DNA of 64,000 bases from Bradyrhizobium sp. CIAT3101. Its GTDB lineage: Bacteria > Pseudomonadota > Alphaproteobacteria > Rhizobiales > Xanthobacteraceae. The first letter of the stretch is position 1; each line of letters opens with the position of its first letter. Both the position numbers and the translations under genes were made by a program. Below are positions 1 through 64,000 of the stretch, in pieces. The stretch lies in NCBI RefSeq assembly GCF_029714945.1, contig NZ_CP121634.1, positions 8,701,001-8,765,000 of the forward strand, read 5' to 3'. Below the pieces are notes generated by a model. It was not told the origin of the DNA. It did no database searches and was given only the letters and a program-made list of their open reading frames with translations.

Positions 1-167
1 TCGGCAAGCCCCGTCAAGCATCTCCCCGGTGACGGGCTTTGTCACGTCGCTCCGCGAGCCGTCGACCGTCCCGGCCGATTCACTGACTGAAGCGAAGTCT
101 ATATAGTCGGTTTGCCTCCATTTGCCGGCTACGCTTAAGGCGGCGAAGTCTCTCCAGCGTGAAAGTC

Positions 168-893
168 TTATCTTGTCGGAAAGGCGATAAGCTGGATAGC
201 GGCGGCCCCGAGTATAACGACAAGCACGTAGCGCGTTGTCTTCTCCGATAGCCAACGAAGACCAACGGTAGTTCCGATCATTGCTCCGACAAGAGCACCT
301 AGCGCATATTGCCAGGTCTGCGGTGAAGGCAATTGTCCGACATAAACTGCGCCGACGAGCCCAATTGCGGAATTCACCCAAATAAAGGGAGCGGATAACG
401 CTGCGGCCTGTTTGGGCGACGCCCACCGCAACGCGATTAGGATGGGGGCGAGAAAAACGCCACCGCCGACACCTGTAACGCCTGAAACGAAGCCGACGCC
501 AGCCCCTGTTGCCATCGTTCCCAAAAGTGGCGCGTCGCAATCTGAAACGTCTTTCTTGGCTCGACCGAGCAACAAGACGGCAGCCGCGATTAGAAGGACG
601 ACACCGGTAATAGCATTATAAACCCGCGGGGATAGGACCGTGAAACCTCCAATTAAGGCGGTTGGCACCGAAGCGATTACAAGAGGTTTCAGCTTTTTCC
701 AATCAACATAGGCGCCGCGATTGAAGAGCCACGTTGAATACGTCGCAGCAACGATGTTGAGCAACAATGCCGTCGGCCGCATCTGAGTTGATGGAAATGA
801 TGAGAACGCCATTAGCGCCAGAAAGGCTGTACCTCCCGCCTGGCCGACTGTTGCGTAAAGAAGCGAAACGGTAGCAAAGAAGATTGTGAGCAT
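168..893 (-). CDS. TauE/SafE-family (TSUP) membrane permease
   Basis: A 241-residue, very hydrophobic protein with about seven or eight predicted membrane segments in the inner membrane. It shows the two half-repeats typical of the sulfite exporter TauE/SafE family: YATVGQAGGTAFLAL near residues 14-28, and GFVSGVTGVGGGVFLAPIL near residue 140, which is the glycine-rich loop plus conserved proline. Family members export or import sulfite, sulfoacetate or other organosulfur anions; the substrate here cannot be told. Length is normal (about 240-270). The gene stands alone on the minus strand at the window edge, with no partner gene visible. The start is the ATG at 893, which leads directly into the first membrane helix. 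The family assignment is secure; the substrate is unknown. Confidence 0.85.
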   Translation of the reverse strand: MLTIFFATVSLLYATVGQAGGTAFLALMAFSSFPSTQMRPTALLLNIVAATYSTWLFNRGAYVDWKKLKPLVIASVPTALIGGFTVLSPRVYNAITGVVLLIAAAVLLLGRAKKDVSDCDAPLLGTMATGAGVGFVSGVTGVGGGVFLAPILIALRWASPKQAAALSAPFIWVNSAIGLVGAVYVGQLPSPQTWQYALGALVGAMIGTTVGLRWLSEKTTRYVLVVILGAAAIQLIAFPTR

Positions 894-1740
894 TGTAATC
901 GCGCTTCAAAGTGTCCGGAATAGGCGGATGCGGGATGCTCCCACATACTGATGCATTCGCCGGTGTGTCGGAGGGCTTGTCTCAAGGAAGGTGCAAGGCC
1001 AACTTAGCGCCGAAAAGCAATCGAAATGATCCGAGTTGCTTTGCGCCCTACCTCTAACGCGCCCGGAGCCGGGTCGAGCGTTGCTTCAATCCGATAAAGC
1101 AAGGTCGCCTCGTCGCCACGCGCTACGATAAACTTGCAGCCGATTACTTTGCCTTCGTTCAGCTTGCATCTATCGGGCTCTGACTGCCGCCACATCAATC
1201 CGGTCCACGCCCTGGTTTCGAGAAACGTCAGAACATCATGCTGTCAGCGTGTCGGCATTGCACCCCATCAGAAATGATAGGTTCCAGCATCTCAGGCTTC
1301 TAAGGCTATCCTCCTCCTGGGGTATTCATGCGAGTGCTTAATAGTTCGCGCAGATTGCGCGAAAGGCAACCAAAACGGAGGCATGATGCCGTCTTCGCGG
1401 CGTCTGCCTATGGGCACAACAGCCACATGCCTATCCATCTTGGCACCCCACCCGCCCGGCGGCGCATCATGTCCCCTGCACAGTCTTGTTAAAAAAGGAT
1501 CTACCGATGTCCTTCTCGCCAAACCTACTTCCCGCCGCATAGCCGAGAGGGACTCCTCGACATTATCTCCCGCAAGACCCCGCTTACAGCGGTCCTCGAA
1601 GCAGCCGGGTTCGGCGTGTGGGCTTCGGCTTCAAGCAAATCGTCTTCATCACGGAAAAAAGGTAGCAGCATCGGTGCGGCTTTCCTCTGGGCACAAGTCT
1701 CCTAGTCTCATTTTTAGCCCCCCGGGGGGCGAATAAAGCG
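894..1740. other. gene-poor stretch, no supported gene
   Basis: No reading frame here has recognisable family features. A short minus-strand frame at about 1004-1198 looks like the tail of a decayed gene, but nothing decides it. A GC-rich palindrome (CCCCCCGGGGGG type) lies at about 1719-1730 beside the terminator hairpin of the DUF736 gene. Confidence 0.4.
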
Positions 1741-1767
1741 GCCCCGCCCGATGAGATCGGGCGGGGC
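1741..1767 (-). terminator. intrinsic-type terminator of the DUF736 gene
   Basis: A perfect 12-bp stem with a GAG loop (GCCCCGCCCGAT / ATCGGGCGGGGC). It starts 18 bases after the stop codon of the DUF736 gene. On the minus strand it is followed by CGCTTTATTC, so the run of T is short and termination may be only partly intrinsic. Position and symmetry support a transcript end for the minus-strand gene. Confidence 0.7.
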
Positions 1768-1784
1768 GTTGGCGTCGCGAGCGC

Positions 1785-2105
1785 TTACTCGCCGGTCTTG
1801 CGGGGGCGGGACCAGAGGAGCGTGTAGCCGTCGCCGGCTTCATCGTCGAACAGGTTCGCGTAAATCGGCGCGTTGAACGAGGGGTCATCGAGCTTGAGCG
1901 AGAGGTAGTCGCGGCCTTCCTCGGAGCGCTTCGACCAGGCTGCCCCGATTTCCGCCCGGCCCACATAGACGCGGTGGCTGGGAGCGTTCTCGTTTGAGCG
2001 GTTGGCCTCGGCGACGATGCGGACGCCCCTGGCCTGCAGACTCAGCGTGACGATCTCGCCCTGGAAGTCGTTGCCGACCTTTTTGAAAGTTCCGATGCTA
2101 GCCAT
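1785..2105 (-). CDS. DUF736 family protein
   Basis: A 106-residue soluble protein that matches the DUF736 family over its whole length. It has the N-terminal MASIGTFKKVGNDFQGEIVT block, the central SHRVYVGRAEIGAAW block and the C-terminal YLSLKLDDPSFNAPIYANL block, followed by a charged tail. DUF736 proteins are usual cargo of rhizobial plasmids and integrative conjugative elements, often near ParB, DUF2493 and toprim genes; their biochemical role is not known. An AAGGAG-type ribosome site sits just upstream of the ATG at 2105, and a strong hairpin follows the stop. The gene is intact although its neighbours are decayed, so it may be a surviving piece of a mobile-element backbone. The DUF2493 gene (13 kb) and toprim gene (16 kb) are probably from the same module. 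Confidence 0.85.
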   Translation of the reverse strand: MASIGTFKKVGNDFQGEIVTLSLQARGVRIVAEANRSNENAPSHRVYVGRAEIGAAWSKRSEEGRDYLSLKLDDPSFNAPIYANLFDDEAGDGYTLLWSRPRKTGE

Positions 2106-2289
2106 GTTACTTCTCCTTGAGTTGTTTCGAGCTCCGCGACCACCGCGGCCTCGATGGCGATCTGACGGCCGAAGACGATCGGCGACGCACCCGCTCTTTC
2201 GCGGGCCGGAGCGGAGCGGAGGATGCCGGCGGGGAGACTTTCTTGCCTCGCGAGGAATGGGCGTAGCCCAGGGGAAGAAAGTCTCTACC

Positions 2290-2450
2290 GGTGGCGTTGC
2301 GGCTCAGACGATCGAGGCGCAGCCGGTCTTCGGCCAGATCAAGCCAACGAGGCAAAGGTGCGTCCGAGCGCTGAACACAGACTTAAGCGGAACAAGACCT
2401 GGCAGAGGCGGCTTCGCAACACAAGAAGCAGGCCGGTTTCGAGGTAGAGA
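2290..2450 (+). mobile_element. possible DDE transposase C-terminal remnant
   Basis: A short frame reads QTIEAQPVFGQIK (about 2305-2343). This resembles the conserved TIEPVFGQIK segment near the C-terminus of IS1182-type transposases. Nothing upstream or downstream keeps the frame, so it would be a small fragment. The match is short and could be chance. The rest of 2106-2656 shows no gene. Confidence 0.28.
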
Positions 2451-2656
2451 AAGAAAGAGGATGCGGGAAACGGCGGCATTGTGGCTGAGTCAAATGCGAG
2501 ACCGCACCTCTCCCACAGACCACTGACAGCGCCGAATGGAATCGGCATAGCGTGATCTACCGCAACGAAGACCGCCGTCTTTTCTGGAGCTTTATCAATG
2601 ACAAACTGGGCGCATCCTTAGAATGGGAAGCAAGCCCAGATGCAGCGGGGCAAGGG

Positions 2657-3205
2657 CTATTCCTCACGTCTTTCGTCCGCCAGCCCTGCTTGAGGCAAAA
2701 CTGGTCCTGGCTGGCTCCCACTTGGCCCGTTAGGGGCAGCGATCTGCATCCAAGCCTTCCCGGCGATGAAGGTTGCGCCGACGCAGGCGAAGGCCTCACA
2801 CCAGAACGGCGACGTGACGCTCATCTGCGATAACGCGAGCGTCACATGGTAACCAGCGATTCCAGCCGGAATCGCAAAAACCGCGCCGATCGCGCCGCGC
2901 ACGATGACCTACCGTGTCACAGAATGGGCAAATTGAATAATAGCAAGCGTCAAGGCGGCACTGACGATCGCGATAGTCAGTACACTAGTAATGCCACTGC
3001 CTCGATCCAAGGCCATCACAGCGACGTTGACGGCAACAAAAAATGGGAGGGCGTATATTGCGAGAGCAACAGTCAGCCAGAACAGCAGACCGAGCCCCGC
3101 GAGATTGAGGGCAAGTCCAAGAGCGATCACGGTGGTGGTCCCGTTTGAAAGAGTAGCGACTGCGCCTCCACCACCACCACGGCGCACTTTATGGAATAGA
3201 TCCAA
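2657..3205 (-). pseudogene. small integral membrane protein, interrupted by an in-frame stop
   Basis: Two minus-strand pieces lie in the same reading frame. Residues 1-98 (3205 to 2909) begin MDLFHKVRRGGGGG and contain two or three membrane helices. A TAG stop follows at 2909-2911. The frame then continues, without a shift, as VIVRGAIGAVFAIPAGIAGY with another helix down to 2657. Joined, this is a protein of about 180 residues with four hydrophobic segments. A single nonsense codon in an otherwise smooth frame suggests recent inactivation, although the polar last 30 residues look unlike the rest and may reflect a further lesion. I do not recognise the family; the setting near DUF736 suggests a mobile-element accessory membrane protein. 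Confidence 0.55.
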
Positions 3206-3810
3206 AAAATGATGAAATCGAGACGCAAATCCGTCTTGTACGGAAAATGCGATTTCCTGGGGCGATTGAGGCGCCCGGCCGCAGCTTGCTATTTTGATTT
3301 GAATTCGACCAAGACGGCCGAGGCCAAACCCAGGCCGGCATAGCTTCCCAGCCGGGTTTGCTGTTGTGAAAGCTCGTTTTCAGCTTCGCATGCTCTGCTA
3401 CCCGCCGACTGGAACGCGGCAGAGCGCGGAATCACGTCCGAATAGATGTCCGAGCATCCTGGAAATGTGCTTGGACATCACGTCTGTAGGCACCCGCAGC
3501 ACTCATTTGGTGAGCTCAAAGATGACAAGTGGCTGAATGCCGACACGGATTGCCCGCCGGCTAGGGATCGAGCCTACTCCGCTTTGATCTGGTCGGACGC
3601 GCATTTGCAATGTGTGGCGCTCCAGCAGGGGGATCCAACCGCGCCAAGTGCACCGTTGCCACCCGAAATGCCGGCCTCAAGCCATATGAATTGGCATAAA
3701 AGTAGAGATCGGATACGGGCTTGGCGTGTCAATGAACTAAGCTTGGCTCCCTGATTACTTCCCTCGCTGAAGTCTGACAACCACAAGGATGAGGAGCTTC
3801 ATTCGCCAAC
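3206..3810. other. no supported gene
   Basis: No frame here carries recognisable features. An imperfect inverted repeat around 3328-3362 (AAACCC...GGGTTT arms) could be a transcript end for a neighbouring minus-strand gene. Confidence 0.3.
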
Positions 3811-4056
3811 TCAGTGTGGTTGCACCTCACCTCGGCCGATGAAATCCAGCACCGACCGAGCCTGAGCGATTTCACGTGAGATACGCTCCAACATCCGTAT
3901 CGTAGATGCGTGCGTCCGAATGAGACCCGCTCTCTCGCACGCGATATCCAAGTGATGTATGACCTGTTCGTGGGTGGGAGCGACTCGATTCAGGAGCGCG
4001 CTGATTGTCAATGATGCGAGCGTGTGCTCAACGATACCTTCTTCGATCTGAATCAA
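3811..4056 (-). CDS. small conserved protein, paralogue of the gene at 14.55-14.79 kb
   Basis: An 81-residue, mostly helical, soluble protein of unknown function. It starts at TTG (4056), supported by an AGGAG ribosome site about ten bases upstream. It aligns along its length with the product at 14550-14789. Shared positions include I-x-EH-x-LASL near the start, a central T-x-x-QV-x-HH, and a C-terminal I-x-R/K-A-x-SVL block ending close to the stop. Two diverged copies in one window, both keeping an open frame and a TTG start, argue that this is a real coding family rather than chance. No domain, signal peptide or membrane segment is seen. Confidence 0.55.
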   Translation of the reverse strand: MIQIEEGIVEHTLASLTISALLNRVAPTHEQVIHHLDIACERAGLIRTHASTIRMLERISREIAQARSVLDFIGRGEVQPH

Positions 4057-4293
4057 TTCTGATTGTCTCTCCTGATCGCTGGGCCGACTCTGACATGGGT
4101 TATCGACGAAAGTGTGTGCACCAGAACAATTTGCTCAACCGGACGCTCACGTTGCGTGATCAGTAGTGCGCATGTGTGCCGGCGTTCGCGAGCCGCAGAG
4201 GTGCCGGCACCCGAGCGAATCAACCGGCGATCGTACAATCATCTGCTGGCCCTTGGATGAGGCAGATCAAATTGGTTAGAGTTCCGAGCACCA

Positions 4294-4500
4294 TCAGAAA
4301 TCGTCACACGAACATAAGCCTTCACCATTTCTGAACGCGCCGCACTCTTGCGCGTGTCGGGCCAACTTGTCGTATTCTTCGGCTACCTTCAGGAGCCTAT
4401 CTCTGGGTCTGCCGGGCGGGAGCGCATCGGCTTTCGTCCGCGTTGCGTGCGCGCGACCTCGCCAGAGCTTTGGATCGTAGATTGGTCTGTATGTCGTCAT
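4294..4500 (-). CDS. small helical protein of the RA-x-x-R / RLLK-x-A-x-x-Y type
   Basis: A 68-residue protein when read from the ATG at 4500 (MTTYRPIYDPKLW). An upstream start at 4578 is possible, but those 26 extra residues look unrelated. The core (WRGRAHATRTKADALP, then RDRLLKVAEEYDKLARHA) is a predicted pair of amphipathic helices. The same pattern occurs in the plus-strand product at 25906-26142 (YRARASQVRDIAERADP, KQRLLKLADNYEFRAR), so both probably belong to one small rhizobial family of unknown role. The C-terminus is cysteine-containing (GLCSCDDF). No membrane segment is present. The function is not known. Confidence 0.5.
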   Translation of the reverse strand: MTTYRPIYDPKLWRGRAHATRTKADALPPGRPRDRLLKVAEEYDKLARHAQECGAFRNGEGLCSCDDF

Positions 4501-4939
4501 GTGGCGATGATGCAATTCGTAGATCAAGATAATACGACGATCGACCTCCGTATCGTTACGTAGGCGACGCATCAGCAAGCCTCCCGCGGCGAAGACCGCG
4601 CCGCTGCTGCGGCCACTTCACAATGCAAGGCGAGGCAGATTTCTTCTGAAGGCCCTGCAAGCATCCGAGAGTCCGGATTTCATCGGTTTTAGTGTCGCTC
4701 ATCCCTTGGCTGCAGCCGGAGCAGATAGGACGATACCGCAATGGTGATACCACTTCGCAAAGCTTACATACGAGGTTGTGACGTTAGGTTTACGCTCGCA
4801 ATCGCTTGCGTGCGATTGCAACACATGTTGTTTGTCGCGAACGCGACCTCGCCTGACGTCTGGGATCCGCCAAAGCGTTTCGGAACACGACATCGGGCCG
4901 GTTGCGACTTACGTCTGCGGGCCTTGTGGAGAAGAGCAC

Positions 4940-5377
4940 ATGCAGTTCAGTGGCGAACGTCTGTCGATCCTGTTGTCCTTGCTTTTGGCTACAAGCGTAA
5001 GCACGATCGCGAAGGCCGATGAGCCATCGCCGAAATACGCCGACGTGCTAAGTGCACTGCAGGGCGGCAAGGAAGTGAGGGTCATACTAGACCTCAGTCG
5101 CTGTACCACCGTTGATGGCCAGCCCGGACCGGCTGTGCAGGGCGGGCTGATTATCAACGCCTTCAGGGTGAGCGCGCTGAACGGGATCAGCTTCGCCAAT
5201 GCGCATCAAACCTTGGACAGCTCGGGACATCCTATTACCGAATACATCCGCCACAACCTCAGCCGCGAAGGCAAGCTGATGGTGCGAGCCTCCAAACTCG
5301 CCGCCGGCGCGGCCGAAGCGGTGAATCAAGGTGAATTCGCTTGCGAGGTGCCAGATGGCGCTAGGTTTGTGTGGTAA
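4940..5377 (+). CDS. virK: VirK family secreted protein
   Basis: A 145-residue protein starting at the ATG at 4940, with a GGAG ribosome site just upstream. An in-frame start at 4778 would add 54 residues without a signal sequence and is less likely. The N-terminus (MQFSGERLSILLSLLLATSV, then AKA) is a Sec signal peptide. The mature part carries the VirK pattern: YADVLSALQGGKEVRVILDLSRC, then GGLIINAFRV and a C-terminal cysteine in FACEVPDG. VirK was first seen as a vir-regulon gene of Agrobacterium, and family members occur in rhizobia and animal-associated proteobacteria; the biochemical role is unknown. The gene stands alone. A VirG or tts regulatory box is not convincing upstream. The frame is intact amid decayed neighbours. 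Confidence 0.8.
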   Translation: MQFSGERLSILLSLLLATSVSTIAKADEPSPKYADVLSALQGGKEVRVILDLSRCTTVDGQPGPAVQGGLIINAFRVSALNGISFANAHQTLDSSGHPITEYIRHNLSREGKLMVRASKLAAGAAEAVNQGEFACEVPDGARFVW

Positions 5378-5679
5378 TCGAAAGAAATACTGCGGCGGCC
5401 CGGCTGCAGTTTGTTCCGGGTTCAGTGAGCAGATGCCCCCCCCTGAACAATTTTGGTCAGCATTTTATCAGATAGACCACTGGCGACAGCACATAGAATC
5501 TGTGTGTGTGGAACAACTTGCCGGGCCAGTGCTATCTATTGCTCTCCGCCGAAATCGAAGACGCAACGAGCGCCGCCATCGGACACCTTATGTGTGGATC
5601 TACTAGTAACAAGCCCTCACGCTGCCTTCGATTGTCAGGCTGCGGTATGAGCGCAGCGACTAAGGACGTGACGTTCGGA

Positions 5680-5910
5680 ATGAAACAGTTGTGGCTAATA
5701 TTTGCGATCGCTCTTGCGCTCGCGGCGGTGGTGTCCTTCCTTGTCCATGTCGCAAATGAGACTGCGCTAGATCTCCACACTGATACGCTCGCCACCGAAC
5801 CATCAAATCCTTGCGTGCCGCGCGAGGATGGCTGTATTGATCTTGGCCCGGATCACCGTGGCCCGTATATTTGCACCCGTTACCCTGAGGCATGCCGACG
5901 CCGACGCTAG
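5680..5910 (+). CDS. possible small membrane-anchored protein
   Basis: From the ATG at 5680 the frame encodes 76 residues. A single N-terminal membrane segment (LWLIFAIALALAAVVSFLV) is followed by a short polar domain with four cysteines ending in an arginine-rich tail. This layout is common for small anchored or exported proteins of rhizobia, but I recognise no family. A longer frame from 5506 exists, but its first 58 residues look random. It could be spurious. Confidence 0.3.
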   Translation: MKQLWLIFAIALALAAVVSFLVHVANETALDLHTDTLATEPSNPCVPREDGCIDLGPDHRGPYICTRYPEACRRRR

Positions 5911-6436
5911 GGACTTCTTTCGCGAAAGCCGCCCTCACCGACTTCTTGTAATCGTCCACGACTATGTGTGCTGTACACTCGAAGACGGCCAATTCGCTAA
6001 TCGTGCTCGCCGCCGGCGAAAACACTTGGCTGGCGACCCTCCGCCCCTTAATGCGGTTGCGCCACAAAGAAGAATGCCTTAACGATGGTCGTAGGCATCA
6101 CCACGCTCCACGTCACGATACGACCGCGTGAAAAGGGGAGGTTGTCTCCGTCGCCGATCCCGAACGGTCGCTCAGTGCAGCACACTTCGGCCCCTTGTTG
6201 AGGGATCCCGGTGCCGCGATTTCGTCTCCAGCCACAATTCAGTGACCGCGGTGCCAAGCATTCCCGCCAGTCAGCTATGATAGAGGCTGCGGGCGACACG
6301 ACATTGCAGATACGCGTCTTCGAGCTCATCGACGCAGCCTCAAAAGCCTGAGGGCACAAATCAGCCGCCAGGATGCTTGTAGATTGTCACATCGCCGAAC
6401 GGCCTCGAGGTCATTGCGTCGAAATAAATCCAAATC
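5911..6436. other. no supported gene
   Basis: Several overlapping frames occur on both strands, but none shows family features. The right edge is the left target-site copy of the IS66 element (GCACCATC at 6437-6444). Confidence 0.35.
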
Positions 6437-6444
6437 GCACCATC
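6437..6444. repeat. IS66 target-site duplication, left copy
   Basis: GCACCATC directly abuts the left terminal repeat. The identical octamer is at 11260-11267 on the far side. IS66-family elements make 8-bp duplications, so this pair marks the real ends of the insertion. Confidence 0.9.
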
Positions 6445-6457
6445 GTAAGCGTCGTTC

Positions 6458-6655
6458 TCAGGCCACGGCTTTGAGGGCTTGAACTCGGTAGGCCCAGGGC
6501 AGTAGCTGGTCGATGTCGCGGTTTGGATGCCCATTGACTATCCTGGTCAGGACGTCAGTGAGATAGGCGAGCGGATCGACGTCGTTGATCTTGCAAGTCT
6601 CGACCAAGGACGCGATGACAGCCCAATGTTCCGCGCCGCCGTCGGAAGCAGCGCC
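6458..6655 (-). pseudogene. tnpC: IS66 TnpC C-terminal fragment
   Basis: The minus-strand frame reads SDGGAEHWAVIASLVETCK, then DPLAYLTDVLTRI and LLPWAYR before the stop at 6458. This is the standard C-terminus of IS66 TnpC transposases. The matching upstream part of the protein ends at about 9.06 kb (NALFAGSDEGA), so the two pieces were one gene before the nested insertion. The stop lies just inside the left terminal repeat, as expected. Confidence 0.85.
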
Positions 6656-6952
6656 ATAATGCCGGGAATCTGGCGTTCGATGTTGTTGTAGCCTATCCAT
6701 TCCACCCGCTCGTTGGTCAAACCGTTCTTGTGGTCGGAGAGCACGAACATAACGGCATTCGCCACTTTTTAATCCGGCAGCCGCATGACGGGACGCTGCA
6801 CGTTCCAGATTGGATGATTGCCCCACAAGCCGGTTCGATTGCGATCGTTGCCACACCCCGACTTCCGCTTCAGGCTCTCCTCGAGCTTCGTGCCCTTCTC
6901 GATTATCTCGTAGCCTCTCCTTTGGGGGATTCCATCCCTGAAGGAGATGCCA

Positions 6953-7144
6953 ATGAAGATCCCGCTGCGGATGCAATCAGATCTGTTCGCCATCGCGGAA
7001 CCGCCGCCCGAACTGTCGGACGAGGAGCGGCTGAAGGCAATAGCGCTGTTGCGGTGTCTCCTCGTCGAAGCGGCGATCACGCAAACTGCCGGGCACCCGG
7101 CTCGAAGCCTCGCGGAGGTGCGCGATGAGCAAGATCAGCGCTGA
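6953..7144 (+). CDS. small conserved protein preceding the serine recombinase
   Basis: A 63-residue protein from the ATG at 6953, which has a GAAGGAGA ribosome site eight bases upstream. The core SDEERLKAIALLRCLLVEAA is one helix-rich unit. The stop (7142-7144) overlaps the start of the recombinase at 7125 by 20 bases, so the two are translationally coupled. Small reading frames of this kind commonly precede large serine recombinases in rhizobial genomes; a role as accessory or directionality protein is only a guess. The frame is intact. Confidence 0.6.
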   Translation: MKIPLRMQSDLFAIAEPPPELSDEERLKAIALLRCLLVEAAITQTAGHPARSLAEVRDEQDQR

Positions 7145-9024
7145 ACACCTTGGCCGCAACGCCATTGTCTACGTCCGCCAGTCGACGTCCTACCAAGTCG
7201 CGAACAACCTCGAGAGCCAGCGGCGCCAATATGCCCTCGCCGACCGGGCTCGCCAATTGGGCTGGAGCGATGTGCAAATCGTCGATGATGATCTCGGCCG
7301 ATCTGGTGCCGGCACGGCTCGACCCGGCTTCGAGAAGCTTTTGGCAGCAATTTGCGAGGGTCGGGTAGGCGCCGTCGTTTCGCTGGAGGCGTCGCGGCTC
7401 GCGCGCAATGGCCGCGACTGGCATACTTTGCTTGAGTTCTGCGGGTTAGTCGGAACATTGATTGTTGATGAAGACGGCATTTATGATCCACGCTCGATCA
7501 ACGATCGCCTCCTGCTTGGCATGAAGGGCACGATGAGCGAGATGGAGCTTTCGGTGTTCCGGCAGCGCTCCCTCGAGGCACTCAAGCAGAAGGCACGCCG
7601 TGGAGAGCTCCTGCTGACCGTGGCAGTCGGCTACGTCAAGGCCGAAGATGGCCGGATCGAGAAGGACCCGGATCGGCGCGTCCAGGACAGCATCGCCCTA
7701 GTGTTTCGCAAATTCGCCGAACTTCAGTCGATTCGGCAAGTGCTGCTCTGGTTCCGAGAGGAGCAAGTCATCGTTCCAGCGGTTGTTCAAGGCCATGGCA
7801 GGCAAACGACCGAGTGGAAGGCGCCAGTCTATTACACGCTGCACCACCTGCTCACCAATCCGGTCTATGCCGGTGCATACGTCTTCGGCCGGCGCGGTAG
7901 GCCGCGGGTCCATCCGGCGCGGCGAAGCCTTGCTGGCTGGGCTCTTCCGCTGCGCTCGGTGCGGCCGTCGATTGCACGTCACTTACTCCGGGAAAGGCGG
8001 CAACACCCAACGCTATGTTTGTCGCGGGCCGTTCAGTACCAAAGCCGCCAACAACTGCATCGGCTTCGGTGGCATGCGGGTTGACCGCTCCGTTGCCCAT
8101 GAGGTTCTTGACCGCCTGCAGCCGCTTGGAATCGAAGCGGCGCTGGCCGTCCTTGAGACGCAAGGTCAGGAGCACAGCGATAAACGTCAGCAAGTCGAGA
8201 ACGCGTGTCGGCAGGCCCGATACGAGGCGGATCGGGCGCGCCGGCAGTATGATGCGGTCGATCCGGATAACCGGCTCGTAGCCGAAGAGCTCGAGCGACG
8301 CTGGAACAAGAAGCTGGTCCAAATGCACGAGCTCGAAGATGAGCTTGCGCGCCTCGCTGCCGAGCAGATGCCGATGGTCTCTACTGAGGATCGCGCAGGA
8401 CTGATGGCACTCGGGAAAGACCTCAATCGGGCATGGGATAGCCCGGGAGCCTCGGTCGAGACGCGGAAGAAGATCATTCGCTTATTGGTCAAGGAGATCA
8501 TCGTCGATATCGCGGACGACACGCTCTCCCTTGTCATCCATTGGCAAGGCGGCGATCACACACGACTAATCGTAAAGAAGAATAAGGTCGGGCTGACCCG
8601 CTGGGCAGTAGCGGCTGATACGCTCGATCTCGTCCATGTGTTGGCCCGCCAGATGCCGGACCAGTCGATCGCGGCCGTCTTAAATCGAGCCGGCAAATCG
8701 ACCGGAAAGGGCAACAGCTGAACACGAACCAGAGTCTGTGGCCTGCGCAAGACCCACGGTATCGCGCCATACCGCGATGGCGAGCGCACCGAGCGCGGTG
8801 AAGCGACGCTCGATGAAGCGGCGACAATCCTTAAGATCAGCCCGTCAACAATCCGCCGTATGATCAACCACGGCACGTTAGCAGCAAATCAACTGTGCAA
8901 AGGCGCCCCCTGGATCATTCGGATCTCAGATATCGAGAACGGCACGGTGCAGCGTGAAGCCGATGCTAGGCGATCACGGCGTCCGTCACCTCATGATCCG
9001 CATCAAAATGTTCTTGATTTATAA
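7125..9024 (+). pseudogene. large serine recombinase (resolvase/invertase type), broken
   Basis: The first frame (7125 to about 7890) has the resolvase catalytic domain: YVRQST with the nucleophilic serine near residue 20, SLEASRLARNGRDW near residues 87-100, then the recombinase domain TNPVYAGAYVFGR. After a frameshift near 7890 the second frame gives RRGEALLAGLFRCARCGRRL, a zinc ribbon (CARC...C...C), and a coiled-coil region. Compared with family members, about 50-60 residues between these blocks are missing. A TGA at 8719-8721 replaces what is probably a Trp codon. The same frame then continues to 9024 with an excisionase-like helix-turn-helix (EAATILKISPSTIRRMI). The gene therefore has an internal deletion with frameshift plus one nonsense codon. 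Confidence 0.85.
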
Positions 9025-9059
9025 GGTGATCGACAGATGAGCAGTATAACGCCCCCTCG

Positions 9060-10294
9060 TCGGATCCGGCAAACAGCGCGTTCTTGCGACTGAGCTTGAT
9101 GCCACGGATTGATCGCTCGACCGTATTGTTGTCGAGTTCGATGCGGCCGTCATCGATGAAGCGCGTTAAGCCTTGCCAGCGCGAGAGAGCGTAGCGGATG
9201 GCCTCGGCGAGCTTGATCTTCTGGCTGATGAGAGCCAGCTTGGCTGCGCAGCCATACCTCGAAGGCATCGGCCAGTGGTCGGCTCTTCTGCTGCCGCACG
9301 AGGCGACGCTCCTCCGCGCTGCGGCCGCGGATCTCCTTCTCGATCGCATAGAATGCGGCGATGTGCTTCAGCGCCTCGCTCGCGATTGGAGCGGGGCCGG
9401 CAGTGGCGAGTTCGTAGAAGTTGCGCTGAACAGCCGCTCGGCTTTGCGGTCGGGTGCATAGACATAGGCGATGCCGGGCGGATCGAGGCGCGCCCAGGGC
9501 CTGTCGTCGGCGGCACAGTCCCAGAGCTGGCCGGTCTTGGTGCGCCCTCGACCGGGATCGAGCACCGGCACCGTCGTCTCGTCGGCGAACAGCTTGGACC
9601 TCGCTCGAAGCACCGTGAGAAGGCGCTCATGCAGCGGGCGCAGATGGAAGGCAGCATGCCCAACCCAGTCCGCCAGCGTCGATCGATCGAGAGCGATGCC
9701 CTGGCGGGCATAGATCTGGGCCTGCCGGTAGAGCGGCAGATGATCGGCATATTTGGACACCAGAACCTGGGCGACGGTTGCCTCCGTCGGCAGTCCGCCC
9801 TCGATCAAGCGAGCCGGAGCCTCGGCCTGCAGGACGCCATCTTCGCAGGCTCGGCAGGCGTATTTGGGACGTCGGGTGACGACAACGCGGAACTGCGCCG
9901 GCACCATGTCCAGCCGCTCGCTCCTTTCTTCGCCGATCTGGTGCAGGTCGCCCTTGCAGCAAGGGCAGATCTTGGCGTCGAGGTCGATCACGACCTCGAT
10001 CCGCGGCAGATGCGCCGGTAGTGCTCCGCGGTTGACGCGGCGCTTGCGTGCGCGCTCCGCCCGGCCTTCCGGAGCTGTCTCGTCTTGGCTGGCTTCCGTA
10101 CAGGCCGCAACCTGTTGGACGTCCTCGAGACCGAGCAGCATCTGCTCCTCGGGAAGCGATTCTGCCTTCCGGCCAAAGCGATGACGCTGCAGCTCCTTGA
10201 TGATCTGGCGCAGCCGCTCGCTCTCGTGCCGCTCGGCAAGCAGCATCGCCTTCAGCGTCTCGGGATCATCAGGAAGGTTATCGCTCACAGGCAA
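9060..10294 (-). pseudogene. tnpC: IS66 TnpC transposase, N-terminal and catalytic part, broken
   Basis: From 10294 the protein has the leucine-zipper-like N-terminus (LLAERHESERLRQIIKELQ), then RHRFGRKAE, the zinc-finger region CPCCKGDL...CRAC, and the DDE start LFADETTVPVLDPG. Near 9370 a deletion of about 35 codons with a frameshift moves the sequence to another frame. That frame resumes as KLALISQKIKLAEAIRYAL, then ELDNNTVERSIRGIKLSRKN, and breaks at FAGSDEGA where the recombinase element entered. The missing C-terminus is at 6458-6655. The transposase cannot be functional. Confidence 0.85.
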
Positions 10295-10368
10295 ATCAGA
10301 GCATATTCGCGCCCGCCTGACGACGTGCCCGATGCTCCTGATTCACTTCGCCGCAGCGCGGCCCACAA

Positions 10369-10725
10369 TTATCCGGCTTGCGTCGGGACGACCGTCTCCC
10401 GTGCGGCGTGCACACGCCGCCAATCGAGCCCTTCGAGCAGCGCCGACAATTCCGCCGCCGACAAACGCATCACGCCATCCTCGATCTTCGGCCAGCGGAA
10501 GACGCCTTCCTCGAGCCGCTTGGCGAACAGGCACAAACCCGTACCGTCCCAGAAGATCAGCTTGGTCCGGTCCGCCCGCTTGGCACGGAACACATAAACA
10601 GCACCCGAGAACGGATCGGCCTTCATGTGCTCGCGTACCAACATAGCAAGCCCCTAAATTCCCTTGCGGAAGTCGACCGGCTTGGTTGCCACCGTCACCC
10701 GGACAGTTCCGGACGGGCCGATCAC
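10369..10725 (-). pseudogene. tnpB: IS66 TnpB, interrupted by an in-frame stop
   Basis: Read from the GTG at 10725 the frame gives the typical IS66 TnpB start (IGPSGTVRVTVATKPVDFRK). It then hits TAG at 10654-10656 and continues in the same frame as LVREHMKADPFSGAVYVFR, with LIFWDGTGLCLFAKRLEEG and the C-terminal LLEGLDWRRVHAARE. Total length is about 118 codons, normal for TnpB. A restart at 10644 would give only 91 residues without the conserved N-terminus. TnpB is needed for IS66 transposition although its biochemical role is unclear. Confidence 0.85.
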
Positions 10726-11175
10726 CGGCTTGCCTTTCCGCGCATGGACGATAGCCGCAATCATCGCCACGTCCGCGCCGCGGCCGACCCGGATAGTGAC
10801 GCCTTCGGCTTCGATCTCGATGCCCCCGGCATCGCAACGGCGAGCCCGGACCTCCGGCTTGGCCTTGCGTCGCGCTATCTTGCGCTCATGGCCAGCAACC
10901 GCGACTGGTGCCATGGCGTCTACCACCGCCGGTACAAACGGCGGATCGTCAGCCATCGGCGTCGGCTGCCGGCGTGCTTGCCGGCGCCAGGTGAACACTT
11001 GTTGCGGGGTCAGCCCGTGTCGCCGGGCAATCTCGGAAACGACCGCACCTGGTACCAGCGTCTCCTCGACGATCCGGGCCTTGTCGTCCTTCGAGAACCA
11101 ACGACGGCGTCCCGTCTCCGTGATCACTTCCAGCCGGCGCGCCGTCACGTCCGACTTAAGCGTATGGTCAAGCAT
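10654..11175 (-). CDS. tnpA: IS66 TnpA (Orf1), helix-turn-helix protein
   Basis: From the ATG at 11175 (MLDHTLKSDV) the protein has the IS66 Orf1 N-terminal DNA-binding domain: RRWFSKDDKARIVEETL, then SEIARRHGLTPQQVFTWRRQ. A divergent C-terminal half ends IRVGRGADVAMIAAIVHA. The frame then runs without a stop into the sequence that encodes the TnpB N-terminus (from about 10725), ending at the TAG at 10654. In most relatives tnpA stops at the tnpB start, so a small indel near this junction probably fused the frames. A second start codon lies at 11181. Confidence 0.8.
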   Translation of the reverse strand: MLDHTLKSDVTARRLEVITETGRRRWFSKDDKARIVEETLVPGAVVSEIARRHGLTPQQVFTWRRQARRQPTPMADDPPFVPAVVDAMAPVAVAGHERKIARRKAKPEVRARRCDAGGIEIEAEGVTIRVGRGADVAMIAAIVHARKGKPVIGPSGTVRVTVATKPVDFRKGI

Positions 11176-11259
11176 AGACACAGGCCGATCCCTTCAAAGA
11201 GATCGTGAAACTCGCCTATCCCATGGGCCGCGAGAAGGTGGGAGCGGAACGACGCTTAC

Positions 11260-11433
11260 GCACCATCTGCCGCATCACTCGGATTTACGCACAGTTCGAT
11301 GGCGCGGCCGCTGATAAGGATCTGTTCGATCTCCTTGCCGCCTCAAGCGCAGATGCTGCGAGCGGGTAAGACAAACCTTGCACCTGTGTCAAAGCGGAAT
11401 AGCTTGCATTGAGCACATTCAGCTAATGCACCC
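11260..11433. repeat. IS66 target-site duplication, right copy, and flank
   Basis: GCACCATC at 11260-11267 is the second copy of the 8-bp target duplication. The plus-strand frame across it reads RTICRITRIYAQFDG and stops at 11367-11369, so the element may have entered the 3' part of an unidentified gene. The same frame also stays open inside the IS end, so this coding call is weak. Confidence 0.6.
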
Positions 11434-12210
11434 TCACTCCGCCGCGATTTTGGCGACCTCTGCCAGAGGTCCCAGCTCTACTCGAATATCACCCGAAAAA
11501 GGACGCTCTTGCAGACCAATCAGCCCCAACGCCATCACCGCCGCAATTGAGAACACGGTTAGCGCCGCAATCTGCGCACCAACCTTCTTCAGGTGCACCA
11601 AGCCGATTGATATCTGTGTCACCACGCCAAGAATGAGGACCAGAATCCATTTAACATCGATCGTTCGGTCGGAGGCTAACGCGAGCCGTTCCGAGCGCGC
11701 CGTGCCCGCTCCGACTGCGGCATTTATCAAGGCCGTCTGCACCGCCCCGCCCGCTGCTTGAGCGATCCGCGGATCGCTCACTTCTCGCATCAAAGCGGCA
11801 TAGGCGGGCTCAACCGAATGGGCGGTCTTGTCGCGCGCCATTGCCGGCCACTCGTCGTTCACGAGAGCGGCGATATATTTCGCAAGCGCTGCGCGGAGAC
11901 TACCCATCTCCGATACGGACGCTATGCTGACAGCATAGATGTTGCGCAGTTCCGCCGCCTCTGACTGCACCGCGCGCGCCGCTTGACGGTTACGATCGGT
12001 TATATCATTGGCCAAGAAGCCGGTGAGGAACGCAAACAACACTCCAACAGTGCCGAAAAATGGTGCGACTACGCCTTCCAAGCGGCGCACCGGTAAAACC
12101 GTTGCAGGGCTGAAACACGCGACCACGATGACACCGCCAGACGTTGCGTAAAGGGCGATGAGGACCGCGAACAATTCAAATATTGGAAGGTCCAGCCAAG
12201 CTTTGATCAT
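11434..12210 (-). CDS. DUF4239 (bestrophin-like) membrane protein
   Basis: A 258-residue protein with two hydrophobic segments at the N-terminus (residues 8-35 and 48-68), a soluble helical middle region and two closely spaced helices at the C-terminus (residues 188-232). This hydropathy, with GTVGVLFAFLTGFLANDITDR after the second helix, matches the DUF4239 family, whose members are described as bestrophin-like. Function is unknown; ion conductance has been suggested from the fold only. The gene starts at ATG 12210, has normal length and no frame damage, and stands alone on the minus strand between the IS66 element and a gene-poor stretch. Confidence 0.75.
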   Translation of the reverse strand: MIKAWLDLPIFELFAVLIALYATSGGVIVVACFSPATVLPVRRLEGVVAPFFGTVGVLFAFLTGFLANDITDRNRQAARAVQSEAAELRNIYAVSIASVSEMGSLRAALAKYIAALVNDEWPAMARDKTAHSVEPAYAALMREVSDPRIAQAAGGAVQTALINAAVGAGTARSERLALASDRTIDVKWILVLILGVVTQISIGLVHLKKVGAQIAALTVFSIAAVMALGLIGLQERPFSGDIRVELGPLAEVAKIAAE

Positions 12211-12959
12211 GCTAGGCGATCCTCTGTTGCAAGTGGCGATTCCGATTGGAACGTATGAGCATTGGGTCTCCCAATATATACTACGAGTGCAAGCACCACC
12301 TTGTGCCGTGACAGAATGATTGTCGGGCGGCGTTTCTTTCGCCTAAGGACTTCAGCCAACAGCCGTCGTACTGAAATCTAATAATGAGCTCATCGTCAGG
12401 GAAGCGCTCGGCTCAGCAGCAGCTACTATACGAGATCGGGTGACGCCCAAGCCAGTGGCCATCTTTTCGGAGACGCGCATGTGTGCGGCACCGTCTCACG
12501 CCGACGCTCTGGCTGGCATGACGACAACGAGTGCACCAAAGGTGATCTGACAGCCCTACTAGGTAGCGAGATAGTTAACTCACGCGGGTTGGCGCGCGTC
12601 CGCAATCGGCAGGCGAGGAAGACACGCGTAAGCTTTCAGCACGATCGTCTAGACAACATGGGCCCATTCTCGAACGAGCTTGGTCGAGCTGGTAGGCCTA
12701 GGCCCTCAAATCACGAGCAGGTCCTGGCGAAATGGTCGTCAGCTGACAGTATACCGAAGCAACCGGTGATCGTCTGAGTTCCGAAAGGCATCGGCGGAAA
12801 TTGCCTGGTTGCCTGAACTTCCCAATTTGGCAGAAGCGGATCGCCAACTGCGGAATGCTCCGGGCTCTCAACAGATCGCCCTCCAGCTCTCCAGGGAAAA
12901 TACTGCGACATTGGCTTGTTTACCGGATTGCCCCGCTTCAGCGCCGATGAAGACGGCGC
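12211..12959. other. no supported gene
   Basis: The plus-strand frames in this 750-base stretch lack recognisable features. It holds the upstream region of the DUF4239 gene on the left and the downstream region of the DUF2493 gene on the right. Confidence 0.35.
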
Positions 12960-13898
12960 TCACGCGCCGTCCCTGCCAAACTTCCAGACCGGGATGCCGA
13001 ACTTCTTAGCCTTATCGACGAGGTTATCCTGGATGCCTGTGCCCGGGAAGTGCATGACTCCGATTGGCATGGCCTCCAGCATCGTGTCATTGCGCTTGAA
13101 TGGTGCGGCCTTCGCATGTTTCGTCCAGTCCGGCCTGAAAGCGATTTGCGGAACCCTGCGATTGCTAGCCCATTTTGCCGCGATCAATTCGGCGCCTTTC
13201 GGCGAGCCGCCGTGCAGCAGAACCATATCAGGATGCTTTGCGCGAACCTTGTCGAGCCGATCCCAGACGAGCTTGACGTCGTTGAAATCGAGCCCACCGG
13301 TGAGCGCAATCTTGGGCCCAGGAGGGAGCATCACCTCGGTTTCGGCCGAGCGTCTGGCAGCAAGAAAGTCGCGGCTGTCGATCATCGCGGCGGTAAGGGT
13401 ACGATGGTTGACGACTGAGCCAGTGCGCGATCGCCAGGGCGAGCCGGTGTGAACTTCGAAATTTTCGGCAGCCTGGTCGCGAAAGAGTTCCATGGCGTTG
13501 CGGCGTTCGATGAGCGTGATGCCTTCAGCAGTGAGTCGTTCGAGCTCCACGGATCGTACTTCCGAGCCGTTCTGGTCGCGCTGGCTCCTCTGCTGCGCTT
13601 GCTCATTGGCGTCGAGCTCGCGTTCGATGCGGTTCGCCGCGCGATGGAAAAGATTGACGGTCGACCAGAGCAAATCCTCAAGATCGGGCTCCAGGCGCGT
13701 GTCATTCAAGGTCGAGACAAGCGCATCGAAGATGTCGGCTATGGCGCCGGTGATCGAATTGCTGTCTGGCAGCGGTCGTGGATCGGGTTCGTCCTGAAAA
13801 GGACGAAAGCCGAAGAGCTGAAGTTCGGCAAGAGCGCGATCGGTCGGGGATGAAGCTTGGGTCGCCTGGAATTGCGGATCATCATTGTCGGTCATCAT
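12960..13898 (-). CDS. DUF2493 domain protein (SLOG/YspA-type nucleotide-binding fold)
   Basis: Read from the tandem ATG at 13898 (MMTDNDDPQFQ), which has an AAGGA site upstream, the product is 312 residues. An earlier in-frame start at 14096 adds an arginine-rich stretch and is unlikely. The N-terminal two thirds is a helical region with several charged segments. The C-terminal domain reads IALTGGLDFNDVKLVWDRLD, then HPDMVLLHGGSPKGAELIAA, then PQIAFRPDWTKHAKAAPFKR and VMHFPGTG. This is the DUF2493 Rossmann-like fold with its GG and HGG loops. Such proteins are regular cargo of rhizobial plasmids and integrative elements beside DUF736 and toprim genes. The fold is related to nucleotide-derivative sensors; the role is not established. 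Confidence 0.85.
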   Translation of the reverse strand: MMTDNDDPQFQATQASSPTDRALAELQLFGFRPFQDEPDPRPLPDSNSITGAIADIFDALVSTLNDTRLEPDLEDLLWSTVNLFHRAANRIERELDANEQAQQRSQRDQNGSEVRSVELERLTAEGITLIERRNAMELFRDQAAENFEVHTGSPWRSRTGSVVNHRTLTAAMIDSRDFLAARRSAETEVMLPPGPKIALTGGLDFNDVKLVWDRLDKVRAKHPDMVLLHGGSPKGAELIAAKWASNRRVPQIAFRPDWTKHAKAAPFKRNDTMLEAMPIGVMHFPGTGIQDNLVDKAKKFGIPVWKFGRDGA

Positions 13899-14549
13899 GG
13901 TTTGAGGTCCTTCGCCGGGTCGGCCGCGCCCATCGCGGCCTTCGTAGCGATCACCTGACGGCGGGCGGTACGGACCAGAACCCAAAGCGAAGCGCAGGGC
14001 CGAAGCGGAGCGGAGGATGGCAGAAGCGCGGCTATTTTGTTTCGCGATGCAAAGGCGCGGAACGCGCCTGCGGAAAATAGTCGCGAACTCTGCCATTGCA
14101 GGGCCGAGCCGCTTGCCGTCCGATCGCCTCTAGAAGGCCAGGGAGCGGCTCTAGCCGCAAGCCCTCAACAGGACCCTTCATGACCGGCCGGCTGATGGAG
14201 CGCGACCCGGACGCATTGAGCGCAGAAATGCATATGCTGCAAATTGGACGAGGAGATGAGAATGAGCCGAACTCATCCAGGTCGACGAATGCTGACTTTC
14301 GCTGAAGCTTGGGCTAGCTAGCGAAGCGACGACAGACGCCAGCGCCCGTCAGCGTGCCGCCATCCTACTGCTGCTGCATCCGTTTCCTCAACCGTGCAGA
14401 ACCAGCGCTGGCCAAGTTCGACACGTTAATCTGACGATCGAGTACGCGACAAATGCAGTGCTCTTTTGGCTGACGTTTCCTTCGATCACACATTCGGGCG
14501 ACGGCGCCTCGGGTGACGATCGAGTAGCAACGTTTGAGCGGCAGTTCGA
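13899..14549. other. no supported gene
   Basis: This is the upstream region of the DUF2493 gene. A short GC-rich block around 13990-14160 resembles leader sequence also seen in front of the DUF736 gene (both contain GGGCCGAAGCGGAGCGGAGGATG-type words). No coding frame is convincing. Confidence 0.35.
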
Positions 14550-14789
14550 CTATTGTGGTTGCCCCTCGCGGCGGTTGACAAGTTCGAGCACCGACTGCGC
14601 CTTCCGGATTTCGTGTGAGACATGTTTCAATATTCGCATCGTCGATTCTTCCGACCCAGCGAATCCCGTCTTTTTGCACACCGGCCGAAAATGATGCGCG
14701 ACCTGCTGGCGGGTGGGGGTTGTCGGATTCTGCAACGAGTTGGTCGACAACGAGGCCAGCATGTGCTCGGCTATCTTTTTCCGCCTCAA
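14550..14789 (-). CDS. small conserved protein, paralogue of the gene at 3.8-4.1 kb
   Basis: A 79-residue protein read from a TTG at 14789, with an AAGG site about five bases upstream. It aligns end to end with the 3811-4056 product: EHMLASLSTNSL, RQQVAHH, ESTMRILKHVSHEIRKAQSVLELV. It is predicted to be helical and soluble. It has two cysteines fewer or more than its relative depending on alignment, so cysteines are not conserved. Function is unknown. The shared TTG start and the retained frame suggest that both are expressed. Confidence 0.5.
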   Translation of the reverse strand: MRRKKIAEHMLASLSTNSLQNPTTPTRQQVAHHFRPVCKKTGFAGSEESTMRILKHVSHEIRKAQSVLELVNRREGQPQ

Positions 14790-15909
14790 TCAAGCCTTGT
14801 GTCCCTCATATGATCGCGTTCGCCTGTAAGAGCAGCGCCGTCCGATTGTCGGCGGAGTTGCGGCTCCCCGTCGAGAGAGCGCTCTGATGGCTGGAGCATC
14901 GGCGTCATGCGCTGGTGATGACACTTGGTGCGAAATGCCTTGATCTCCCGCACGGGGCGCATGGCTTGAGTTAATGGGTAACCTCAACGGTGCTCCGAGC
15001 TCCTGAACGAAAACTAACCAGCTACGTCTGAGCCTGTGGCCGATTCTTCGAGCTCAGAGGCGCTGCGCGTGGCAAGCAAGCTATTGCGCTCATCGTGATG
15101 CAGAGCGCGCATGTTTAAGACGGCGCGATGGCCTATCCGCTGATGCACCGTAGCTTTCGTCGTGGGCTTTTCGATGGCACAACCTGCCGCAACGGCAGAT
15201 ACAAGTTGTTTCAGCGCTTTGGCGGTGTGTTCATTGCTAGGCAGGGATATGTAATCCGCGTTGTTGAGGCATTGCTTTAGGCGTTGGCCCAGATCGCATC
15301 AATGCACCTTGCAAGCCTCTCTCAGGTCCGCGAATGAAGTCGTTGATGCGCGGTTTCACGTCTGGCTCCATCGCATTCGGCTTGAGGCTGTGCCGGCATC
15401 AACCAGACAATCACATCGCCCAGTTTGCTTTGCAGGTCTCGCCGCATTGGGGCTTCCTAGCCCTTGGTTCAAGATGGCCTCACCCTTGTGACCTGTACTC
15501 GTCTGACGGAATGACATCTCACAGCCCGATGTGAGCCTTCTTTGGGCAGCATCCTGACTTGCCAACGGGGACAATGGCCTTCGGTCGTCGGCACGGATAT
15601 TTTGTCGGCAAGAAACAGCAGGCTGCGGACTTCTGTGCAGTGCGCACGTTCTAAAGAAGCGACGCTCCATAGCACGAGAAGTTCCTCGACCGTCTGAACG
15701 CCGATGGATGTTGACTTCGCCCAAGAGCAGCGCCTCTTAGAAATATATATTGGCGGGAGCGGAGCGCATTGATTGGGAGCTAGCATAGCAAAGCCCCCCG
15801 GGAACGGGCAGCAGAACTCTTCCGGAGCAAACCTTTGGCCCTCGCTGATCCTGCATCATTCTTCAGGATGTATTGGCACCACGTCAACCGTTGGAAGGGC
15901 TGACAGGCG
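14790..15909. other. gene-poor stretch, no supported gene
   Basis: About 1.1 kb with many short frames on both strands but none with recognisable features. Frames around 15100-15750 look like fragments, but I cannot assign them. Confidence 0.35.
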
Positions 15910-16977
15910 TCAGCGCGACCATTTCGTTACAACCGGTCCAATGAAGCGGATGGCATCCTGCGGAGTAAATTGGAGCTGCAAGGCTGATCGTAGCTCACCG
16001 AGGCCGAAGGTTTGCAGGTCTTCGTTAAAGTCTGAAAGCCGAGGTGATAACGCAATCGTCTCGATGCCGGCCTGCATGGCGCGCTCGGTCAGGGCCGCGA
16101 CAGCAAGATCGCCGGCCGCATCGGCATCACGTGCGATGTAGATGCGGCGTAGCGTCAGCGGAAGGAGCAAGGCGGCAAGATGGTTTGCCGAAAGCGCCGC
16201 AGCCATCGGCATCGCCGGGGCTGCGCAACGAAGCGAAAGGATCGTTTCGATACCCTCTCCGGCCGTAAGCACATCATCGGCCACACCGAATCGGACTGCA
16301 TTGCCGAGAAGGTCGCCCATGGCACGCCGCGGCGTGTCAATCGGCGCCTTTCCAAGGCGTACGCGATCGAACCCGTCAGGATCGAGCCACGTGCGATGCA
16401 CGCCAGTGGCGCGCCCCTTGAGATCCGTGACACGGGCGATCAATGCCGGCCAGATCTCCGTCCCCGAATCATCATCGGAACGGTAATAGCAGCGCGGGTG
16501 GAAGCGCAGCTCGCCATCCTCGACCAAAGCTGCAATGCCCCGCTTGCGCAAATAAGATTCGGCGAGGGTTCCGGCGACCGGCTGCGCCATCGCGAAGAGG
16601 CGCGCGGCCGCCTGGGGCGAGCCAGCCAGCGGCTTGTTGTGCGTAACCTTGAGCGATGGGGCAGGATCCGAACGAGGCAAGTTGAGAAATCGTCGTGCCT
16701 CGTCCGCGACGTCGCGGAAATCGAGAAGCCCGCAACTTTCGCGGATGATGTCGAGGAGGTCGCCATGTTGGCCCGTTGCGGCGTCCGTCCACTTGCCGGC
16801 CGGCCCCTTGCGCGAGGCTATCAGGCGCACGAACATCGAGCGGCCTGGTGTGTTGCGGGCGTCACCGACCATCCAGTAGCTGCCTTGGCGCCGGCCGTTG
16901 GAGAGATAGTAGCGGCACACCGCCTCGGCTTCGCGCGAGAGATGGTGTGCCAGATCGTGCGGGTGGCGTCCCATCAT
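15910..16977 (-). CDS. toprim-domain protein, plasmid primase type
   Basis: A 355-residue protein from the ATG at 16977, which overlaps the upstream gene's stop by ATGA, so the two are translationally coupled. The N-terminal part has the zinc-less primase-like region (VCRYYLSNGRRQGSYWMVGD, then GPAGKWTDAATGQHGDLLDII). The C-terminal toprim domain has VLTAGEGIETILSLR with the catalytic glutamate, and RIYIARDADAAGDLA with the DxD pair. Such proteins occur on rhizobial plasmids and integrative elements and are taken to act in priming or processing of element DNA. Length is usual. The frame and toprim residues are intact, so activity is possible. Confidence 0.85.
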   Translation of the reverse strand: MMGRHPHDLAHHLSREAEAVCRYYLSNGRRQGSYWMVGDARNTPGRSMFVRLIASRKGPAGKWTDAATGQHGDLLDIIRESCGLLDFRDVADEARRFLNLPRSDPAPSLKVTHNKPLAGSPQAAARLFAMAQPVAGTLAESYLRKRGIAALVEDGELRFHPRCYYRSDDDSGTEIWPALIARVTDLKGRATGVHRTWLDPDGFDRVRLGKAPIDTPRRAMGDLLGNAVRFGVADDVLTAGEGIETILSLRCAAPAMPMAAALSANHLAALLLPLTLRRIYIARDADAAGDLAVAALTERAMQAGIETIALSPRLSDFNEDLQTFGLGELRSALQLQFTPQDAIRFIGPVVTKWSR

Positions 16978-17951
16978 TCGGCCTCCCGTTCGGTGCCCCA
17001 CTCGAACGGAGCGTGCTCGAGGACCTTAGTGATGATCTCAGCTCCGATTCTATCTGCGGGGATGAACACGTGCAGCTTCCAAGAGGTGATCTCGTAAAAG
17101 AGGCTGTAAGCCTTGAGACGATCCGGCATCGTGTCGTTGAACCCGGAGAGTTTAATTCGGTGGACATCCATCGCTTGTACGCAACGGCACCCGAGGCATT
17201 CTGCGAGTTTGAAAGCGAGCCGCCGGTCCGCGAGCGCCGCAAGCGCTGCGTCCGCCCTCATTGCCGATACATCGGATTCGTCGAAAGCAGTCACACCGTC
17301 GAAATCGGAGCCCAACGATTCCACAATGCGCCTGAGGCCCGAAACTCTCTTTCGTCGTCGATAGGCGCGCAGCGTGGCGTAGGCTGCAAGAAGGACGCCT
17401 TCAGTGAGCCTGATCAGGATCAGGCGGAACCGTGGGACAAGCGTGATGAGCAGCCGCTCCATCCTAAGCGCGGTCCAGACAGGCTGCGCACCTTCTATTG
17501 ATTTGCCCGGCCTGGTAGTCCAAACGCCGCCTCGGTATCCGAACACCCCGTTGTCGATCAATATGCGGCCGACGCGGCGCTGCGTCGATAACTGCTCCAC
17601 GGCCCGCCTATCTTCGCAGCGGTGCGTATGGGTCTTGATACGTCCCCAGTTTTTCCAAAGCATCGGCAACATGGAAATCGGCGATCCTGAGTTGCCAGGG
17701 TTAACCGATCCATATTTGCGAAGGGACGGGACGGCTTCCGCCTCGCAGGCTTCCTTGGCCGCTTTCCAAACCCGAGATCCGGTCGCGACAATGAGACCGA
17801 ATCCGGGCCCCATGGCGCCCCCCAAGACCAGCTCGAAGCAGAAACCGTGAGGGCTTGGAAGTAGAACGCGGGCCGCGCGAAGAACAGAAGAAGCTGCCGC
17901 GCGCGAAAACGCTGCGGACGCTGCGGCCGTCGACTCTGATGGCTTGAACAT
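16974..17951 (-). CDS. unidentified protein coupled to the toprim gene
   Basis: From the ATG at 17951 (MFKPSESTAAASAAFSR) this is a 325-residue protein; a start at 18104 would add 51 low-complexity residues. I do not recognise a domain. It has an alanine-rich N-terminus, a basic middle (YRRRKRVSGLRRIVESLGSD) and an acidic/hydrophobic C-terminal half with DALAALADRRLAFKLAECLG and YEITSWKLHVFIPADRIGAE. The last codons overlap the start of the toprim gene (ATGA), so both are one transcription unit, probably from the same mobile-element backbone. A role in element replication or maintenance is inferred from position only. Confidence 0.6.
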   Translation of the reverse strand: MFKPSESTAAASAAFSRAAASSVLRAARVLLPSPHGFCFELVLGGAMGPGFGLIVATGSRVWKAAKEACEAEAVPSLRKYGSVNPGNSGSPISMLPMLWKNWGRIKTHTHRCEDRRAVEQLSTQRRVGRILIDNGVFGYRGGVWTTRPGKSIEGAQPVWTALRMERLLITLVPRFRLILIRLTEGVLLAAYATLRAYRRRKRVSGLRRIVESLGSDFDGVTAFDESDVSAMRADAALAALADRRLAFKLAECLGCRCVQAMDVHRIKLSGFNDTMPDRLKAYSLFYEITSWKLHVFIPADRIGAEIITKVLEHAPFEWGTEREAE

Positions 17952-19050
17952 ATGGAAAACCTCAGGAGAGCGGATGCAGATGGATCCGCCGGTGCTCTCT
18001 CGTAATCCGACGGGCTCAAACAGCCCGTCGTCCCTCTTCCTCTCCATCACAGGGAGCCGTGCAAACGCCCGCGCCGGACCAGGTGCGCACTGCCGAATGG
18101 GCAAGAGCCTCGGAAGAAATCAGAGAGGCGGAAGAACCCGTCCCTTGCTGCGATCATTCGATGAACAACGACCGGCAAGTCGTCTTCGCTGCCGCCCCTA
18201 ACTTTTTTGTCATTAATGCGAAATTCGCCCTGAAGGCCGGCTTCTAGCCGTGCTCCGATTCCGGATTGCGTGTCGACTATCGGAGCGGCCCAGATAGGCT
18301 GCCACTATCATCCAGAAGACGCTCGGCTATCTATCTTTTCTCGAGATCTTCAATGAGCAACTTCGAGGTTATCCGTCCCCTGGTGTTGTCTGCGATGTGG
18401 CGCCGGTGACGTAGCAATCTCTGCGTTGTCATGTCCATTAGCTCCCTCCTTAGGGACCGCTGATCAAGCCCACATCGCGAGGCCAAATGCCACCGGGCAG
18501 AATGTTCTGCAGCGCGCCTTGCTAACGGTCTGCGGCAGATCGTACTGACGACTCCGTCGCTCGGCATTATGGTGGTTTGCGCTCTTCAGAAGCATACTTC
18601 GGATTCAGCAATCTGAAGGCAACATAAGTTTCGGATGTTGCTTTCGGCTCAGGACGGGTGCGCGATCAATGTGGTGGTCGATACACCGATGAGTTGCTGA
18701 TTGATCTCCGCAACCTGCGCCCGGCGCTTTCTAATGGGCGATGGCCAAAGCAAATTCGTCCGCGTCCAATCCCACCTCCAGGCTGTTCTGGACAATCGTG
18801 TGCATGGTGATCATCGAAAAATCCGAGCGAGGCTTGCGAAACGCGCAATGCGAAGCCCCTGAAGGGCTTCAGCGGGCTCTTCGAGATCTGCATCCCCCTT
18901 CCGGCATGCAACCACTTGTCCCACGACACCACGATGCCAACGGCCTCTAGGGCTCCGCAATTCGCTTTGCCAATCGCGCATCCTCGGACGTGTAACCCAG
19001 AAACACTCGCGGCGTGACCGAAGGCTCTGTTCGACGCGTAACTAAGTCCG
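17952..19050. other. no supported gene
   Basis: This is the upstream region of the toprim operon followed by about 800 bases with short unassigned frames. A minus-strand frame ending near 18331 (IADNTRGRITSKLLIEDLEKR) could be a tail of a small protein, but support is too thin to call it. Confidence 0.3.
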
Positions 19051-19672
19051 ATGAAGTACCAGCAAGCATTTTTGAAGCCGGTACCTTTGGTACCTTTGTG
19101 GCGCCCGCAATCATACTATTTTCGCCACGGCCGGCGCTCGCTGCTGATGGAGTGGAACCTGTCATGCAAGTAGTAGGCTGCGCGACTGTGAAAGACGATA
19201 AGAAACACTTTATCTTACTTCGACAAAGCCGCTGCAACGCTAAAACCGGCGGCCGTTTCCAGAGAGCCGGAGACGCCGAGCACCAAGGAAATCGCTAAGA
19301 ACTTCAGCCCGATCAATTCCAAGATGATTGATGCGGATGACCTTCATGCCACCCCGCGAAAGTTCATCGGTAAGCCTATCGAGATTCGGAACGAGAGATG
19401 CCTTTCTGCCGCGATTGGCTACCGCTGCATTGCAGATCGGCACGGGACGATCGCCGCTGTGTTCGCCAAGTCCATTGCCCCAGCGGCTGAACGGAAGGGC
19501 ACTGGAAGACGACTGCGGCACGCTCGAGATGATTGCGTCGCCCGTCTGCCGAAGGAACATTCGAATAGTTCCTGCTGACTACGGCGAAAATCCCCTCAAC
19601 GGCGCTGCCAAGCGCACTATTGTTAGGGTGAGGAAAATCGAAATCCTACTGGCATCGCGACCAATGCGATAA
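19051..19672 (+). pseudogene. secreted protein of unknown function, several frameshifts
   Basis: Pieces of one protein run through three plus-strand frames. MKYQQAFLKPVPLVPL (19051) leads after a shift into APAIILFSPRPALAADGVEP, a signal peptide with AxA cleavage site, then MQVVGCATVKDDKKHF. After a second shift comes EIAKNFSPINSKMIDADDLH and PIEIRNERC, with YRCIADRHGTIAAVFAKSI. After a third shift comes DDCGTLEMIASPVCRRNIRI and a hydrophilic end near 19672. The coherent order, the signal peptide and the spaced cysteines support a real ancestral gene of about 200 codons. I do not recognise the family. Confidence 0.5.
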
Positions 19673-19819
19673 TTCGAAAGTAAAGGAAGCATTTCCGCTG
19701 CTCCAGAGACCGCATGGAAACAGAAGCGGCGCGGGATGTATCGACATCGATGACAGTGAGAAAAGCCGACGCGGCAAGATCGAGCATGGAATGCTGGTGA
19801 CCGCAAGATAACGATCGAC

Positions 19820-20205
19820 ACGAACCTGTAGCCATCGTTTAGCTCCTCAGCGACATCGCGGCTGGCTCCATCGACGATGCGACTTTGTAGCGAGTCCAAG
19901 TGTCGCTTAGTCAGCTGGATGCCGCGGCCGGCCACGATCTGCCCCTGCCGGCACGGCGGCAGATACCAGGCGCATTTCCGGACCACTATGTGGCTCACGA
20001 GTGCCGTCGACGCCATGCCATTCTCAGTCGGGCGCTGGAGAACGTCCCCTGGACACGCTATCGGCTCAGTGAAAGCAGCCGTTCTCCCGTATCCGAGCCA
20101 GCAGACTTTCTCGTCATGGTAACACCAAGGATGCCGCTCGAATACGTTGGATGGCCCACGATCCACCCATCGGCCGGTCTCCGCAACAACTCCGGGCTGC
20201 AACAT
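19820..20205 (-). pseudogene. tnpC: degenerate IS66 TnpC fragment
   Basis: The minus-strand frame contains ENGMASTALVSHIVV, then YLPPCRQGQIVAGRGIQL. It lines up with the IS66 TnpC stretch seen intact at about 9.7 kb (TVAQVLVSKYADHLPLYRQAQIYARQGIAL). The surrounding sequence drifts, so only the middle of the transposase remains and no ends are visible. It is an older relic and differs in sequence from the 6-11 kb copy, so it comes from another IS66 relative. Confidence 0.55.
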
Positions 20206-20444
20206 GCTGCTTTACCATCGAGGAGAACAGCTAAAAACTCAAAACGAAGGTAATTTCCTACGTGAGCGTTCAATAGCTAATGTTTAGAGGAATATACATA
20301 GGTTTATAATGCGCCTTTTTCCGCTGTGCTTATTTTAGCGAGGTCGTAGAAAGCGCCCAGGAGCGCCTGTCCGGGTCGAATAAATTGCTGTATTTTTAGC
20401 CTGATCATTGATCTCTCCGCCAGAAGGACCGGACGGCGACAAGC
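20206..20444 (+). promoter_or_regulatory. upstream region of the sensor kinase
   Basis: About 240 bases without a gene and with an AT-rich part at 20260-20330. It probably holds the kinase promoter; no defined box is recognised. A weak purine-rich site (AAGGA, about 20425) precedes the ATG at 20445. Confidence 0.35.
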
Positions 20445-23096
20445 ATGTTTAACCAGCTCACCGCGTTGGAACGTTCAGGGACGCAATTTATCGTCGGCAG
20501 CATTACGCTAGCAGCAGTGACGCTAGCTTCCTTGTATATCAACAGCCCTTTCGCAGCCACGGCGTTCGCCTATCTGGTGGTGATCTTGCTGTTTTCGCTG
20601 ATGGGCAGCTTCATCGTATCATTGGTCCTTTCCATCGTCTCCGTCGCTAGCTTAGCCTACGTGTTTACGCCGCCGAGTTTGAGTTTTCGGATCGATGATC
20701 CCCGAGACCTTGTGGTGGTTGTCGCTTTCCTGAGCGCGTCGATTGTCGGAACGCACCTGATAGGAAAAGTTCGCCACCAAAGGGAAGTTGCGCGTGAGAC
20801 CGCGGCCAAGCTACGGCACAGTGCGGCCGATCTGCATAACCGCGAGAAACTGTGGCGCGCAATCTTTGAGCATAACCCGGCCATGTACTTCATGGTCGAT
20901 GAAGCCGGGACGGTCCTGAACGTCAATACTTTCGGAGCGACCCAGCTCGGCTATACGCCTGCCGAACTAATCGGCGTATCCGTGCTGAAGGTCTTTCCGG
21001 AAGACGATCGTGAGGTCGTTCGCAAATGCATTGGGAGTTGTCTTACAGATATCGGCCAATCGCGCACCTGGGACATCCAGAAAGTCAGAAAAGACGGCTC
21101 GGTGCTGTGGGTGCGCGAAAACGCCAAAGCCATGCTGTGGGCCGATGACAAGCCCATCGTCCTCATTGCCTGCGAAGATATCACTGAACAAAAGCGGACA
21201 GAACTTGCGCTGCAGCGAAGCGAAGCCCATTTGGCCCAGGCGCAAGAATTGAGTCACACCGGCAGCTTCGGTTGGAACGCTGCCGACGAAGTCTTTTGGT
21301 CGAAGGAGAACTTCCGGATTTTCGAATACGATCCTGACATCAAACCGACACCGCAACACGTCCTTGACCGCACCCACCCGGACGACAAGGCTTCGGTCCA
21401 AGAGACGTTGGATCGAGCAGCGCGAGGCGAGGACTTCGAGCACGAATACCGGCTGCTGATGCCCGATGGATCAATAAAGCACATTCACGCACGAGCACGG
21501 GCCACGAGAACGGCATCTGGCGATATCGAGTTCGTCGGGGCGGCGACGGACATCACGGCAGCGAAGCAGACGGAACGGCGACTGCTCCGTAGTGAGGCTT
21601 ATCTGGCCGACGCGCAGCAGCTCAGTCGCACGGGCACATGGTCCTGGGACTGCCACCGTCGCTGTTTTGCGTATCGCTCCGCCGAAGTCAGTCGTCTATT
21701 CGGCTTCGACCCGGAAGAGCCCGTGACACTTGAGGCCATCCGCTCGCGTATTCATCCAGACGATTTACCGCTGCAGCAGGAAGTACAGCGTCAGGCTATT
21801 GAACAGAAAGCCGGCAACTTCGAATACGATTTTCGAATCTGTCATCCCGATGGGGCGATAAGGCACATACACGCCGTTGCGCACGCTGTGTTGGGAAGCG
21901 ACGGCGCGACAGTCGAACTCATCGGAACGCATATGGACGTCACCGAGCAACACGCAGCTAGGGAAAAGTTAGAAAACACTCTTGCTGCGCTGCGTGAGAG
22001 CGAGCAACGCTTTCGTGACTACGCGGAAACTGCTTCCGACTGGCTATGGGAGACCGGGCCGGATCACCGGCTCACACTATCGGAGCACACCAGCGCTACG
22101 GGGCTCTTGGGCACAGGGGCCATTGGCCGGCCTCGCTGGGAAATCGCGTGCGACTTTGAAGAAGAACCTGAGAAGTGGCGGCAGCATCAGGCGACGGTCA
22201 ACGCACATCTCCCATTTCGCGATCTGATTTATCGCGCCATTAGCGCGACCGGCTCGGCCATTTACTTCCAGACCAGCGGCAAGCCCTTTTTTGATGAAAA
22301 CGGCAGCTTTCGTGGCTACCGTGGCGTCGCCACGGACATCACGGCGAAGATTCGCGCAGATCAGGCAGAACAAGAGCTGCGGAAGTCACAGGCAGATCTC
22401 GCGCATGTCACGCGCGTGACGACGCTGGGGGAACTAACAGCCTCCATAGCCCACGAGGTAAACCAGCCGCTCGCGGCCATTATCAGCAACGGCGATGCGT
22501 GCCTCGGCTGGATACGCCGCGAAATTCCGGATATTCCCGCCGCGCTCAGATCAGTGGAGTGGATCATTGAGGATGCGGTCCGGGCAAGCGAGGTAATCCG
22601 CAGAGTCCGTACACTTGCGAAGAAAGGTGATATCGAGATGGTACCGCTCGATGTCAATGAGGTCGTGAACGAAGCTATAGCGCTAGTGACACGTGAGCTA
22701 GTTAATCACCAAGTGACCTTGCGAACTGGGTTAGCGCTCGCGCTTCCCACGGTCCTTGGTGACCGGGTTCAGCTGCAACAGGTCATCATCAATCTGGTGA
22801 TGAACGGGATCGAGGCGATGCAAGAAGTTGACGACCGGGCCCGCGAGCTGGTGATAGAATCATCCATGGACAGTAAGGGACGTGTGCAGCTCTCCGTGAC
22901 TGATTGCGGCGTCGGCATCGCTGAGGATGATAGGATTCGCATCTTAGATCCGTTTTTCACCACCAAGTCGACCGGCCTTGGAATGGGTTTGTCGATTTGT
23001 CGTTCAATCGTAGAAGCTCACGGAGGGCGCCTCTCAATCGTCCGCAAGCAAGGGCCGGGCGCGACCTTTCAATTTGCCCTGCCAGTCGTGTCGTGA
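20445..23096 (+). CDS. multi-PAS sensor histidine kinase, NodV/NwsA type
   Basis: An 883-residue protein. Residues about 15-110 form a membrane domain of the DUF4118 kind, with helices close together and short loops. Four PAS/PAC units follow (about 140-255, 262-385, 390-510 and 520-645). The kinase core has the H-box with His670 ([18 protein letters not shown]), an N-box ([10 protein letters not shown]), and G-boxes ([28 protein letters not shown]). This FixL-like core and the overall size match NodV and NwsA of Bradyrhizobium, kinases that respond to isoflavones and phosphorylate NodW/NwsB to switch on nod genes. No response regulator is adjacent; the likely partner is the NodW-like gene at 61.3 kb. 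The gene is intact. NodV and NwsA cannot be told apart here. Confidence 0.75.
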
Positions 23097-23632
23097 TTGG
23101 ACTTTGACTAGCGGCACGGAGGAAGGTCAACGGGCCGCACGGACGATGGCGTCATTGTCTAAACCCACGGCGAGATGCCGATCTCTAACGGATCCTTTCA
23201 CTGACGGGATCTGGACTTCAGCGCATTCGGATCGGCCCGCAAAAATGCTACAGAGCAGGCCTTCGGCTCTTGCCCTCCGATCCCGACGGCCAGGACGAGT
23301 GGGCTGCTGTCTTAGCTGGCCAAGTTGAACATTCACGTCTCCCAAAGCGCGGGCCCAGGAAGGCGGAGCGTTCAGCGATAATCGCGAGAGACTGTGGGCC
23401 CGCAGACGGCCACAAGCCGAAGCCTTTTATTTGCGACCTTAAGACTTCGCGAGCAAGCGGCGTCGAACTGTGGCTACCGGTCTACGAAGCAGCAAATAGC
23501 CGGGAGCTCGGGCCGGCCGAGCTAGGCATCAGGACTATTTTTGAGCAGTTCTGGCAATCCGCAAGGCCCATCCGGATTCGACGTTTTGCAGCTGCAATAG
23601 CCGGTGCGCCTGGAGGAGCCGATCCCCCTGCA
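23097..23632. other. no supported gene
   Basis: Short unassigned frames only, between the kinase and the convergent Crp/Fnr pseudogene. Confidence 0.35.
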
Positions 23633-24293
23633 CTATTTTGCAGCTTCAAATCGCCAGGCCCGGGCCTCTCCAGTTGGACGAGAAGTGGCTCCGGGCCGAT
23701 TATCATTGTGAACCAACACTTGCGAGCTCTGCCGACGGATGCGGATTACGATTTTGCGCTGACTTTTTCCGAGAAACTCGAGGACCTCCGGCCTGTGCAA
23801 CTGGGACAAGGCCCGCGACACAGTTTCGAGTGTCAGGCCAAGGTAGTCGGCAATATCGCGGCGGGCCCGGGGGTAGGACAATGCGCCGGCCGAGGCAGAT
23901 CGCTCGTCCATTTCAAGCAAAAAGGCGGCCACCTCTTCCAGCGAGGTTTTTCGTCCAAGCAGAAGCATACGGTTCTCGGCGTGCTGCAGATTTTTGGCCG
24001 TCACCCGAGCAAATTGCGGAAGACGACCGCATCGTTCTCGGCCGCGCCTCAAGGCTGGTGCGCCTGATCAAGCGAACCGTCGTCGCGACGACTGCCTCTG
24101 CTGCGAACGAATGTCTTTCACCATTTTCAAGTCCGAGGATATCGCGGACCAGATGAAACGTACCAATCCGCCGCCGACCGTCCGCAAGCACCCTGTAGGT
24201 TCGAACCGCACCTTTGATAACCTGATGCACGTAGGCAGCAGGTTCTTTCTCGCCGTAAATCTCCTTCCCCTTACTGTAACTCAACTCACCCAA
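23633..24293 (-). pseudogene. Crp/Fnr-type regulator, FixK/NnrR-like, frameshifted
   Basis: From 24293 the first frame gives the cyclic-nucleotide-like sensor domain (KEIYGEKEPAAYVHQVIKGA, then YRVLADGRRRIGTFHLVRDI and FAAEAVVATTVRLIRRTSLE). Near 24040 the frame shifts, and the second frame continues with VTAKNLQHAENRMLLLGRKT, VAAFLLEMDER and the helix-turn-helix RRDIADYLGLTLETVSRALS. The recognition helix keeps the E-x-x-SR residues that FNR/FixK proteins use to read TTGAT half-sites. The sensor domain lacks an N-terminal cysteine cluster, as in FixK. A single indel therefore breaks an otherwise well-kept gene, and either decay is recent or a sequence error should be considered. Confidence 0.75.
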
Positions 24294-25137
24294 TTTTACG
24301 CTCGGATTTGAACTGCTTGCAATCGCTAGGTTCAGAAAGCGAGTTGAAGGAGGCGATCTGTTGTTAGTGGGTGGCGCGCAGAAGCATGAGGCGCTCCTGA
24401 GCTAGGCCGATTGCAGTTTGATGTCCAATCTTCTTTATGCGATGAGGATCTTAGCTAATGATGAACCCGACATCCCTGCAAAGTTAGCGCCACTGCAGTC
24501 AAACTGCAGCTCTTGCCGCTTCGCCTGGAAGCACCGTGATTTTGCAAAGGCTATACTGTGTACATCGCTTCAGCTCAGACTGAGCCCTATCAGTCGGCGC
24601 GGCTGCCACCCCGCGGAATCGCGGTGGTGAATGGCGCTTGAGGATGACTGACGGATAAGGAGCGGTGGCGCAACAATACTCCGGTGAGGTGTCCTCACTG
24701 ACGTTGAGGCATGGTGAGATACAGGATCCCTCCGCCATTTTGATCTTTGGCGACGAGAAATAGGCGGCAGTGGTCGCGATCAAAAAAAGCAGATGAGGAC
24801 GAGATCACAATGACTGCGAATTTTGCGGACCATTCGCCGTCTTTCACCATATCGCGTCCTATCCAAATCTCATGCACTAAACCTGCTGCTTCTGGCTGGA
24901 AATTGCATTTTTCCAGCGAATGTGCGCTTCGAATCTTGGCCCGACAACGTTCACACTAATGATGTTACGAGCACGACAATGCCGTGTTCGTTTCCGTACC
25001 AACCAATACAAAGTGTCGGTCATTGCGGTCCATCTAAACGGTCGCGCCACATGCAAGCGCGTAGTATCGGTTGCCTGCTATGAGAAGCCAGCCTTCTTGC
25101 TTTATCGCCCTTGATGCCGGCCTCAGCTGTCGGTTAG
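24294..25137. other. no supported gene
   Basis: Upstream region of the Crp/Fnr gene plus about 750 bases of short frames without family features. Confidence 0.35.
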
Positions 25138-25153
25138 ATTGAGTTGACTCAAT
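25138..25153. promoter_or_regulatory. 16-bp palindrome upstream of the cold-shock gene
   Basis: ATTGAGTTGACTCAAT is a perfect inverted repeat (7-bp arms, 2-base centre) 13 bases before the translation start. It could be a protein-binding site or, in the mRNA leader, a small hairpin next to the ribosome site GGAG at 25155-25158. Confidence 0.4.
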
Positions 25154-25166
25154 TGGAGATGCTGCA

Positions 25167-25373
25167 GTGGCAATGGGTACTGTGAAATGGTTCAACACGT
25201 CCAAAGGATACGGATTCATCAAACCAGACGATGGAGGCCCAGACATCTTCGTGCACATTAGTGCCGTTGAAAGGGCCGGCCATACCGGCCTGGCGGAAGG
25301 CGCCCGAATTAGCTACGAGCCCAAGGCTAGTCGTTCTGGGAAACTTTCTGCCGAAGACCTCAGAATTGGATGA
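25167..25373 (+). CDS. cold-shock domain protein (CspA family)
   Basis: A 68-residue single cold-shock domain, normal in size. It starts at GTG 25167 ([10 protein letters not shown]), or less likely ATG 25173; GGAG at 25155 favours the GTG. RNP1 (KGYGFI) and RNP2 (DIFVHI) are both present, so the five-strand barrel should bind single-stranded RNA or DNA. The C-terminus ([11 protein letters not shown]) is slightly diverged from chromosomal CspA proteins. The gene stands alone among decayed sequences and is intact. A compact palindrome overlaps its leader. The likely role is RNA chaperone, in cold or another stress condition. Confidence 0.9.
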
Positions 25374-25905
25374 GCTCGTCGGCAGGGATGGCAAAAGGCG
25401 AACTGAACTGCGTCCCGGACTCGATCAAGAAGAAGCATTCCGGCCTCAACACGCTGCGCCGTTGAGGCCGCCTCCTCGTCCATCAACCTAATTGCGTTGT
25501 CGAGACACGAGCTAGGGCCGTCGAGCATCTGTATGATCATTCACGGCAGCGAACAGGCTCATCGACGCAAAACGGGCGTCAGCCCTGTGCCAGAGATTCG
25601 CAGAAGCATGAGTACGCGGAGCTGCCCAGCTTTTTCTGACCATCGCAGTCACCTCAAATGAACAAGCTCACCGGCGAGCGAGAGCAACTGGAAAGATAGA
25701 TAGGGATCAACATACAACGTTTTCTCACCCGTATTCCTAGACGTGTATATTATAAGAGGCATGCATATCATCGCTGGAGCTTTGTTTCGTGGCACCGCCT
25801 AAACGACTAGAAGCCGGTTCTGCTATGGCACAAAGAAGAAGAGGCCGCTTGCCGAATTAGGCGAGAGATCTCGAGCCTTTAGAGGCAACATGGGATTGGT
25901 TTTTC
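25374..25905. other. no supported gene
   Basis: No frame here is convincing. An AT-rich part at about 25720-25780 could hold a promoter for the small gene at 25906. Confidence 0.35.
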
Positions 25906-26142
25906 ATGAACGAGGATTTCTATCGGGCTCGGGCTTCGCAAGTCCGTGACATTGCTGAAAGAGCTGATCCATTCACCAAACAACGTCTCTTGAAGCTTGC
26001 TGATAATTATGAATTCAGGGCGCGCAATCCTTCGCGTGCTTCCCGCCCCACAGCCCGACCGATTCCGCTTCCGTTCACGCAAAAAGGATCGCAAGGCCTG
26101 ACTGACAAAGCACTCGCTCGATGGTGCAGCGTTAGCGATTAG
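25906..26142 (+). CDS. small helical protein related to the 4294-4500 product
   Basis: A 78-residue protein starting at ATG 25906 (MNEDFYRARASQVRDIAERA). The first 45 residues are two amphipathic helices with the pattern RA-x-x-R-x-x-A, then KQRLLKLADNYEFRAR, shared with the minus-strand product at 4.3-4.5 kb. The remainder is basic and proline-rich and probably disordered. No signal or membrane segment is present. The last four bases overlap the end of the convergent HU-like pseudogene. Function is unknown; the shared pattern makes a real gene likely. Confidence 0.5.
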   Translation: MNEDFYRARASQVRDIAERADPFTKQRLLKLADNYEFRARNPSRASRPTARPIPLPFTQKGSQGLTDKALARWCSVSD

Positions 26143-26481
26143 CTGCAGTCGCCAGATCTAAGCTTGGGTTGCGCATTCTCTGTCATACCGCCTGCGTCTT
26201 TAGCAGCCTTGATCGGTGACGCCTTGACGGATTTGCTAGCCGGCTTCGCCGCGAATTCCAGCGGCTCCTTTGTAAAGGGGTTGATTCCGCTGCGAGCTTC
26301 AGTAGCGGGCTTGCTTACGACGGACATTTTTACGAAACCCGGAACAACAAACTCACCGGCCTCGTTCAGCTCCTTGTAGCCCACAGTTGCCATCTATTCG
26401 ATGACGGCCTTTGTGTCGGCCTTGGAGAGCTGCGTTCTCAGCAATTGCGTCAATCAGCTGGTTTTTGGTCATCTTGGCCAT
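26139..26481 (-). pseudogene. HU-family DNA-binding protein, frameshift and nonsense
   Basis: The gene should start at ATG 26481 (MAKMTKNQLIDAIAE). About 40 bases on, a one-base change shifts the frame. The correct sequence continues in another frame as LSKADTKAVIE, then a TAG at 26394-26396, then MATVGYKELNEAGEFVVPGF and RSGINPFTKEPLEFAAKPAS with a lysine-rich tail. The (I/P)NPFT(K/G)EP block is the DNA-intercalating arm of HU/IHF proteins, and the Lys/Ala tail resembles the longer HU-like proteins of alphaproteobacteria. Two lesions make it a pseudogene. Confidence 0.75.
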
Positions 26482-26749
26482 GATGCATACCGAGACGAGA
26501 CGCAGAACCCTTGAAGTAGATGTTCTAGGCCGGCCCCATAACTTCGAGCAGGGCGAGACCGCGAGGATAATTTAACGTCGGTTTTGCTCAACTTACGCGC
26601 TTAAACCTATTGGAGCCCCAACAAAGGTGACTTCAACTGAATTTCCGGCATTATGATCGCTTCTAACATCAGACCAAGCTCGGTCGTAAAACGGTACAAC
26701 TATCCCTCCTTCTCAAATCCGCCAAAGGCTCACGCTGTCTCACTCTCCG
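26482..26749. other. intergenic, no supported gene
   Basis: Upstream of the HU-like pseudogene; no feature recognised. Confidence 0.3.
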
Positions 26750-27415
26750 CTGTCGCGCTCACAATCGCATTGGGCGAATAGCCTGGATGTCGTCCGCTGT
26801 TTGCTGGTTTGCGGCGCGAAGACTTGTCCCCTCGCGCAGCCTTCTAATCACATGGCGAAGCAATTGGCGTGCCGCACGTCGGAACGATGCCGAGCGAGGC
26901 ACAGCAAGCGCGGCGGACAGCTGACCTAGCTTGTCAAGGCGTGCTGTCTGATACCAAAAGGGGTCGAAGATCGCGGCGGTGAAAATGACCGCTCACATGG
27001 CGGACCTCATGACGGGCAGTGCGATGCCAATCGATCGGCTCTAAGATAGGCTTGCGGCGGGGCCCCTACACGTTTCGGTGCATAGAAATACGATCGCCGC
27101 TGAATCAAAGCCGGTCGGCTTGATCAGGGCTTCGACAGCTGGTTCGACGAGCCGCTGTGGCAGCACTGGCCGTGATTTCCGCAGAGCCGTCGCACTGGCA
27201 TTGAAGACCGCAAAGCGCCTTGAGGAACGGAATTGCTAGCGCTTCTTAACCGGCGTCTGCAGCTCAGCGCTTTCTATCGTGCGGTACGAGTTCGCTAGCA
27301 TAGACTATCCTTCTCCCTTGCGCACATAACCGCCAACCATAGTGTCCGGCAGGTTGATCCAGCTCTCACCGGCAAAGCCATGCTCCATGATCGTGCCCCA
27401 CTAGCTTTGGAGCCA
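26750..27415 (-). pseudogene. decayed second copy of the ArdC-type gene
   Basis: The nucleotide sequence follows that of the intact ardC-like gene at 56.46-57.41 kb through many blocks, for example CTTGATCAGGGCTTCGACAG at about 27120 and at about 56898, and GCCGAGCGAGGCACAG near 26888 against GAGCGAGGCACAGG near 56640. The start-side blocks (AGCTCT...CCAGCGAAGCCA type) are found to about 27400. No open frame survives, and several small deletions are evident in the middle. The copy is on the same strand as the intact one. It is a clear paralogous remnant. Confidence 0.8.
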
Positions 27416-27816
27416 CGATGCACCAGCTCTGATGGCTCGACTAGTCCCGCAACGTGGGGCGTGCAACATGGCTGCAATCTATTGCGGTCGAAGGCTTGCG
27501 GATCCGCCGGGGACGAGAGTCCGACGCCAACGCTGTCAAACCAGTGATCCGGCAAGACGGCCTGAGCCCATAGACGCAGACCTGGGACGCATAACGGAGC
27601 GCCGTGCCAAACTGGCCCATCAGCAGCGATGCGAGATGCTCGAAGTTCTGTCGTCCGGCGCTTCACGATCAAGCTTCAGATCGTTGCTCCCCCAATTTGC
27701 CATTGCTTGTGATGGACTGTAATCGCCATTGCTTGACATCGTCGGCTTGCGCTGAAGCCGTGATTCGTTCTGTGATCCTGACGCGGCGCGCTGACTACGT
27801 GCATTTCGCTACGACC
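27416..27816. other. no supported gene
   Basis: Short unassigned frames between the ardC remnant and the nod box. Confidence 0.35.
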
Positions 27817-27864
27817 TATTCGCCGGTTGGATGCCTACCATAAAAAAAAACGATTTTGCCGATC
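27817..27864 (+). promoter_or_regulatory. nod box upstream of ttsI
   Basis: The segment fits the 47-48 base nod-box layout: GATG at 27830-27833, six bases, ATA (for ATC), then an A-rich run, and GATTTTGCCGATC for the consensus RATTTTACCAATC. The spacing between the conserved blocks is exact. The far left half (ATTCG for ATCCA) is weaker. NodD binds nod boxes with plant flavonoids. A nod box in front of ttsI is the established switch that puts rhizobial type III secretion under NodD control. It lies 187 bases before the ttsI start. Confidence 0.85.
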
Positions 27865-28050
27865 TTACCTGAAGCCCCATAAGTCATGGCCGCGCTTTAG
27901 AAGGAGCAATCAGGAACTCGTGCGATTGAATTCTCTCTTCAGTCTGTTGCTCTCCAACTCGACATGCTCAAGCATGTGGTGGGTTTACCGACGTTCGTTG
28001 TCGATCGTAATGCGCCCAGGTCCTGGCGCAGTCGCAAGATAGGCGATGAA

Positions 28051-28767
28051 ATGCGAATTCTCCTGGTAGATCGTGATGCCGCCTTTGTGCGAGCCGCCAA
28101 GGAAACAATGTTGGTTCGCGGTTTTGCCGTTGATGTAATCCACACGCTTGACGAAGCGGAGACGGCGCTAGGTTGCGCCAGCTATCACATTCTTTTGCTC
28201 GAACTGGTTCTACCGGATGGAAATGGCTTGGACTGGCTGAAACAATTGAGACGCGAAGGATGTTCAATGCCCGCTATGATCATGAGCAGCCTCAACGATC
28301 TCGGCACCCGGATTGCGATATTCAATGGTGGTGCCGACGATTTCCTGCCCAAACCGGTGTCTTTCGATGAGCTCATCGCTCGCATGCGCGCCATTTTGCG
28401 ACGATCGACGCAAATGACGGCCCCCGTCGTCTCCTTCGGCAACTTACATTTCGATCCTATCGGACGGCAAGTCTCAATTGGCGATCGGCCGTTGAGAATT
28501 GCACGCCGCGAAGTCTGCATTCTTGAACATCTGCTGAGCCGAGCAGGCCGCACCGTGCCGCGTGCGTCGCTGGAGGAAGGCCTCTATGCGTTCGACGACG
28601 AAGTCTCAACCAATGCCTTAGAAGTGGGGATCTATCGGTTGCGGACACATTTGAACAAGTCGGGCGCGACGCTACGGATCAAAACCGCGCGGGGCGTCGG
28701 ATACGCGCTCGAACTGAAGAACGATCCGCTGCCTCGCCGATCAAACTTGAAAACGGCGCTCCCTTGA
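28051..28767 (+). CDS. ttsI: TtsI, atypical response regulator activating the T3SS regulon
   Basis: A 238-residue OmpR-like regulator from ATG 28051 (MRILLVDRDAAFVRAAKETM); an earlier start at 27964 adds residues unrelated to receivers. The receiver keeps Lys (FLPKPVSFDELI), but the phospho-acceptor Asp is Glu51 (LLLELVLPDG) and the acidic pair is D7-R8-D9. It should therefore work without phosphorylation, as described for TtsI. The C-terminal winged helix runs from about residue 130 (FGNLHFDPIGRQVSIGD) to RIKTARGVGYALE. TtsI binds tts boxes and turns on rhc and nop genes. It is preceded by a nod box and overlaps rhcC2 by four bases (TTGA). Confidence 0.92.
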   Translation: MRILLVDRDAAFVRAAKETMLVRGFAVDVIHTLDEAETALGCASYHILLLELVLPDGNGLDWLKQLRREGCSMPAMIMSSLNDLGTRIAIFNGGADDFLPKPVSFDELIARMRAILRRSTQMTAPVVSFGNLHFDPIGRQVSIGDRPLRIARREVCILEHLLSRAGRTVPRASLEEGLYAFDDEVSTNALEVGIYRLRTHLNKSGATLRIKTARGVGYALELKNDPLPRRSNLKTALP

Positions 28768-30209
28768 AGTTCGCACTGGATCTTCGCAGTCGACGGCCGA
28801 TCGCGGTTACAGCCACGTTTCTTGCGTGCCTTCTGTATGCCGTATGCACGGTCCCTCTCGTTCTTGCTCCCACTTCCGCAGCACAGATAAACCGCGACTC
28901 TAATCAGGGTGCGCCGCGCGCGACGGCTGACAGCCTTAGCGGAACTTTGAATCTTTCCTCCTCGCAGGGCAAGACCGTTCATCTTCCGGCGGCAGCGGCC
29001 AGCATATTTGTTGCCGACCCGACGATAGCAGACTACCAGGCGCCATCGAATACGACCATCTTCGTCTTTGGGAAAAAGTCAGGACGGACCAGCCTGTTCG
29101 CTTTGAACGACAATGGAGAGGCGTTAGCCGAGTTTCGCGTTGTCGTCACCCAACCTGTCGAGGATCTGCGTGCCGCACTGAAGGCCGAGCTCGGAGACTA
29201 TCCGATCCAAGTCACTTATACGCCGCGCGGCGCCATTCTTAGCGGGACGGCGCCCAGTGCAGACATCGTCGAGCGTGCCAAGAAGATCACAGAGCAGTTT
29301 CTGGGGGCGGGCGCGCTGGTCGTCAACAAGATCCAGGTCGCCGGCTCGTTACAGGTTAATCTGAGCGTGCGCGTGGCGGAGGTCTCACGCAGTGCCATGA
29401 AGGAGCTTGGCATCAGCCTTTCTGCATCGGGTCAAAACGGCGCGGTCGTTTTCGGGTTTAGCAGTGGCAAGCCTGGCGGTTCCGGTGCGAGTCAGGGCGG
29501 CGGCACTGCAAGTATCGGATTTGGCGCTGGCGGCACGAACATCAGTGCTGTTCTTGACGCACTCGCCAACGAGCACCTCGCGTCAGTGTTGGCGGAACCA
29601 AATCTTACCGCAATGTCCGGCGAATCAGCAAGCTTCCTCGCTGGCGGCGAATTCCCAATACCGGTCATGCAGGACAATCGGCAAGTCTCAGTTCAATTCC
29701 GTCAATTCGGAATCAGCTTGGAGTTCGTTCCGACCGTTCTCAACAATAATCAGATCAATATCCGCGTGAAGCCTGAAGTCAGCGAGTTATCTAAAGAAGG
29801 TGAGGTCAGCATCAACGGAATGTCTCTGCCCGGCCTCTCCACGCGACGTGCCAGTACTGTCGTCGAGCTTGCCAGCGGTCAAAGCTTTGCAATCGGGGGG
29901 CTGATCAGGCGCAATTTCAACACAGACATCACCACGTTTCCTGGGTTGGGCGATGTGCCGATCCTTGGTGCGCTGTTTCGCTCCTCCTCATTTCAGAAGC
30001 AGGAGACGGAACTTGTCATCGTTGTTACCCCCTACATCGTGCGGCCAGCATCGTCTGCCGGCAAGATAAGCGCGCCGACTGACCGCATCCGACCACCATC
30101 AGACGCGGGTCGAACGTTGACGAATACGTTGGCAAGTTCGCCGCGAGGCCGGGATGCTCCCCGCACCGAACCAGGCGCAACCGGCGCGGCCGGCTTAACT
30201 ATTGAATGA
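28764..30209 (+). CDS. rhcC2: RhcC2, secretin C-terminal half (CpaC-like)
   Basis: A 481-residue outer-membrane secretin subunit of the Rhc T3SS. It starts at TTG 28764, overlapping the ttsI stop. A signal peptide ends near residue 40 (APTSAAQ). It then has the N-terminal domain of Tad/Flp secretins (TVHLPAAAASIFVADPTIAD, VFGKKSGRTSLFALND), a BON-like segment, and the secretin core with VLAEPNLTAMSGESASFLAG, RRASTVVELASGQSFAIGGL and LGDVPILGALFRS near residue 395. The T3SS secretin of rhizobia is split into RhcC1 and RhcC2; this half resembles the pilus secretin CpaC. A proline-rich tail follows residue 420. Overlaps the next gene by ATGA. RhcC1 is at 39.9 kb. Confidence 0.9.
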   Translation: MKFALDLRSRRPIAVTATFLACLLYAVCTVPLVLAPTSAAQINRDSNQGAPRATADSLSGTLNLSSSQGKTVHLPAAAASIFVADPTIADYQAPSNTTIFVFGKKSGRTSLFALNDNGEALAEFRVVVTQPVEDLRAALKAELGDYPIQVTYTPRGAILSGTAPSADIVERAKKITEQFLGAGALVVNKIQVAGSLQVNLSVRVAEVSRSAMKELGISLSASGQNGAVVFGFSSGKPGGSGASQGGGTASIGFGAGGTNISAVLDALANEHLASVLAEPNLTAMSGESASFLAGGEFPIPVMQDNRQVSVQFRQFGISLEFVPTVLNNNQINIRVKPEVSELSKEGEVSINGMSLPGLSTRRASTVVELASGQSFAIGGLIRRNFNTDITTFPGLGDVPILGALFRSSSFQKQETELVIVVTPYIVRPASSAGKISAPTDRIRPPSDAGRTLTNTLASSPRGRDAPRTEPGATGAAGLTIE

Positions 30210-30850
30210 GAACCGCGATGAGCCTGCGAAACCTGGGTCACCTGATCGCTGTCGCGGCAACCGTGGGCGGATGCACTCATACTGATGCGACCTATTCTGG
30301 GACGCCTGAGCAAGGAATCCAGGTGGAGCAGAAGACAGCGGTCTTGCGACTACAGGCTCTTGGTCGTGCCGAGAGGTACGGCCTGCGTGATTTCATTGCG
30401 AATGCCAGTCGCGGTCGACGGGATGCACTCCATCTGGAGGTCAGTGGCTCGCCCCGGCTGGTTACGCAGGTGGCACACGAGGCACGCGCGATGGGCGTTC
30501 CATCTTATAATATTCGCCTGTCCGCTTTCCCGGTAGATCAGCCCTCCCATTTCGGCGTCCGAGTCGAAGCGATCACCCACGAAGCACATCCTTCGCTCTG
30601 TCCAAGCCTTTCAATCGTCGGCCCTTCAGTGGGCGACAATTCTTTCAATCCAACGCTTGGCTGCTCGATCCGGAATAACCTTGGCGTCATGCTCAATGAT
30701 CCGGCCGACTTGTTGGAGAATAACGCTGTCATGCCAACCAGCGGTGATCGCGCGGTAGCTCCCCTTACCGCACGGGGGAGCCTCACGCCGGGCAACAAGA
30801 GCAACTCGGAAGACGAAAGTCACACCCGGGTTCCCGCAGAAGCCCAATGA
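30206..30850 (+). CDS. CpaD-like lipoprotein, Y4xG type
   Basis: A 214-residue protein beginning MRTAMSLRNLGHLIAVAATV, with a lipobox ending in Cys (VGGC, about residue 23), so a lipoprotein is expected. The C-terminal half carries LGCSIRNNLGVMLNDPADLL, which is the conserved block of Tad pilus protein CpaD, followed by a TSGDRA segment. It is coupled to rhcC2 by ATGA overlap. In the rhizobial T3SS locus a gene in this place is known as y4xG. In Tad systems CpaD partners the CpaC secretin, so the same relationship, perhaps as pilotin, is likely here. That role is inference. The asparagine/serine-rich tail is not conserved in CpaD. Confidence 0.75.
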   Translation: MRTAMSLRNLGHLIAVAATVGGCTHTDATYSGTPEQGIQVEQKTAVLRLQALGRAERYGLRDFIANASRGRRDALHLEVSGSPRLVTQVAHEARAMGVPSYNIRLSAFPVDQPSHFGVRVEAITHEAHPSLCPSLSIVGPSVGDNSFNPTLGCSIRNNLGVMLNDPADLLENNAVMPTSGDRAVAPLTARGSLTPGNKSNSEDESHTRVPAEAQ

Positions 30851-31025
30851 GCGGCTCGTACCTGCGCAGAATGAGCATTGGTTGCCACCGTCGACCATCT
30901 CGGTAGTCCTCTAAGGCGTGGGCCGCCACAGCAGCTACCCTTCCTCGCGTCGGTTTCAGACCCCGCCAAGCCCGTCAGTTGGGGTCTTTGACTGCGCCGC
31001 CCGAACGCATCGAGTTTCCGTAAAT

Positions 31026-32063
31026 CTAGGCCAGGCCGGCTGCAAAAACTGCCTGAGCAACCCTCTCAAAACACTCCATCGGAACGGCCTTGCCCATCGT
31101 AGCCTTTCGGCTCAGCTGCCGCGCCAGCGCGGGGTCCCGGATAATGCTCAGATGCAGGGTCCGCGCCTGGTCAACCAACTGCGAAGCAGGTTCACCCTCG
31201 GCGCGGCACACCAATACAGGGACTCCAGTCTCCCCACGAACATAGCGCAGCCCAATCAATATCCCCGGTCCCGTCAGTATTAATGTAGCGCGATGGATGC
31301 CGAGCGGCGCCTCGTTCGCCGATTCGCGACGGAGGCGACGGTGTTCACCCTTTATCTGAGGATTGCCTTCCTGTTCCTTAGTTTCGCGTTTTGCTTCGCT
31401 CTGTGTCATGCGCATGTCACGCAAAAACAACCACCGCTGAATTAGCAGATCGGTCAAGCCGCCGATCAGAAACGCCCCAGCAGCGATCTCAATCACGAAC
31501 TTGAACTCTTTGAAGACAAAGCCAAAACAACCCAAACCGCAGATAGGCAAGTATACCAGCGCCTTCCAAGTCGCGATTACGGTGAAGAACAGGATTGCGC
31601 CGAGAACGAACACTTTGATCAGCGACTTACAAAGCTCGACAAGCGATCTCTGAGAAAAAAGCCGTTTCAGTCCTTTGATAGGATCTAATTTCTCAAGACT
31701 TGGTTTTAGTGGCTCCACGGAGAGCGTCAGCCCACCATTAGCCAAGACACCGGCGAGGATGCCCGCAGCCACGGCCGCACCGATGATTGGGCCAACGCTG
31801 ATCATCGAAAGTTCGATCAATCCGACCAATGCCTGCTGGACCGCACTATTGAATGGCTGCCCCTGCAACTTGTCGACGAGCTGCACCCCTTCACGCCATA
31901 CGTCTTCGATCGAGCCCGCTCTGAGGCATAAGCAGCCGAACCCGGCGCAGATGCTGAGCGCGCTCACAAAGTCATTGCTGCGAGGGATCTGTCCTTTCTT
32001 GCGCGCCTGCCGTAACTTCTTAGGAGTTGGCGGAAGCTTTTTTTCTTCGCCCGAATCGTTCAT
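31026..32063 (-). CDS. rhcU: RhcU, T3SS export-apparatus switch protein (SctU/YscU/FlhB)
   Basis: A 345-residue inner-membrane protein from ATG 32063, overlapping the rhcT stop by ATGA; a start at 32084 is less likely. The N-terminus has the family signature (LPPTPKKLRQARKKGQIPRS), then four membrane helices (about residues 25-215), then the cytoplasmic region TKEQEGNPQIKGEHRRLRRE. At the place where SctU proteins carry the self-cleaving NPTH motif, this one reads T264-G-P-G, in RATLILTGPGILIGLRYVRG. The following segment (VPVLVCRAEGE, then IRDPALARQLSR, then VPMECFERVAQAVFAA) is normal. SctU cleavage sets the substrate switch, so absence of NPTH suggests an uncleaved variant or another cleavage mode. 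It is the last gene of the minus-strand operon. Confidence 0.92.
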   Translation of the reverse strand: MNDSGEEKKLPPTPKKLRQARKKGQIPRSNDFVSALSICAGFGCLCLRAGSIEDVWREGVQLVDKLQGQPFNSAVQQALVGLIELSMISVGPIIGAAVAAGILAGVLANGGLTLSVEPLKPSLEKLDPIKGLKRLFSQRSLVELCKSLIKVFVLGAILFFTVIATWKALVYLPICGLGCFGFVFKEFKFVIEIAAGAFLIGGLTDLLIQRWLFLRDMRMTQSEAKRETKEQEGNPQIKGEHRRLRRESANEAPLGIHRATLILTGPGILIGLRYVRGETGVPVLVCRAEGEPASQLVDQARTLHLSIIRDPALARQLSRKATMGKAVPMECFERVAQAVFAAGLA

Positions 32064-32875
32064 TTGAAGAACTTCTCGAGCCACTCCAGCACGCCGTAGA
32101 ACTGGATAATCTCCGCTCCCATATATTCAATGAGGAAGACGGTGTAGCTGACCATGATGACCCCAAAGGCGACATTCTTGATGATGGCGGAGAGATCGTT
32201 CAGCTTAATCTGCGGCGCAAAGCGCCCGAGCAACATGAGAGATACCTCAATTAAGAGCAGCGGAGCCAGCACGGGTCCCGAGACCAGCAGGGTCGTGTAC
32301 ATGATATGGTCGAGAAGCGTTATAAACTCCATTGCGCCTTGCAGGGTCAGGGACGGTAATAACCGATACACGGGCCAGATCAGATAGCTGCCATAGAGGC
32401 ATTTGACTATCGTCTCCAGACCTCCAGACAGAACGAAAATCGTAACCGCAGCAGTGCCAAGAAAAAGACCCGTGGCCGAGGCTTGGCTGCGCGTCGCAGG
32501 ATCGTCCAACTGGTTCGAAACACCTCGCTGGGTGTCGATGATTTCGCCAACTGCCTGTATGCTCCATAGCGGTACGCTTAGTAACATCCCGAAAACCAGG
32601 CCGATAAATATCTCCTTGAGACCAAGGAAAGCGACGGCGATCATACGGGTGGCCGGATCCAGCGTTTGCAATCCGGCTTCTATATGCGCAAGGCATGGCA
32701 GACCCATCACGATCGTCAAGCTTGTGCGGATCATCCCGCTAATGTGGGGGCGGGTAAATACGGGAAGCACCAACATAATGCCGAGGGCCCGGGCCGCACT
32801 AAGGCCGGCTGCAACGACGAATTCAAGCGCGGTCTGGATTAGACTTAGCGTCTCGGTGGGTGGCAAGCCATTCAT
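32060..32875 (-). CDS. rhcT: RhcT, T3SS export-apparatus protein (SctT/YscT/FliR)
   Basis: A 271-residue integral membrane protein with six or more helices and the family pattern: LSAARALGIMLVLPVFTRPH, then KEIFIGLVFGMLLSVPLWSI, GEIIDTQRGVSNQLDDPATR, and LGRFAPQIKLNDLSAIIKN near the C-terminus. It forms the inner-membrane export gate together with RhcR, S and U. Starts at ATG 32875 (MNGLPPTETLSLI). The stop overlaps the rhcU start (ATGA). Upstream it is separated from rhcS by 244 bases, unlike the tightly packed genes elsewhere in this operon. No lesion is seen. Confidence 0.95.
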   Translation of the reverse strand: MNGLPPTETLSLIQTALEFVVAAGLSAARALGIMLVLPVFTRPHISGMIRTSLTIVMGLPCLAHIEAGLQTLDPATRMIAVAFLGLKEIFIGLVFGMLLSVPLWSIQAVGEIIDTQRGVSNQLDDPATRSQASATGLFLGTAAVTIFVLSGGLETIVKCLYGSYLIWPVYRLLPSLTLQGAMEFITLLDHIMYTTLLVSGPVLAPLLLIEVSLMLLGRFAPQIKLNDLSAIIKNVAFGVIMVSYTVFLIEYMGAEIIQFYGVLEWLEKFFK

Positions 32876-33119
32876 TTGATGTGCTGGTACGCCTTAGCCA
32901 ATCCAAGGCAGCTCCGCTCGCTGCGCCATGATGTTTGACGTGACAAAGCCTCAGAGATCGACGGCCGGGTGGCCCCTTACGTGAGTACGGCCGAACCGGG
33001 TCCTGCGCGGCGCGCTCACGTTTCCATAGTTCATGCTTGCGGCTAACGCTCGATAAGCCTGCGCAGTCCCTACAGTCCACCAGTGAGGCTTCACCACAAA
33101 CTTCGCCTTGGATTCTCTC
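32876..33119 (-). other. 244-base gap between rhcS and rhcT
   Basis: No T3SS-like protein is encoded here; one open frame (32823-33080) lacks any family features. All other junctions in this operon are overlaps or gaps of no more than ten bases. Either an insertion or a decayed small gene sits here, or the leader carries a regulatory function. A GC-rich imperfect repeat around 32958-32998 (CGGCCGGGTGGCC / GGCCGAACCGGG) could fold. Confidence 0.5.
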
Positions 33120-33395
33120 CTAATATCTCGATGTGAGGGAGGGAAATTCAGCGAAGATATGTTGGGCTTGTTCGATAAGGGGGGCGCTTAGCACCGGAGA
33201 AAACAGAACGAGCACGGCGACAACGACGAGGAGCTTCACGGTAAGAGGCAAGGTTTGATCCTGGAGCTGTGTTGCCGCTTGGAGGATGCCAACACCCAAT
33301 CCGGCCACGAGAGCCGCCAAGAGCGGTGGCAGAACCCAAATCATAAAGAGGACGAGAGATCGGCTCAAATGAGTAAGAATGCTGGCTTCGTCCAT
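33120..33395 (-). CDS. rhcS: RhcS, T3SS export-apparatus protein (SctS/YscS/FliQ)
   Basis: A 91-residue protein with two membrane helices (residues 13-35 and 50-70). It shows the SctS hallmark between them: GVGILQAATQLQDQTLPLTV, matching the Q-A-x-T-x-x-x-(E/D)-x-T-L pattern. It joins RhcR and RhcT in the export gate. One base separates its ATG from the rhcR stop. Normal length, no lesion. Confidence 0.95.
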   Translation of the reverse strand: MDEASILTHLSRSLVLFMIWVLPPLLAALVAGLGVGILQAATQLQDQTLPLTVKLLVVVAVLVLFSPVLSAPLIEQAQHIFAEFPSLTSRY

Positions 33396-33396
33396 A

Positions 33397-34062
33397 TTAA
33401 CCTCCGGGCGTGGCGTAGCTTAAGACCAATCCATGCATGAGCCGCGACCATCCGTCGATCGTGACGAACAGAAAGAGCTTAAAGGGAACAGATATCATTG
33501 TGGGCGACACCATTGACATGCCCATGGCCATCAAGATCGTCGTTACAATTAGATCAATCGTTATGAATGGAAGATAGAGAAGGAAACCGATTTCAAACGC
33601 ACGTTTAAGTTCTGAGATTAGAAACGACGGTACAAGGATCGCAAAGTCATCCGTTGTTGCCTTACTGCGCATCTCCTCAGACCAAACCTGTTCTGTAGAA
33701 GAAAGGAAAAACGTGCGCTGCTCCTCAGAGGTGAACTTTTTCAGGTGAGCGCGCAGCGGCTCACTCCCTTCCTTTGCGGCTGTCGCCCAGTCCTCGAGGG
33801 TTTGATAGTGAAGTTGCGGGTCCGTAACGCGGTTGTAAATCTGCTCCAACACTGGAGCGCTAATGAAGACGGTAAGGATCAACGCAGCACCGTACAGAAC
33901 GATGTTCGGCGGTATGGACTGGGTCCCGAGTGCGTTACGCACGAGGAAGAGAACGACAGAAACCTTTAGGAACGCCGTCGTTGTAACGACTGCGAACGCC
34001 AGCAGACCGAGGCCGATCGTCAGTGCAACAAGTGCAAGGATGCTTGGCTGAATGTCAGTCAT
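33397..34062 (-). CDS. rhcR: RhcR, T3SS export-apparatus protein (SctR/YscR/FliP)
   Basis: A 221-residue protein when started at ATG 34062 (MTDIQPSILALVALTIGLG), which overlaps the rhcQ stop by eight bases (ATGACTGA); the frame is open to 34110. Features of SctR are VVTTTAFLKVSVVLFLVRNALGT-type N-terminal helices with SIPPN, a periplasmic loop, LVPSFLISELKRAFEIGFLL with the conserved (S/T)ELKxAF, IDLIVTTILMAMGMSMVSP, and SVPFKLFLFVTIDGWSRL near the end. It is the core pore protein of the export gate. No lesion is seen. Confidence 0.96.
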   Translation of the reverse strand: MTDIQPSILALVALTIGLGLLAFAVVTTTAFLKVSVVLFLVRNALGTQSIPPNIVLYGAALILTVFISAPVLEQIYNRVTDPQLHYQTLEDWATAAKEGSEPLRAHLKKFTSEEQRTFFLSSTEQVWSEEMRSKATTDDFAILVPSFLISELKRAFEIGFLLYLPFITIDLIVTTILMAMGMSMVSPTMISVPFKLFLFVTIDGWSRLMHGLVLSYATPGG

Positions 34063-35173
34063 TGACTGCCAACCTGCCACGTAGCCTGATAGCCAATTCC
34101 TCCCCGACACGCACGATGTCGCCCTGACCGATCAATCGACCATTGGCAACAATGTCGACCGGACCGTCAAGGGGGCGGCCAAGTTCGAACACATGTCCTT
34201 CGTTGACGCCCCTCAGCGTACCCAGCGGGATTGGCCAACGGCCGCATTCGAACACCAGCGTAATCTCAATACTGTCGATGTCGGTTTCCGAAAGGGCGGT
34301 GGTTGGCTGTGCTTGGGGTCGTGTCGTCATATATGCACTCTTTAAAGGGTGGAGTTGCAGGCGGAACGGTCCCCGTAGGATCAGTCTGTCGTCAGCGACC
34401 TCGGCCGGGGCCCACAATTTGTCGGCAGTGAGAATGACCTGGCCGCGTGCAAGGGGAATGACCTCCGGCAACAGCGCGTCGCCAGCTTGTGCTTGTCGAA
34501 CAAGCCCAACGGACACGCATAGCGAGCCAATTTCTCCGGCAACCATGATAGGCAATTCCGGAGAAAGCTTATGCATCTCTCGGGGCAATTGGCCAAGCAA
34601 CTCGCCTAACGTACAGAATGCAGGCGGGACCCGACCCTCGAGGGACGAGAATAGGAAAAGGCGCGCCTTGCTCGTAAGCGACCCGTAGGCGATGTCCAGT
34701 TCCAGATAAGGGCCTTGCGTCGTTGCTTCGTCGATCCGGATAACTTGCAAATCTTGCGCTAACAAGTTCTCCAGTTGAACGAGCAACGGTTCAAGCGCAA
34801 GTTCGAGGACGAGAGAGCGGGCTGGGTCCGAAGGTAGGCTAAGGCCATGCTGCACCGTCGAAATCAGCGACAACACCAGCGGGCGTGGCAACGAGACGAT
34901 GGCCGTTTCGGCCCCGATGCGAAATACGCAGTCGAGCATCGACGCCGCCGATGGCTGTGCCTGCCAGACGAGCCGGTTCATCCGCATCGATATCGGCGTA
35001 TCGCCAAGGTGGCTCTTCAGAATCGTGCGTCGAGCGGCGATCTCATTGAGCCATGAGACAACGGTATGCGACAATCTTACCGGAGGATCGAACAGAGCGG
35101 GTTCACCCAGCACATTATCGGCGCTCAATTCCACAGAAGGGGAAGTTTGCTCCGGCATAAGACAAGCAGCCAT
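34055..35173 (-). CDS. rhcQ: RhcQ, cytoplasmic ring protein (SctQ/YscQ/FliN)
   Basis: A 372-residue protein starting at 35173, where the y4yJ stop and this ATG overlap (TGATG). The C-terminal 75 residues hold the SPOA/FliN fold: ITLVFECGRWPIPLGTLRGV, then GHVFELGRPLDGPVDIVANG, then LIGQGDIVRVGEELAIRLRG. The long N-terminal region is weakly conserved in the family, as usual. SctQ forms the C-ring-like sorting platform with NolU (SctK) and NolV (SctL), and brings substrates to the ATPase RhcN. An internal start for a short SctQ-C form is not obvious. An alternative start MPEQTSPS lies five codons in. Confidence 0.9.
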   Translation of the reverse strand: MAACLMPEQTSPSVELSADNVLGEPALFDPPVRLSHTVVSWLNEIAARRTILKSHLGDTPISMRMNRLVWQAQPSAASMLDCVFRIGAETAIVSLPRPLVLSLISTVQHGLSLPSDPARSLVLELALEPLLVQLENLLAQDLQVIRIDEATTQGPYLELDIAYGSLTSKARLFLFSSLEGRVPPAFCTLGELLGQLPREMHKLSPELPIMVAGEIGSLCVSVGLVRQAQAGDALLPEVIPLARGQVILTADKLWAPAEVADDRLILRGPFRLQLHPLKSAYMTTRPQAQPTTALSETDIDSIEITLVFECGRWPIPLGTLRGVNEGHVFELGRPLDGPVDIVANGRLIGQGDIVRVGEELAIRLRGRLAVND

Positions 35174-35724
35174 CAGATTGGATCGCCAAAGATTGAATCG
35201 CCAGCCGCCCTGCTGCGCGATCCGCCCTTGTACCGCAGCAAGATGTCATCGTCCGTTTCGATTTCAGCTGCGTACTCGGAACGAGCATTGGTCGTGCGCT
35301 GAGCATCGCACTCAATCTTCTGCCATTTCTGACTCGCCGCCGAACGCTTGGACCACACGGCCCACGCCTCATCAACCGCGGCCTGGACCTCATCTTGAGT
35401 GATGCGCGCCTGTTCAAGCGCCTGACGTGCCACAGCGATCTCAGCCGTGAGTCGCCCAATGGCGAGATGGCACCGACGATCGAGTTCGCTGACGCACATC
35501 GTATCAGACAATGCCAAGGCCAGATAAAGTTCAGCTTCGAGCATTGCGCGGCGTTTCTCGGCGCTTACCAGATTCTCGGAGGCTCTCTCCACGGCTTCAA
35601 CCGCGATCTGGCGTTTGGCTTGCATATTGGATAACTGACGAAGCGCGCTTCGCTCCCTCATGTCCTTCACCAGCCGCAATTTTGATGCTTCGAGCGGTTT
35701 CAAGCGATCAGACGCGACATCCAC
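35173..35724 (-). CDS. Y4yJ, SctO/YscO/HrpO-like coiled-coil stalk protein
   Basis: A 183-residue protein rich in Ala, Glu, Arg and Lys. It is predicted to be a long coiled-coil hairpin (residues about 10-130), which is the feature of SctO (YscO, FliJ) stalk proteins of the ATPase complex. It lies between rhcN and rhcQ, the usual place of SctO genes and the place of y4yJ in Rhizobium sp. NGR234. The start at 35724 overlaps the end of rhcN by 25 bases, and the stop touches rhcQ. Sequence conservation in this family is poor, so the call rests on size, coiled coil and position. Confidence 0.8.
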   Translation of the reverse strand: MDVASDRLKPLEASKLRLVKDMRERSALRQLSNMQAKRQIAVEAVERASENLVSAEKRRAMLEAELYLALALSDTMCVSELDRRCHLAIGRLTAEIAVARQALEQARITQDEVQAAVDEAWAVWSKRSAASQKWQKIECDAQRTTNARSEYAAEIETDDDILLRYKGGSRSRAAGDSIFGDPI

Positions 35725-37055
35725 GTGACGGTCTCCTCAAAAGTGGACAGCTCATCCTGCCCCTGACGCAAGAAATTCAGCAGCTCCTCGATGGAGGCTA
35801 TTGCGCGGTCAGTTAGCGGATCGCCCCCTTGCTTGTATTCACCGACCTTGATCAAGAACTCGGCCTCATTATAGCGCGAGAGCAGGTCACGGAAGACAGA
35901 GGCGGCCTTGCGATGTGGCACAGAGACGACCGCATCCATCACTCGACTTCGGCTCGACAGCACGTCGATGGCCGGAAAATGCTCTCGTGCGGCGAGCGCG
36001 CGTGAAAGGACGATATGACCATCGAGAATACCGCGAGACTCTTCGGCGATTGGATCGCCTGTGCCGTCACCTTCGACAAGCACGGTATAGAAGGCCGTGA
36101 TCGAGCCGTGCTCGCCCATACCGGCACGCTCTAATAGACCCGGCAGCAACGCAAAGACGGACGGAGGAAAGCCGCGCCGCGTCGGAGGTTCTCCCGCGGC
36201 AAGCCCGATCTCACGCATCGCCCGGCTAAAGCGTGTCAATGAATCCATCATGAGAACGACGCGCAATCCCTGATCACGAAAGTACTCGGCGAGTGCCGTC
36301 GCCATATGAGCACATTGCGCGCGCTCGGTTGCTGATCGGTCGGAAGTCTCAACGACGGCAATCGTACGACCGAGTGCATCGCCAATATGGCGCTCGATGA
36401 ATTCACGCACCTCACGTCCGCGCTCTCCTATGAGCGCAACTATGGTCACGTCGGCGGCCGCGCCTTTAACAATTTGCGACATTAGTGTCGACTTGCCGCA
36501 ACCAGCGTCTCCATAGATCCCAATCCGCTGGCCTTCGCCACACGTCAGAAGTCCGTCGAGCACGCGGACACCGAGCGCAAAGGGCCGCTCAATGCCACGC
36601 CGCCTCATTGGGTTGGGCGCCCTACCCCGGAGGGGGCGAGTGTGAGCCGTCTTTATCGGACCCTTGCCGTCGAGGGGCCGGCCGAAGCTATCGATGACGC
36701 GGCCAAGCAAATCGGGGCCAACTGAGACTTCCTGCATCCGCCCGGTCGGCACCACTTCCGCGCGGTTAGACAGGCCTATCATGTCGCCGATTGGCGTGAG
36801 CAACACGCCCTCGGGGAGCAGACCGATAACCTCCGCCTCAAGTGACCATCCGGTATTGTGATCCTGCAACAGGCACAGTTCCCCAACACGGGCTCCCGGC
36901 AACACGGCATGAACCAAGGTGCCGACGGCCTTTGTGATCCGTCCGCGCACGGCGCGCGTATTGACGTGCTTTGCCGTAGATCTCAGAGATGATAACGCCG
37001 CGTGCATAGCTCCTTCACCAGCCGCATCGTCATGGTCCGTTGGTTGCGTGGTCAA
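35700..37055 (-). CDS. rhcN: RhcN, T3SS ATPase (SctN/YscN/FliI)
   Basis: A 451-residue ATPase. The Walker A motif is GIYGDAGCGKSTLMSQIVKG (about residue 170); Walker B is LRVVLMMDSLTRFSRAMREI with the catalytic environment typical of F1-like ATPases, followed by GLAAGEPPTRRGFPPSVFA and GSITAFYTVLVEGDGTGDPI. It forms a hexamer at the export gate, strips chaperones and drives loading of substrates. Its C-terminus is intact, including DRAIASIEELLNFLRQG. It starts at 37055, overlapping nolV by ATGA. NolV acts as its stator-like regulator, and Y4yJ is the stalk. Confidence 0.97.
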   Translation of the reverse strand: MTTQPTDHDDAAGEGAMHAALSSLRSTAKHVNTRAVRGRITKAVGTLVHAVLPGARVGELCLLQDHNTGWSLEAEVIGLLPEGVLLTPIGDMIGLSNRAEVVPTGRMQEVSVGPDLLGRVIDSFGRPLDGKGPIKTAHTRPLRGRAPNPMRRRGIERPFALGVRVLDGLLTCGEGQRIGIYGDAGCGKSTLMSQIVKGAAADVTIVALIGERGREVREFIERHIGDALGRTIAVVETSDRSATERAQCAHMATALAEYFRDQGLRVVLMMDSLTRFSRAMREIGLAAGEPPTRRGFPPSVFALLPGLLERAGMGEHGSITAFYTVLVEGDGTGDPIAEESRGILDGHIVLSRALAAREHFPAIDVLSSRSRVMDAVVSVPHRKAASVFRDLLSRYNEAEFLIKVGEYKQGGDPLTDRAIASIEELLNFLRQGQDELSTFEETVTWMSRLIA

Positions 37056-37675
37056 GATTGGCCTTCCTGTGAAGACCGGCTAAGGCCCAGCCGCAATGTG
37101 CGGAGCTGCGCGGCAAGTCCTAGATCGACATTGCCAAACTCGCTCCACAATACACACTGATCCGGTGTCAGAGTCGGGTCCGAATCAATTCGAACTTTCG
37201 GTCGACCATCCGTTCCATCAAACGCCGCGAATTCGCGTATCAGCGCATCGGCGTTCACAGGACATACATGTAGACAAACTTCCGCGCTGCCATATCTTTG
37301 CTCGATGGCATGACGAACGGACCTCACTAACATCTCGCCCGGATCGAAGGAGCCTACCAGGCCAGATAAGATCTCCATGACGAGCTGTGGCAATTCCTGT
37401 TCTAGCACGGCTTTTCGCCGCGCGACCTCACAAGCAACCCGGGCAACCAGCCGCGCCATTTCGTCCGAGCCTGTCCTCAGGCCTTCGGAGTGGCCAAGTG
37501 CCCGCTCGCGCTGATAAGCTTTCCTTGCCCAGTTGCGAACCTGCTGTAGATACCGCTCTGCTAGCGCGCGCGTCCGTACCGCATCGGACCAGATAGCAAG
37601 TTCCGAGGCTGGTATGAGGGGACCCAGCGGGCGTATCTGCGGGCGTTCTGGCAATGCTAGGTCATTCCTGGTCAT
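37052..37675 (-). CDS. nolV: NolV, ATPase stator (SctL/YscL/FliH)
   Basis: A 207-residue protein with the N-terminal block of rhizobial NolV (LGPLIPASELAIWSDAVRTR), a long helical segment (residues 35-105) and a C-terminal ATPase-binding domain (VNADALIREFA, then DPTLTPDQCVLWSEFGNVDL, where the E-x-G pattern is typical of SctL/FliH). It links RhcN to the C-ring. Overlaps nolU (upstream) and rhcN (downstream) by four bases each. The gene is also called rhcL. No lesion. Confidence 0.93.
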   Translation of the reverse strand: MTRNDLALPERPQIRPLGPLIPASELAIWSDAVRTRALAERYLQQVRNWARKAYQRERALGHSEGLRTGSDEMARLVARVACEVARRKAVLEQELPQLVMEILSGLVGSFDPGEMLVRSVRHAIEQRYGSAEVCLHVCPVNADALIREFAAFDGTDGRPKVRIDSDPTLTPDQCVLWSEFGNVDLGLAAQLRTLRLGLSRSSQEGQS

Positions 37676-38304
37676 GCGGGCCGTCTCTCCGCGGCCAATT
37701 GAGCCATCACCAAGGACAGCAATTGGCCTGCGGCCTCGTGGTGTTCGGCGGCTGGCTGCTCCGCGGCGGTCCCGACAGGCAAGCAGAGAAGCACGCGGGC
37801 ACGGTCAAGTTCCGACGCTTGTTCGAGCCAGGCACCAAGGCAGGCATATCCGTCATGTTCAATCCGTTGCGAAAGTTGCTCCGGATCGACAATCGCTTCG
37901 GTTGCGACGGCACTGGACAAGTGTCGAATAGCGCAAAGATGTGCTTCCGCACCAATATTTTCGATCAGAAGAGCAAGATCATGCTTTGACACCAAGTTGA
38001 GCACCGAACGGGCGTGCCAGATACTGCCGGCAAGTAGTGACGCGCGACGCGGATCATGCCCGAGCAGAACGTCTCTTCCCCGGTTACTTCCGTTCGAGAC
38101 CAGTTCACTGCCGAGCAGTAAAGCGGCTAGCCTTTCCTGCAGTCTGGGCGTTTTCTGCAACTGCAGCACTGTGGAAGGCGTCAGTAACGGATCGAGATGC
38201 GCGGCAAAACGGCTTGGATGGATCAAGGCAGCAAACTCGCGAGGGCGATCTGTATGTGGGCCTGGCGAACGATTTGGTTCTGTCGATGTCATCAATACTG
38301 CCAC
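37672..38304 (-). CDS. nolU: NolU, SctK/YscK-like sorting-platform protein
   Basis: A 210-residue protein in the position of nolU between rhcJ and nolV. Recognisable are the IHPSRFAAHLDPLL start region, helical middle SIWHARSVLNLVSKHDLALL and a C-terminal part rich in Ala and Glu. SctK members connect the C-ring pods to the inner membrane ring; they are poorly conserved. Two starts are possible, 38304 (MAVLMTS) or 38292 (MTSTEPN). The end overlaps nolV by ATGA. The assignment relies partly on position. Confidence 0.85.
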   Translation of the reverse strand: MAVLMTSTEPNRSPGPHTDRPREFAALIHPSRFAAHLDPLLTPSTVLQLQKTPRLQERLAALLLGSELVSNGSNRGRDVLLGHDPRRASLLAGSIWHARSVLNLVSKHDLALLIENIGAEAHLCAIRHLSSAVATEAIVDPEQLSQRIEHDGYACLGAWLEQASELDRARVLLCLPVGTAAEQPAAEHHEAAGQLLSLVMAQLAAERRPA

Positions 38305-38314
38305 TAGATTCCGC

Positions 38315-39181
38315 CTATCTCGAATCCGAGTTCAGCTTTTTACCGGCAGTTTTGACCGCGCGCATACTCGCACCTGGGCCGAGATTTGCCACTTTCCGCA
38401 AGAATTGACCGAGCTGGCGCACACGCGTGCTCAGCAGCAAGTAGCATAAGACGCCCAAGGCGGCGCCGGCCCCTCCGATACCCACCGCAAGAAAGGGGGT
38501 CGACACAAGCTTGCCTGATTGCCCCGCAGCAGCTGCTGGCACAGACAACAGCTCATGTTGAGCCCGCTCAACCGGCACGAACACGACTGTTACCTTGTCG
38601 TATGATAGCCCTTCGATGCTGTTAGCGACGAGCATCTTGATCTGGGGTAGCAAGGCGGAGAGCTTTGCATTGGAGTCATGTCGAATAAAGACCGACGCCG
38701 AGGACGGAGTAGCATCTTGTCGCAAAAGGTCATTCTTCGGCAGAACAACATGCACACGAGCCGAGAGAACACCATCGATATCGTTGATCGTGCGCGACAA
38801 CTCTTCGCTTAGAGCGTAAACATAGCGGGCGCGCTCCTCGACCGGGGAGGCAACCAGGCCCGCCCCCTTGAACACCTCCCCAAGGCTTTTGAAAGGTTGG
38901 CGCGGCAAGCCCTGGTCATTCAGCAGGTTGATCGAAAAGGCAAGTTGCTTTGCTTCGACTTGAATCGTGCTGGTACCATCCTTACCGACAACACGGACGG
39001 CATCGACGCCCTTGCTAAGGAGAAGAGCAAGCATTTCGTTGGCTTCGCGCTCCTGAACTTTAGTATAGAGATCGGCCTTGCAACCGGCCAACGAGAGCAG
39101 AAGCGGGAATAGGAGAAATGCATGAAACCACCTTCCTGCCGGAGCCCCGAAATCGATCCTTCTCTGCGTCAAGAGAGCCAT
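38315..39181 (-). CDS. rhcJ: RhcJ (NolT), inner-ring lipoprotein (SctJ/YscJ/PrgK)
   Basis: A 288-residue lipoprotein. The signal peptide ends in the lipobox LSLAGC, with Cys at about residue 34, followed by KADLYTKVQEREANEMLALL, the conserved SctJ start. The first ring-building domain follows, then RARYVYALSEELSRTINDID and VLSARVHVVLP of the second, then VTVVFVPVERA. A C-terminal membrane helix is at about 225-250 (FLAVGIGGAGAALGVLCYLL), with a short basic cytoplasmic tail. It forms the inner-membrane ring with RhcD. It lies ten bases after nopB and ten before nolU. Confidence 0.95.
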   Translation of the reverse strand: MALLTQRRIDFGAPAGRWFHAFLLFPLLLSLAGCKADLYTKVQEREANEMLALLLSKGVDAVRVVGKDGTSTIQVEAKQLAFSINLLNDQGLPRQPFKSLGEVFKGAGLVASPVEERARYVYALSEELSRTINDIDGVLSARVHVVLPKNDLLRQDATPSSASVFIRHDSNAKLSALLPQIKMLVANSIEGLSYDKVTVVFVPVERAQHELLSVPAAAAGQSGKLVSTPFLAVGIGGAGAALGVLCYLLLSTRVRQLGQFLRKVANLGPGASMRAVKTAGKKLNSDSR

Positions 39182-39190
39182 CGACGCCGC

Positions 39191-39706
39191 CTAGCCCGCT
39201 GATAGCAGCTTGTTCAGAGATGAACTTACGGCGCCAGCACTCTTGGAAACGAGCGAAACCTGAATGACACCGTTGTAAGCATCCTTCAGATTTGCCAATG
39301 TCGATTGGAAATGATCCACGTCTTCCGGCTTGCCGACCGGATGCATTTCAACTTCGTGCGAACGCAAGACCGGCCGCGCGGCCGGCCCGAATTCGAGACT
39401 CTTCGGACGAGCCGGGTCGCCGGCGGCCGCCGAAGGAAGTGCATTCGCAGAAAATAGCCTGCCTCTGTGCATTGCAGAAAGATTCTGAAGAACGCGCTCG
39501 CCGAGCGGACTTGCCTGTGTGACGGCACGTTCAACTTCCGACGGAGCCGGCACGCCACCACTCACCGAAGAGGCCGGATCTTGCTTCGAAGCCGCCTGCG
39601 CAAGACTCTCATGAAACCTGTCTTGCGCCGATGAACAGACCTCAGAGGGACATTCAGCGGGGTTGGCAGAGATCGGTATAATGCCCAACATCGTAGAAGA
39701 AATCAT
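39191..39706 (-). CDS. nopB: NopB (NolB), inner-rod-like secreted protein
   Basis: A 171-residue protein in the first place of the rhcJ-nolU-nolV-rhcN operon, as nolB/nopB is in other rhizobia. The last 80 residues are typical for NopB/NolB: EVEMHPVGKPEDVDHFQSTL, then ANLKDAYNGVIQVSLVSKSA and SSLNKLLSAG. The hydrophilic N-terminal half should serve as secretion signal. NopB is a pilus-associated extracellular protein of rhizobial T3SSs and occupies the SctI slot. It starts at 39706 (ATG) with a purine-rich GAGAGAG site. A tts box lies about 50 bases upstream. No lesion. Confidence 0.92.
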   Translation of the reverse strand: MISSTMLGIIPISANPAECPSEVCSSAQDRFHESLAQAASKQDPASSVSGGVPAPSEVERAVTQASPLGERVLQNLSAMHRGRLFSANALPSAAAGDPARPKSLEFGPAARPVLRSHEVEMHPVGKPEDVDHFQSTLANLKDAYNGVIQVSLVSKSAGAVSSSLNKLLSAG

Positions 39707-39752
39707 TGCTCTCTCGTGATGAGATTAGCTGTGTTGCCGTCGTCGGCCCACC

Positions 39753-39786
39753 AGCCTAGAGAAGCCAGCTGACAAAAAGCTGACAG
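39753..39786 (-). promoter_or_regulatory. tts box for the nopB-rhcU operon
   Basis: The minus strand reads GTCAGCTTTTTGTCAGCT followed by GGCTTCTC, close to the consensus GTCAGCTTNTCGAAAGCT. The left arm is perfect and the right arm (GTCAGCT for GAAAGCT) has two differences. It lies 47 bases before nopB, at the expected place for TtsI control of the long minus-strand operon. Confidence 0.75.
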
Positions 39787-39897
39787 GAATCTCGAACACC
39801 GTCATTTAAAATTGCGCTTGGCTTCCAATTTGCGCCGAATTTTCGGCTTCAGATTGACGGACAAATTTTGGCGCGCGTTCTCTAGCGCCAAACACCG

Positions 39898-40602
39898 TTG
39901 ATCCTCATCCGAGCCACGAGGCTGCAGATCTTGAAGAGCCTTCTATACATTGGAATTTTCATTTTTTTGGGTCTCGTTAGGGCTCTCGCCGCCCCGCTGT
40001 CGCTGCCATCGGCTCCCTATAGTTACACGGTTCTGGACCAGGACCTCGCGGCCGCATTGCAGGAGTTCGGCAACAATTTGAATATCCGAGTCAATGTCAG
40101 CCCCGAGGTGAAGGGACGAATTCGCGGGCGAATGCCGGACCTTGCACCGCGAGAGTTCCTGGACCGTTTGACTAATCTCTACAATCTTCAATGGTACTAC
40201 GATGGGCTGGTGCTTTACGTATCCCACGCAAGCGAGGCGCAAAGCCGTCTGCTTGTCTTGAATCCGATCACTTTGAATTCGTTGAAGTCGGCATTGGATG
40301 CACTTAACATCTCCGACGAGCGCTACGTCGTGAGAGCCGCACCGGGAGATGGGCTCGTCTTCGCTTCCGGTCCCCCTCGGTTTATCGCGCTTGTGGACGA
40401 AACGCTCAAAGGCCTAGTGACGGAGGCACAGGCGCGGCCAAACTCCACGATGGTGGAAAAGCGGGCACACGAGTCGGTTTTGATGCTGTTTCGCGGGGCC
40501 TCAAGTACGGTCATTCGTGATGGACGACCTGAAATCCCTCTCTCGTCTGCGGCGCCACAACATGACAGCGCGGTTCAGGCGCCTGGTCCAGGTCAGAGAT
40601 GA
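39898..40602 (+). CDS. rhcC1: RhcC1, secretin N-terminal half (SctC N-domain)
   Basis: A 234-residue protein starting at TTG 39898, with a signal peptide (LLYIGIFIFLGLVRALA) cleaved near residue 32. The mature part has the N0/N1 domains of T3SS secretins: YSYTVLDQDLAAALQEFGNN, NIRVNVSPEVKGRIRGRMPD, LNLQWYYDGL-type WYYDG, then the second domain ending GPPRFIALVDETLKGL. It has no pore-forming core; in rhizobia RhcC1 is completed by RhcC2 (28.8-30.2 kb). It is divergent from nopB, so both may be driven from the 190-base spacer with the tts box. The start is uncertain by a few codons because no ATG is near. Confidence 0.93.
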   Translation: MILIRATRLQILKSLLYIGIFIFLGLVRALAAPLSLPSAPYSYTVLDQDLAAALQEFGNNLNIRVNVSPEVKGRIRGRMPDLAPREFLDRLTNLYNLQWYYDGLVLYVSHASEAQSRLLVLNPITLNSLKSALDALNISDERYVVRAAPGDGLVFASGPPRFIALVDETLKGLVTEAQARPNSTMVEKRAHESVLMLFRGASSTVIRDGRPEIPLSSAAPQHDSAVQAPGPGQR

Positions 40603-40912
40603 GCTACGCCTGGATTGACTTGCGAAGGAGCGCAGTGCGCTCGCCGTATGCTTGGTCAAGGTCAGCTTTTCGGTAGCTCCTGCCGCGGAGACGCCGGTGT
40701 GCCGCGTTCCAGCCGGTCGACCATGGGACGCCGCGAAATCAGGGTGGCATTTTTGCACGAACCAGCGAATGCGACTGATCCACCGAGTTCTTGTTGTTAC
40801 CGATGCCCGCAGCAGGACGCGCGACCGCGCAACAAATTCAGCGCAATAGGGGCACTCAACAAGACGCTGCAGCATTAGGCGCCTTCTAGTCTGATTGTGA
40901 ATTCTTCTAAGC
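40603..40912. other. short spacer between rhcC1 and the nopX control region
   Basis: No recognisable gene. It holds a weak tts-like sequence at 40661 (listed separately). A 65-codon plus-strand frame at 40652-40849 and a longer minus-strand frame both lack family features. Confidence 0.35.
40661..40697 (+). promoter_or_regulatory. weak tts-like sequence
   Basis: GTCAGCTTTTCGGTAGCTCC differs from the box core GTCAGCTTNTCGAAAGCT at two positions. It lies 250 bases upstream of the good tts box of nopX and has no evident gene of its own. It may be a decayed or redundant box, or chance. Confidence 0.35.
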
Positions 40913-40950
40913 GTCGTCAGCTTCTCGAAAGCTAATCAATCCTACGATAT
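40913..40950 (+). promoter_or_regulatory. tts box upstream of nopX
   Basis: TCGTCAGCTTCTCGAAAGCT followed by AATCAATCCTACGATA is an essentially perfect tts box. It lies about 180 bases before the nopX start and should be bound by TtsI. Confidence 0.93.
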
Positions 40951-41130
40951 CGAGCAAAGTACACAGACGACGACGCTGCTCTAGGTTCTCGCAGAAGTCA
41001 GGCTGGTGACGCACCGATTAACCGGGGGCAACTGATCGGAGCTGTCGGACTCTGCCCATCAATACTACTTCCTCGCGATCTCGGGCTGCACCACACGACC
41101 GTGGCGCTATCTCACACCACAGGATGTATA

Positions 41131-42915
41131 ATGTCACTCACCGACCTATCGCTAGCCCCTACTTCAACCGCAGCTTTCTCAGGGCTCGCTCCCGAGCTGC
41201 CGTCGGCGCAGGAGCTTTCTAGCTTCGAGACGATGCTGGCGAACTACTCCTTGAAAGATACCGTCGGCCCCGCGCCACAAGATCTGTCGCCGGCAGAGTC
41301 GGCCAAACAATTAGCGGAGGGACTCGCGCAGGAGGCGTGGAATATCCTACCACCAGATCTCAGGGCCGCACTGGTTGCATCCGGGCAGGTCCCGGAGCCC
41401 CCCTCTGCTGGCAGCCCCGCTGCGAGTGCAACCGAGCCGGTGCCCAGCTCAAGGATCACATGGAACAGCGGCACGCTGACTGAGGCCGAATTGCGGATTG
41501 TGTCGGTGCTGAACCGCCATAAAGACAAATGTCCGCTCGATTGGAAGTCCCTCGGAGATTTGGCCAACGATCCCTCGACACCGCCGGATCTAAAGGGGGC
41601 GATCGAGGAACTGCAGCAGGACCCGGAGCTCTTCTATGCAATAGGCTCGCAAGGCGATGGCCGCTGCGGCGGAAAGATCAAGGCAGGCGATCTCTCCGGC
41701 TTTTCCGACCATCACTCACAGGTTGCCGCATTCCAGGGGCAGCAGGCCCAGAGCTACGAGCATAACTACATTCCATCGGATGGCACCGGAAATGGCCAGC
41801 CATCGGTCATGACCCAGACTGATGCATTACGCGAACTCTACCTGTATTCCGATAACCTGCCCAAGAACCTGAGCCTGGCCGATTTCCAGCAGATCGTCGA
41901 TGGCGAGGCCAAAACCGGCAAATCCCCCCCTCAGGTTCTCGCGGCGGCGCAATACTTCCTTAGTCATCCGGACGAATGGAAACAGTTGTACGGTGGCTCG
42001 GTAGATAAAGTTCACAAAGAGGACTTCTTGCAGGTTGCTTCATCATCGATGAACCTGACGCAAGCCGAGTTGGATACGCTAGGTACGATCAACAAGAACC
42101 AAGGGGCTTTTTTCGAGAAGGGTGACCTAACCCGCGACAAGCTGGCGAGCATGGTCGATGATAAGAGTCTCGCTCCGGATGTGCGAAAGGCGGCCTCCCA
42201 GTTGCTCTCGGATCCTCTCATCTTCGGCCTAATGAACAATGCGATCACCGGCTATCATACCCACCACAAGTTCTTCGACTTCGGCGGAGGCCATACCGTT
42301 GATTCCGGCAACATCAGCAACAACGATTTCAAGCAGTTCTTCAACAACATGTCGGCAGCAAACCGAAGCGCTCACCAGTTGAAGACGCATGTCGCTCAAA
42401 CGGCTGTCGAGCAGTCCGCCGTCGCAGACATGATGATGGGCGTGACGGACCAGCCCGAGATCAAATCACCCAAAAAAAACGGAGGCGCTTTCATGCACGC
42501 GCTTGACGGCGTGCTGAAGGTGGGTTCGAACGTGCTCGACTGGGCAGCGACGGCAGTTGGTGTACTTGGTTTCATCCCAGGCTTGGGCGAATTGACGGAT
42601 CTCGCCTCAATGGTGCTCGAGAGCGAGTCGCAAGCAGCCAATCTCTTGCACACCGCCATCACAGGCGGCAACCTAAAGCAAGCGCTGGAAGAAGCGGGGC
42701 TCAGTCTTGCGGCGCAGGCGGTCGGCTGTATCTCCGGCCCCGAGGTAAAAATAGCTATGCGCGAAGGCTTGGCGAAACAGGCAATCCAGGAGGCCGCGAC
42801 GGCTGGCGTCAGCCTGCCGGTTTCGATGGCGCAGTCTTACGCGGAAGACTATTTGAACAACGTAAAGGGGCGCATTGAGTCAGAGGGCATGCAAGCTGAA
42901 GCCGTTTACACTTAG
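41131..42915 (+). CDS. nopX: NopX (NolX), T3SS translocon protein, HrpF-like
   Basis: A 594-residue secreted protein from ATG 41131 (MSLTDLSLAPTSTAAFSG) with AGGA six bases upstream; a GTG start at 41101 is less likely. Repeated units such as AELRIVSVLNRHKDKCPLDW and AELDTLGTINKNQGAFFEKG, each followed by a helix and an FYAIGSQ/IFGLMNN-like end, are the HrpF/NopX repeats. Near the C-terminus hydrophobic stretches (VLDWAATAVGVLGFIPGLGE, about residue 470, and the segment around 520-550) fit pore formation. NopX is placed at the host membrane and helps effector entry. It has its own tts box and no downstream partner. No lesion. Confidence 0.95.
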   Translation: MSLTDLSLAPTSTAAFSGLAPELPSAQELSSFETMLANYSLKDTVGPAPQDLSPAESAKQLAEGLAQEAWNILPPDLRAALVASGQVPEPPSAGSPAASATEPVPSSRITWNSGTLTEAELRIVSVLNRHKDKCPLDWKSLGDLANDPSTPPDLKGAIEELQQDPELFYAIGSQGDGRCGGKIKAGDLSGFSDHHSQVAAFQGQQAQSYEHNYIPSDGTGNGQPSVMTQTDALRELYLYSDNLPKNLSLADFQQIVDGEAKTGKSPPQVLAAAQYFLSHPDEWKQLYGGSVDKVHKEDFLQVASSSMNLTQAELDTLGTINKNQGAFFEKGDLTRDKLASMVDDKSLAPDVRKAASQLLSDPLIFGLMNNAITGYHTHHKFFDFGGGHTVDSGNISNNDFKQFFNNMSAANRSAHQLKTHVAQTAVEQSAVADMMMGVTDQPEIKSPKKNGGAFMHALDGVLKVGSNVLDWAATAVGVLGFIPGLGELTDLASMVLESESQAANLLHTAITGGNLKQALEEAGLSLAAQAVGCISGPEVKIAMREGLAKQAIQEAATAGVSLPVSMAQSYAEDYLNNVKGRIESEGMQAEAVYT

Positions 42916-43427
42916 TCAGGTGGGCTCTTTTTAATCGCGTCGAGAAGCTGGGCGAGCTTGCGCGGCCTCCGCGTGGATGGGCCCCGCAAGCTTTGTCAGC
43001 ATCCTGGAGCTCCTTACGCACACTGCCGGTGACTTGTTTAGTCGGTCGACGCTGCGCCGGCGCAGCGAGAAAGTAATCGATCTGCGGTGAAAGCGTCGCA
43101 CAATCGCGAGTTCAATCGTCCCAGCAACCTTAGCAATTCCGGTTGCCTTCGAGGCACGTCGTCTCCGACGACCTGACCGCGAGCAAATGCCGAAGGAGGT
43201 GAAGATGTGGCGGCGATGGTGAGCCGGAACATCTCCGCTCAGCTTTTTATCCCTTGAGGTGTTGATCTTCGTGTCAAGACAGTTCGTTTGATGATCGCGA
43301 GGCCGCGCGGCTCAAGCGGTCCGAGAATCGGGATGGTTTTCGTTGGTACGAACTATCTGATCTCTGCCTGTTGAGGCGCTCTCAACTCGGATTTCGATCC
43401 GGCAAAACCAGCCAAATTTTCTGCCCC
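42916..43427. other. spacer between nopX and the nopC operon
   Basis: No supported gene. A minus-strand frame at 43038-43232 shows no known motifs. Confidence 0.35.
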
Positions 43428-43465
43428 TCGTCAGCTTGTCGAAAGCTAACGCCCCGACAATAGGA
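43428..43465 (+). promoter_or_regulatory. tts box upstream of nopC-nopA-rhcV
   Basis: TCGTCAGCTTGTCGAAAGCT followed by AACGCCCCGACAATA is a perfect core tts box. It lies 51 bases before the nopC ATG. TtsI is expected to start the whole nopC-nopA-rhcD-rhcV unit here. Confidence 0.95.
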
Positions 43466-43515
43466 TCACCGAGATCGCCTCCCTTGGAAGGATCGAATCG
43501 AGATAGGAGAACCCG

Positions 43516-43800
43516 ATGCGCATTCCGAGTTCAAACGCCGGTGCGGGCCTTGATACTGACCTCCATGCGGCTCGTGGCGGCAAAAAAGGGGCGCACACAC
43601 GTGACCCCCATGACGAACATGACCGATCGCCTAGTGCAAGCGGTCCTGTCAACGACGCGTCTAATCCAGACAGTGGCTCGCATGATGCCGCTTTGCGACA
43701 AGCGTTCAACGTCGCTCTCGGAGCGGTGGCCTTCCAACTTGCAAACAATGCCATGACGAGTTTCCAAGATACCATGGCCGAGACAGAGGAGAATTCCTGA
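43516..43800 (+). CDS. nopC: NopC, small secreted nodulation outer protein
   Basis: A 94-residue, hydrophilic, Asp/His/Ser-rich protein ending in a short helix (ALRQAFNVALGAVAFQLANN). It lies directly upstream of nopA and downstream of a tts box, the place of nopC in Rhizobium sp. NGR234 and Bradyrhizobium. The AGGAG site six bases upstream supports ATG 43516. NopC is exported by the T3SS and has been regarded as a Rhizobium-specific effector. The call rests on position, size and composition, since I see no diagnostic motif. Confidence 0.8.
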   Translation: MRIPSSNAGAGLDTDLHAARGGKKGAHTRDPHDEHDRSPSASGPVNDASNPDSGSHDAALRQAFNVALGAVAFQLANNAMTSFQDTMAETEENS

Positions 43801-43870
43801 CGTCGCATGTTGCGCCGTTAGGGAACAGGAGCCGCTGGTAGCGGCAACATTCCGAAAGAGGAGAAATAAC

Positions 43871-44101
43871 ATGCCTAATGTTGGTGCATCTCATACCTCG
43901 ACTGCAACCGGGGCTGCTGGCACTGTCTCTGCGGCGGCCGGCGCCGGGGCTGCGGACGTGGCCGCAGAGGCTGCGTTCCAAAGGCAGATCACCGCACTGA
44001 CGACCGCTAGCACGCAGGCGACTGAAAGAGACGTTGAACTTCGCGTCGTTTCAACGAACCTCACGACCATCAAGAAAGTAGCCGACGAGCGAGTGCAGTA
44101 A
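43871..44101 (+). CDS. nopA: NopA, T3SS needle/pilus protein
   Basis: A 76-residue protein with an Ala/Gly/Thr-rich N-terminal region (VSAAAGAGAADVAAEAAFQR) and a helical C-terminus ending STNLTTIKKVADERVQ. This composition and end pattern match NopA, the major subunit of the rhizobial T3 pilus. A GAGGAG site precedes ATG 43871. It follows nopC by 70 bases and precedes rhcD, separated by a strong hairpin that could raise nopA transcript over downstream genes. Confidence 0.92.
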   Translation: MPNVGASHTSTATGAAGTVSAAAGAGAADVAAEAAFQRQITALTTASTQATERDVELRVVSTNLTTIKKVADERVQ

Positions 44102-44166
44102 CGGATGGGGTGGGACGACGCTGTCGCCCCACCTCTCGCTCCTGCGGAATCGATGAAGTTGCGATA

Positions 44167-44191
44167 AGCCGTACGGCTTTGCCGTACGGCT
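44167..44191 (+). terminator. hairpin between nopA and rhcD
   Basis: AGCCGTACGGC-TTT-GCCGTACGGCT is a perfect 11-bp stem with a three-base loop, 65 bases after the nopA stop and 28 bases before rhcD. It is not followed by a T run (GCCTTCGCTC), so it may act as partial terminator or as an RNA-stabilising 3' end that sets high NopA against low RhcD/RhcV. Confidence 0.7.
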
Positions 44192-44218
44192 GCCTTCGCT
44201 CTTGGGAGGCTTTCGACC

Positions 44219-45112
44219 GTGAACGAACCAAATTCCACGCATTTCGAAGTGCTGTCGGGGCTTTACTCGGGGCTAACCGGCAAAGTGGGTATGGTGTCTA
44301 CTGTGATTGGCAGTGGCCTGGATGCTGATTTGGTCTTCATTGAACAAGGCCTCGAACGCCATCACTTTCGTATCACCCCCAATCGTAACTCGATCGAAAT
44401 TGAGCCTCTTACCGGGGGCGTCATGGTCGAGGGACACGAGAATACTTCTGCGAACGATCACATTGTCGTCCCTCTCCCGGCCGTCCTGCACGCGGGGGAC
44501 ATGTCCATACGCTGGTCGATACCGGATTGTAGACAAGCTGGCTCTATCGGCCGATGGCTCGGATCGACCGCCGCATTCGTCTCGATCCTGATCAGCTCTG
44601 TCGCGGTCGGGGCAGTCTCAACCAGTTTGGTCCAGACGGACGGCGCTGTTGCCTTGAAAACCGACTCGCCCCCTGCCGTGGAAGTTGCACCCAAGCTGGC
44701 ATCTAACGTCGCTGATGCATTGACAACCGATTCAGCTGCTCAATGGCTGCAAGAGGAAGTTGATAAAGCGGGCCTTTTCAATATCAAAGTCAGATCCGAA
44801 CCAGGTGTTGTCGCTGCCGATGGTAGCGTGACGCCCGCCTCCATCCCTAAATGGCGGGAAATCCAGGAACGGTTCGATCACGATCGTAAGGGCGCATATG
44901 TTCTCATCAATGCGGTAGCCGCCAAGGAGGAAAAGACGCCGTCCTCAATTGCTGTCGAGGCCGTTTGGCGCGGGAGTGATCCATATATGGTCATCGCCGG
45001 TCAAAAGTATTTCGTGGGCGCGCTGTTGAATAACGGATGGACCGTCAATGACATTGGGGAACGACGTGTGCTCCTGAGCCGGAATGGCCGGCTTGTTGCT
45101 CTCCCCTATTAG
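44219..45112 (+). CDS. RhcD (Y4yQ), inner-membrane ring protein, SctD/YscD-like
   Basis: A 297-residue protein starting at GTG 44219. The N-terminal cytoplasmic region has a forkhead-associated-like domain: FEVLSGLYSGLTGKVGMVST, then VFIEQGLERHHFRITPNRNS. One membrane helix lies at residues about 115-140 (AFVSILISSVAVGAVSTSL). The periplasmic part (VADALTTDSAAQWLQEEVDK, then YMVIAGQKYFVGALLNNGWT) resembles the ring-building domain of SctD. This topology and the neighbouring rhcV support the call; y4yQ is the NGR234 name. It forms the outer part of the inner-membrane ring with RhcJ. Confidence 0.85.
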   Translation: MNEPNSTHFEVLSGLYSGLTGKVGMVSTVIGSGLDADLVFIEQGLERHHFRITPNRNSIEIEPLTGGVMVEGHENTSANDHIVVPLPAVLHAGDMSIRWSIPDCRQAGSIGRWLGSTAAFVSILISSVAVGAVSTSLVQTDGAVALKTDSPPAVEVAPKLASNVADALTTDSAAQWLQEEVDKAGLFNIKVRSEPGVVAADGSVTPASIPKWREIQERFDHDRKGAYVLINAVAAKEEKTPSSIAVEAVWRGSDPYMVIAGQKYFVGALLNNGWTVNDIGERRVLLSRNGRLVALPY

Positions 45113-45143
45113 AGTTTCAGCCGCGGCGAAGAAGGAAAGTGTC

Positions 45144-45680
45144 ATGACTAGGCTGCCCCAGCAATTGGTAGAGCCTTGGGCCTCGTTCCAGGGGGCGAAC
45201 GTTGACAATCAGACACCTGCCACCACGCTAACCACTCCTAAAGCCGAGGCCAGCGAAATCGAGCTATCGCATGCAAATGGCGGGAGAAGCCACACTATTT
45301 TGCGGGATACGGACCAGCAAGATGTGGCTGTTGGCGCTACGATTGAGACAGCGCTGCAGCTTAACTCAGTCGATCCGGTTTCACGCACCAATGTCAATCA
45401 GGCGGGCACCCGGATCAGTGAGATCGAGCCAGGTCCAGAAATTGCCTGCTTTAACGGCCCCAATCTCGCGAACAACCTGCTCTCCTTCGTCGCGCCCCGC
45501 CTACGTCACTCGGATGTTCTGCGCCCAGAGAAGCAGGGCGTTCTTCTGGAGCGTTTGGCGGATACGCTATCGGCCGCGGCAGATGGCTCGGTGCCAAGGG
45601 AAGACATCGAGATTTTGCAGCTGGAGTTGGGGCGGCTACTCCTGCTCCAGCAGAATCACAACGGCTTGATCAAAGGCTAG
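45144..45680 (+). CDS. T3SS-associated protein, possible YscX-like partner
   Basis: A 178-residue protein from ATG 45144 (MTRLPQQLVEPWASF); an earlier start at 45084 overlaps rhcD. The N-terminal 100 residues are polar and low in structure; the last 60 are helical (KQGVLLERLADTLSAAADGS, then IEILQLELGRLLLLQQ). I do not recognise the family by sequence. It stands two bases before a TPR-type gene and one gene before rhcV. That resembles the order yscX-yscY-lcrD of Yersinia, where YscX is a small secreted export factor bound by YscY. The relation is by gene order only. Confidence 0.5.
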   Translation: MTRLPQQLVEPWASFQGANVDNQTPATTLTTPKAEASEIELSHANGGRSHTILRDTDQQDVAVGATIETALQLNSVDPVSRTNVNQAGTRISEIEPGPEIACFNGPNLANNLLSFVAPRLRHSDVLRPEKQGVLLERLADTLSAAADGSVPREDIEILQLELGRLLLLQQNHNGLIKG

Positions 45681-45682
45681 CG

Positions 45683-46102
45683 ATGGCCAAGCTTGACGGA
45701 GAGCAACACCTCACACCACCGCCGCCAGTTGCAAACGCCGGTGAGGTCTTGCCAATCTCTAGGACCGAGCGTGATTTGCTCTGCGCGCTTTCCTATGTCC
45801 ATCTTGCATGCGGTCAGAGCGCACAGAGCCTGGCTCTCTTGCGAATAGTAGCTCACGAACATTCTCAGGACGTCGAGCTACTCCGCATTCTGGTCTACGC
45901 TCTCATCTCTGAGGGTCAGGGTGACGAAGCACTTGCTGCTTTGGATAGGCTAGACAAACTTGACGATCAGCCGTCTTCGCGTCTGCCTTTGATGGTCTTG
46001 CGCAGCCACGCGCTGCGTAACGCCGGTCGCATGGCCGAGGCTCGAGCAATCTTCAAGACCTATGTTTCATTGCGGAGCAGCGCAGCTCCAAACAAACGAT
46101 AG
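45683..46102 (+). CDS. small TPR-type T3SS protein, YscY/HrpG-like
   Basis: A 139-residue protein of paired helices: TERDLLCALSYVHLACGQSA, then LALLRIVAHEHSQDVELLRI, ISEGQGDEALAALDRLDKLD, and MVLRSHALRNAGRMAEARAI. These are three or four tetratricopeptide repeats, the build of YscY and related T3SS chaperones. It starts two bases after the preceding gene and its stop lies ten bases before the rhcV ATG at 46113. A chaperone role for the preceding protein and for RhcV function is inferred from the Yersinia arrangement. Confidence 0.65.
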   Translation: MAKLDGEQHLTPPPPVANAGEVLPISRTERDLLCALSYVHLACGQSAQSLALLRIVAHEHSQDVELLRILVYALISEGQGDEALAALDRLDKLDDQPSSRLPLMVLRSHALRNAGRMAEARAIFKTYVSLRSSAAPNKR

Positions 46103-46112
46103 TCGGCTTCTC

Positions 46113-48230
46113 ATGGCCAACATACTACGTACTCTCATTGTGCGCGCGCCGGCTAACCCGGATTTGATGGTCGCCTTGATGCTTCTTCTGGCGATCGGAA
46201 TGATGATCATGCCGATCCCGATCGTGGTAATCGACATGCTGATCGGGTTCAACCTCGGTTTTGCCGTACTGCTGCTGATGGTAGCACTTCATCTCAAGAC
46301 GCCACTTGATTTTTCGTCCTTGCCGGGTGTCATCCTTATCTCCACCGTCTTTCGTCTGGCTCTTACAGTCGCAACGACGCGGTTGATCCTCGCTGAGGGC
46401 GATGCCGGCAGCATCATTCATACGTTCGGCGACTTCGTCATATCAGGCAATATCGCTGTCGGATTGGTCATATTCCTAATTGTGACCATGGTGCAGTTCA
46501 TGGTTCTCGCCAAGGGCGCCGAACGGGTCGCAGAAGTGTCGGCGCGTTTCACGCTCGACGCGCTGCCCGGCAAGCAAATGGCAATCGACGCGGAACTGCG
46601 CAACGGGCACATCGATCAGCACGAAGCTCGCCGCCGGCGGGCCGCACTGGAGCAAGAAAGCCAACTTCACGGTGCCATGGACGGCGCTATGAAATTCGTG
46701 AAGGGCGACGCTATTGCCGGGCTCATAGTCATCGGCATTAACATGCTGGGCGGCATTACAATCGGCTTGCTCTCCAAGGGCATGCCCCTTGAGGAGGCAC
46801 TCCATCAATATACGATCTTAACCATCGGTGACGCGCTAATTTCGCAGATTCCGGCTCTGCTGCTATCAATTACAGCAGCAACCATTGTCACCCGCGTCAA
46901 TGGTCCTTCCAAGTTGAAGCTCGGTGCCGATATCGTCAGCCAACTGACGGCCAGCACACAAGCGCTCCGGTTGGCCGCTGGCGTCTTGATTGTGATGGGG
47001 CTCGTGCCGGGCTTCCCTTTGCCTCCGTTCATCATGCTTGCCGCGCTCTTCGGTGCAGCAAGCTTTGTCAATGTTGGTGTAGCCGGCGAGCAGGCCGCGG
47101 CCAAGGCAGGCGTTAGTACCACCGGTTCGCCTCCAGCTCCACTACAGGCTCCAAAGCAAGCCGTCCCTACAGAGGCACTGCCGATCGCGCTATTCCTCGC
47201 ACCAAATCTCTCACATGGGATCAATAAGGAGGAACTCGAGCAGTCTATCGGGCAGATTTCGGCACTCGTCTCATCTGATCTTGGTATCACAATTCCCCGC
47301 ATTCCCGTCCAAGCCGACAAGCACTTAGCGGAATCGGAGTTCAGGGTAGATGTTGAGGGAGTACCTGTCGGGCGAGATTTTGTTGACCCGATACAACTCC
47401 TGCTCAACGATGACGTCGCGAACATTGAATTAAGCGGTATCCCTTTTCGCAAAGACTTAGAGACAAATCGGGTCTGGATTGAACAAGGTCATGCGCCGGC
47501 TCTTAGAGCAGCCGGAATAGGGCATCACCGTGCGAGCGAGGTGATCGCCTTGCGCGTGCAGTCGACCCTCACCCGCTATGCACAGCGCCTGGTGGGCATT
47601 CAGGAGACCCGACAATTGCTCGGCCGCATGGAGCAGGAATATGCCGATCTTGTGAAGGAGGTGCTGCGCACGACCCCGGTGCCTCGGATCGCCGATGTCC
47701 TGCGCCGCTTACTGGACGAGGGAATCCCCATTCGCAACACTCGTCTAGTCCTTGAGGCGCTGGCGGAATGGAGCGAGCGCGAACAAAATGTCGTCCTGCT
47801 CACCGAATATGTTCGCTCCGGTCTGAAGCGGCAGATCTGTCATCGCTATGCCAACGCCCACCGTGTGGTGGCCGCCTTTATTGTTGAGCGTCAAACCGAG
47901 GATCTCGTGCGCGGTGCAGTGCGCGACACCGCTGTGGGGCCTTATCTGGTTTTGGAGGATCGCGAGAGCGAGATGTTGCTTTCGCAGTTCCGCAAGATCA
48001 ATTCGAGCGTTGCACGTGGTCAGAACCAACCCGTCATTCTGGGTTCAATGGATATCCGGCGTTTCCTCCGGGGCTTTCTGATCCGCAACGGCATCGACCT
48101 GCCTGTCCTGTCGTATCAAGATCTCGCTCCGGATTTTACGGTCCAGCCGATTGGATCGGTCAAGCTCGAAGCTTCAAAACATAACACCCCCTCAGGAGAG
48201 CGTCGTGACCCGATCGCCGCAGCCAGCTAA
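46113..48230 (+). CDS. rhcV: RhcV, T3SS export gate protein (SctV/LcrD/FlhA)
   Basis: A 705-residue protein from ATG 46113 (MANILRTLIVRAPANPDLMV); the frame is open to 46062. The first 330 residues hold seven or eight membrane helices, with the FHIPEP-like loop variant (SSLPGVILISTVFRLALTVA, then ARFTLDALPGKQMAIDAEL, which is the highly conserved export-gate block). The cytoplasmic domain runs from about residue 350 to the end, with GIPFRKDLETNRVWIEQGHA-type segments and RAAIVERQTEDL-like VERQTEDLVRGAVRD. It forms a nonameric ring taking proton energy and chaperoned substrates. No lesion. The last gene of the nopC operon. Confidence 0.96.
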   Translation: MANILRTLIVRAPANPDLMVALMLLLAIGMMIMPIPIVVIDMLIGFNLGFAVLLLMVALHLKTPLDFSSLPGVILISTVFRLALTVATTRLILAEGDAGSIIHTFGDFVISGNIAVGLVIFLIVTMVQFMVLAKGAERVAEVSARFTLDALPGKQMAIDAELRNGHIDQHEARRRRAALEQESQLHGAMDGAMKFVKGDAIAGLIVIGINMLGGITIGLLSKGMPLEEALHQYTILTIGDALISQIPALLLSITAATIVTRVNGPSKLKLGADIVSQLTASTQALRLAAGVLIVMGLVPGFPLPPFIMLAALFGAASFVNVGVAGEQAAAKAGVSTTGSPPAPLQAPKQAVPTEALPIALFLAPNLSHGINKEELEQSIGQISALVSSDLGITIPRIPVQADKHLAESEFRVDVEGVPVGRDFVDPIQLLLNDDVANIELSGIPFRKDLETNRVWIEQGHAPALRAAGIGHHRASEVIALRVQSTLTRYAQRLVGIQETRQLLGRMEQEYADLVKEVLRTTPVPRIADVLRRLLDEGIPIRNTRLVLEALAEWSEREQNVVLLTEYVRSGLKRQICHRYANAHRVVAAFIVERQTEDLVRGAVRDTAVGPYLVLEDRESEMLLSQFRKINSSVARGQNQPVILGSMDIRRFLRGFLIRNGIDLPVLSYQDLAPDFTVQPIGSVKLEASKHNTPSGERRDPIAAAS

Positions 48231-48314
48231 CAAAGCACAGCAGGTGGTCGCGAAATCGTAGTTTAAGTTGCATGAGTTAAGTCGGACGGCGAATCGTTCT
48301 CCTTTGGTTCGACG

Positions 48315-48848
48315 ATGTACTCAGCCATCCTTGCTACACTTACCTTTCTGCTACTCAGAGGTTCGCCTAAGACCGCTTTTTTACCGCAACAAATGCCCGC
48401 TCCAGATCCACTAGGCAGCAACGAGGTCGATCCTGCTATGCACGAACGCATTGCTTCCGCTCTCCAGCCGGTGATAGCCGGGAGACTTTGAGCGAAACGC
48501 TGAAGCAGCAACGAGGCGCCGTGCTTGCGCTCCCTCTCCTGAGCCCTGCTGGCTCACAAGCGCTCGGATGAGGCACTTGAGGTGCTTGACAAGTTCTACT
48601 TGTCAGTCCCCGCAGTCCTGCCCGTGTTGAATGCGCGAACGGGGGTTGTACTCGATGACGAGGGGCGCCACCGTGAGGCACGAGCGTTATATCGGCGAGC
48701 TCCCGCAATGGCTGCCAACAATCCTATGCTGCGCGGCCACCTCGAGCTGTCGATCGTGCTTGCTGAGGCGGGCAACCGTTACACAGTAGGACACTACCAG
48801 CCGCCCAGCCAAACGGTCCTAATCGCAATGCCTGAATCGCGCCAGTAG
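48315..48848 (+). pseudogene. TPR protein remnant, TadD-like
   Basis: From ATG 48315 a short frame with an N-terminal hydrophobic stretch (MYSAILATLTFLLLRG) and HERIASALQPVIAGRL ends in a stop near 48490. Another frame continues with ALLAHKRSDEALEVLDKFYL, then LNARTGVVLDDEGRHREARA and LYRRAPAMAANNPMLRGHLE. The second part is the tetratricopeptide pattern of TadD-type proteins (N-A-x-G-V-x-x-D-x-x-G-R-H-x-x-A). It lies directly after rhcV. At least two breaks are needed to join the parts, so it is taken as decayed. Its relation to Tad/Flp systems fits the CpaC-like and CpaD-like proteins near ttsI. Confidence 0.5.
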
Positions 48849-49282
48849 CAGGCAGCATCTAGTGCCGTCCGCCTTAAAATGCCTGCGCTGGACGTGAAGT
48901 TTTCGTAGCGTTACCCACTAGTACGATATCGGTGACATCTTTTTGGTGTGTTCAACCGAAGCGACCGAAGACGCTCGTAGCCATCAGATTACCTCATCAA
49001 ACCGAGAAATCATAACCGCTCTGATTTTGAACATTGACGCACAGCACTCCTGGAGCAACCGCCATAATGCCGCCTGCCGCGCGAATGATTCTTCCTTTCC
49101 AGGTGCTAATGAAAAGCCCCGACCTGAAGCCGGGGCTTTGTTGACGTATTCATCGCCCGCAGCTCATAAGCACCGCGTTGCTGTCTTTAAAGTGCACCTC
49201 ATTCAGTCGAGGTGATCGGTTTCGCTCGGCTCAACCCTCGACTGTAAGCCGACCATCTCGAAAGAGTGGTTGCAGATCCGCG
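48849..49282. other. spacer with a terminator hairpin
   Basis: No gene. It contains the hairpin at 49113-49139 and the downstream region of the NopP-like gene. Confidence 0.4.
49113..49139 (+). terminator. terminator-like hairpin
   Basis: AAAGCCCCGACCTGAAGCCGGGGCTTTG forms a stem of eight base pairs (AAAGCCCC / GGGGCTTT), extended by a further G-C pair. It is followed by TTG on the plus strand and TTC on the minus strand, so it may end transcription from both sides. Confidence 0.6.
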
Positions 49283-50077
49283 TTACATGAAGTCACCATC
49301 CGAATCAGACGATTGTGCAACCTCATCATCACTTTCAACCACTTTAGATAGATAACGCTGAGAACTAGTTGCACGCTGCCATTTACCGTCGTCGTTGATT
49401 CTCCACTTTCCGGACCTGGCTGCATCGAGCACCATGTCGTCCTTATCGACTTCAACGAACCCCATGCTCTGTGCCCGGGCTTTCGCTTCCGGATTGGCAG
49501 GACGCCAGTTCACCAAAGGCCGTTCGCCGTCTTGCCGAATTTGATGCTCGAGCAGAATATCGCCAGCGTTCGTGACCAGCGGATGAGCAACCTGGAAATC
49601 GACAATTGAGGTGACCCTATCTGCCCCTGGGAACTGTTCTCGCCAACTGTTGCTTTCGAAGTCAGTCATGCTGAATCCGGCCTCCGTTCTTTGGAGCCCT
49701 ACGCTCCTATTTCCCAATTGGTAGCTGTAATATTTGGCATCATCGGAGTCTCTTCTGATACTATACTCCTTGGCAACCTCCGATGTGCGCCTGGCTCTAT
49801 CCGATACGAATTGGGAGTACTCGTGTGGATTGTCGGCGATTCGGTTGATTTCCTCGCCATGAAAGTTCCTCACTTCTGTCCTGAATGTCGTTCTGTCAAT
49901 CTCGACCACAGGCGGACTTGAAGAGAGAGAATAACGCGAAGATGAGCTACCAGCTGCATCCTCCAATCGCATCCGAGAGAATGCATCCGAAAAGTCTTGG
50001 TTTTCGGAATCTGAGTGTTCAGCATGGTAGTTTTCATACGAGGAACTACCGGACCAATCGTTAATTCGACCGTACAT
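49283..50077 (-). CDS. nopP: NopP-like type III effector
   Basis: A 264-residue protein from ATG 50077 (MYGRINDWSGSSSYENYHAE), with AAGGAG about ten bases upstream; an in-frame ATG at 50101 is less likely. The Ser-rich, low-complexity N-terminal 60 residues fit a T3 secretion signal. The remainder (VEIDRTTFRTEVRNFHGEEI, then TSIVDFQVAHPLVTNAGDIL, then PEAKARAQSMGFVEVDKDDM) has a GNAT-like look at the C-terminus, followed by an acidic tail. The MYGRIN start and the size match NopP, a phosphorylated effector whose variants decide compatibility with Rj2 soybean. A tts box lies 60 bases upstream, so TtsI control is direct. Assignment to NopP is by memory of the family. Confidence 0.75.
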   Translation of the reverse strand: MYGRINDWSGSSSYENYHAEHSDSENQDFSDAFSRMRLEDAAGSSSSRYSLSSSPPVVEIDRTTFRTEVRNFHGEEINRIADNPHEYSQFVSDRARRTSEVAKEYSIRRDSDDAKYYSYQLGNRSVGLQRTEAGFSMTDFESNSWREQFPGADRVTSIVDFQVAHPLVTNAGDILLEHQIRQDGERPLVNWRPANPEAKARAQSMGFVEVDKDDMVLDAARSGKWRINDDGKWQRATSSQRYLSKVVESDDEVAQSSDSDGDFM

Positions 50078-50137
50078 AGCGACCCTGCTCCTTTGGATCA
50101 TACGTGTTGCGTTGCTTGCAGGTCATTCGACCTTATC

Positions 50138-50175
50138 CCCCCTTAGACAGCTTAGCTGTCCACAAGCTGACGCCA
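50138..50175 (-). promoter_or_regulatory. tts box upstream of the NopP-like gene
   Basis: The minus strand reads GCGTCAGCTTGTGGACAGCT then AAGCTGTC. It matches the core GTCAGCTTGTCGAAAGCTAA at all but two positions. It begins about 100 bases before the start codon. It supports a TtsI-controlled effector gene. Confidence 0.9.
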
Positions 50176-50901
50176 GCAGATAAATGGAAGTCAGACGGGC
50201 TAGCTGTGATCGCGCGCAGTTCGTGCGATCCTCTTCGGACCGCCCTCATCAACTCCGCTGGCATCGAGCTCTCTTCATACGATGGCAGCCGATTGCGCCT
50301 GTTGCTCGTTGTCGACTAGTTCGCCCATTTGGCTTGGCGCTCACAAGATCCCAGCAGCGGCTTTGCCGCAGCCGACGTTCCCCGACCGCCTCAGATCTGT
50401 GCCTGAGGAGCTCGGTAATAGGCGCTCCACATCAGGCATCGACACACACTGGACGGGTGCTTGGTCCACTCAACACCCGCGGGCGAAGACGACGATTATG
50501 CGGGACGTCGCCCTGAAATGGCAATCGAACAGCGCGCAGATCAAAGGTCGGGAGGAAGGGTCCATCCGGGCGTTCACGCCCCATTATCGAACCCAAATCG
50601 TTATCCGGTCTACAAAGGGAGATCATGGCCGCCAGGGCTGGCGCGATCAAGCCGAATGCATACGGGGCATTCGAGGCCCAAGTACCGGCTGCGCATGGTT
50701 CAAGAGCGCTCCTCTTTGACCATGGTCGCCGCCAGCGCGATCCTGCTTCGCCTAATCCAGCAATCGCCCCGCAAGAAGGCCGAGCATGCATCAGCCGAAA
50801 CTGCGAAACCTTCTGATCGGCTGTCCGCGCATAATGCCCGACGAGTCGGATGTTGCGGCGACACTATCCGGGAGGTGTTGGGGTTTGGCGATACAGCTGC
50901 A
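50176..50901. other. no supported gene
   Basis: Overlapping frames on both strands, none with recognisable family features. Parts may be old insertion-sequence fragments. Confidence 0.35.
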
Positions 50902-51626
50902 TCAAGTCACTCGCTCGAAGATGACGTTGATGTCTGTCATTGCAGTAAGCCGGTAAGACCTACATTCCATCAGATTGATGATCCGTGCCCTGTTGCCCTC
51001 AAGAAAGTGCTCACTCGGCTCGCACTGAATGACAGCGGGTCTGATCCGCTCGCAGTCGTTGGCTTTGATCAGATCGTGATCCAGTCCTTCGCAATCGATC
51101 GATAAAAAGTCGATTTTGGCTGCATAGGGGATCAATAGCATCGTTGATGCCGACAGCGCTCACTTCGATGCGGTCGCGTATACCTCCCAAGCCATCGAAG
51201 TCGCCGAAACTTTTGACATGTGCTTCATCCACAGAGGAACGCTTATGGGCGCTTCCGATGAAGAGCGTGGCGAACGCCTGCGGAGCAGGCAAGACAACTG
51301 CCGGAATGAGAACGTTCTCGGTCACGCCCTTCGGATCAGTGCCCCCAATTCAGGATTGGGTGCGACCAGAACACCACGCGCGCCTTTCTGGTACATAAGA
51401 TAGGCACTCGAGGTAGAGATGGGGTGATTGGCGCCGATCTCGACGTAGAAAGCACTTTCCCAGGACCTTTGGCTCTTGCAGAGTCTCGCAGCAAATATTC
51501 CTTCCAGAATCACATCCTCTCCGGCTTGTGCATAGCTAGCCGGGCAAGGTATTTGATCCGAGAGTGCGGAAGACTGAGCCTCTTGACTTCCTGGATAATT
51601 GACTGGTTTTCAAACTCGGAAAACAT
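50902..51626 (-). pseudogene. FkbM-family methyltransferase, several frameshifts
   Basis: Read from ATG 51626 (MFSEFENQSIIQEVKRLSLP), pieces in three frames form one gene. The N-terminal SAM-binding part has FYVEIGANHPISTSSAYLMY and KGARGVLVAPNPELGALI (around 51.4 kb). The C-terminal part has IDFLSIDCEGLDHDLIKAND and IRPAVIQCEPSEHF (around 51.0 kb). IGANHP, VxPNP and SIDCEGLD are the FkbM motifs (normally SIDVEG). At least two frameshifts separate the parts. FkbM enzymes methylate sugars or polyketides; the product of this gene cannot be functional. Confidence 0.75.
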
Positions 51627-52279
51627 AAGCTCGCTCTCCACTGCCGCCTGCTCCCTTGGGACCTGCCGCTACGACCAGCTTGCAGTTGGCAGCCCTTTAA
51701 CATTCCAGCAATCGGCGTGCCACGTGTAAAATATCTTCTTCCTTGCGCAACGTGAAAGAAACACGCACGCATGCCGGTCGACGCACTGCAATGGGCCGCG
51801 ACACGTTGTCAGGCTCTCAACATTGAAATGTCAGCCGGGCATCCATGGCGCGACAAAGATAAAAAGATACGGATTGGTCTACCGCCCCAAAGGGCCCCTA
51901 CGTATGGCAGGGTGAAGTGTGCTATGCGATTTCACCTCAAGGCGCGCGAGGTTCGCTTGTAAAGCGCTGTCATGCAGTGAGGGCGATCCAAGAAACTGAG
52001 GTAAAATGCGATAGATTGACAACGAGCGTTGCATGCTATTTGGAAGCAAGCATCGTCTCACATGGAGTTGCCGGATGAGCCGCCTTCGCAGAAGCACATC
52101 CACAGACATCGCGCCTTTCATGAACGGAGCCGATGTCGCTTTGTCGGCCTGGACCGCGCCGCGATAATCCCAGATTGATTTAAGCCAAGAACCTGGGCTG
52201 CCGCCAAGCGTCGGTCTCGTCATTTCTCAGTTCTCGATCGCCTCGGACCACGCCGTGCTGCGCATCCTTGAGCCGACAA
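51627..52279. other. no supported gene
   Basis: Short unassigned frames between the FkbM remnant and the PurF-like gene, which is on the same strand. Confidence 0.35.
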
Positions 52280-53899
52280 TCAAAGACTCAGAACGGCTTT
52301 CATCGTCTGATCACAAGAGGGGGGCGATTCGGAGCATCGAACATCGGCCATTAATTCGCGCAAGCTTCTCTCGGCCCGCTTTTGGCCTGCAGGGGTTGGC
52401 ATCTCGAACGTAAACGGGGACAAATCGAAGCCGCTTTGCGTCCGGGGCAGCAAAGATCTTAGGAGCAGGAAAGGCAGATATGTTATCGTGGCTGCGTTGA
52501 TAGATGCCGCAATGCTACTTTCGATGGTCTGGAGAACTTGCAGCTCCATTCTGTGGAAGCGAAGTGCCTGCTTGCGCTGTTCGGGCGACAATTCTTTCCA
52601 TATCCGCCAAAATGCCAATTCATCTAGCGTATCGATACCCATGCCGTAGTAGTTCGGAGCCACTATAGGGGGCGATCCAAACACCCAATGTACGGCCTTG
52701 GCTCCCGCCGTAAGCAGCATACTCGTGACAGCCTCGCTCGTGTCCCCACGAATGAGGGCCTCATCGACCATTATTATCGTGCTATTCGCAAGGCTATTTC
52801 CCAAGGCGCGGTACTTTTGAGCAATGCGAGACCTTCGGTCGCTGAATGTGCCAATGAGAGTTCGCTGAAGAGTTTTTGTTGCGGCGACTTCCTGACGCTG
52901 GGCGAACACGCCGTAGTCGGCAAGAGATGCAAACAGGCCGTCGGCGTACGGCCCCCCAGTATGCGGCATGGAGGAAACAATAATGGGTGCCGAGCTCGGT
53001 TCTTTTTGCAGTCGCTTCGCAACAATGCCACCAAGGGCGAACCCGATGTTGTAACGGGTTTCGAGATGTGATTGGCCTTCGATCGATGTGTTCGGATTTC
53101 CTAAGTAGAGAGTTTCGTAGGCGCAGAGTTTGGCTTTGTATCGCCGGTTGCTCACGGGACCTTCAACGCAATGCCCCGTTTTCCCGTCTACAAACTTGAT
53201 GTGCCCCGGCAAGATCCGTTCGTTCTTACCCTCTAGGCCGGAAAAGGCACAATTTTCCGAAGCAAAGAGCAAGCACCCGTCAACCGTTTGCATTGCTTCC
53301 AGTGGTCGCAAACCACGTCGATTACGATACGCAATGAGATTCCCCTCTCCGTCTAGAATAAGGGCGCTAATTGCGCCATCAAACCGCCCATCAATCTCCC
53401 GAAAGATTTTTTCGTAGTTGACGGGTAGGCCGTGCCGCCAGAAGTCTCTTTGACAAGAGCATTCAATCCACTTCAGCAAGAGCTCAGCGTCTGTGTTGCC
53501 GCTTAACCTACGGCCCTGCGCGAGCAATTCTCCCCTGAGTTCTCCGCCGTTGACCAAAGCTCCATCCATAGAAATTGACAAATGGCGGCTAGTGCCCGCA
53601 TTTATATGAATTGGCTGAAGGTCGCCACCGCTGATCCCGCGGCGTTTGCTATGGATATGAGCGATTGCAACATGGGGTATAAAATTCGGATCGTCTTCAC
53701 CGTTCTCGATGAGCACCGAATCGCACGATGTCTGAAGCGCGCTAGCGTAGCGAACACCCTCCTTATGCATAAAAGTTGCGACGCCGATTCCCGCCTGCCC
53801 ACGAAGGGCAAGTTTCGGAACCATGTGCTTAAGCTGATCATAAACCGTTGCCCGTGAATTGCTTGAGGAGCATAGAAACGCAGCAGCAATACCGGACAT
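52280..53899 (-). CDS. PurF-like amidophosphoribosyltransferase homologue, catalytic Cys replaced by Ser
   Basis: A 539-residue protein with both PurF domains. An AAGGAGG site ten bases before ATG 53899 fixes the start at MSGIAAAFL, where enzymes have MCGI, so the N-terminal nucleophile is Ser, not Cys. The glutaminase domain also differs at HTRYSTTG (here AHIHSKRRGISGG, residues 80-92) and at the oxyanion Asn-Gly (here SMDGALVN, Asp112). The phosphoribosyltransferase domain keeps the C-A-Y-E-x-L-Y block (residue 260), RTLIGTFSDR, and a PRPP-like loop IIMVDEALIRGDTS (375-388), where DD is DE. The open frame is intact. A synthase without glutaminase activity or a non-catalytic relative are possibilities; the substrate is unknown. 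Confidence 0.85.
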   Translation of the reverse strand: MSGIAAAFLCSSSNSRATVYDQLKHMVPKLALRGQAGIGVATFMHKEGVRYASALQTSCDSVLIENGEDDPNFIPHVAIAHIHSKRRGISGGDLQPIHINAGTSRHLSISMDGALVNGGELRGELLAQGRRLSGNTDAELLLKWIECSCQRDFWRHGLPVNYEKIFREIDGRFDGAISALILDGEGNLIAYRNRRGLRPLEAMQTVDGCLLFASENCAFSGLEGKNERILPGHIKFVDGKTGHCVEGPVSNRRYKAKLCAYETLYLGNPNTSIEGQSHLETRYNIGFALGGIVAKRLQKEPSSAPIIVSSMPHTGGPYADGLFASLADYGVFAQRQEVAATKTLQRTLIGTFSDRRSRIAQKYRALGNSLANSTIIMVDEALIRGDTSEAVTSMLLTAGAKAVHWVFGSPPIVAPNYYGMGIDTLDELAFWRIWKELSPEQRKQALRFHRMELQVLQTIESSIAASINAATITYLPFLLLRSLLPRTQSGFDLSPFTFEMPTPAGQKRAERSLRELMADVRCSESPPSCDQTMKAVLSL

Positions 53900-55851
53900 G
53901 TTTTCAGTCCCTCCTTGAAGAATCGATGCCCTTGGGTCATCATAGGCGAATGTATTTGACCGCGAGCAATGAAGACGTGGCTCCGTCTCTCGTTAAGCAA
54001 GCGCCGTACCAGTCGTGAGGCGGCGCGGCTCGCGCCGTCAGTGCGACGGGACTGAAGAAAATCTCGCCATTTTGTTCGTGATAATCTCGCGTGGTTCAGA
54101 TCCAGACACGTTGTCTGAAACGCGACGCGTGAGTGCTCCTTCAAAATACACCAGGACGTCGGCGATGTTCTGGACGGCTCTGTCCCATTCTCCCGACCGA
54201 CCTCGCGCACCGAATTGTATGTCGCGGAGTTTCGTTTCGTTAGGTTCACCAGGGGAACGCCAGCGGCTTACTCGGTCGCACCGGCTTGATGGCAGCCAAT
54301 TCATAATCGGCGGATTCATTGCGCATCAGTTTGAATCATAGAAGTTCGACCGATCGCAACGCTCATCATGGCCAACTCCGGTTTGGCGGTTACGGGCAGA
54401 AGCGGACATCAACCCGACAACAACTCTCGCCGAATCCGCCGAAAACGCCCGTCGCGGAGTTGGCATAACTTTACTGTTCGTAATCAACGCAGGCGAGATT
54501 GCTGAAGATGCTGACGAGGATGCCCGACTTGAGACGCATTCTGGTCTTCGGTTGGCTCGGCCCGGCGATGAGCTTCTTAGTCATCGCCGCATTGACGGCC
54601 TCGGGCGGGTCCCACCAATTTCAGCAGCGGCAATTTTTCTTACCCATTGTTTATAATGTCGCGCTTATCTCATCCCGTTCGGGCGTGCGGGGCTCAACCA
54701 TCATCTGGCCAATTGCTGCCTCGCCAGCAATGATTGCAGGTATCATAGCTCTGGGAGGAAGGGGGATACACGTTTGATCGGCTATTGCGGTAGGGGCGGA
54801 CGTAGTGCCACTATTCACCGTATCCGTCTGCTTCTGCGCCCCCGGGCAAGGGCTGGCACCAAGATACACCGCGACACGTGACACATACGGCGTGCAAGCA
54901 GCGGTGCGGAAGCTGTCATCATGGTTTTAGCAGATCTTGAGTTCGACGCCCGTGCTGAGCTGGTGCACTTCATCCATGTCACCAGTCCCAGAGACGGGTA
55001 AGGTCCTGTACCAAAGCTGCGCCTTGAAGAGGAGTTATCTGCTTTCGGCCAATCATGACATTTGCTGCGGCTGCACAATGACGGTCGTATTAGAACGAAG
55101 CGACATCTATGAGCACGCCCCGTTAGTACAAAAAGTTGACCTTTAACTTCCGATCCTCTGTCCTGGCCGCGGACTGATCATGCTCGTGCGAGGCGGCCCT
55201 TTACACAGCGCGCATGACCATTGCTGCTCCCATAGAGTTTCTGATCCGCCGACCGAATCCTGATCAAACTCTCGTCAAGGGTACGACATTCAGAGAGCGT
55301 CGGGATTGGGATTGGGTGTTCCTGCCAGGTCGCAAGCGGTTTTGAACACCGCCGCTATCCCTTCCTGACCGGGAGGCTTCGCTCCAGCCCCTGTCTGTGT
55401 CGGTAGGCGCAGAACAAATGATATTGCTGTCCGTCGGCAAAATGTCGTAGCTTTTTCGCACCGCAGATCTGTTTTGCATCGCTATCTGTTTTACCCGGGG
55501 CTGGTTTTTTCATGTGAATTTTTTGACCTAGCGCGAAATCTGACTTTCATGGGCCGCCATTTGGCGGCCTCTTCTCTAAGATCGCAAGTAGGCTGCATTT
55601 GCATTGTCGCGCATACGCGCATTGCGTACCAACTCTATCCTGCGAGCTCCAGCAAGCAGGTCCAACCGGGTCCGGCTGGTTCCGTGAACTGAAGTAGCGT
55701 GGCTATCGAATAGTACCTGTTGTGCGACGGAATGGGCGGGCAACCGATTTTTAGAAGGGGCACCGACTGGATCATGCGCATCGCGGGCCGCGAGGCTGCT
55801 TTAAAGTGACCGCCACTTGATCGTCGATGGTGTGACCGCCTGCCCCAAAGA
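53900..55851. other. gene-poor stretch, no supported gene
   Basis: Nearly 2 kb without a convincing gene. A plus-strand frame at 54499-54777 encodes a 92-residue hydrophobic stretch (two or three possible helices: LVFGWLGPAMSFLVIAALTA and STIIWPIAASPAMIAGIIAL), perhaps a membrane-protein remnant. The rest holds short frames only. Confidence 0.35.
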
Positions 55852-55879
55852 ATGCGATGTATCAGAACTGGCCTACGAA

Positions 55880-56124
55880 CAGTTCAGTCACGTCCCGTCG
55901 GCGGAGGGAAGGAAGGGTCGGATACGGGCGAGGCATCCCGAGATATAGACGTATTCAACGATGCGTCGCGCGCCTCTGGCTCATCGGCCGCCCAGGTCGT
56001 GGACAACGTCCAAAAGCTGAGCAACAATCTGAGTTCGTTGGAGGGGGCAGGTCAACGACTTCTTGATCAAAATGCGAGCGTAGCGCGTGGAGTGGAACGC
56101 ATGTCGCGGCCTCTATCGGACTAG
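55880..56124 (+). pseudogene. possible chemoreceptor C-terminal remnant
   Basis: A plus-strand frame reads EASRDIDVFNDASRASGSSA, then AQVVDNVQKLSNNLSSLEGA. This is similar to the last helix and tail of methyl-accepting chemotaxis proteins (pattern I-x-x-V-x-x-A-x-x-x-x-G-x-x-A-x-x-V/L). No signalling tip or sensor domain is present. A short match, so the call is tentative. Confidence 0.3.
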
Positions 56125-56459
56125 CTTTCCTGTCAGCTCAATGTTTTGATCTTATGATCGGCCGCAATCCAGGAAGGTGGCGCCGCGAGAACCTAAATGG
56201 CTTTCAGGCCCGTCGAACGTTTGAGAGATTTCGGCATTGGCACGTTAAGCAATGTGAGTTGCTCGATTTTACCCCGCATTCATTCAAGCCTGACCGGCTC
56301 AACACCAGTTTGAAGGAATGTCGCGCGAAGACGATTGAGTCGTTCATTGAGCTGTTCGTTTCTCCACGACGGGCGGCCGAGGACCTCTTTCGGCTTCCGA
56401 CCCGTCGCAGATATCTGGCAATCCTTCTTGCTCTGCATGAGAAGCCTGAGACAAGCGGT

Positions 56460-57410
56460 TCAGGGGGCCTCAGCTCCCTCCATCGTCTCGGCGATCACCG
56501 CATCGGGCAAATAGCCGAGGATATAGTCCGCGGCCTTGCTAGCCTGGCTTGCGGCACGAACGATCGCGCGATTGTCCTCCCGCAGAACTTCCAACCAGGA
56601 GGCGACGTAGTCGGCATGCCGTACTGTCGGAACGATTCCGAGCGAGGCACAGGAGAACGCGGCGGACAGCTCCGCTATCAACTCCTCAAACGCGTACTTC
56701 CTGGTGCCAAAAGAGCCACTGAGATCGCGGTTGAGCCGTGAAGAATGACCGCTTGCGTGGCCAAGCTCGTGGAGCGCCGTGCGATGCCAATTGATCGGCT
56801 CGAAGTAGGCCTGCGGCGGCGGCACCTGCACATAGTCTTCTGTCGGCACATAGAAGGCACGATCACCGCCCATGCGGAACTCAATGCCAGTCGACTTGAT
56901 CAGGGCTTCGACAGCTGGCTCGATCATTCCCTGCTGCCGAGGAGGCGCAGTAGCCGCGATTTCCGAAGGCAGGCCGTCGCACTGATCCGCATTAAAGACT
57001 GTAAAACGCTTCAAGAAGGGAATCGACAGCGCTTCCTCACCGGTCTCTGCAGCTCGGCGCTTTTCATCATTCGGTACGAAGCGGTCAGCATAAAGCACTG
57101 TCGTACCACGCTCGCCCTTTCGCACATGACCGCCGAGCGAGAGCGCCTGGCGGAAGGTGAGCCAGCTCTGACCAGCGAAGCCACGCTCGATGACCGCGCC
57201 CCAAAGGATCAGGACATTGATGCCGCTGTAGTGCCGCTTGGTCGAGGCATTGTTCGGCATGGCAAGCGGGGCCTTTGCCGCCGCTGTCCCCCAAGGCTGC
57301 ACCCATGGAACTCGGCCGGCCTCGAGCTCGGCAATGATCTTATCGGTAATTTCGTCATAAAGGCCTGCCCGGTTCTGCCCGGTCCCGCTGCGAGGATGCC
57401 GTTTGGACAT
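56460..57410 (-). CDS. ArdC-like antirestriction/zincin protein
   Basis: A 316-residue protein from ATG 57410 (MSKRHPRSGTGQNRAGLYDE). The N-terminal ssDNA-binding domain of the ArdC type covers residues about 15-140 (RVPWVQPWG, then SGINVLILWGAVIERGFAGQ, SWLTFRQALSLGGHVRKGER). The C-terminal zincin-like metalloprotease domain has HELGHASGH with the zinc-binding histidines (about residues 214-222) and FEELIAELSAAF, which supplies a further ligand. ArdC proteins protect incoming plasmid DNA against restriction in conjugation. Here it probably belongs to the mobile-element backbone with DUF736, DUF2493 and toprim. A decayed second copy is at 26.8-27.4 kb. Confidence 0.9.
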   Translation of the reverse strand: MSKRHPRSGTGQNRAGLYDEITDKIIAELEAGRVPWVQPWGTAAAKAPLAMPNNASTKRHYSGINVLILWGAVIERGFAGQSWLTFRQALSLGGHVRKGERGTTVLYADRFVPNDEKRRAAETGEEALSIPFLKRFTVFNADQCDGLPSEIAATAPPRQQGMIEPAVEALIKSTGIEFRMGGDRAFYVPTEDYVQVPPPQAYFEPINWHRTALHELGHASGHSSRLNRDLSGSFGTRKYAFEELIAELSAAFSCASLGIVPTVRHADYVASWLEVLREDNRAIVRAASQASKAADYILGYLPDAVIAETMEGAEAP

Positions 57411-58020
57411 CGCTAATCTCCGAGAACGGGCGCCGGCGAGACTCTCTCGCGGCTATGAACCCGTCACCTCGAAGGCACTGCCCTTTCACTCTCGGACCCC
57501 TGCTGAGCTATGCGCAGATCTGACCGGCTGCGACGGCAGCCGTACAGCGGGCGCATGTGTTTGGTGAATATGCAAGGCAAGAATAACTTCGGCGCGTACA
57601 GACGAAGGCGCTCGTTGCACGGCAGGCGTACCTTGGCGACGCCGGACCGACTGGGCCCCAAGAGAAAGCGAAAGTGCACCCGCTACGGGTGACCGGCTCC
57701 GGAACAAAGCAGATGGTGTGACCGCGAGGGATCAAAGTCCTCCAACCGAAAGGCGACGAGGCGCGCGCGCGCTTGCCGAGGCATACCGACCGATCGGTCA
57801 AACTAATCTCGGCGAGTCCATGCCTCGGTGCTCAATGTGCCGCTGCCCGATTGATATCGAATGTCACTGAACAAGGACCGTTCCGCGTGCACGAAACTAG
57901 GCTCGCACGACAAGATTGTCAGAAACCAGAATCATATTTCGAACCGGAGGGTCTTTTGGGTAGCGGAGAAGCCAAAACCCGTTGCTGGTTCTGGGAATTC
58001 TGCTTGACCATATGCCTGAC
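57411..58020. other. no supported gene; short palindrome
   Basis: Upstream region of the ardC-like gene and downstream region of the MATE gene. GACCGATCGGTC at about 57787-57798 is a perfect 12-base palindrome of operator appearance. No gene is recognised. Confidence 0.35.
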
Positions 58021-59451
58021 TTACGAGGTTGCGGGACACCGCGGAGCAAACCGGCTCGCCAGCAGCAGGAAACGCGTCACGAGAAAAGACGCATAGATGG
58101 TCGTCCCAACTGACAAACCAATCCAGATACCAATCGCACCAAGTCCAATCTTCAAACCGAGCACGTAACTAAGGGTGAAGCCGATTAACCAATTAGCTAC
58201 GCAGGCGAAAAGAAGCGGGATGCGAGTGTCCTTCAGTCCACGCAAGCCGCCCGCCGCAATGTGCTGAGCGGCATCACTGATAAAGAAGCTCGCGCCGACC
58301 AAAAGGAGGTTGGCCGCCAAGTCTGTCGTCGCGTCGGCACCCTCAGTCGTATCGTCCACAAACAGGCCGACGATTTCAAACCGTACGGCGACAACCGCGA
58401 TAGTCAGTACCGCAGCAGCCATAATGCCAAGGAGTATAGCAATGATCCCAGCTCTTTTGACGCCCGGACCGTCCTGGCGACCTACGGCGTGACCGACGCG
58501 CACGGCCGCCGCCGTGCTTATGCCTACTGGAACCACGAATAGGACCGTGTCGACCTGAAGGGCGATCTGATGGGCAGTAAGCGCTCTAATGCTGACGAGG
58601 CCGGCCAGGAGCCCCGCGGCCAAAAACAGTCCGCCTTGCAGCAAAACAATGAATGAGACCGGAATTCCCATCGCGATTAAACGCTTCATGAACGGCCAAT
58701 CGAATTGCCGCAGACGCGCCAGCACGTGATAGTCGCGGAAAGGGGAGCGCATTGTTGCGAACCACAACACGACCAAGAACATCGTAAAGTTCACGAAGCT
58801 GCTCGCAAGGCCGGCCCCGAAAAGCCCAAGTGGCGGCAGGCCAAGCTTCCCATAGATGAGCAAATAAGCCATGAGCGCATTGAGAGGAATGGACCCAATC
58901 GTAATCCACAAAACCGGCTGCGGCCGGTGGACCGCAGCCATGAAGTTGCGAAACCCGTGAAAACCCAGGGCCGGCACCACGCCAAAGGCTAGTCCGAGCA
59001 GGTATTGCTGCGCGAGGCGCGCCACCTCGGGCGCTTGACCGAAAGTGAGGAGTGCTCGTTCTCCGTTTAGCGCAAAGGCAATGATCGGAAGCGATAGCAG
59101 CAGGGCCGCCCAAAGTCCCATGCGCACCGTGCGTCTGAGCGCGGCCAGGTTTTTCGCTCCGAACGCCTGCGCTGCCAGCGGCGCGATCGGGGCCAGCAAA
59201 CCGACGCCGAGTGTGAAACCGATGAGGAAGATCACGACACCCAGTGCTGCCGCAGCAAGCGCCTCGGGACCGAGGCCTCCTATCAGCGCGAGATCGGTCG
59301 TCATCATCACGACTTGCCCAAGCTGCGTCAGCACCATTGGCCATGCGAGCTTCGCAAGTTCAGCAAACTCGATAACGAGCTGATGATAATCCAACGGTGT
59401 CGTGCGCTTGTGCTGGAAGTCCAGCACTTCTTTTTTCACTCGTTTATCCAT
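58021..59451 (-). CDS. MATE-family efflux transporter (NorM type)
   Basis: A 476-residue inner-membrane protein with twelve membrane helices. Features are LAWPMVLTQLGQVVMMTTDL at the start of the first half, GPEALAAAALG, then RTVRMGLWAALLL. In the second half, VGISTAAAVRVGHAVGRQDG and ISDAAQHIAAGGLRGLKDTR are the conserved MATE blocks (around residues 325 and 395). MATE proteins export cationic drugs or plant phenolics with Na+ or H+. Close relatives in rhizobia may deal with plant compounds; that is an inference. Starts at 59451. No lesion, and no regulator beside it. Confidence 0.95.
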   Translation of the reverse strand: MDKRVKKEVLDFQHKRTTPLDYHQLVIEFAELAKLAWPMVLTQLGQVVMMTTDLALIGGLGPEALAAAALGVVIFLIGFTLGVGLLAPIAPLAAQAFGAKNLAALRRTVRMGLWAALLLSLPIIAFALNGERALLTFGQAPEVARLAQQYLLGLAFGVVPALGFHGFRNFMAAVHRPQPVLWITIGSIPLNALMAYLLIYGKLGLPPLGLFGAGLASSFVNFTMFLVVLWFATMRSPFRDYHVLARLRQFDWPFMKRLIAMGIPVSFIVLLQGGLFLAAGLLAGLVSIRALTAHQIALQVDTVLFVVPVGISTAAAVRVGHAVGRQDGPGVKRAGIIAILLGIMAAAVLTIAVVAVRFEIVGLFVDDTTEGADATTDLAANLLLVGASFFISDAAQHIAAGGLRGLKDTRIPLLFACVANWLIGFTLSYVLGLKIGLGAIGIWIGLSVGTTIYASFLVTRFLLLASRFAPRCPATS

Positions 59452-61288
59452 ACAACACCGCTGGCCGGTTTAATTCGCCGGCCCTATCATCTCTGCTTTA
59501 GGAAAGGAGTATCCGCTGCCTCGAGCCGGGACCGCTGCCGAACGATGCATTGTCAGAGTCTTGCCCAGTCCCTTCAGAAACGGCAGGCGTCAGCGCCACC
59601 GATAGGTTCGGTGCTCGTCCGCAGCTCCCGACCGGCGAGAGCAGCTAGGTCTGCACCAGCGCGCCACCTCACTTTCTGTAAGTATGCGGTTGATGGCCCG
59701 CATACAGAGATCGGGATCACTGGCTCGTCATGGAGCAAACTCGATTTCGACGTGCTCAACCTTGCTGGCAACATCCCGCAGGAGCGCCGGGCCAGGTGCT
59801 GCCGACGTTGAGGATCCCGAAGTTGCGGCCCACGCACACCGGCATCTGATATCCTCGTCACACTTGGGAGTCCTTCGAGCGGCTGTCCTCACTAAGTCCT
59901 GCCATACAAAGCTTATGCCAACCCGAGAACGTTGAATTACAAGGCTATCTGCTAGCCGGACGTGTTCTGGCCCTGACAGCAGGTCGCAAATCGGACAACC
60001 AGGATCAGCAATGCTTCTTCTCGATTCCGAAAGTCGGTGAGACAAACCGCCCATGCGGGCTCGAAGGCTGGCCTTTCTTCGATTTGGATCACTCGGATTT
60101 TTATGTATTCAAGGTGCGCTGCAAGCTGATCGAATGGCTTGGAATCACTAATCTTCATGCGTCGGATCTTGGAGGGGCCCGGTACACACACGTGATGAGA
60201 TTGGGATAGGCGTCGTCGCGCTTAAGTCATTGCTTAAGCTGATCTCCCCCTGCAGACGCGCCAGCGTTTTTCGCGAAGGAGACCCACGTCAGACTCTGTC
60301 CTGACGCCAACCTCTGGTCCGGACGATAGTCTATCTAGCCGATGCAAATCGCCCGACCGAGAATAGGAGATACTTTTTTGGTCACTGGATTCTCCGCGAA
60401 GAACGGCCGCGAGCCTCACTGACGCCGGCCCTCAGGCCGTTGCGGAAAGTCCACCATTCGTCCCATTCCACCCAAGCCAAAGGAGACGTGTTGCAAGATT
60501 ATCCGTCCCTGCCTTACGCGGCTCTCTGCGGGCATCAGCAAAAAATGCGGAATGTGACCTGCCCCTTGCCGGGCTTGACGCGGGGACTGCTACTCAGCCG
60601 GGAGAATGGTGGTCCAGGAGGTGGGCGCGGCGCTAGGCAACGCTCAACCGAAGGCAGCGCTGCATTCCTTGGGGGAGCCCCAAGTGCCGACCGAGGTCGT
60701 TAAGGACGAATGCGCCTCCCCGAAGGGAAGATCCGAATCTGCTCGCTGAACGCAATGAGACCTTGGCTCAGAACGCCTTTTGGGAGGGACACCTCTTGGT
60801 GCGAGGGATCGAGACGGGATGGCCGACCCTACGCGGCTCGTTTCATGAGAGCCTGGTGAGGCGACAGTCGCGTGCGCAAACGGCGAGAACGCAAGACGCT
60901 AAGCCCGTGGAAGGTGGACGTCCTCTCTGTCCACCGGCATCTCTGGCAAGAAATGTCGAGCCCCCCTCCGCAGTCCGGTCGGGGATACGGAATTGGCCCC
61001 TCCAACCGCCGGCGCAGTGAGGCCCTCAGGCGGCGTGCGGCAGAGCAGCAAGGCCTTCGATCGCGCACAACACGGGCCGGGTCGGGGCTTGTAGTCCTTT
61101 TGCCGCAACCGAATCGCCCATATAGTCGCAAAATGGGCAGTTTTGCGATCAATACTGACCCAGATAGCGAAATTGGATAATTTGGCCGCACCAGCATTCT
61201 TGGCGGCTTTTACGCGCTTGGTGCACTTTTAAAGGGGATGCAGCGTGACATTTCACATGAACCTTCGCGTGCACCAGGAGGGTGCATC
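59452..61288. other. gene-poor stretch, no supported gene
   Basis: About 1.8 kb with short frames on both strands. A minus-strand frame at 59952-60191 (KPFDQLAAHLEYIKIRVIQI) could be a tail of a decayed gene, but nothing identifies it. The last 100 bases hold the promoter and leader of the NodW-like gene; no nod box was seen. Confidence 0.35.
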
Positions 61289-61960
61289 ATGAGCGAGTTT
61301 TCGCAAACACCGCAGTCGCGCACAGATACCGATGAACCGATCGTCTTGATTGTCGACGACGACGCTTCGATGCGCAAGGCTCTTACAAATCTGTTTGAAT
61401 CAGTAGGGCTTAAGGTCAAGGCTGTTGGCTCTGCCGCGGAGGTTTTGCAGGCGAACCCGCCCGAGGTACCGAGCTGCCTCGTTCTCGACATCCGCCTACC
61501 AGGATCGAGCGGCCTCGATCTGCAGTCCGAACTTGCTGAGGCCAACATCCACACGCCGATCATCTTTATCACAGGTTATGGCGATATTCCCATGACCGTC
61601 CAGGCTATGAAGAGCGGTGCGGTCGACTTCCTGACCAAGCCGGTACGCGAGCAGGATCTGCTCGATGCGGTGCGGGCCGCGATCGAACGAGATCGCAAGC
61701 GGCGCGATCTCGAAAAAAAAGTCTCTGACCTACGATCCCGGCTCGAAAGTCTGACCCCACGCGAGCGCGATGTTCTGGCCCTGGTCGCCTCCGGCCTGCT
61801 GAACAAGCAGGTGGCGGGCGAGCTCGGGCTGGCAGAGATTACCGTCAAAATCTATCGCGGCCAGGTCATGCGCAAAATGGGCGCGAAGTCGCTGGCTGAC
61901 CTCATAAGAATAAGTGAAGCTCTCGGGATTTCTCGACCAAAGGGGAACGTACAAACCTAA
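61289..61960 (+). CDS. nodW: NodW/NwsB-type response regulator (FixJ family)
   Basis: A 223-residue protein from ATG 61289 (MSEFSQTPQSRTDTDEP), where AGGAGGG lies six to twelve bases upstream; a start at 61238 is less likely. The receiver domain has VLIVDDDASMRKAL, the phospho-acceptor in LVLDIRLPGSSG and Lys in FLTKPVREQDLL. After a linker comes a LuxR-type helix-turn-helix (LTPRERDVLALVASGLLNKQ, then GELGLAEITVKIYRGQVMRK). Size and pattern match NodW and NwsB of Bradyrhizobium, which are phosphorylated by NodV and NwsA and activate nod genes. The only NodV-like kinase in the window is 38 kb away. NodW and NwsB cannot be told apart here. Confidence 0.75.
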   Translation: MSEFSQTPQSRTDTDEPIVLIVDDDASMRKALTNLFESVGLKVKAVGSAAEVLQANPPEVPSCLVLDIRLPGSSGLDLQSELAEANIHTPIIFITGYGDIPMTVQAMKSGAVDFLTKPVREQDLLDAVRAAIERDRKRRDLEKKVSDLRSRLESLTPRERDVLALVASGLLNKQVAGELGLAEITVKIYRGQVMRKMGAKSLADLIRISEALGISRPKGNVQT

Positions 61961-62048
61961 GTATGCTTTTCAATTCTGCTTCGAGCCCTCACTTTCCAAC
62001 GCCGGCCGCAACCGCGGCGAGCAGTTTCCCGGATCTCGAGCAAACAGT

Positions 62049-62435
62049 TTGCCCAAGCATTCCGTCATTTCAGTCATCGACGACGATCCATCCGTTCGCG
62101 GCGCCACGAGCAACCTTCTGGCATCGTACGGATACTTGGTCCACGCCTTTGCCTCCGCGGAGGAGTTCCTGAGCGCTGCGGAATTGACAGAGACGTCCTG
62201 TGTGATTACCGACGTCCAAATGTCGTTGATGAGCGGAATTGACCTGCTGAGGCATATGCGAAGCCTCGGTCATCGCATGCCGTTCATCTTCATCACGGCC
62301 TTCCCAGACGATGCGGTCCGCGCTCGAGCAATCGAGGCTGGCGGGATTTGCTTTCTTGCTAAACCGTTTGCCACGGCTAGCTTGATCAAGTGTTTGACCA
62401 TTGCGCTATCAAGGTCAGGCGGCACACCCGCCTGA
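62049..62435 (+). CDS. stand-alone receiver-domain response regulator
   Basis: A receiver of about 128 residues beginning LPKHSVISVIDDDPSVRGAT. The likely start is TTG 62049; an ATG at 61914 lies inside the nodW-like gene and would add 45 unrelated residues. It keeps the acidic pair (IDDDP), the phospho-Asp (CVITDVQMSLMSG) and Lys (FLAKPFATASLI). There is no output domain. It follows the NodW-like gene on the same strand, so it may be a phosphate sink or a connecting receiver for the NodV-like kinase. The start is uncertain. No lesion. Confidence 0.75.
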   Translation: MPKHSVISVIDDDPSVRGATSNLLASYGYLVHAFASAEEFLSAAELTETSCVITDVQMSLMSGIDLLRHMRSLGHRMPFIFITAFPDDAVRARAIEAGGICFLAKPFATASLIKCLTIALSRSGGTPA

Positions 62436-62617
62436 GGGGCTTGGCCGCTCCCAGAGCAATCAGTCCTAAAACAGGCACGACTGCGAGATTCCAGCAAGTT
62501 TAGCAGCCATTTCGCGGTCACTTTGACGTGACAAGTAGGTTGATCGCGTCGACGGCGGTGCACTCATGAAAATCCATGACGTGCACCAAAGCTTCACCCG
62601 CCGCTCAAAGCGGATGT

Positions 62618-63838
62618 TCACTGTCGAGGCCTAAGCTTGAGCCAAAGACCTGGATGCAATCTCAGCCCAATTAGCCCGCGAGGCTTACATGCGATTCCAT
62701 GCACTGTGAAGCGAAACCGCCAGATCATGTAAGCAAGAATCAATTTCAAATTGGAATTGACAGTCCAGATGCGGGGCAGATGGTGTCCTCCGCCGAAGGG
62801 CAGGTAGCATCGGGCGTCGTAGGTCGAGCGTTCATTAAACCTTTCCGGCAGAAACTCCCCAGGACGATTCCAATATTTTGCATTGCGATGCAGCGAGTAC
62901 GCGCAAACCATGACTGCGCTGCCCTGAGGAATGTTCATCTCGGCCACGATGTGAGTCGTCCGTACGTGTCTGCCTTGCATCCACGCGGGACGATAGAGTC
63001 GTAAGCTTTCCGTCAAGGCCGTCCGGAGCTTGGAAGCTGATCCAAAATTCCGAAAATCGAACTCGGGTCCGACTGCCGCCGCTTCTTCAAACAGGGCCTC
63101 TTCGACACTGCTTCCCGAAATAAGCATCAAGGTCCAGGCTATGGAGGTCGCGGATGCGTGGAAAGCGTTTATCAGCGTACGGATCATCGCATACGCGACC
63201 AGGTCTCCCGGCATTTTGGGTTTCTCGTCGTAATGAGTGAACTTGATCTTTGAGATTTCAAGTGCAACGTTATGAAATGCAACGTTATGAAACTCTTTTC
63301 ATTCTCTTCGATCGCGCTGTCGATTCTCCTCCTCTTGGCCAGCAATCGGCGTGTTCTACATTCGCTAGCCACTCCTCTATAAAACTTTCTCTCACGATGA
63401 ACTCGTCGGCGTGGCGGGAGATATCGAAATTGTAAAGCAATTTGGCCATCAAGATCAGCATCCAGCGTTTGATCTCATGTGAGATCTCGATCGTGCTTTG
63501 ATCTGCGACGAATGGCGGAACACGCTCTTGAAAGCCAGCTGCGCTCTGACTTAGCTCAGCTAGAATTGTATCGTACGGCTTCACATGACCGGCGGAAATT
63601 GCTTTCAGTTTTAAAACAGTGGGAACGCAGATGGAGCATATGCATTCACAATTTTTCTGTAGCGGTGCTCGCTTATATCGTCACAATCAGTGTCTTCATA
63701 AAAGGGCCGAACCAATTCAGGAGAGTTGAAAACGAAGATCTGACGGCCGCCTGTTTCGTACCTGTACAGATCGGTGTGGCTTACTCGCGACATAAAGGCA
63801 GCAAAATCCACCTGATCTTGTATTTTGGAGGGCTCCAT
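62618..63838 (-). pseudogene. cytochrome P450, frameshifted and without heme cysteine
   Basis: Three minus-strand pieces in two frames form one P450. The N-terminus from 63838 is MEPSKIQDQVDFAAFMSRVS with YRYETGGRQIFVFNSPELVR. The middle, 63584-63285, has EISHEIKRWMLILMAKLLYN. The C-terminal part, 63214-62618, has an I-helix (LINAFHASATSIAWTLMLIS), the ExxR helix (ALTESLRLYRP), FLPERFNE and the start of the heme loop (YLPFGGGHHL). After PFGGGHHL the sequence is PRIWTVNSNLKLIL, where the ligand region CPGS is expected, so the cysteine is missing. The frameshifts and the absent cysteine show loss of function. No P450 partner is adjacent. Confidence 0.85.
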
Positions 63839-63944
63839 TTTATCGCAAATGGCCCGTCAATTCCCATCCAACCCATTCATTCTAGGCGATGCAATGAGCA
63901 ACTGCGGTTGCCAGCTCCTATAAATGGCCAAAGCAGCGACGCCT

Positions 63945-63975
63945 CCTCGCCCTGCCGTCAAGGGGCAGGGCGAGG
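63945..63975. terminator. strong hairpin at the window end
   Basis: CCTCGCCCTGCC-GTCAAGG-GGCAGGGCGAGG is a perfect 12-bp stem with a seven-base loop. No T run follows on either strand. It lies upstream of the P450 remnant and may end a transcript entering from the right. Confidence 0.5.
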
Positions 63976-64000
63976 TCAGCGGTACCGCACTTTCGGCCCT

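Follow-up and report, generated by a model that had tools for sequence, protein, structure and literature searches.

What does a PurF-like protein do when serine takes the place of its catalytic cysteine? The question is raised by a gene in a 64,000-nucleotide stretch of the chromosome of Bradyrhizobium sp. CIAT3101 (the window). The genome (9.37 Mb, one contig) contains a separate, normal purF gene 3.5 Mb away (L002/L039, 497 bits). Existing annotations label the gene 'hypothetical protein' or 'amidophosphoribosyltransferase', and we found no published account of it in the openly licensed literature, which was covered mostly as titles and the starts of abstracts.

A PurF-like family with an altered glutaminase site

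The gene encodes a 539-residue protein that starts MSGIAAAF (Table 1). An initial annotation of the DNA proposed that a strong ribosome-binding site fixes the start, placing Ser directly after Met, and this assignment holds: a Shine–Dalgarno sequence precedes the frame, and its Met codon is the first possible start behind the preceding stop codon, which leaves no start further upstream. The same annotation described a frame that remains open and retains both PurF domains. This is also the case, with eight PurF sequences of solved structure matching both halves of the protein (E 1.5e-28 to 2.1e-16). The NCBIfam equivalog profile for PurF (TIGR01134) matches residues 28–430 with 120.3 bits against a cut-off of 350. 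A Pfam search recognizes the amidotransferase half alone, and the Pfam phosphoribosyltransferase domain PF00156 is not detected in the 539-residue protein.

Table 1 Features of the purF-like locus. Positions refer to the window, except for L041, which is given in genome coordinates.
Feature	Position	Strand	Details
purF-like gene, 539 aa, Ser at residue 2	52280..53899	-	ORF and profile/protein matches
PRPP loop DEALIRGDTS, residues 379–388 (PurF: DDSIVRGTTS)	52736..52765	-	
Shine–Dalgarno AAGGAGG	53910..53916	-	read directly from the sequence
σ54 −24/−12 promoter-like site TGGTACGGCGCTTGCT	53996..54011	-	begins 112 bp before the start codon
Second NifA-like site TGTCTGGATCTGAACC	54093..54108	-	one mismatch; spaced 19 bp from the NifA-like site listed next
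NifA upstream activator-like site CGTCGCGTTTCAGACA	54112..54127	-	one mismatch to TGT-N10-ACA
Own-genome HAD operon (L041)	8251319-8252306		NifA-type site, σ54 promoter, purF-like end, HAD
Second σ54-like site TGGCACGCCGATTGC	51708-51722	-	downstream of the purF-like gene
SctV/RhcV type III export gate	46062-48230	+	open frame; TIGR01399, 911 bits
Ser-rich ORF, 272 aa	49283-50101	-	near the type III gene
ArdC-type antirestriction/metallopeptidase protein	56460-57410	-	
MATE transporter	58021-59451	-	

A protein search returned 72 close relatives (P0001–P0072), set off from true PurF by a jump in E from 2e-93 to 1e-27; a further search gave a similar picture. Those bearing names are nearly all from Bradyrhizobium, joined by two from Rhizobium and two from mycobacteria; the mycobacterial pair (P0071 and P0072) share 35–36% identity and lack Cys at residue 2. 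In a tree of 65 sequences, 55 members form one clade on a long branch apart from 10 PurFs (local support 0.90), within which the grouping of the rhizobial, P. phymatum and P0070 members has a support of only 0.04. Judged by its sequence, the protein is a glutaminase-dead PurF paralogue that lies outside PurF proper.

We aligned 54 family members with 11 PurFs (one incomplete), using the residue numbering of Serratia PurF in L075. The family shares with PurF the two-domain layout and, in the amidotransferase half, R26, G27, Q28, G102 and D127, with E209 likewise kept. It differs at the positions that we take to form the glutamine site (R73 and Y74) and the oxyanion hole (N101), as well as at the catalytic residue itself. 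The window equivalents of C1, R73, Y74 and N101 are Ser2, H83, S84 and D112.

To examine residue 2 independently of annotated starts, we used a DNA-level set in which this residue was left free and which covers every one of the 91 full-length hits from the loci retrieved. Ser2 is present in 48 of the 49 distinct full-length rhizobial copies and Pro in the remaining one (L056), confirming the replacement reported by the initial annotation and extending it beyond the window. Among the 54 aligned members the Cys1 position is occupied by Ser in 50, Ala in 2 (P0072 and P. phymatum), Pro in 1 (P0012) and Arg in 1 (P0071). None of the 72 family proteins, about 20 of which have shortened annotated starts, has MCG near its start. 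Thus, no member examined has Cys, which is usually, though not necessarily, replaced by Ser. The remainder of the site is less uniform. The HTRYSTTG loop and the oxyanion Asn were also described as changed, which is true of the window protein but only partly of the family, where the Arg at position 73 is retained in 37 of 54 members (His in 12) whereas Tyr is not among the four commonest residues at position 74. The N101 position is Asp in 44, Asn in 9 and Ser in 1, so that the pairing of Ser with Asp112 suggested as a family signature is near-constant for the Ser only.

Pairwise dN/dS between the window gene and 34 others is 0.107–0.283 for 33 pairs, many with dS values above 1, and could not be computed for one pair with saturated dS; the median over 210 pairs with dS of 0.1–1.2 is 0.23. 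The 35 copies in this set, which also supplied our first promoter table, were chosen by a start pattern that required Ser, and their 35/35 Ser is therefore no evidence on residue 2. Values are similar in the N-terminal half (0.22), the phosphoribosyltransferase half (0.22) and the tail (0.23), showing that the non-catalytic amidotransferase half is as constrained as the other parts. Neither a relative with MCG near its start, among the 72 family proteins, nor relaxed selection with dN/dS near 1 was encountered, which supports the earlier proposal of a new function rather than decay.

In the phosphoribosyltransferase half, R332, R342, K349 and Y258 are kept in 54/54 members, T374 in 53/54 and R371 in 51/54, at positions that we presume to form the phosphoribosyltransferase site. 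L415 is also kept and position 335 is I, L or V. Set against these are fixed changes relative to PurF (D367E, S368A, T373D, P300S and A417F, with D408G in 41/54), several of which alter the PRPP loop to DEALIRGDT from DDSIVRGTT. In our reading, the glutaminase is dead and the phosphoribosyltransferase site has been kept in re-tuned form, and the protein is likely to work like a phosphoribosyltransferase. Its use of PRPP is not certain, because PF00156 is undetected and D367E, S368A and T373D occur throughout the family.

Promoter motifs and restriction to nodulating genomes

The two NifA-like sites in the window lie 97 and 116 bp upstream of the σ54 element. In the available parts of PMC3538637 and PMC4999443 the −24/−12 consensus is given as TGGCACG-N4-TTGCW. 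Counting copies with at least 250 bp of upstream sequence, the pattern TGGYAYR-N4-TTGC is found 52–170 bp upstream of 49/49 distinct full-length copies, against a background of 9 in 3,053 random 350-bp windows from 34 loci. The element is present in 34 of 35 non-duplicate copies of the first set, the exception being an 84-codon remnant (L028). For truncated copies in the larger set, the site is found in L027, L084 and L115 and not in the P. phymatum fragment. A perfect TGT-N10-ACA is present 70–140 bp upstream of the −24 element in 14/49 copies (1.4% in shuffles), and one with at most one mismatch in the same range in 41/49 (24% in shuffles); the gene copies are related, and these counts are therefore not independent.

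Across the Bradyrhizobium sp. CIAT3101 genome there are 30 strict σ54 sites, compared with 6 in a reversed control, and 18 of them fall at 8.25–8.87 Mb. One of the 30 lies 133 bp upstream of a nifH match, which supports the pattern. One NifA protein scores over the cut-off in this genome, at 8.38 Mb. From these motifs, the gene is probably transcribed by σ54 RNA polymerase with NifA, which would place its expression in nitrogen-fixing bacteroids. The second σ54-like site in the window reads away from the purF-like gene and has no clear gene behind it.

The gene is present in 68 of 265 Bradyrhizobium genomes (E<=1e-40) and nodA in 139 (E<=1e-20); all 68 carriers are nodA+ (Fisher p 2e-24). In the 19 genomes compared by position, 16–491 kb separate the gene from nodA. 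A search of 397 genomes of the order (141 genera) at 1e-60 gave matches in two Bradyrhizobium only. In G198, which belongs to the species of the window genome, nodA is present without a purF-like match, indicating that the gene is an accessory trait. In the window genome the distance to nodA is 358 kb, and nifH and nifA are about 0.4 Mb off on the same chromosome, in keeping with the symbiosis-island setting suggested earlier.

A phosphatase partner and a linked uptake cluster

Inspection of gene neighbourhoods, as the initial annotation had recommended, shows that 61 of the 63 loci matched by the purF-like gene (partly redundant) also match a HAD phosphatase, the two exceptions being the window and P. 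phymatum. In 22 of 27 rows, −4 to +23 bp separate the purF-like and HAD genes, and the purF-like P0070 and HAD P0175 are probably on one contig (10,439 bases). A third operon gene, hydroxyacid-dehydrogenase-like (NAD_binding_2, NAD_binding_11), is found in 44 loci and missing from many; it has no close homologue in the window genome (best 30%). No mycobacterial name occurs among the 120 of 190 HAD matches listed, many of which are nameless. The purF-like gene of P. phymatum is neighboured by genes for a GHMP kinase, a PLP enzyme and MaoC. In several loci (L031, L086–L088, L096 and L104–L108) genes for a LacI-type regulator and an enoyl-CoA hydratase lie upstream of the operon; the available part of PMC3538637 describes the Mesorhizobium regulator FixV as of LacI/GalR type too.

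In the window genome the operon is split. Locus L041 has a perfect NifA-type site and an intact HAD gene, and all that remains of the purF-like gene between promoter and HAD is its last part: DNA similarity resumes at about codon 475, and a weaker match at the protein level, starting at residue 458, contains a stop. The window gene stands alone, 0.5 Mb from this HAD gene, with its own promoter. Since L041 keeps promoter and HAD and has lost most purF-like codons, both pieces lie under separate nif-type promoters, an arrangement that would be expected if both functions were still needed together.

A same-strand cluster adjoins the HAD gene at L041. It encodes a solute-binding protein, two permeases, a ribokinase-like kinase (288.5 bits, below the ribokinase cut-off of 299.65), an SDR, a HAD-IIA phosphatase, an ABC ATPase, a PEP-hydrolase/σ54-activator fusion, a UPF0261 protein, a PEP-hydrolase-like protein and an FAD oxidoreductase. 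The purF–HAD operon is inside this cluster in L081/L082 and L083, and adjoins part of it in Rhizobium calliandrae (L012) and Mesorhizobium (L017). In L081, an anthranilate synthase pair (TrpE/TrpG-like, 1013-3102) is found upstream of the solute-binding protein gene.

Using the PEP-hydrolase/σ54-activator fusion as a marker for the cluster (E<=1e-100), we detected it in 47 of 265 genomes (once at 39% identity and once split), 43 of which are carriers of the purF-like gene. Among nodA+ genomes the marker is present in 43/68 carriers versus 4/71 non-carriers (p 1.4e-13), leaving 25/68 carriers without it. Marker and purF-like gene share a contig in 33 of the 43 genomes, 3.4–72.9 kb apart; distances were taken to the nearest copy and, for the window genome, from the copy at HAD, the window gene being 0.5 Mb off. 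No σ54 promoter was found before cluster genes at the 15 starts tested, as expected if catabolism is regulated separately. A scan of 16 neighbour proteins found no nucleosidase.

Candidate functions

The combination of a re-tuned phosphoribosyltransferase, a phosphatase partner, nif-type promoter motifs and linked uptake genes can be accommodated by a scheme to which we give an even chance, in which a phosphoribosyltransferase with a dead glutaminase, belonging to the NifA regulon, makes a ribosylated nodule metabolite, following the logic of rhizopines. The regulatory part of this proposal is read from promoter motifs; catalysis, substrate, product and ecological role are inferred. σ54 polymerase and NifA would switch the purF-like gene on in nitrogen-fixing bacteroids, where its phosphoribosyltransferase half would move ribose 5-phosphate from PRPP onto an amine other than glutamine-derived ammonia, the acceptor being free ammonia or a small nitrogen compound. 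The partner HAD phosphatase, acting in trans in the window genome, would strip the 5′-phosphate to give an N-riboside. This would leave the bacteroid and be taken up by free-living siblings, in which it would be used as rhizopines are, by way of the ABC sugar transporter, the ribokinase-like kinase and the oxidoreductases.

According to the available parts of PMC10107442, PMC3538637, PMC8416774 and PMC10591227, the mos/moc system of Sinorhizobium meliloti has NifA-type promoters on the synthesis genes and linked genes for uptake and catabolism. The purF-like locus may resemble it in both respects, given its promoter motifs and a linked cluster whose marker is present in 43/68 carriers, and it is likewise confined to the nodulating population and accessory there. 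The two differ: rhizopines are inositol-derived (PMC10591227, in the part available), whereas the locus described here combines PurF-like and HAD phosphatase genes with a cluster that includes a ribokinase-like kinase. A stronger form of the proposal, that Cys-less PurF and HAD under NifA produce a riboside for uptake by kin and so constitute a second rhizopine system that is unrelated in its chemistry and common in Bradyrhizobium, is more tentative and in our estimate rather doubtful. The product may be a riboside of the rhizolotine kind, in which case these would be its biosynthetic genes; rhizolotine, which we take to be a riboside opine-like compound of Lotus nodules, could likewise be made by a phosphoribosyltransferase and a phosphatase. 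The term had no match in the openly licensed papers searched. If the proposal is correct, this gene would become a nitrogen-fixation-coupled metabolic locus in about half of the nodA+ Bradyrhizobium genomes examined (68/139), would show how PurF can be re-tooled once its glutaminase is lost, and would add a second rhizopine-like currency, open to testing, to symbionts that matter in agriculture.

PurF without glutaminase can still use free ammonia, and the protein could accordingly be an ammonia-dependent isozyme that converts NH3 and PRPP to 5-phosphoribosylamine for purine synthesis in ammonia-rich bacteroids. The nif-type promoter would put it where ammonia is made, and the retention of R332, K349, Y258 and L415, with I, L or V at I335, fits such an activity. 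We nevertheless consider it unlikely, given that the conserved HAD partner is ill-suited to the purine pathway, that near-invariant PurF residues consistently differ (D367E, S368A, T373D, A417F and, in 41/54, D408G) and that a normal purF is retained in the genome. The initial annotation had left the choice between an ammonia-dependent or other transferase and a regulator; a transferase is the best reading, and a non-catalytic sensor of PRPP or nucleotides that regulates purine or symbiotic metabolism is improbable. Several catalytic residues are lost yet conservation is strong, as a sensor would allow, but R332, R342 and K349 are invariant and the operon partner is a hydrolase, not a target pathway.

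Less probable still is that Ser1, bared by removal of Met, serves as a working N-terminal nucleophile towards a different amide. Such a role would suit the near-universal Ser2 of the rhizobial copies and the conserved equivalents of D127, R26 and G102; it sits poorly with the unconserved oxyanion Asn, with Pro in one full-length rhizobial copy (L056) and with Ala in Mycobacterium sp. CBMA271 and the Paraburkholderia fragment. These Pro and Ala relatives weaken the case for Ser2 as an indispensable nucleophile. Local mutation or a decaying pseudogene, for which truncated copies elsewhere (L027, L084 and L115) and the deleted operon copy in the window genome might speak, we reject as having almost no chance, because dN/dS of the window gene is 0.11–0.28, frame and promoter motif are intact and Ser is common to the family.

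As for other features of the window, the Ser-rich ORF gave no Pfam or NCBIfam match at E 0.01; from its position near the type III export gate gene, it might encode a secreted protein.
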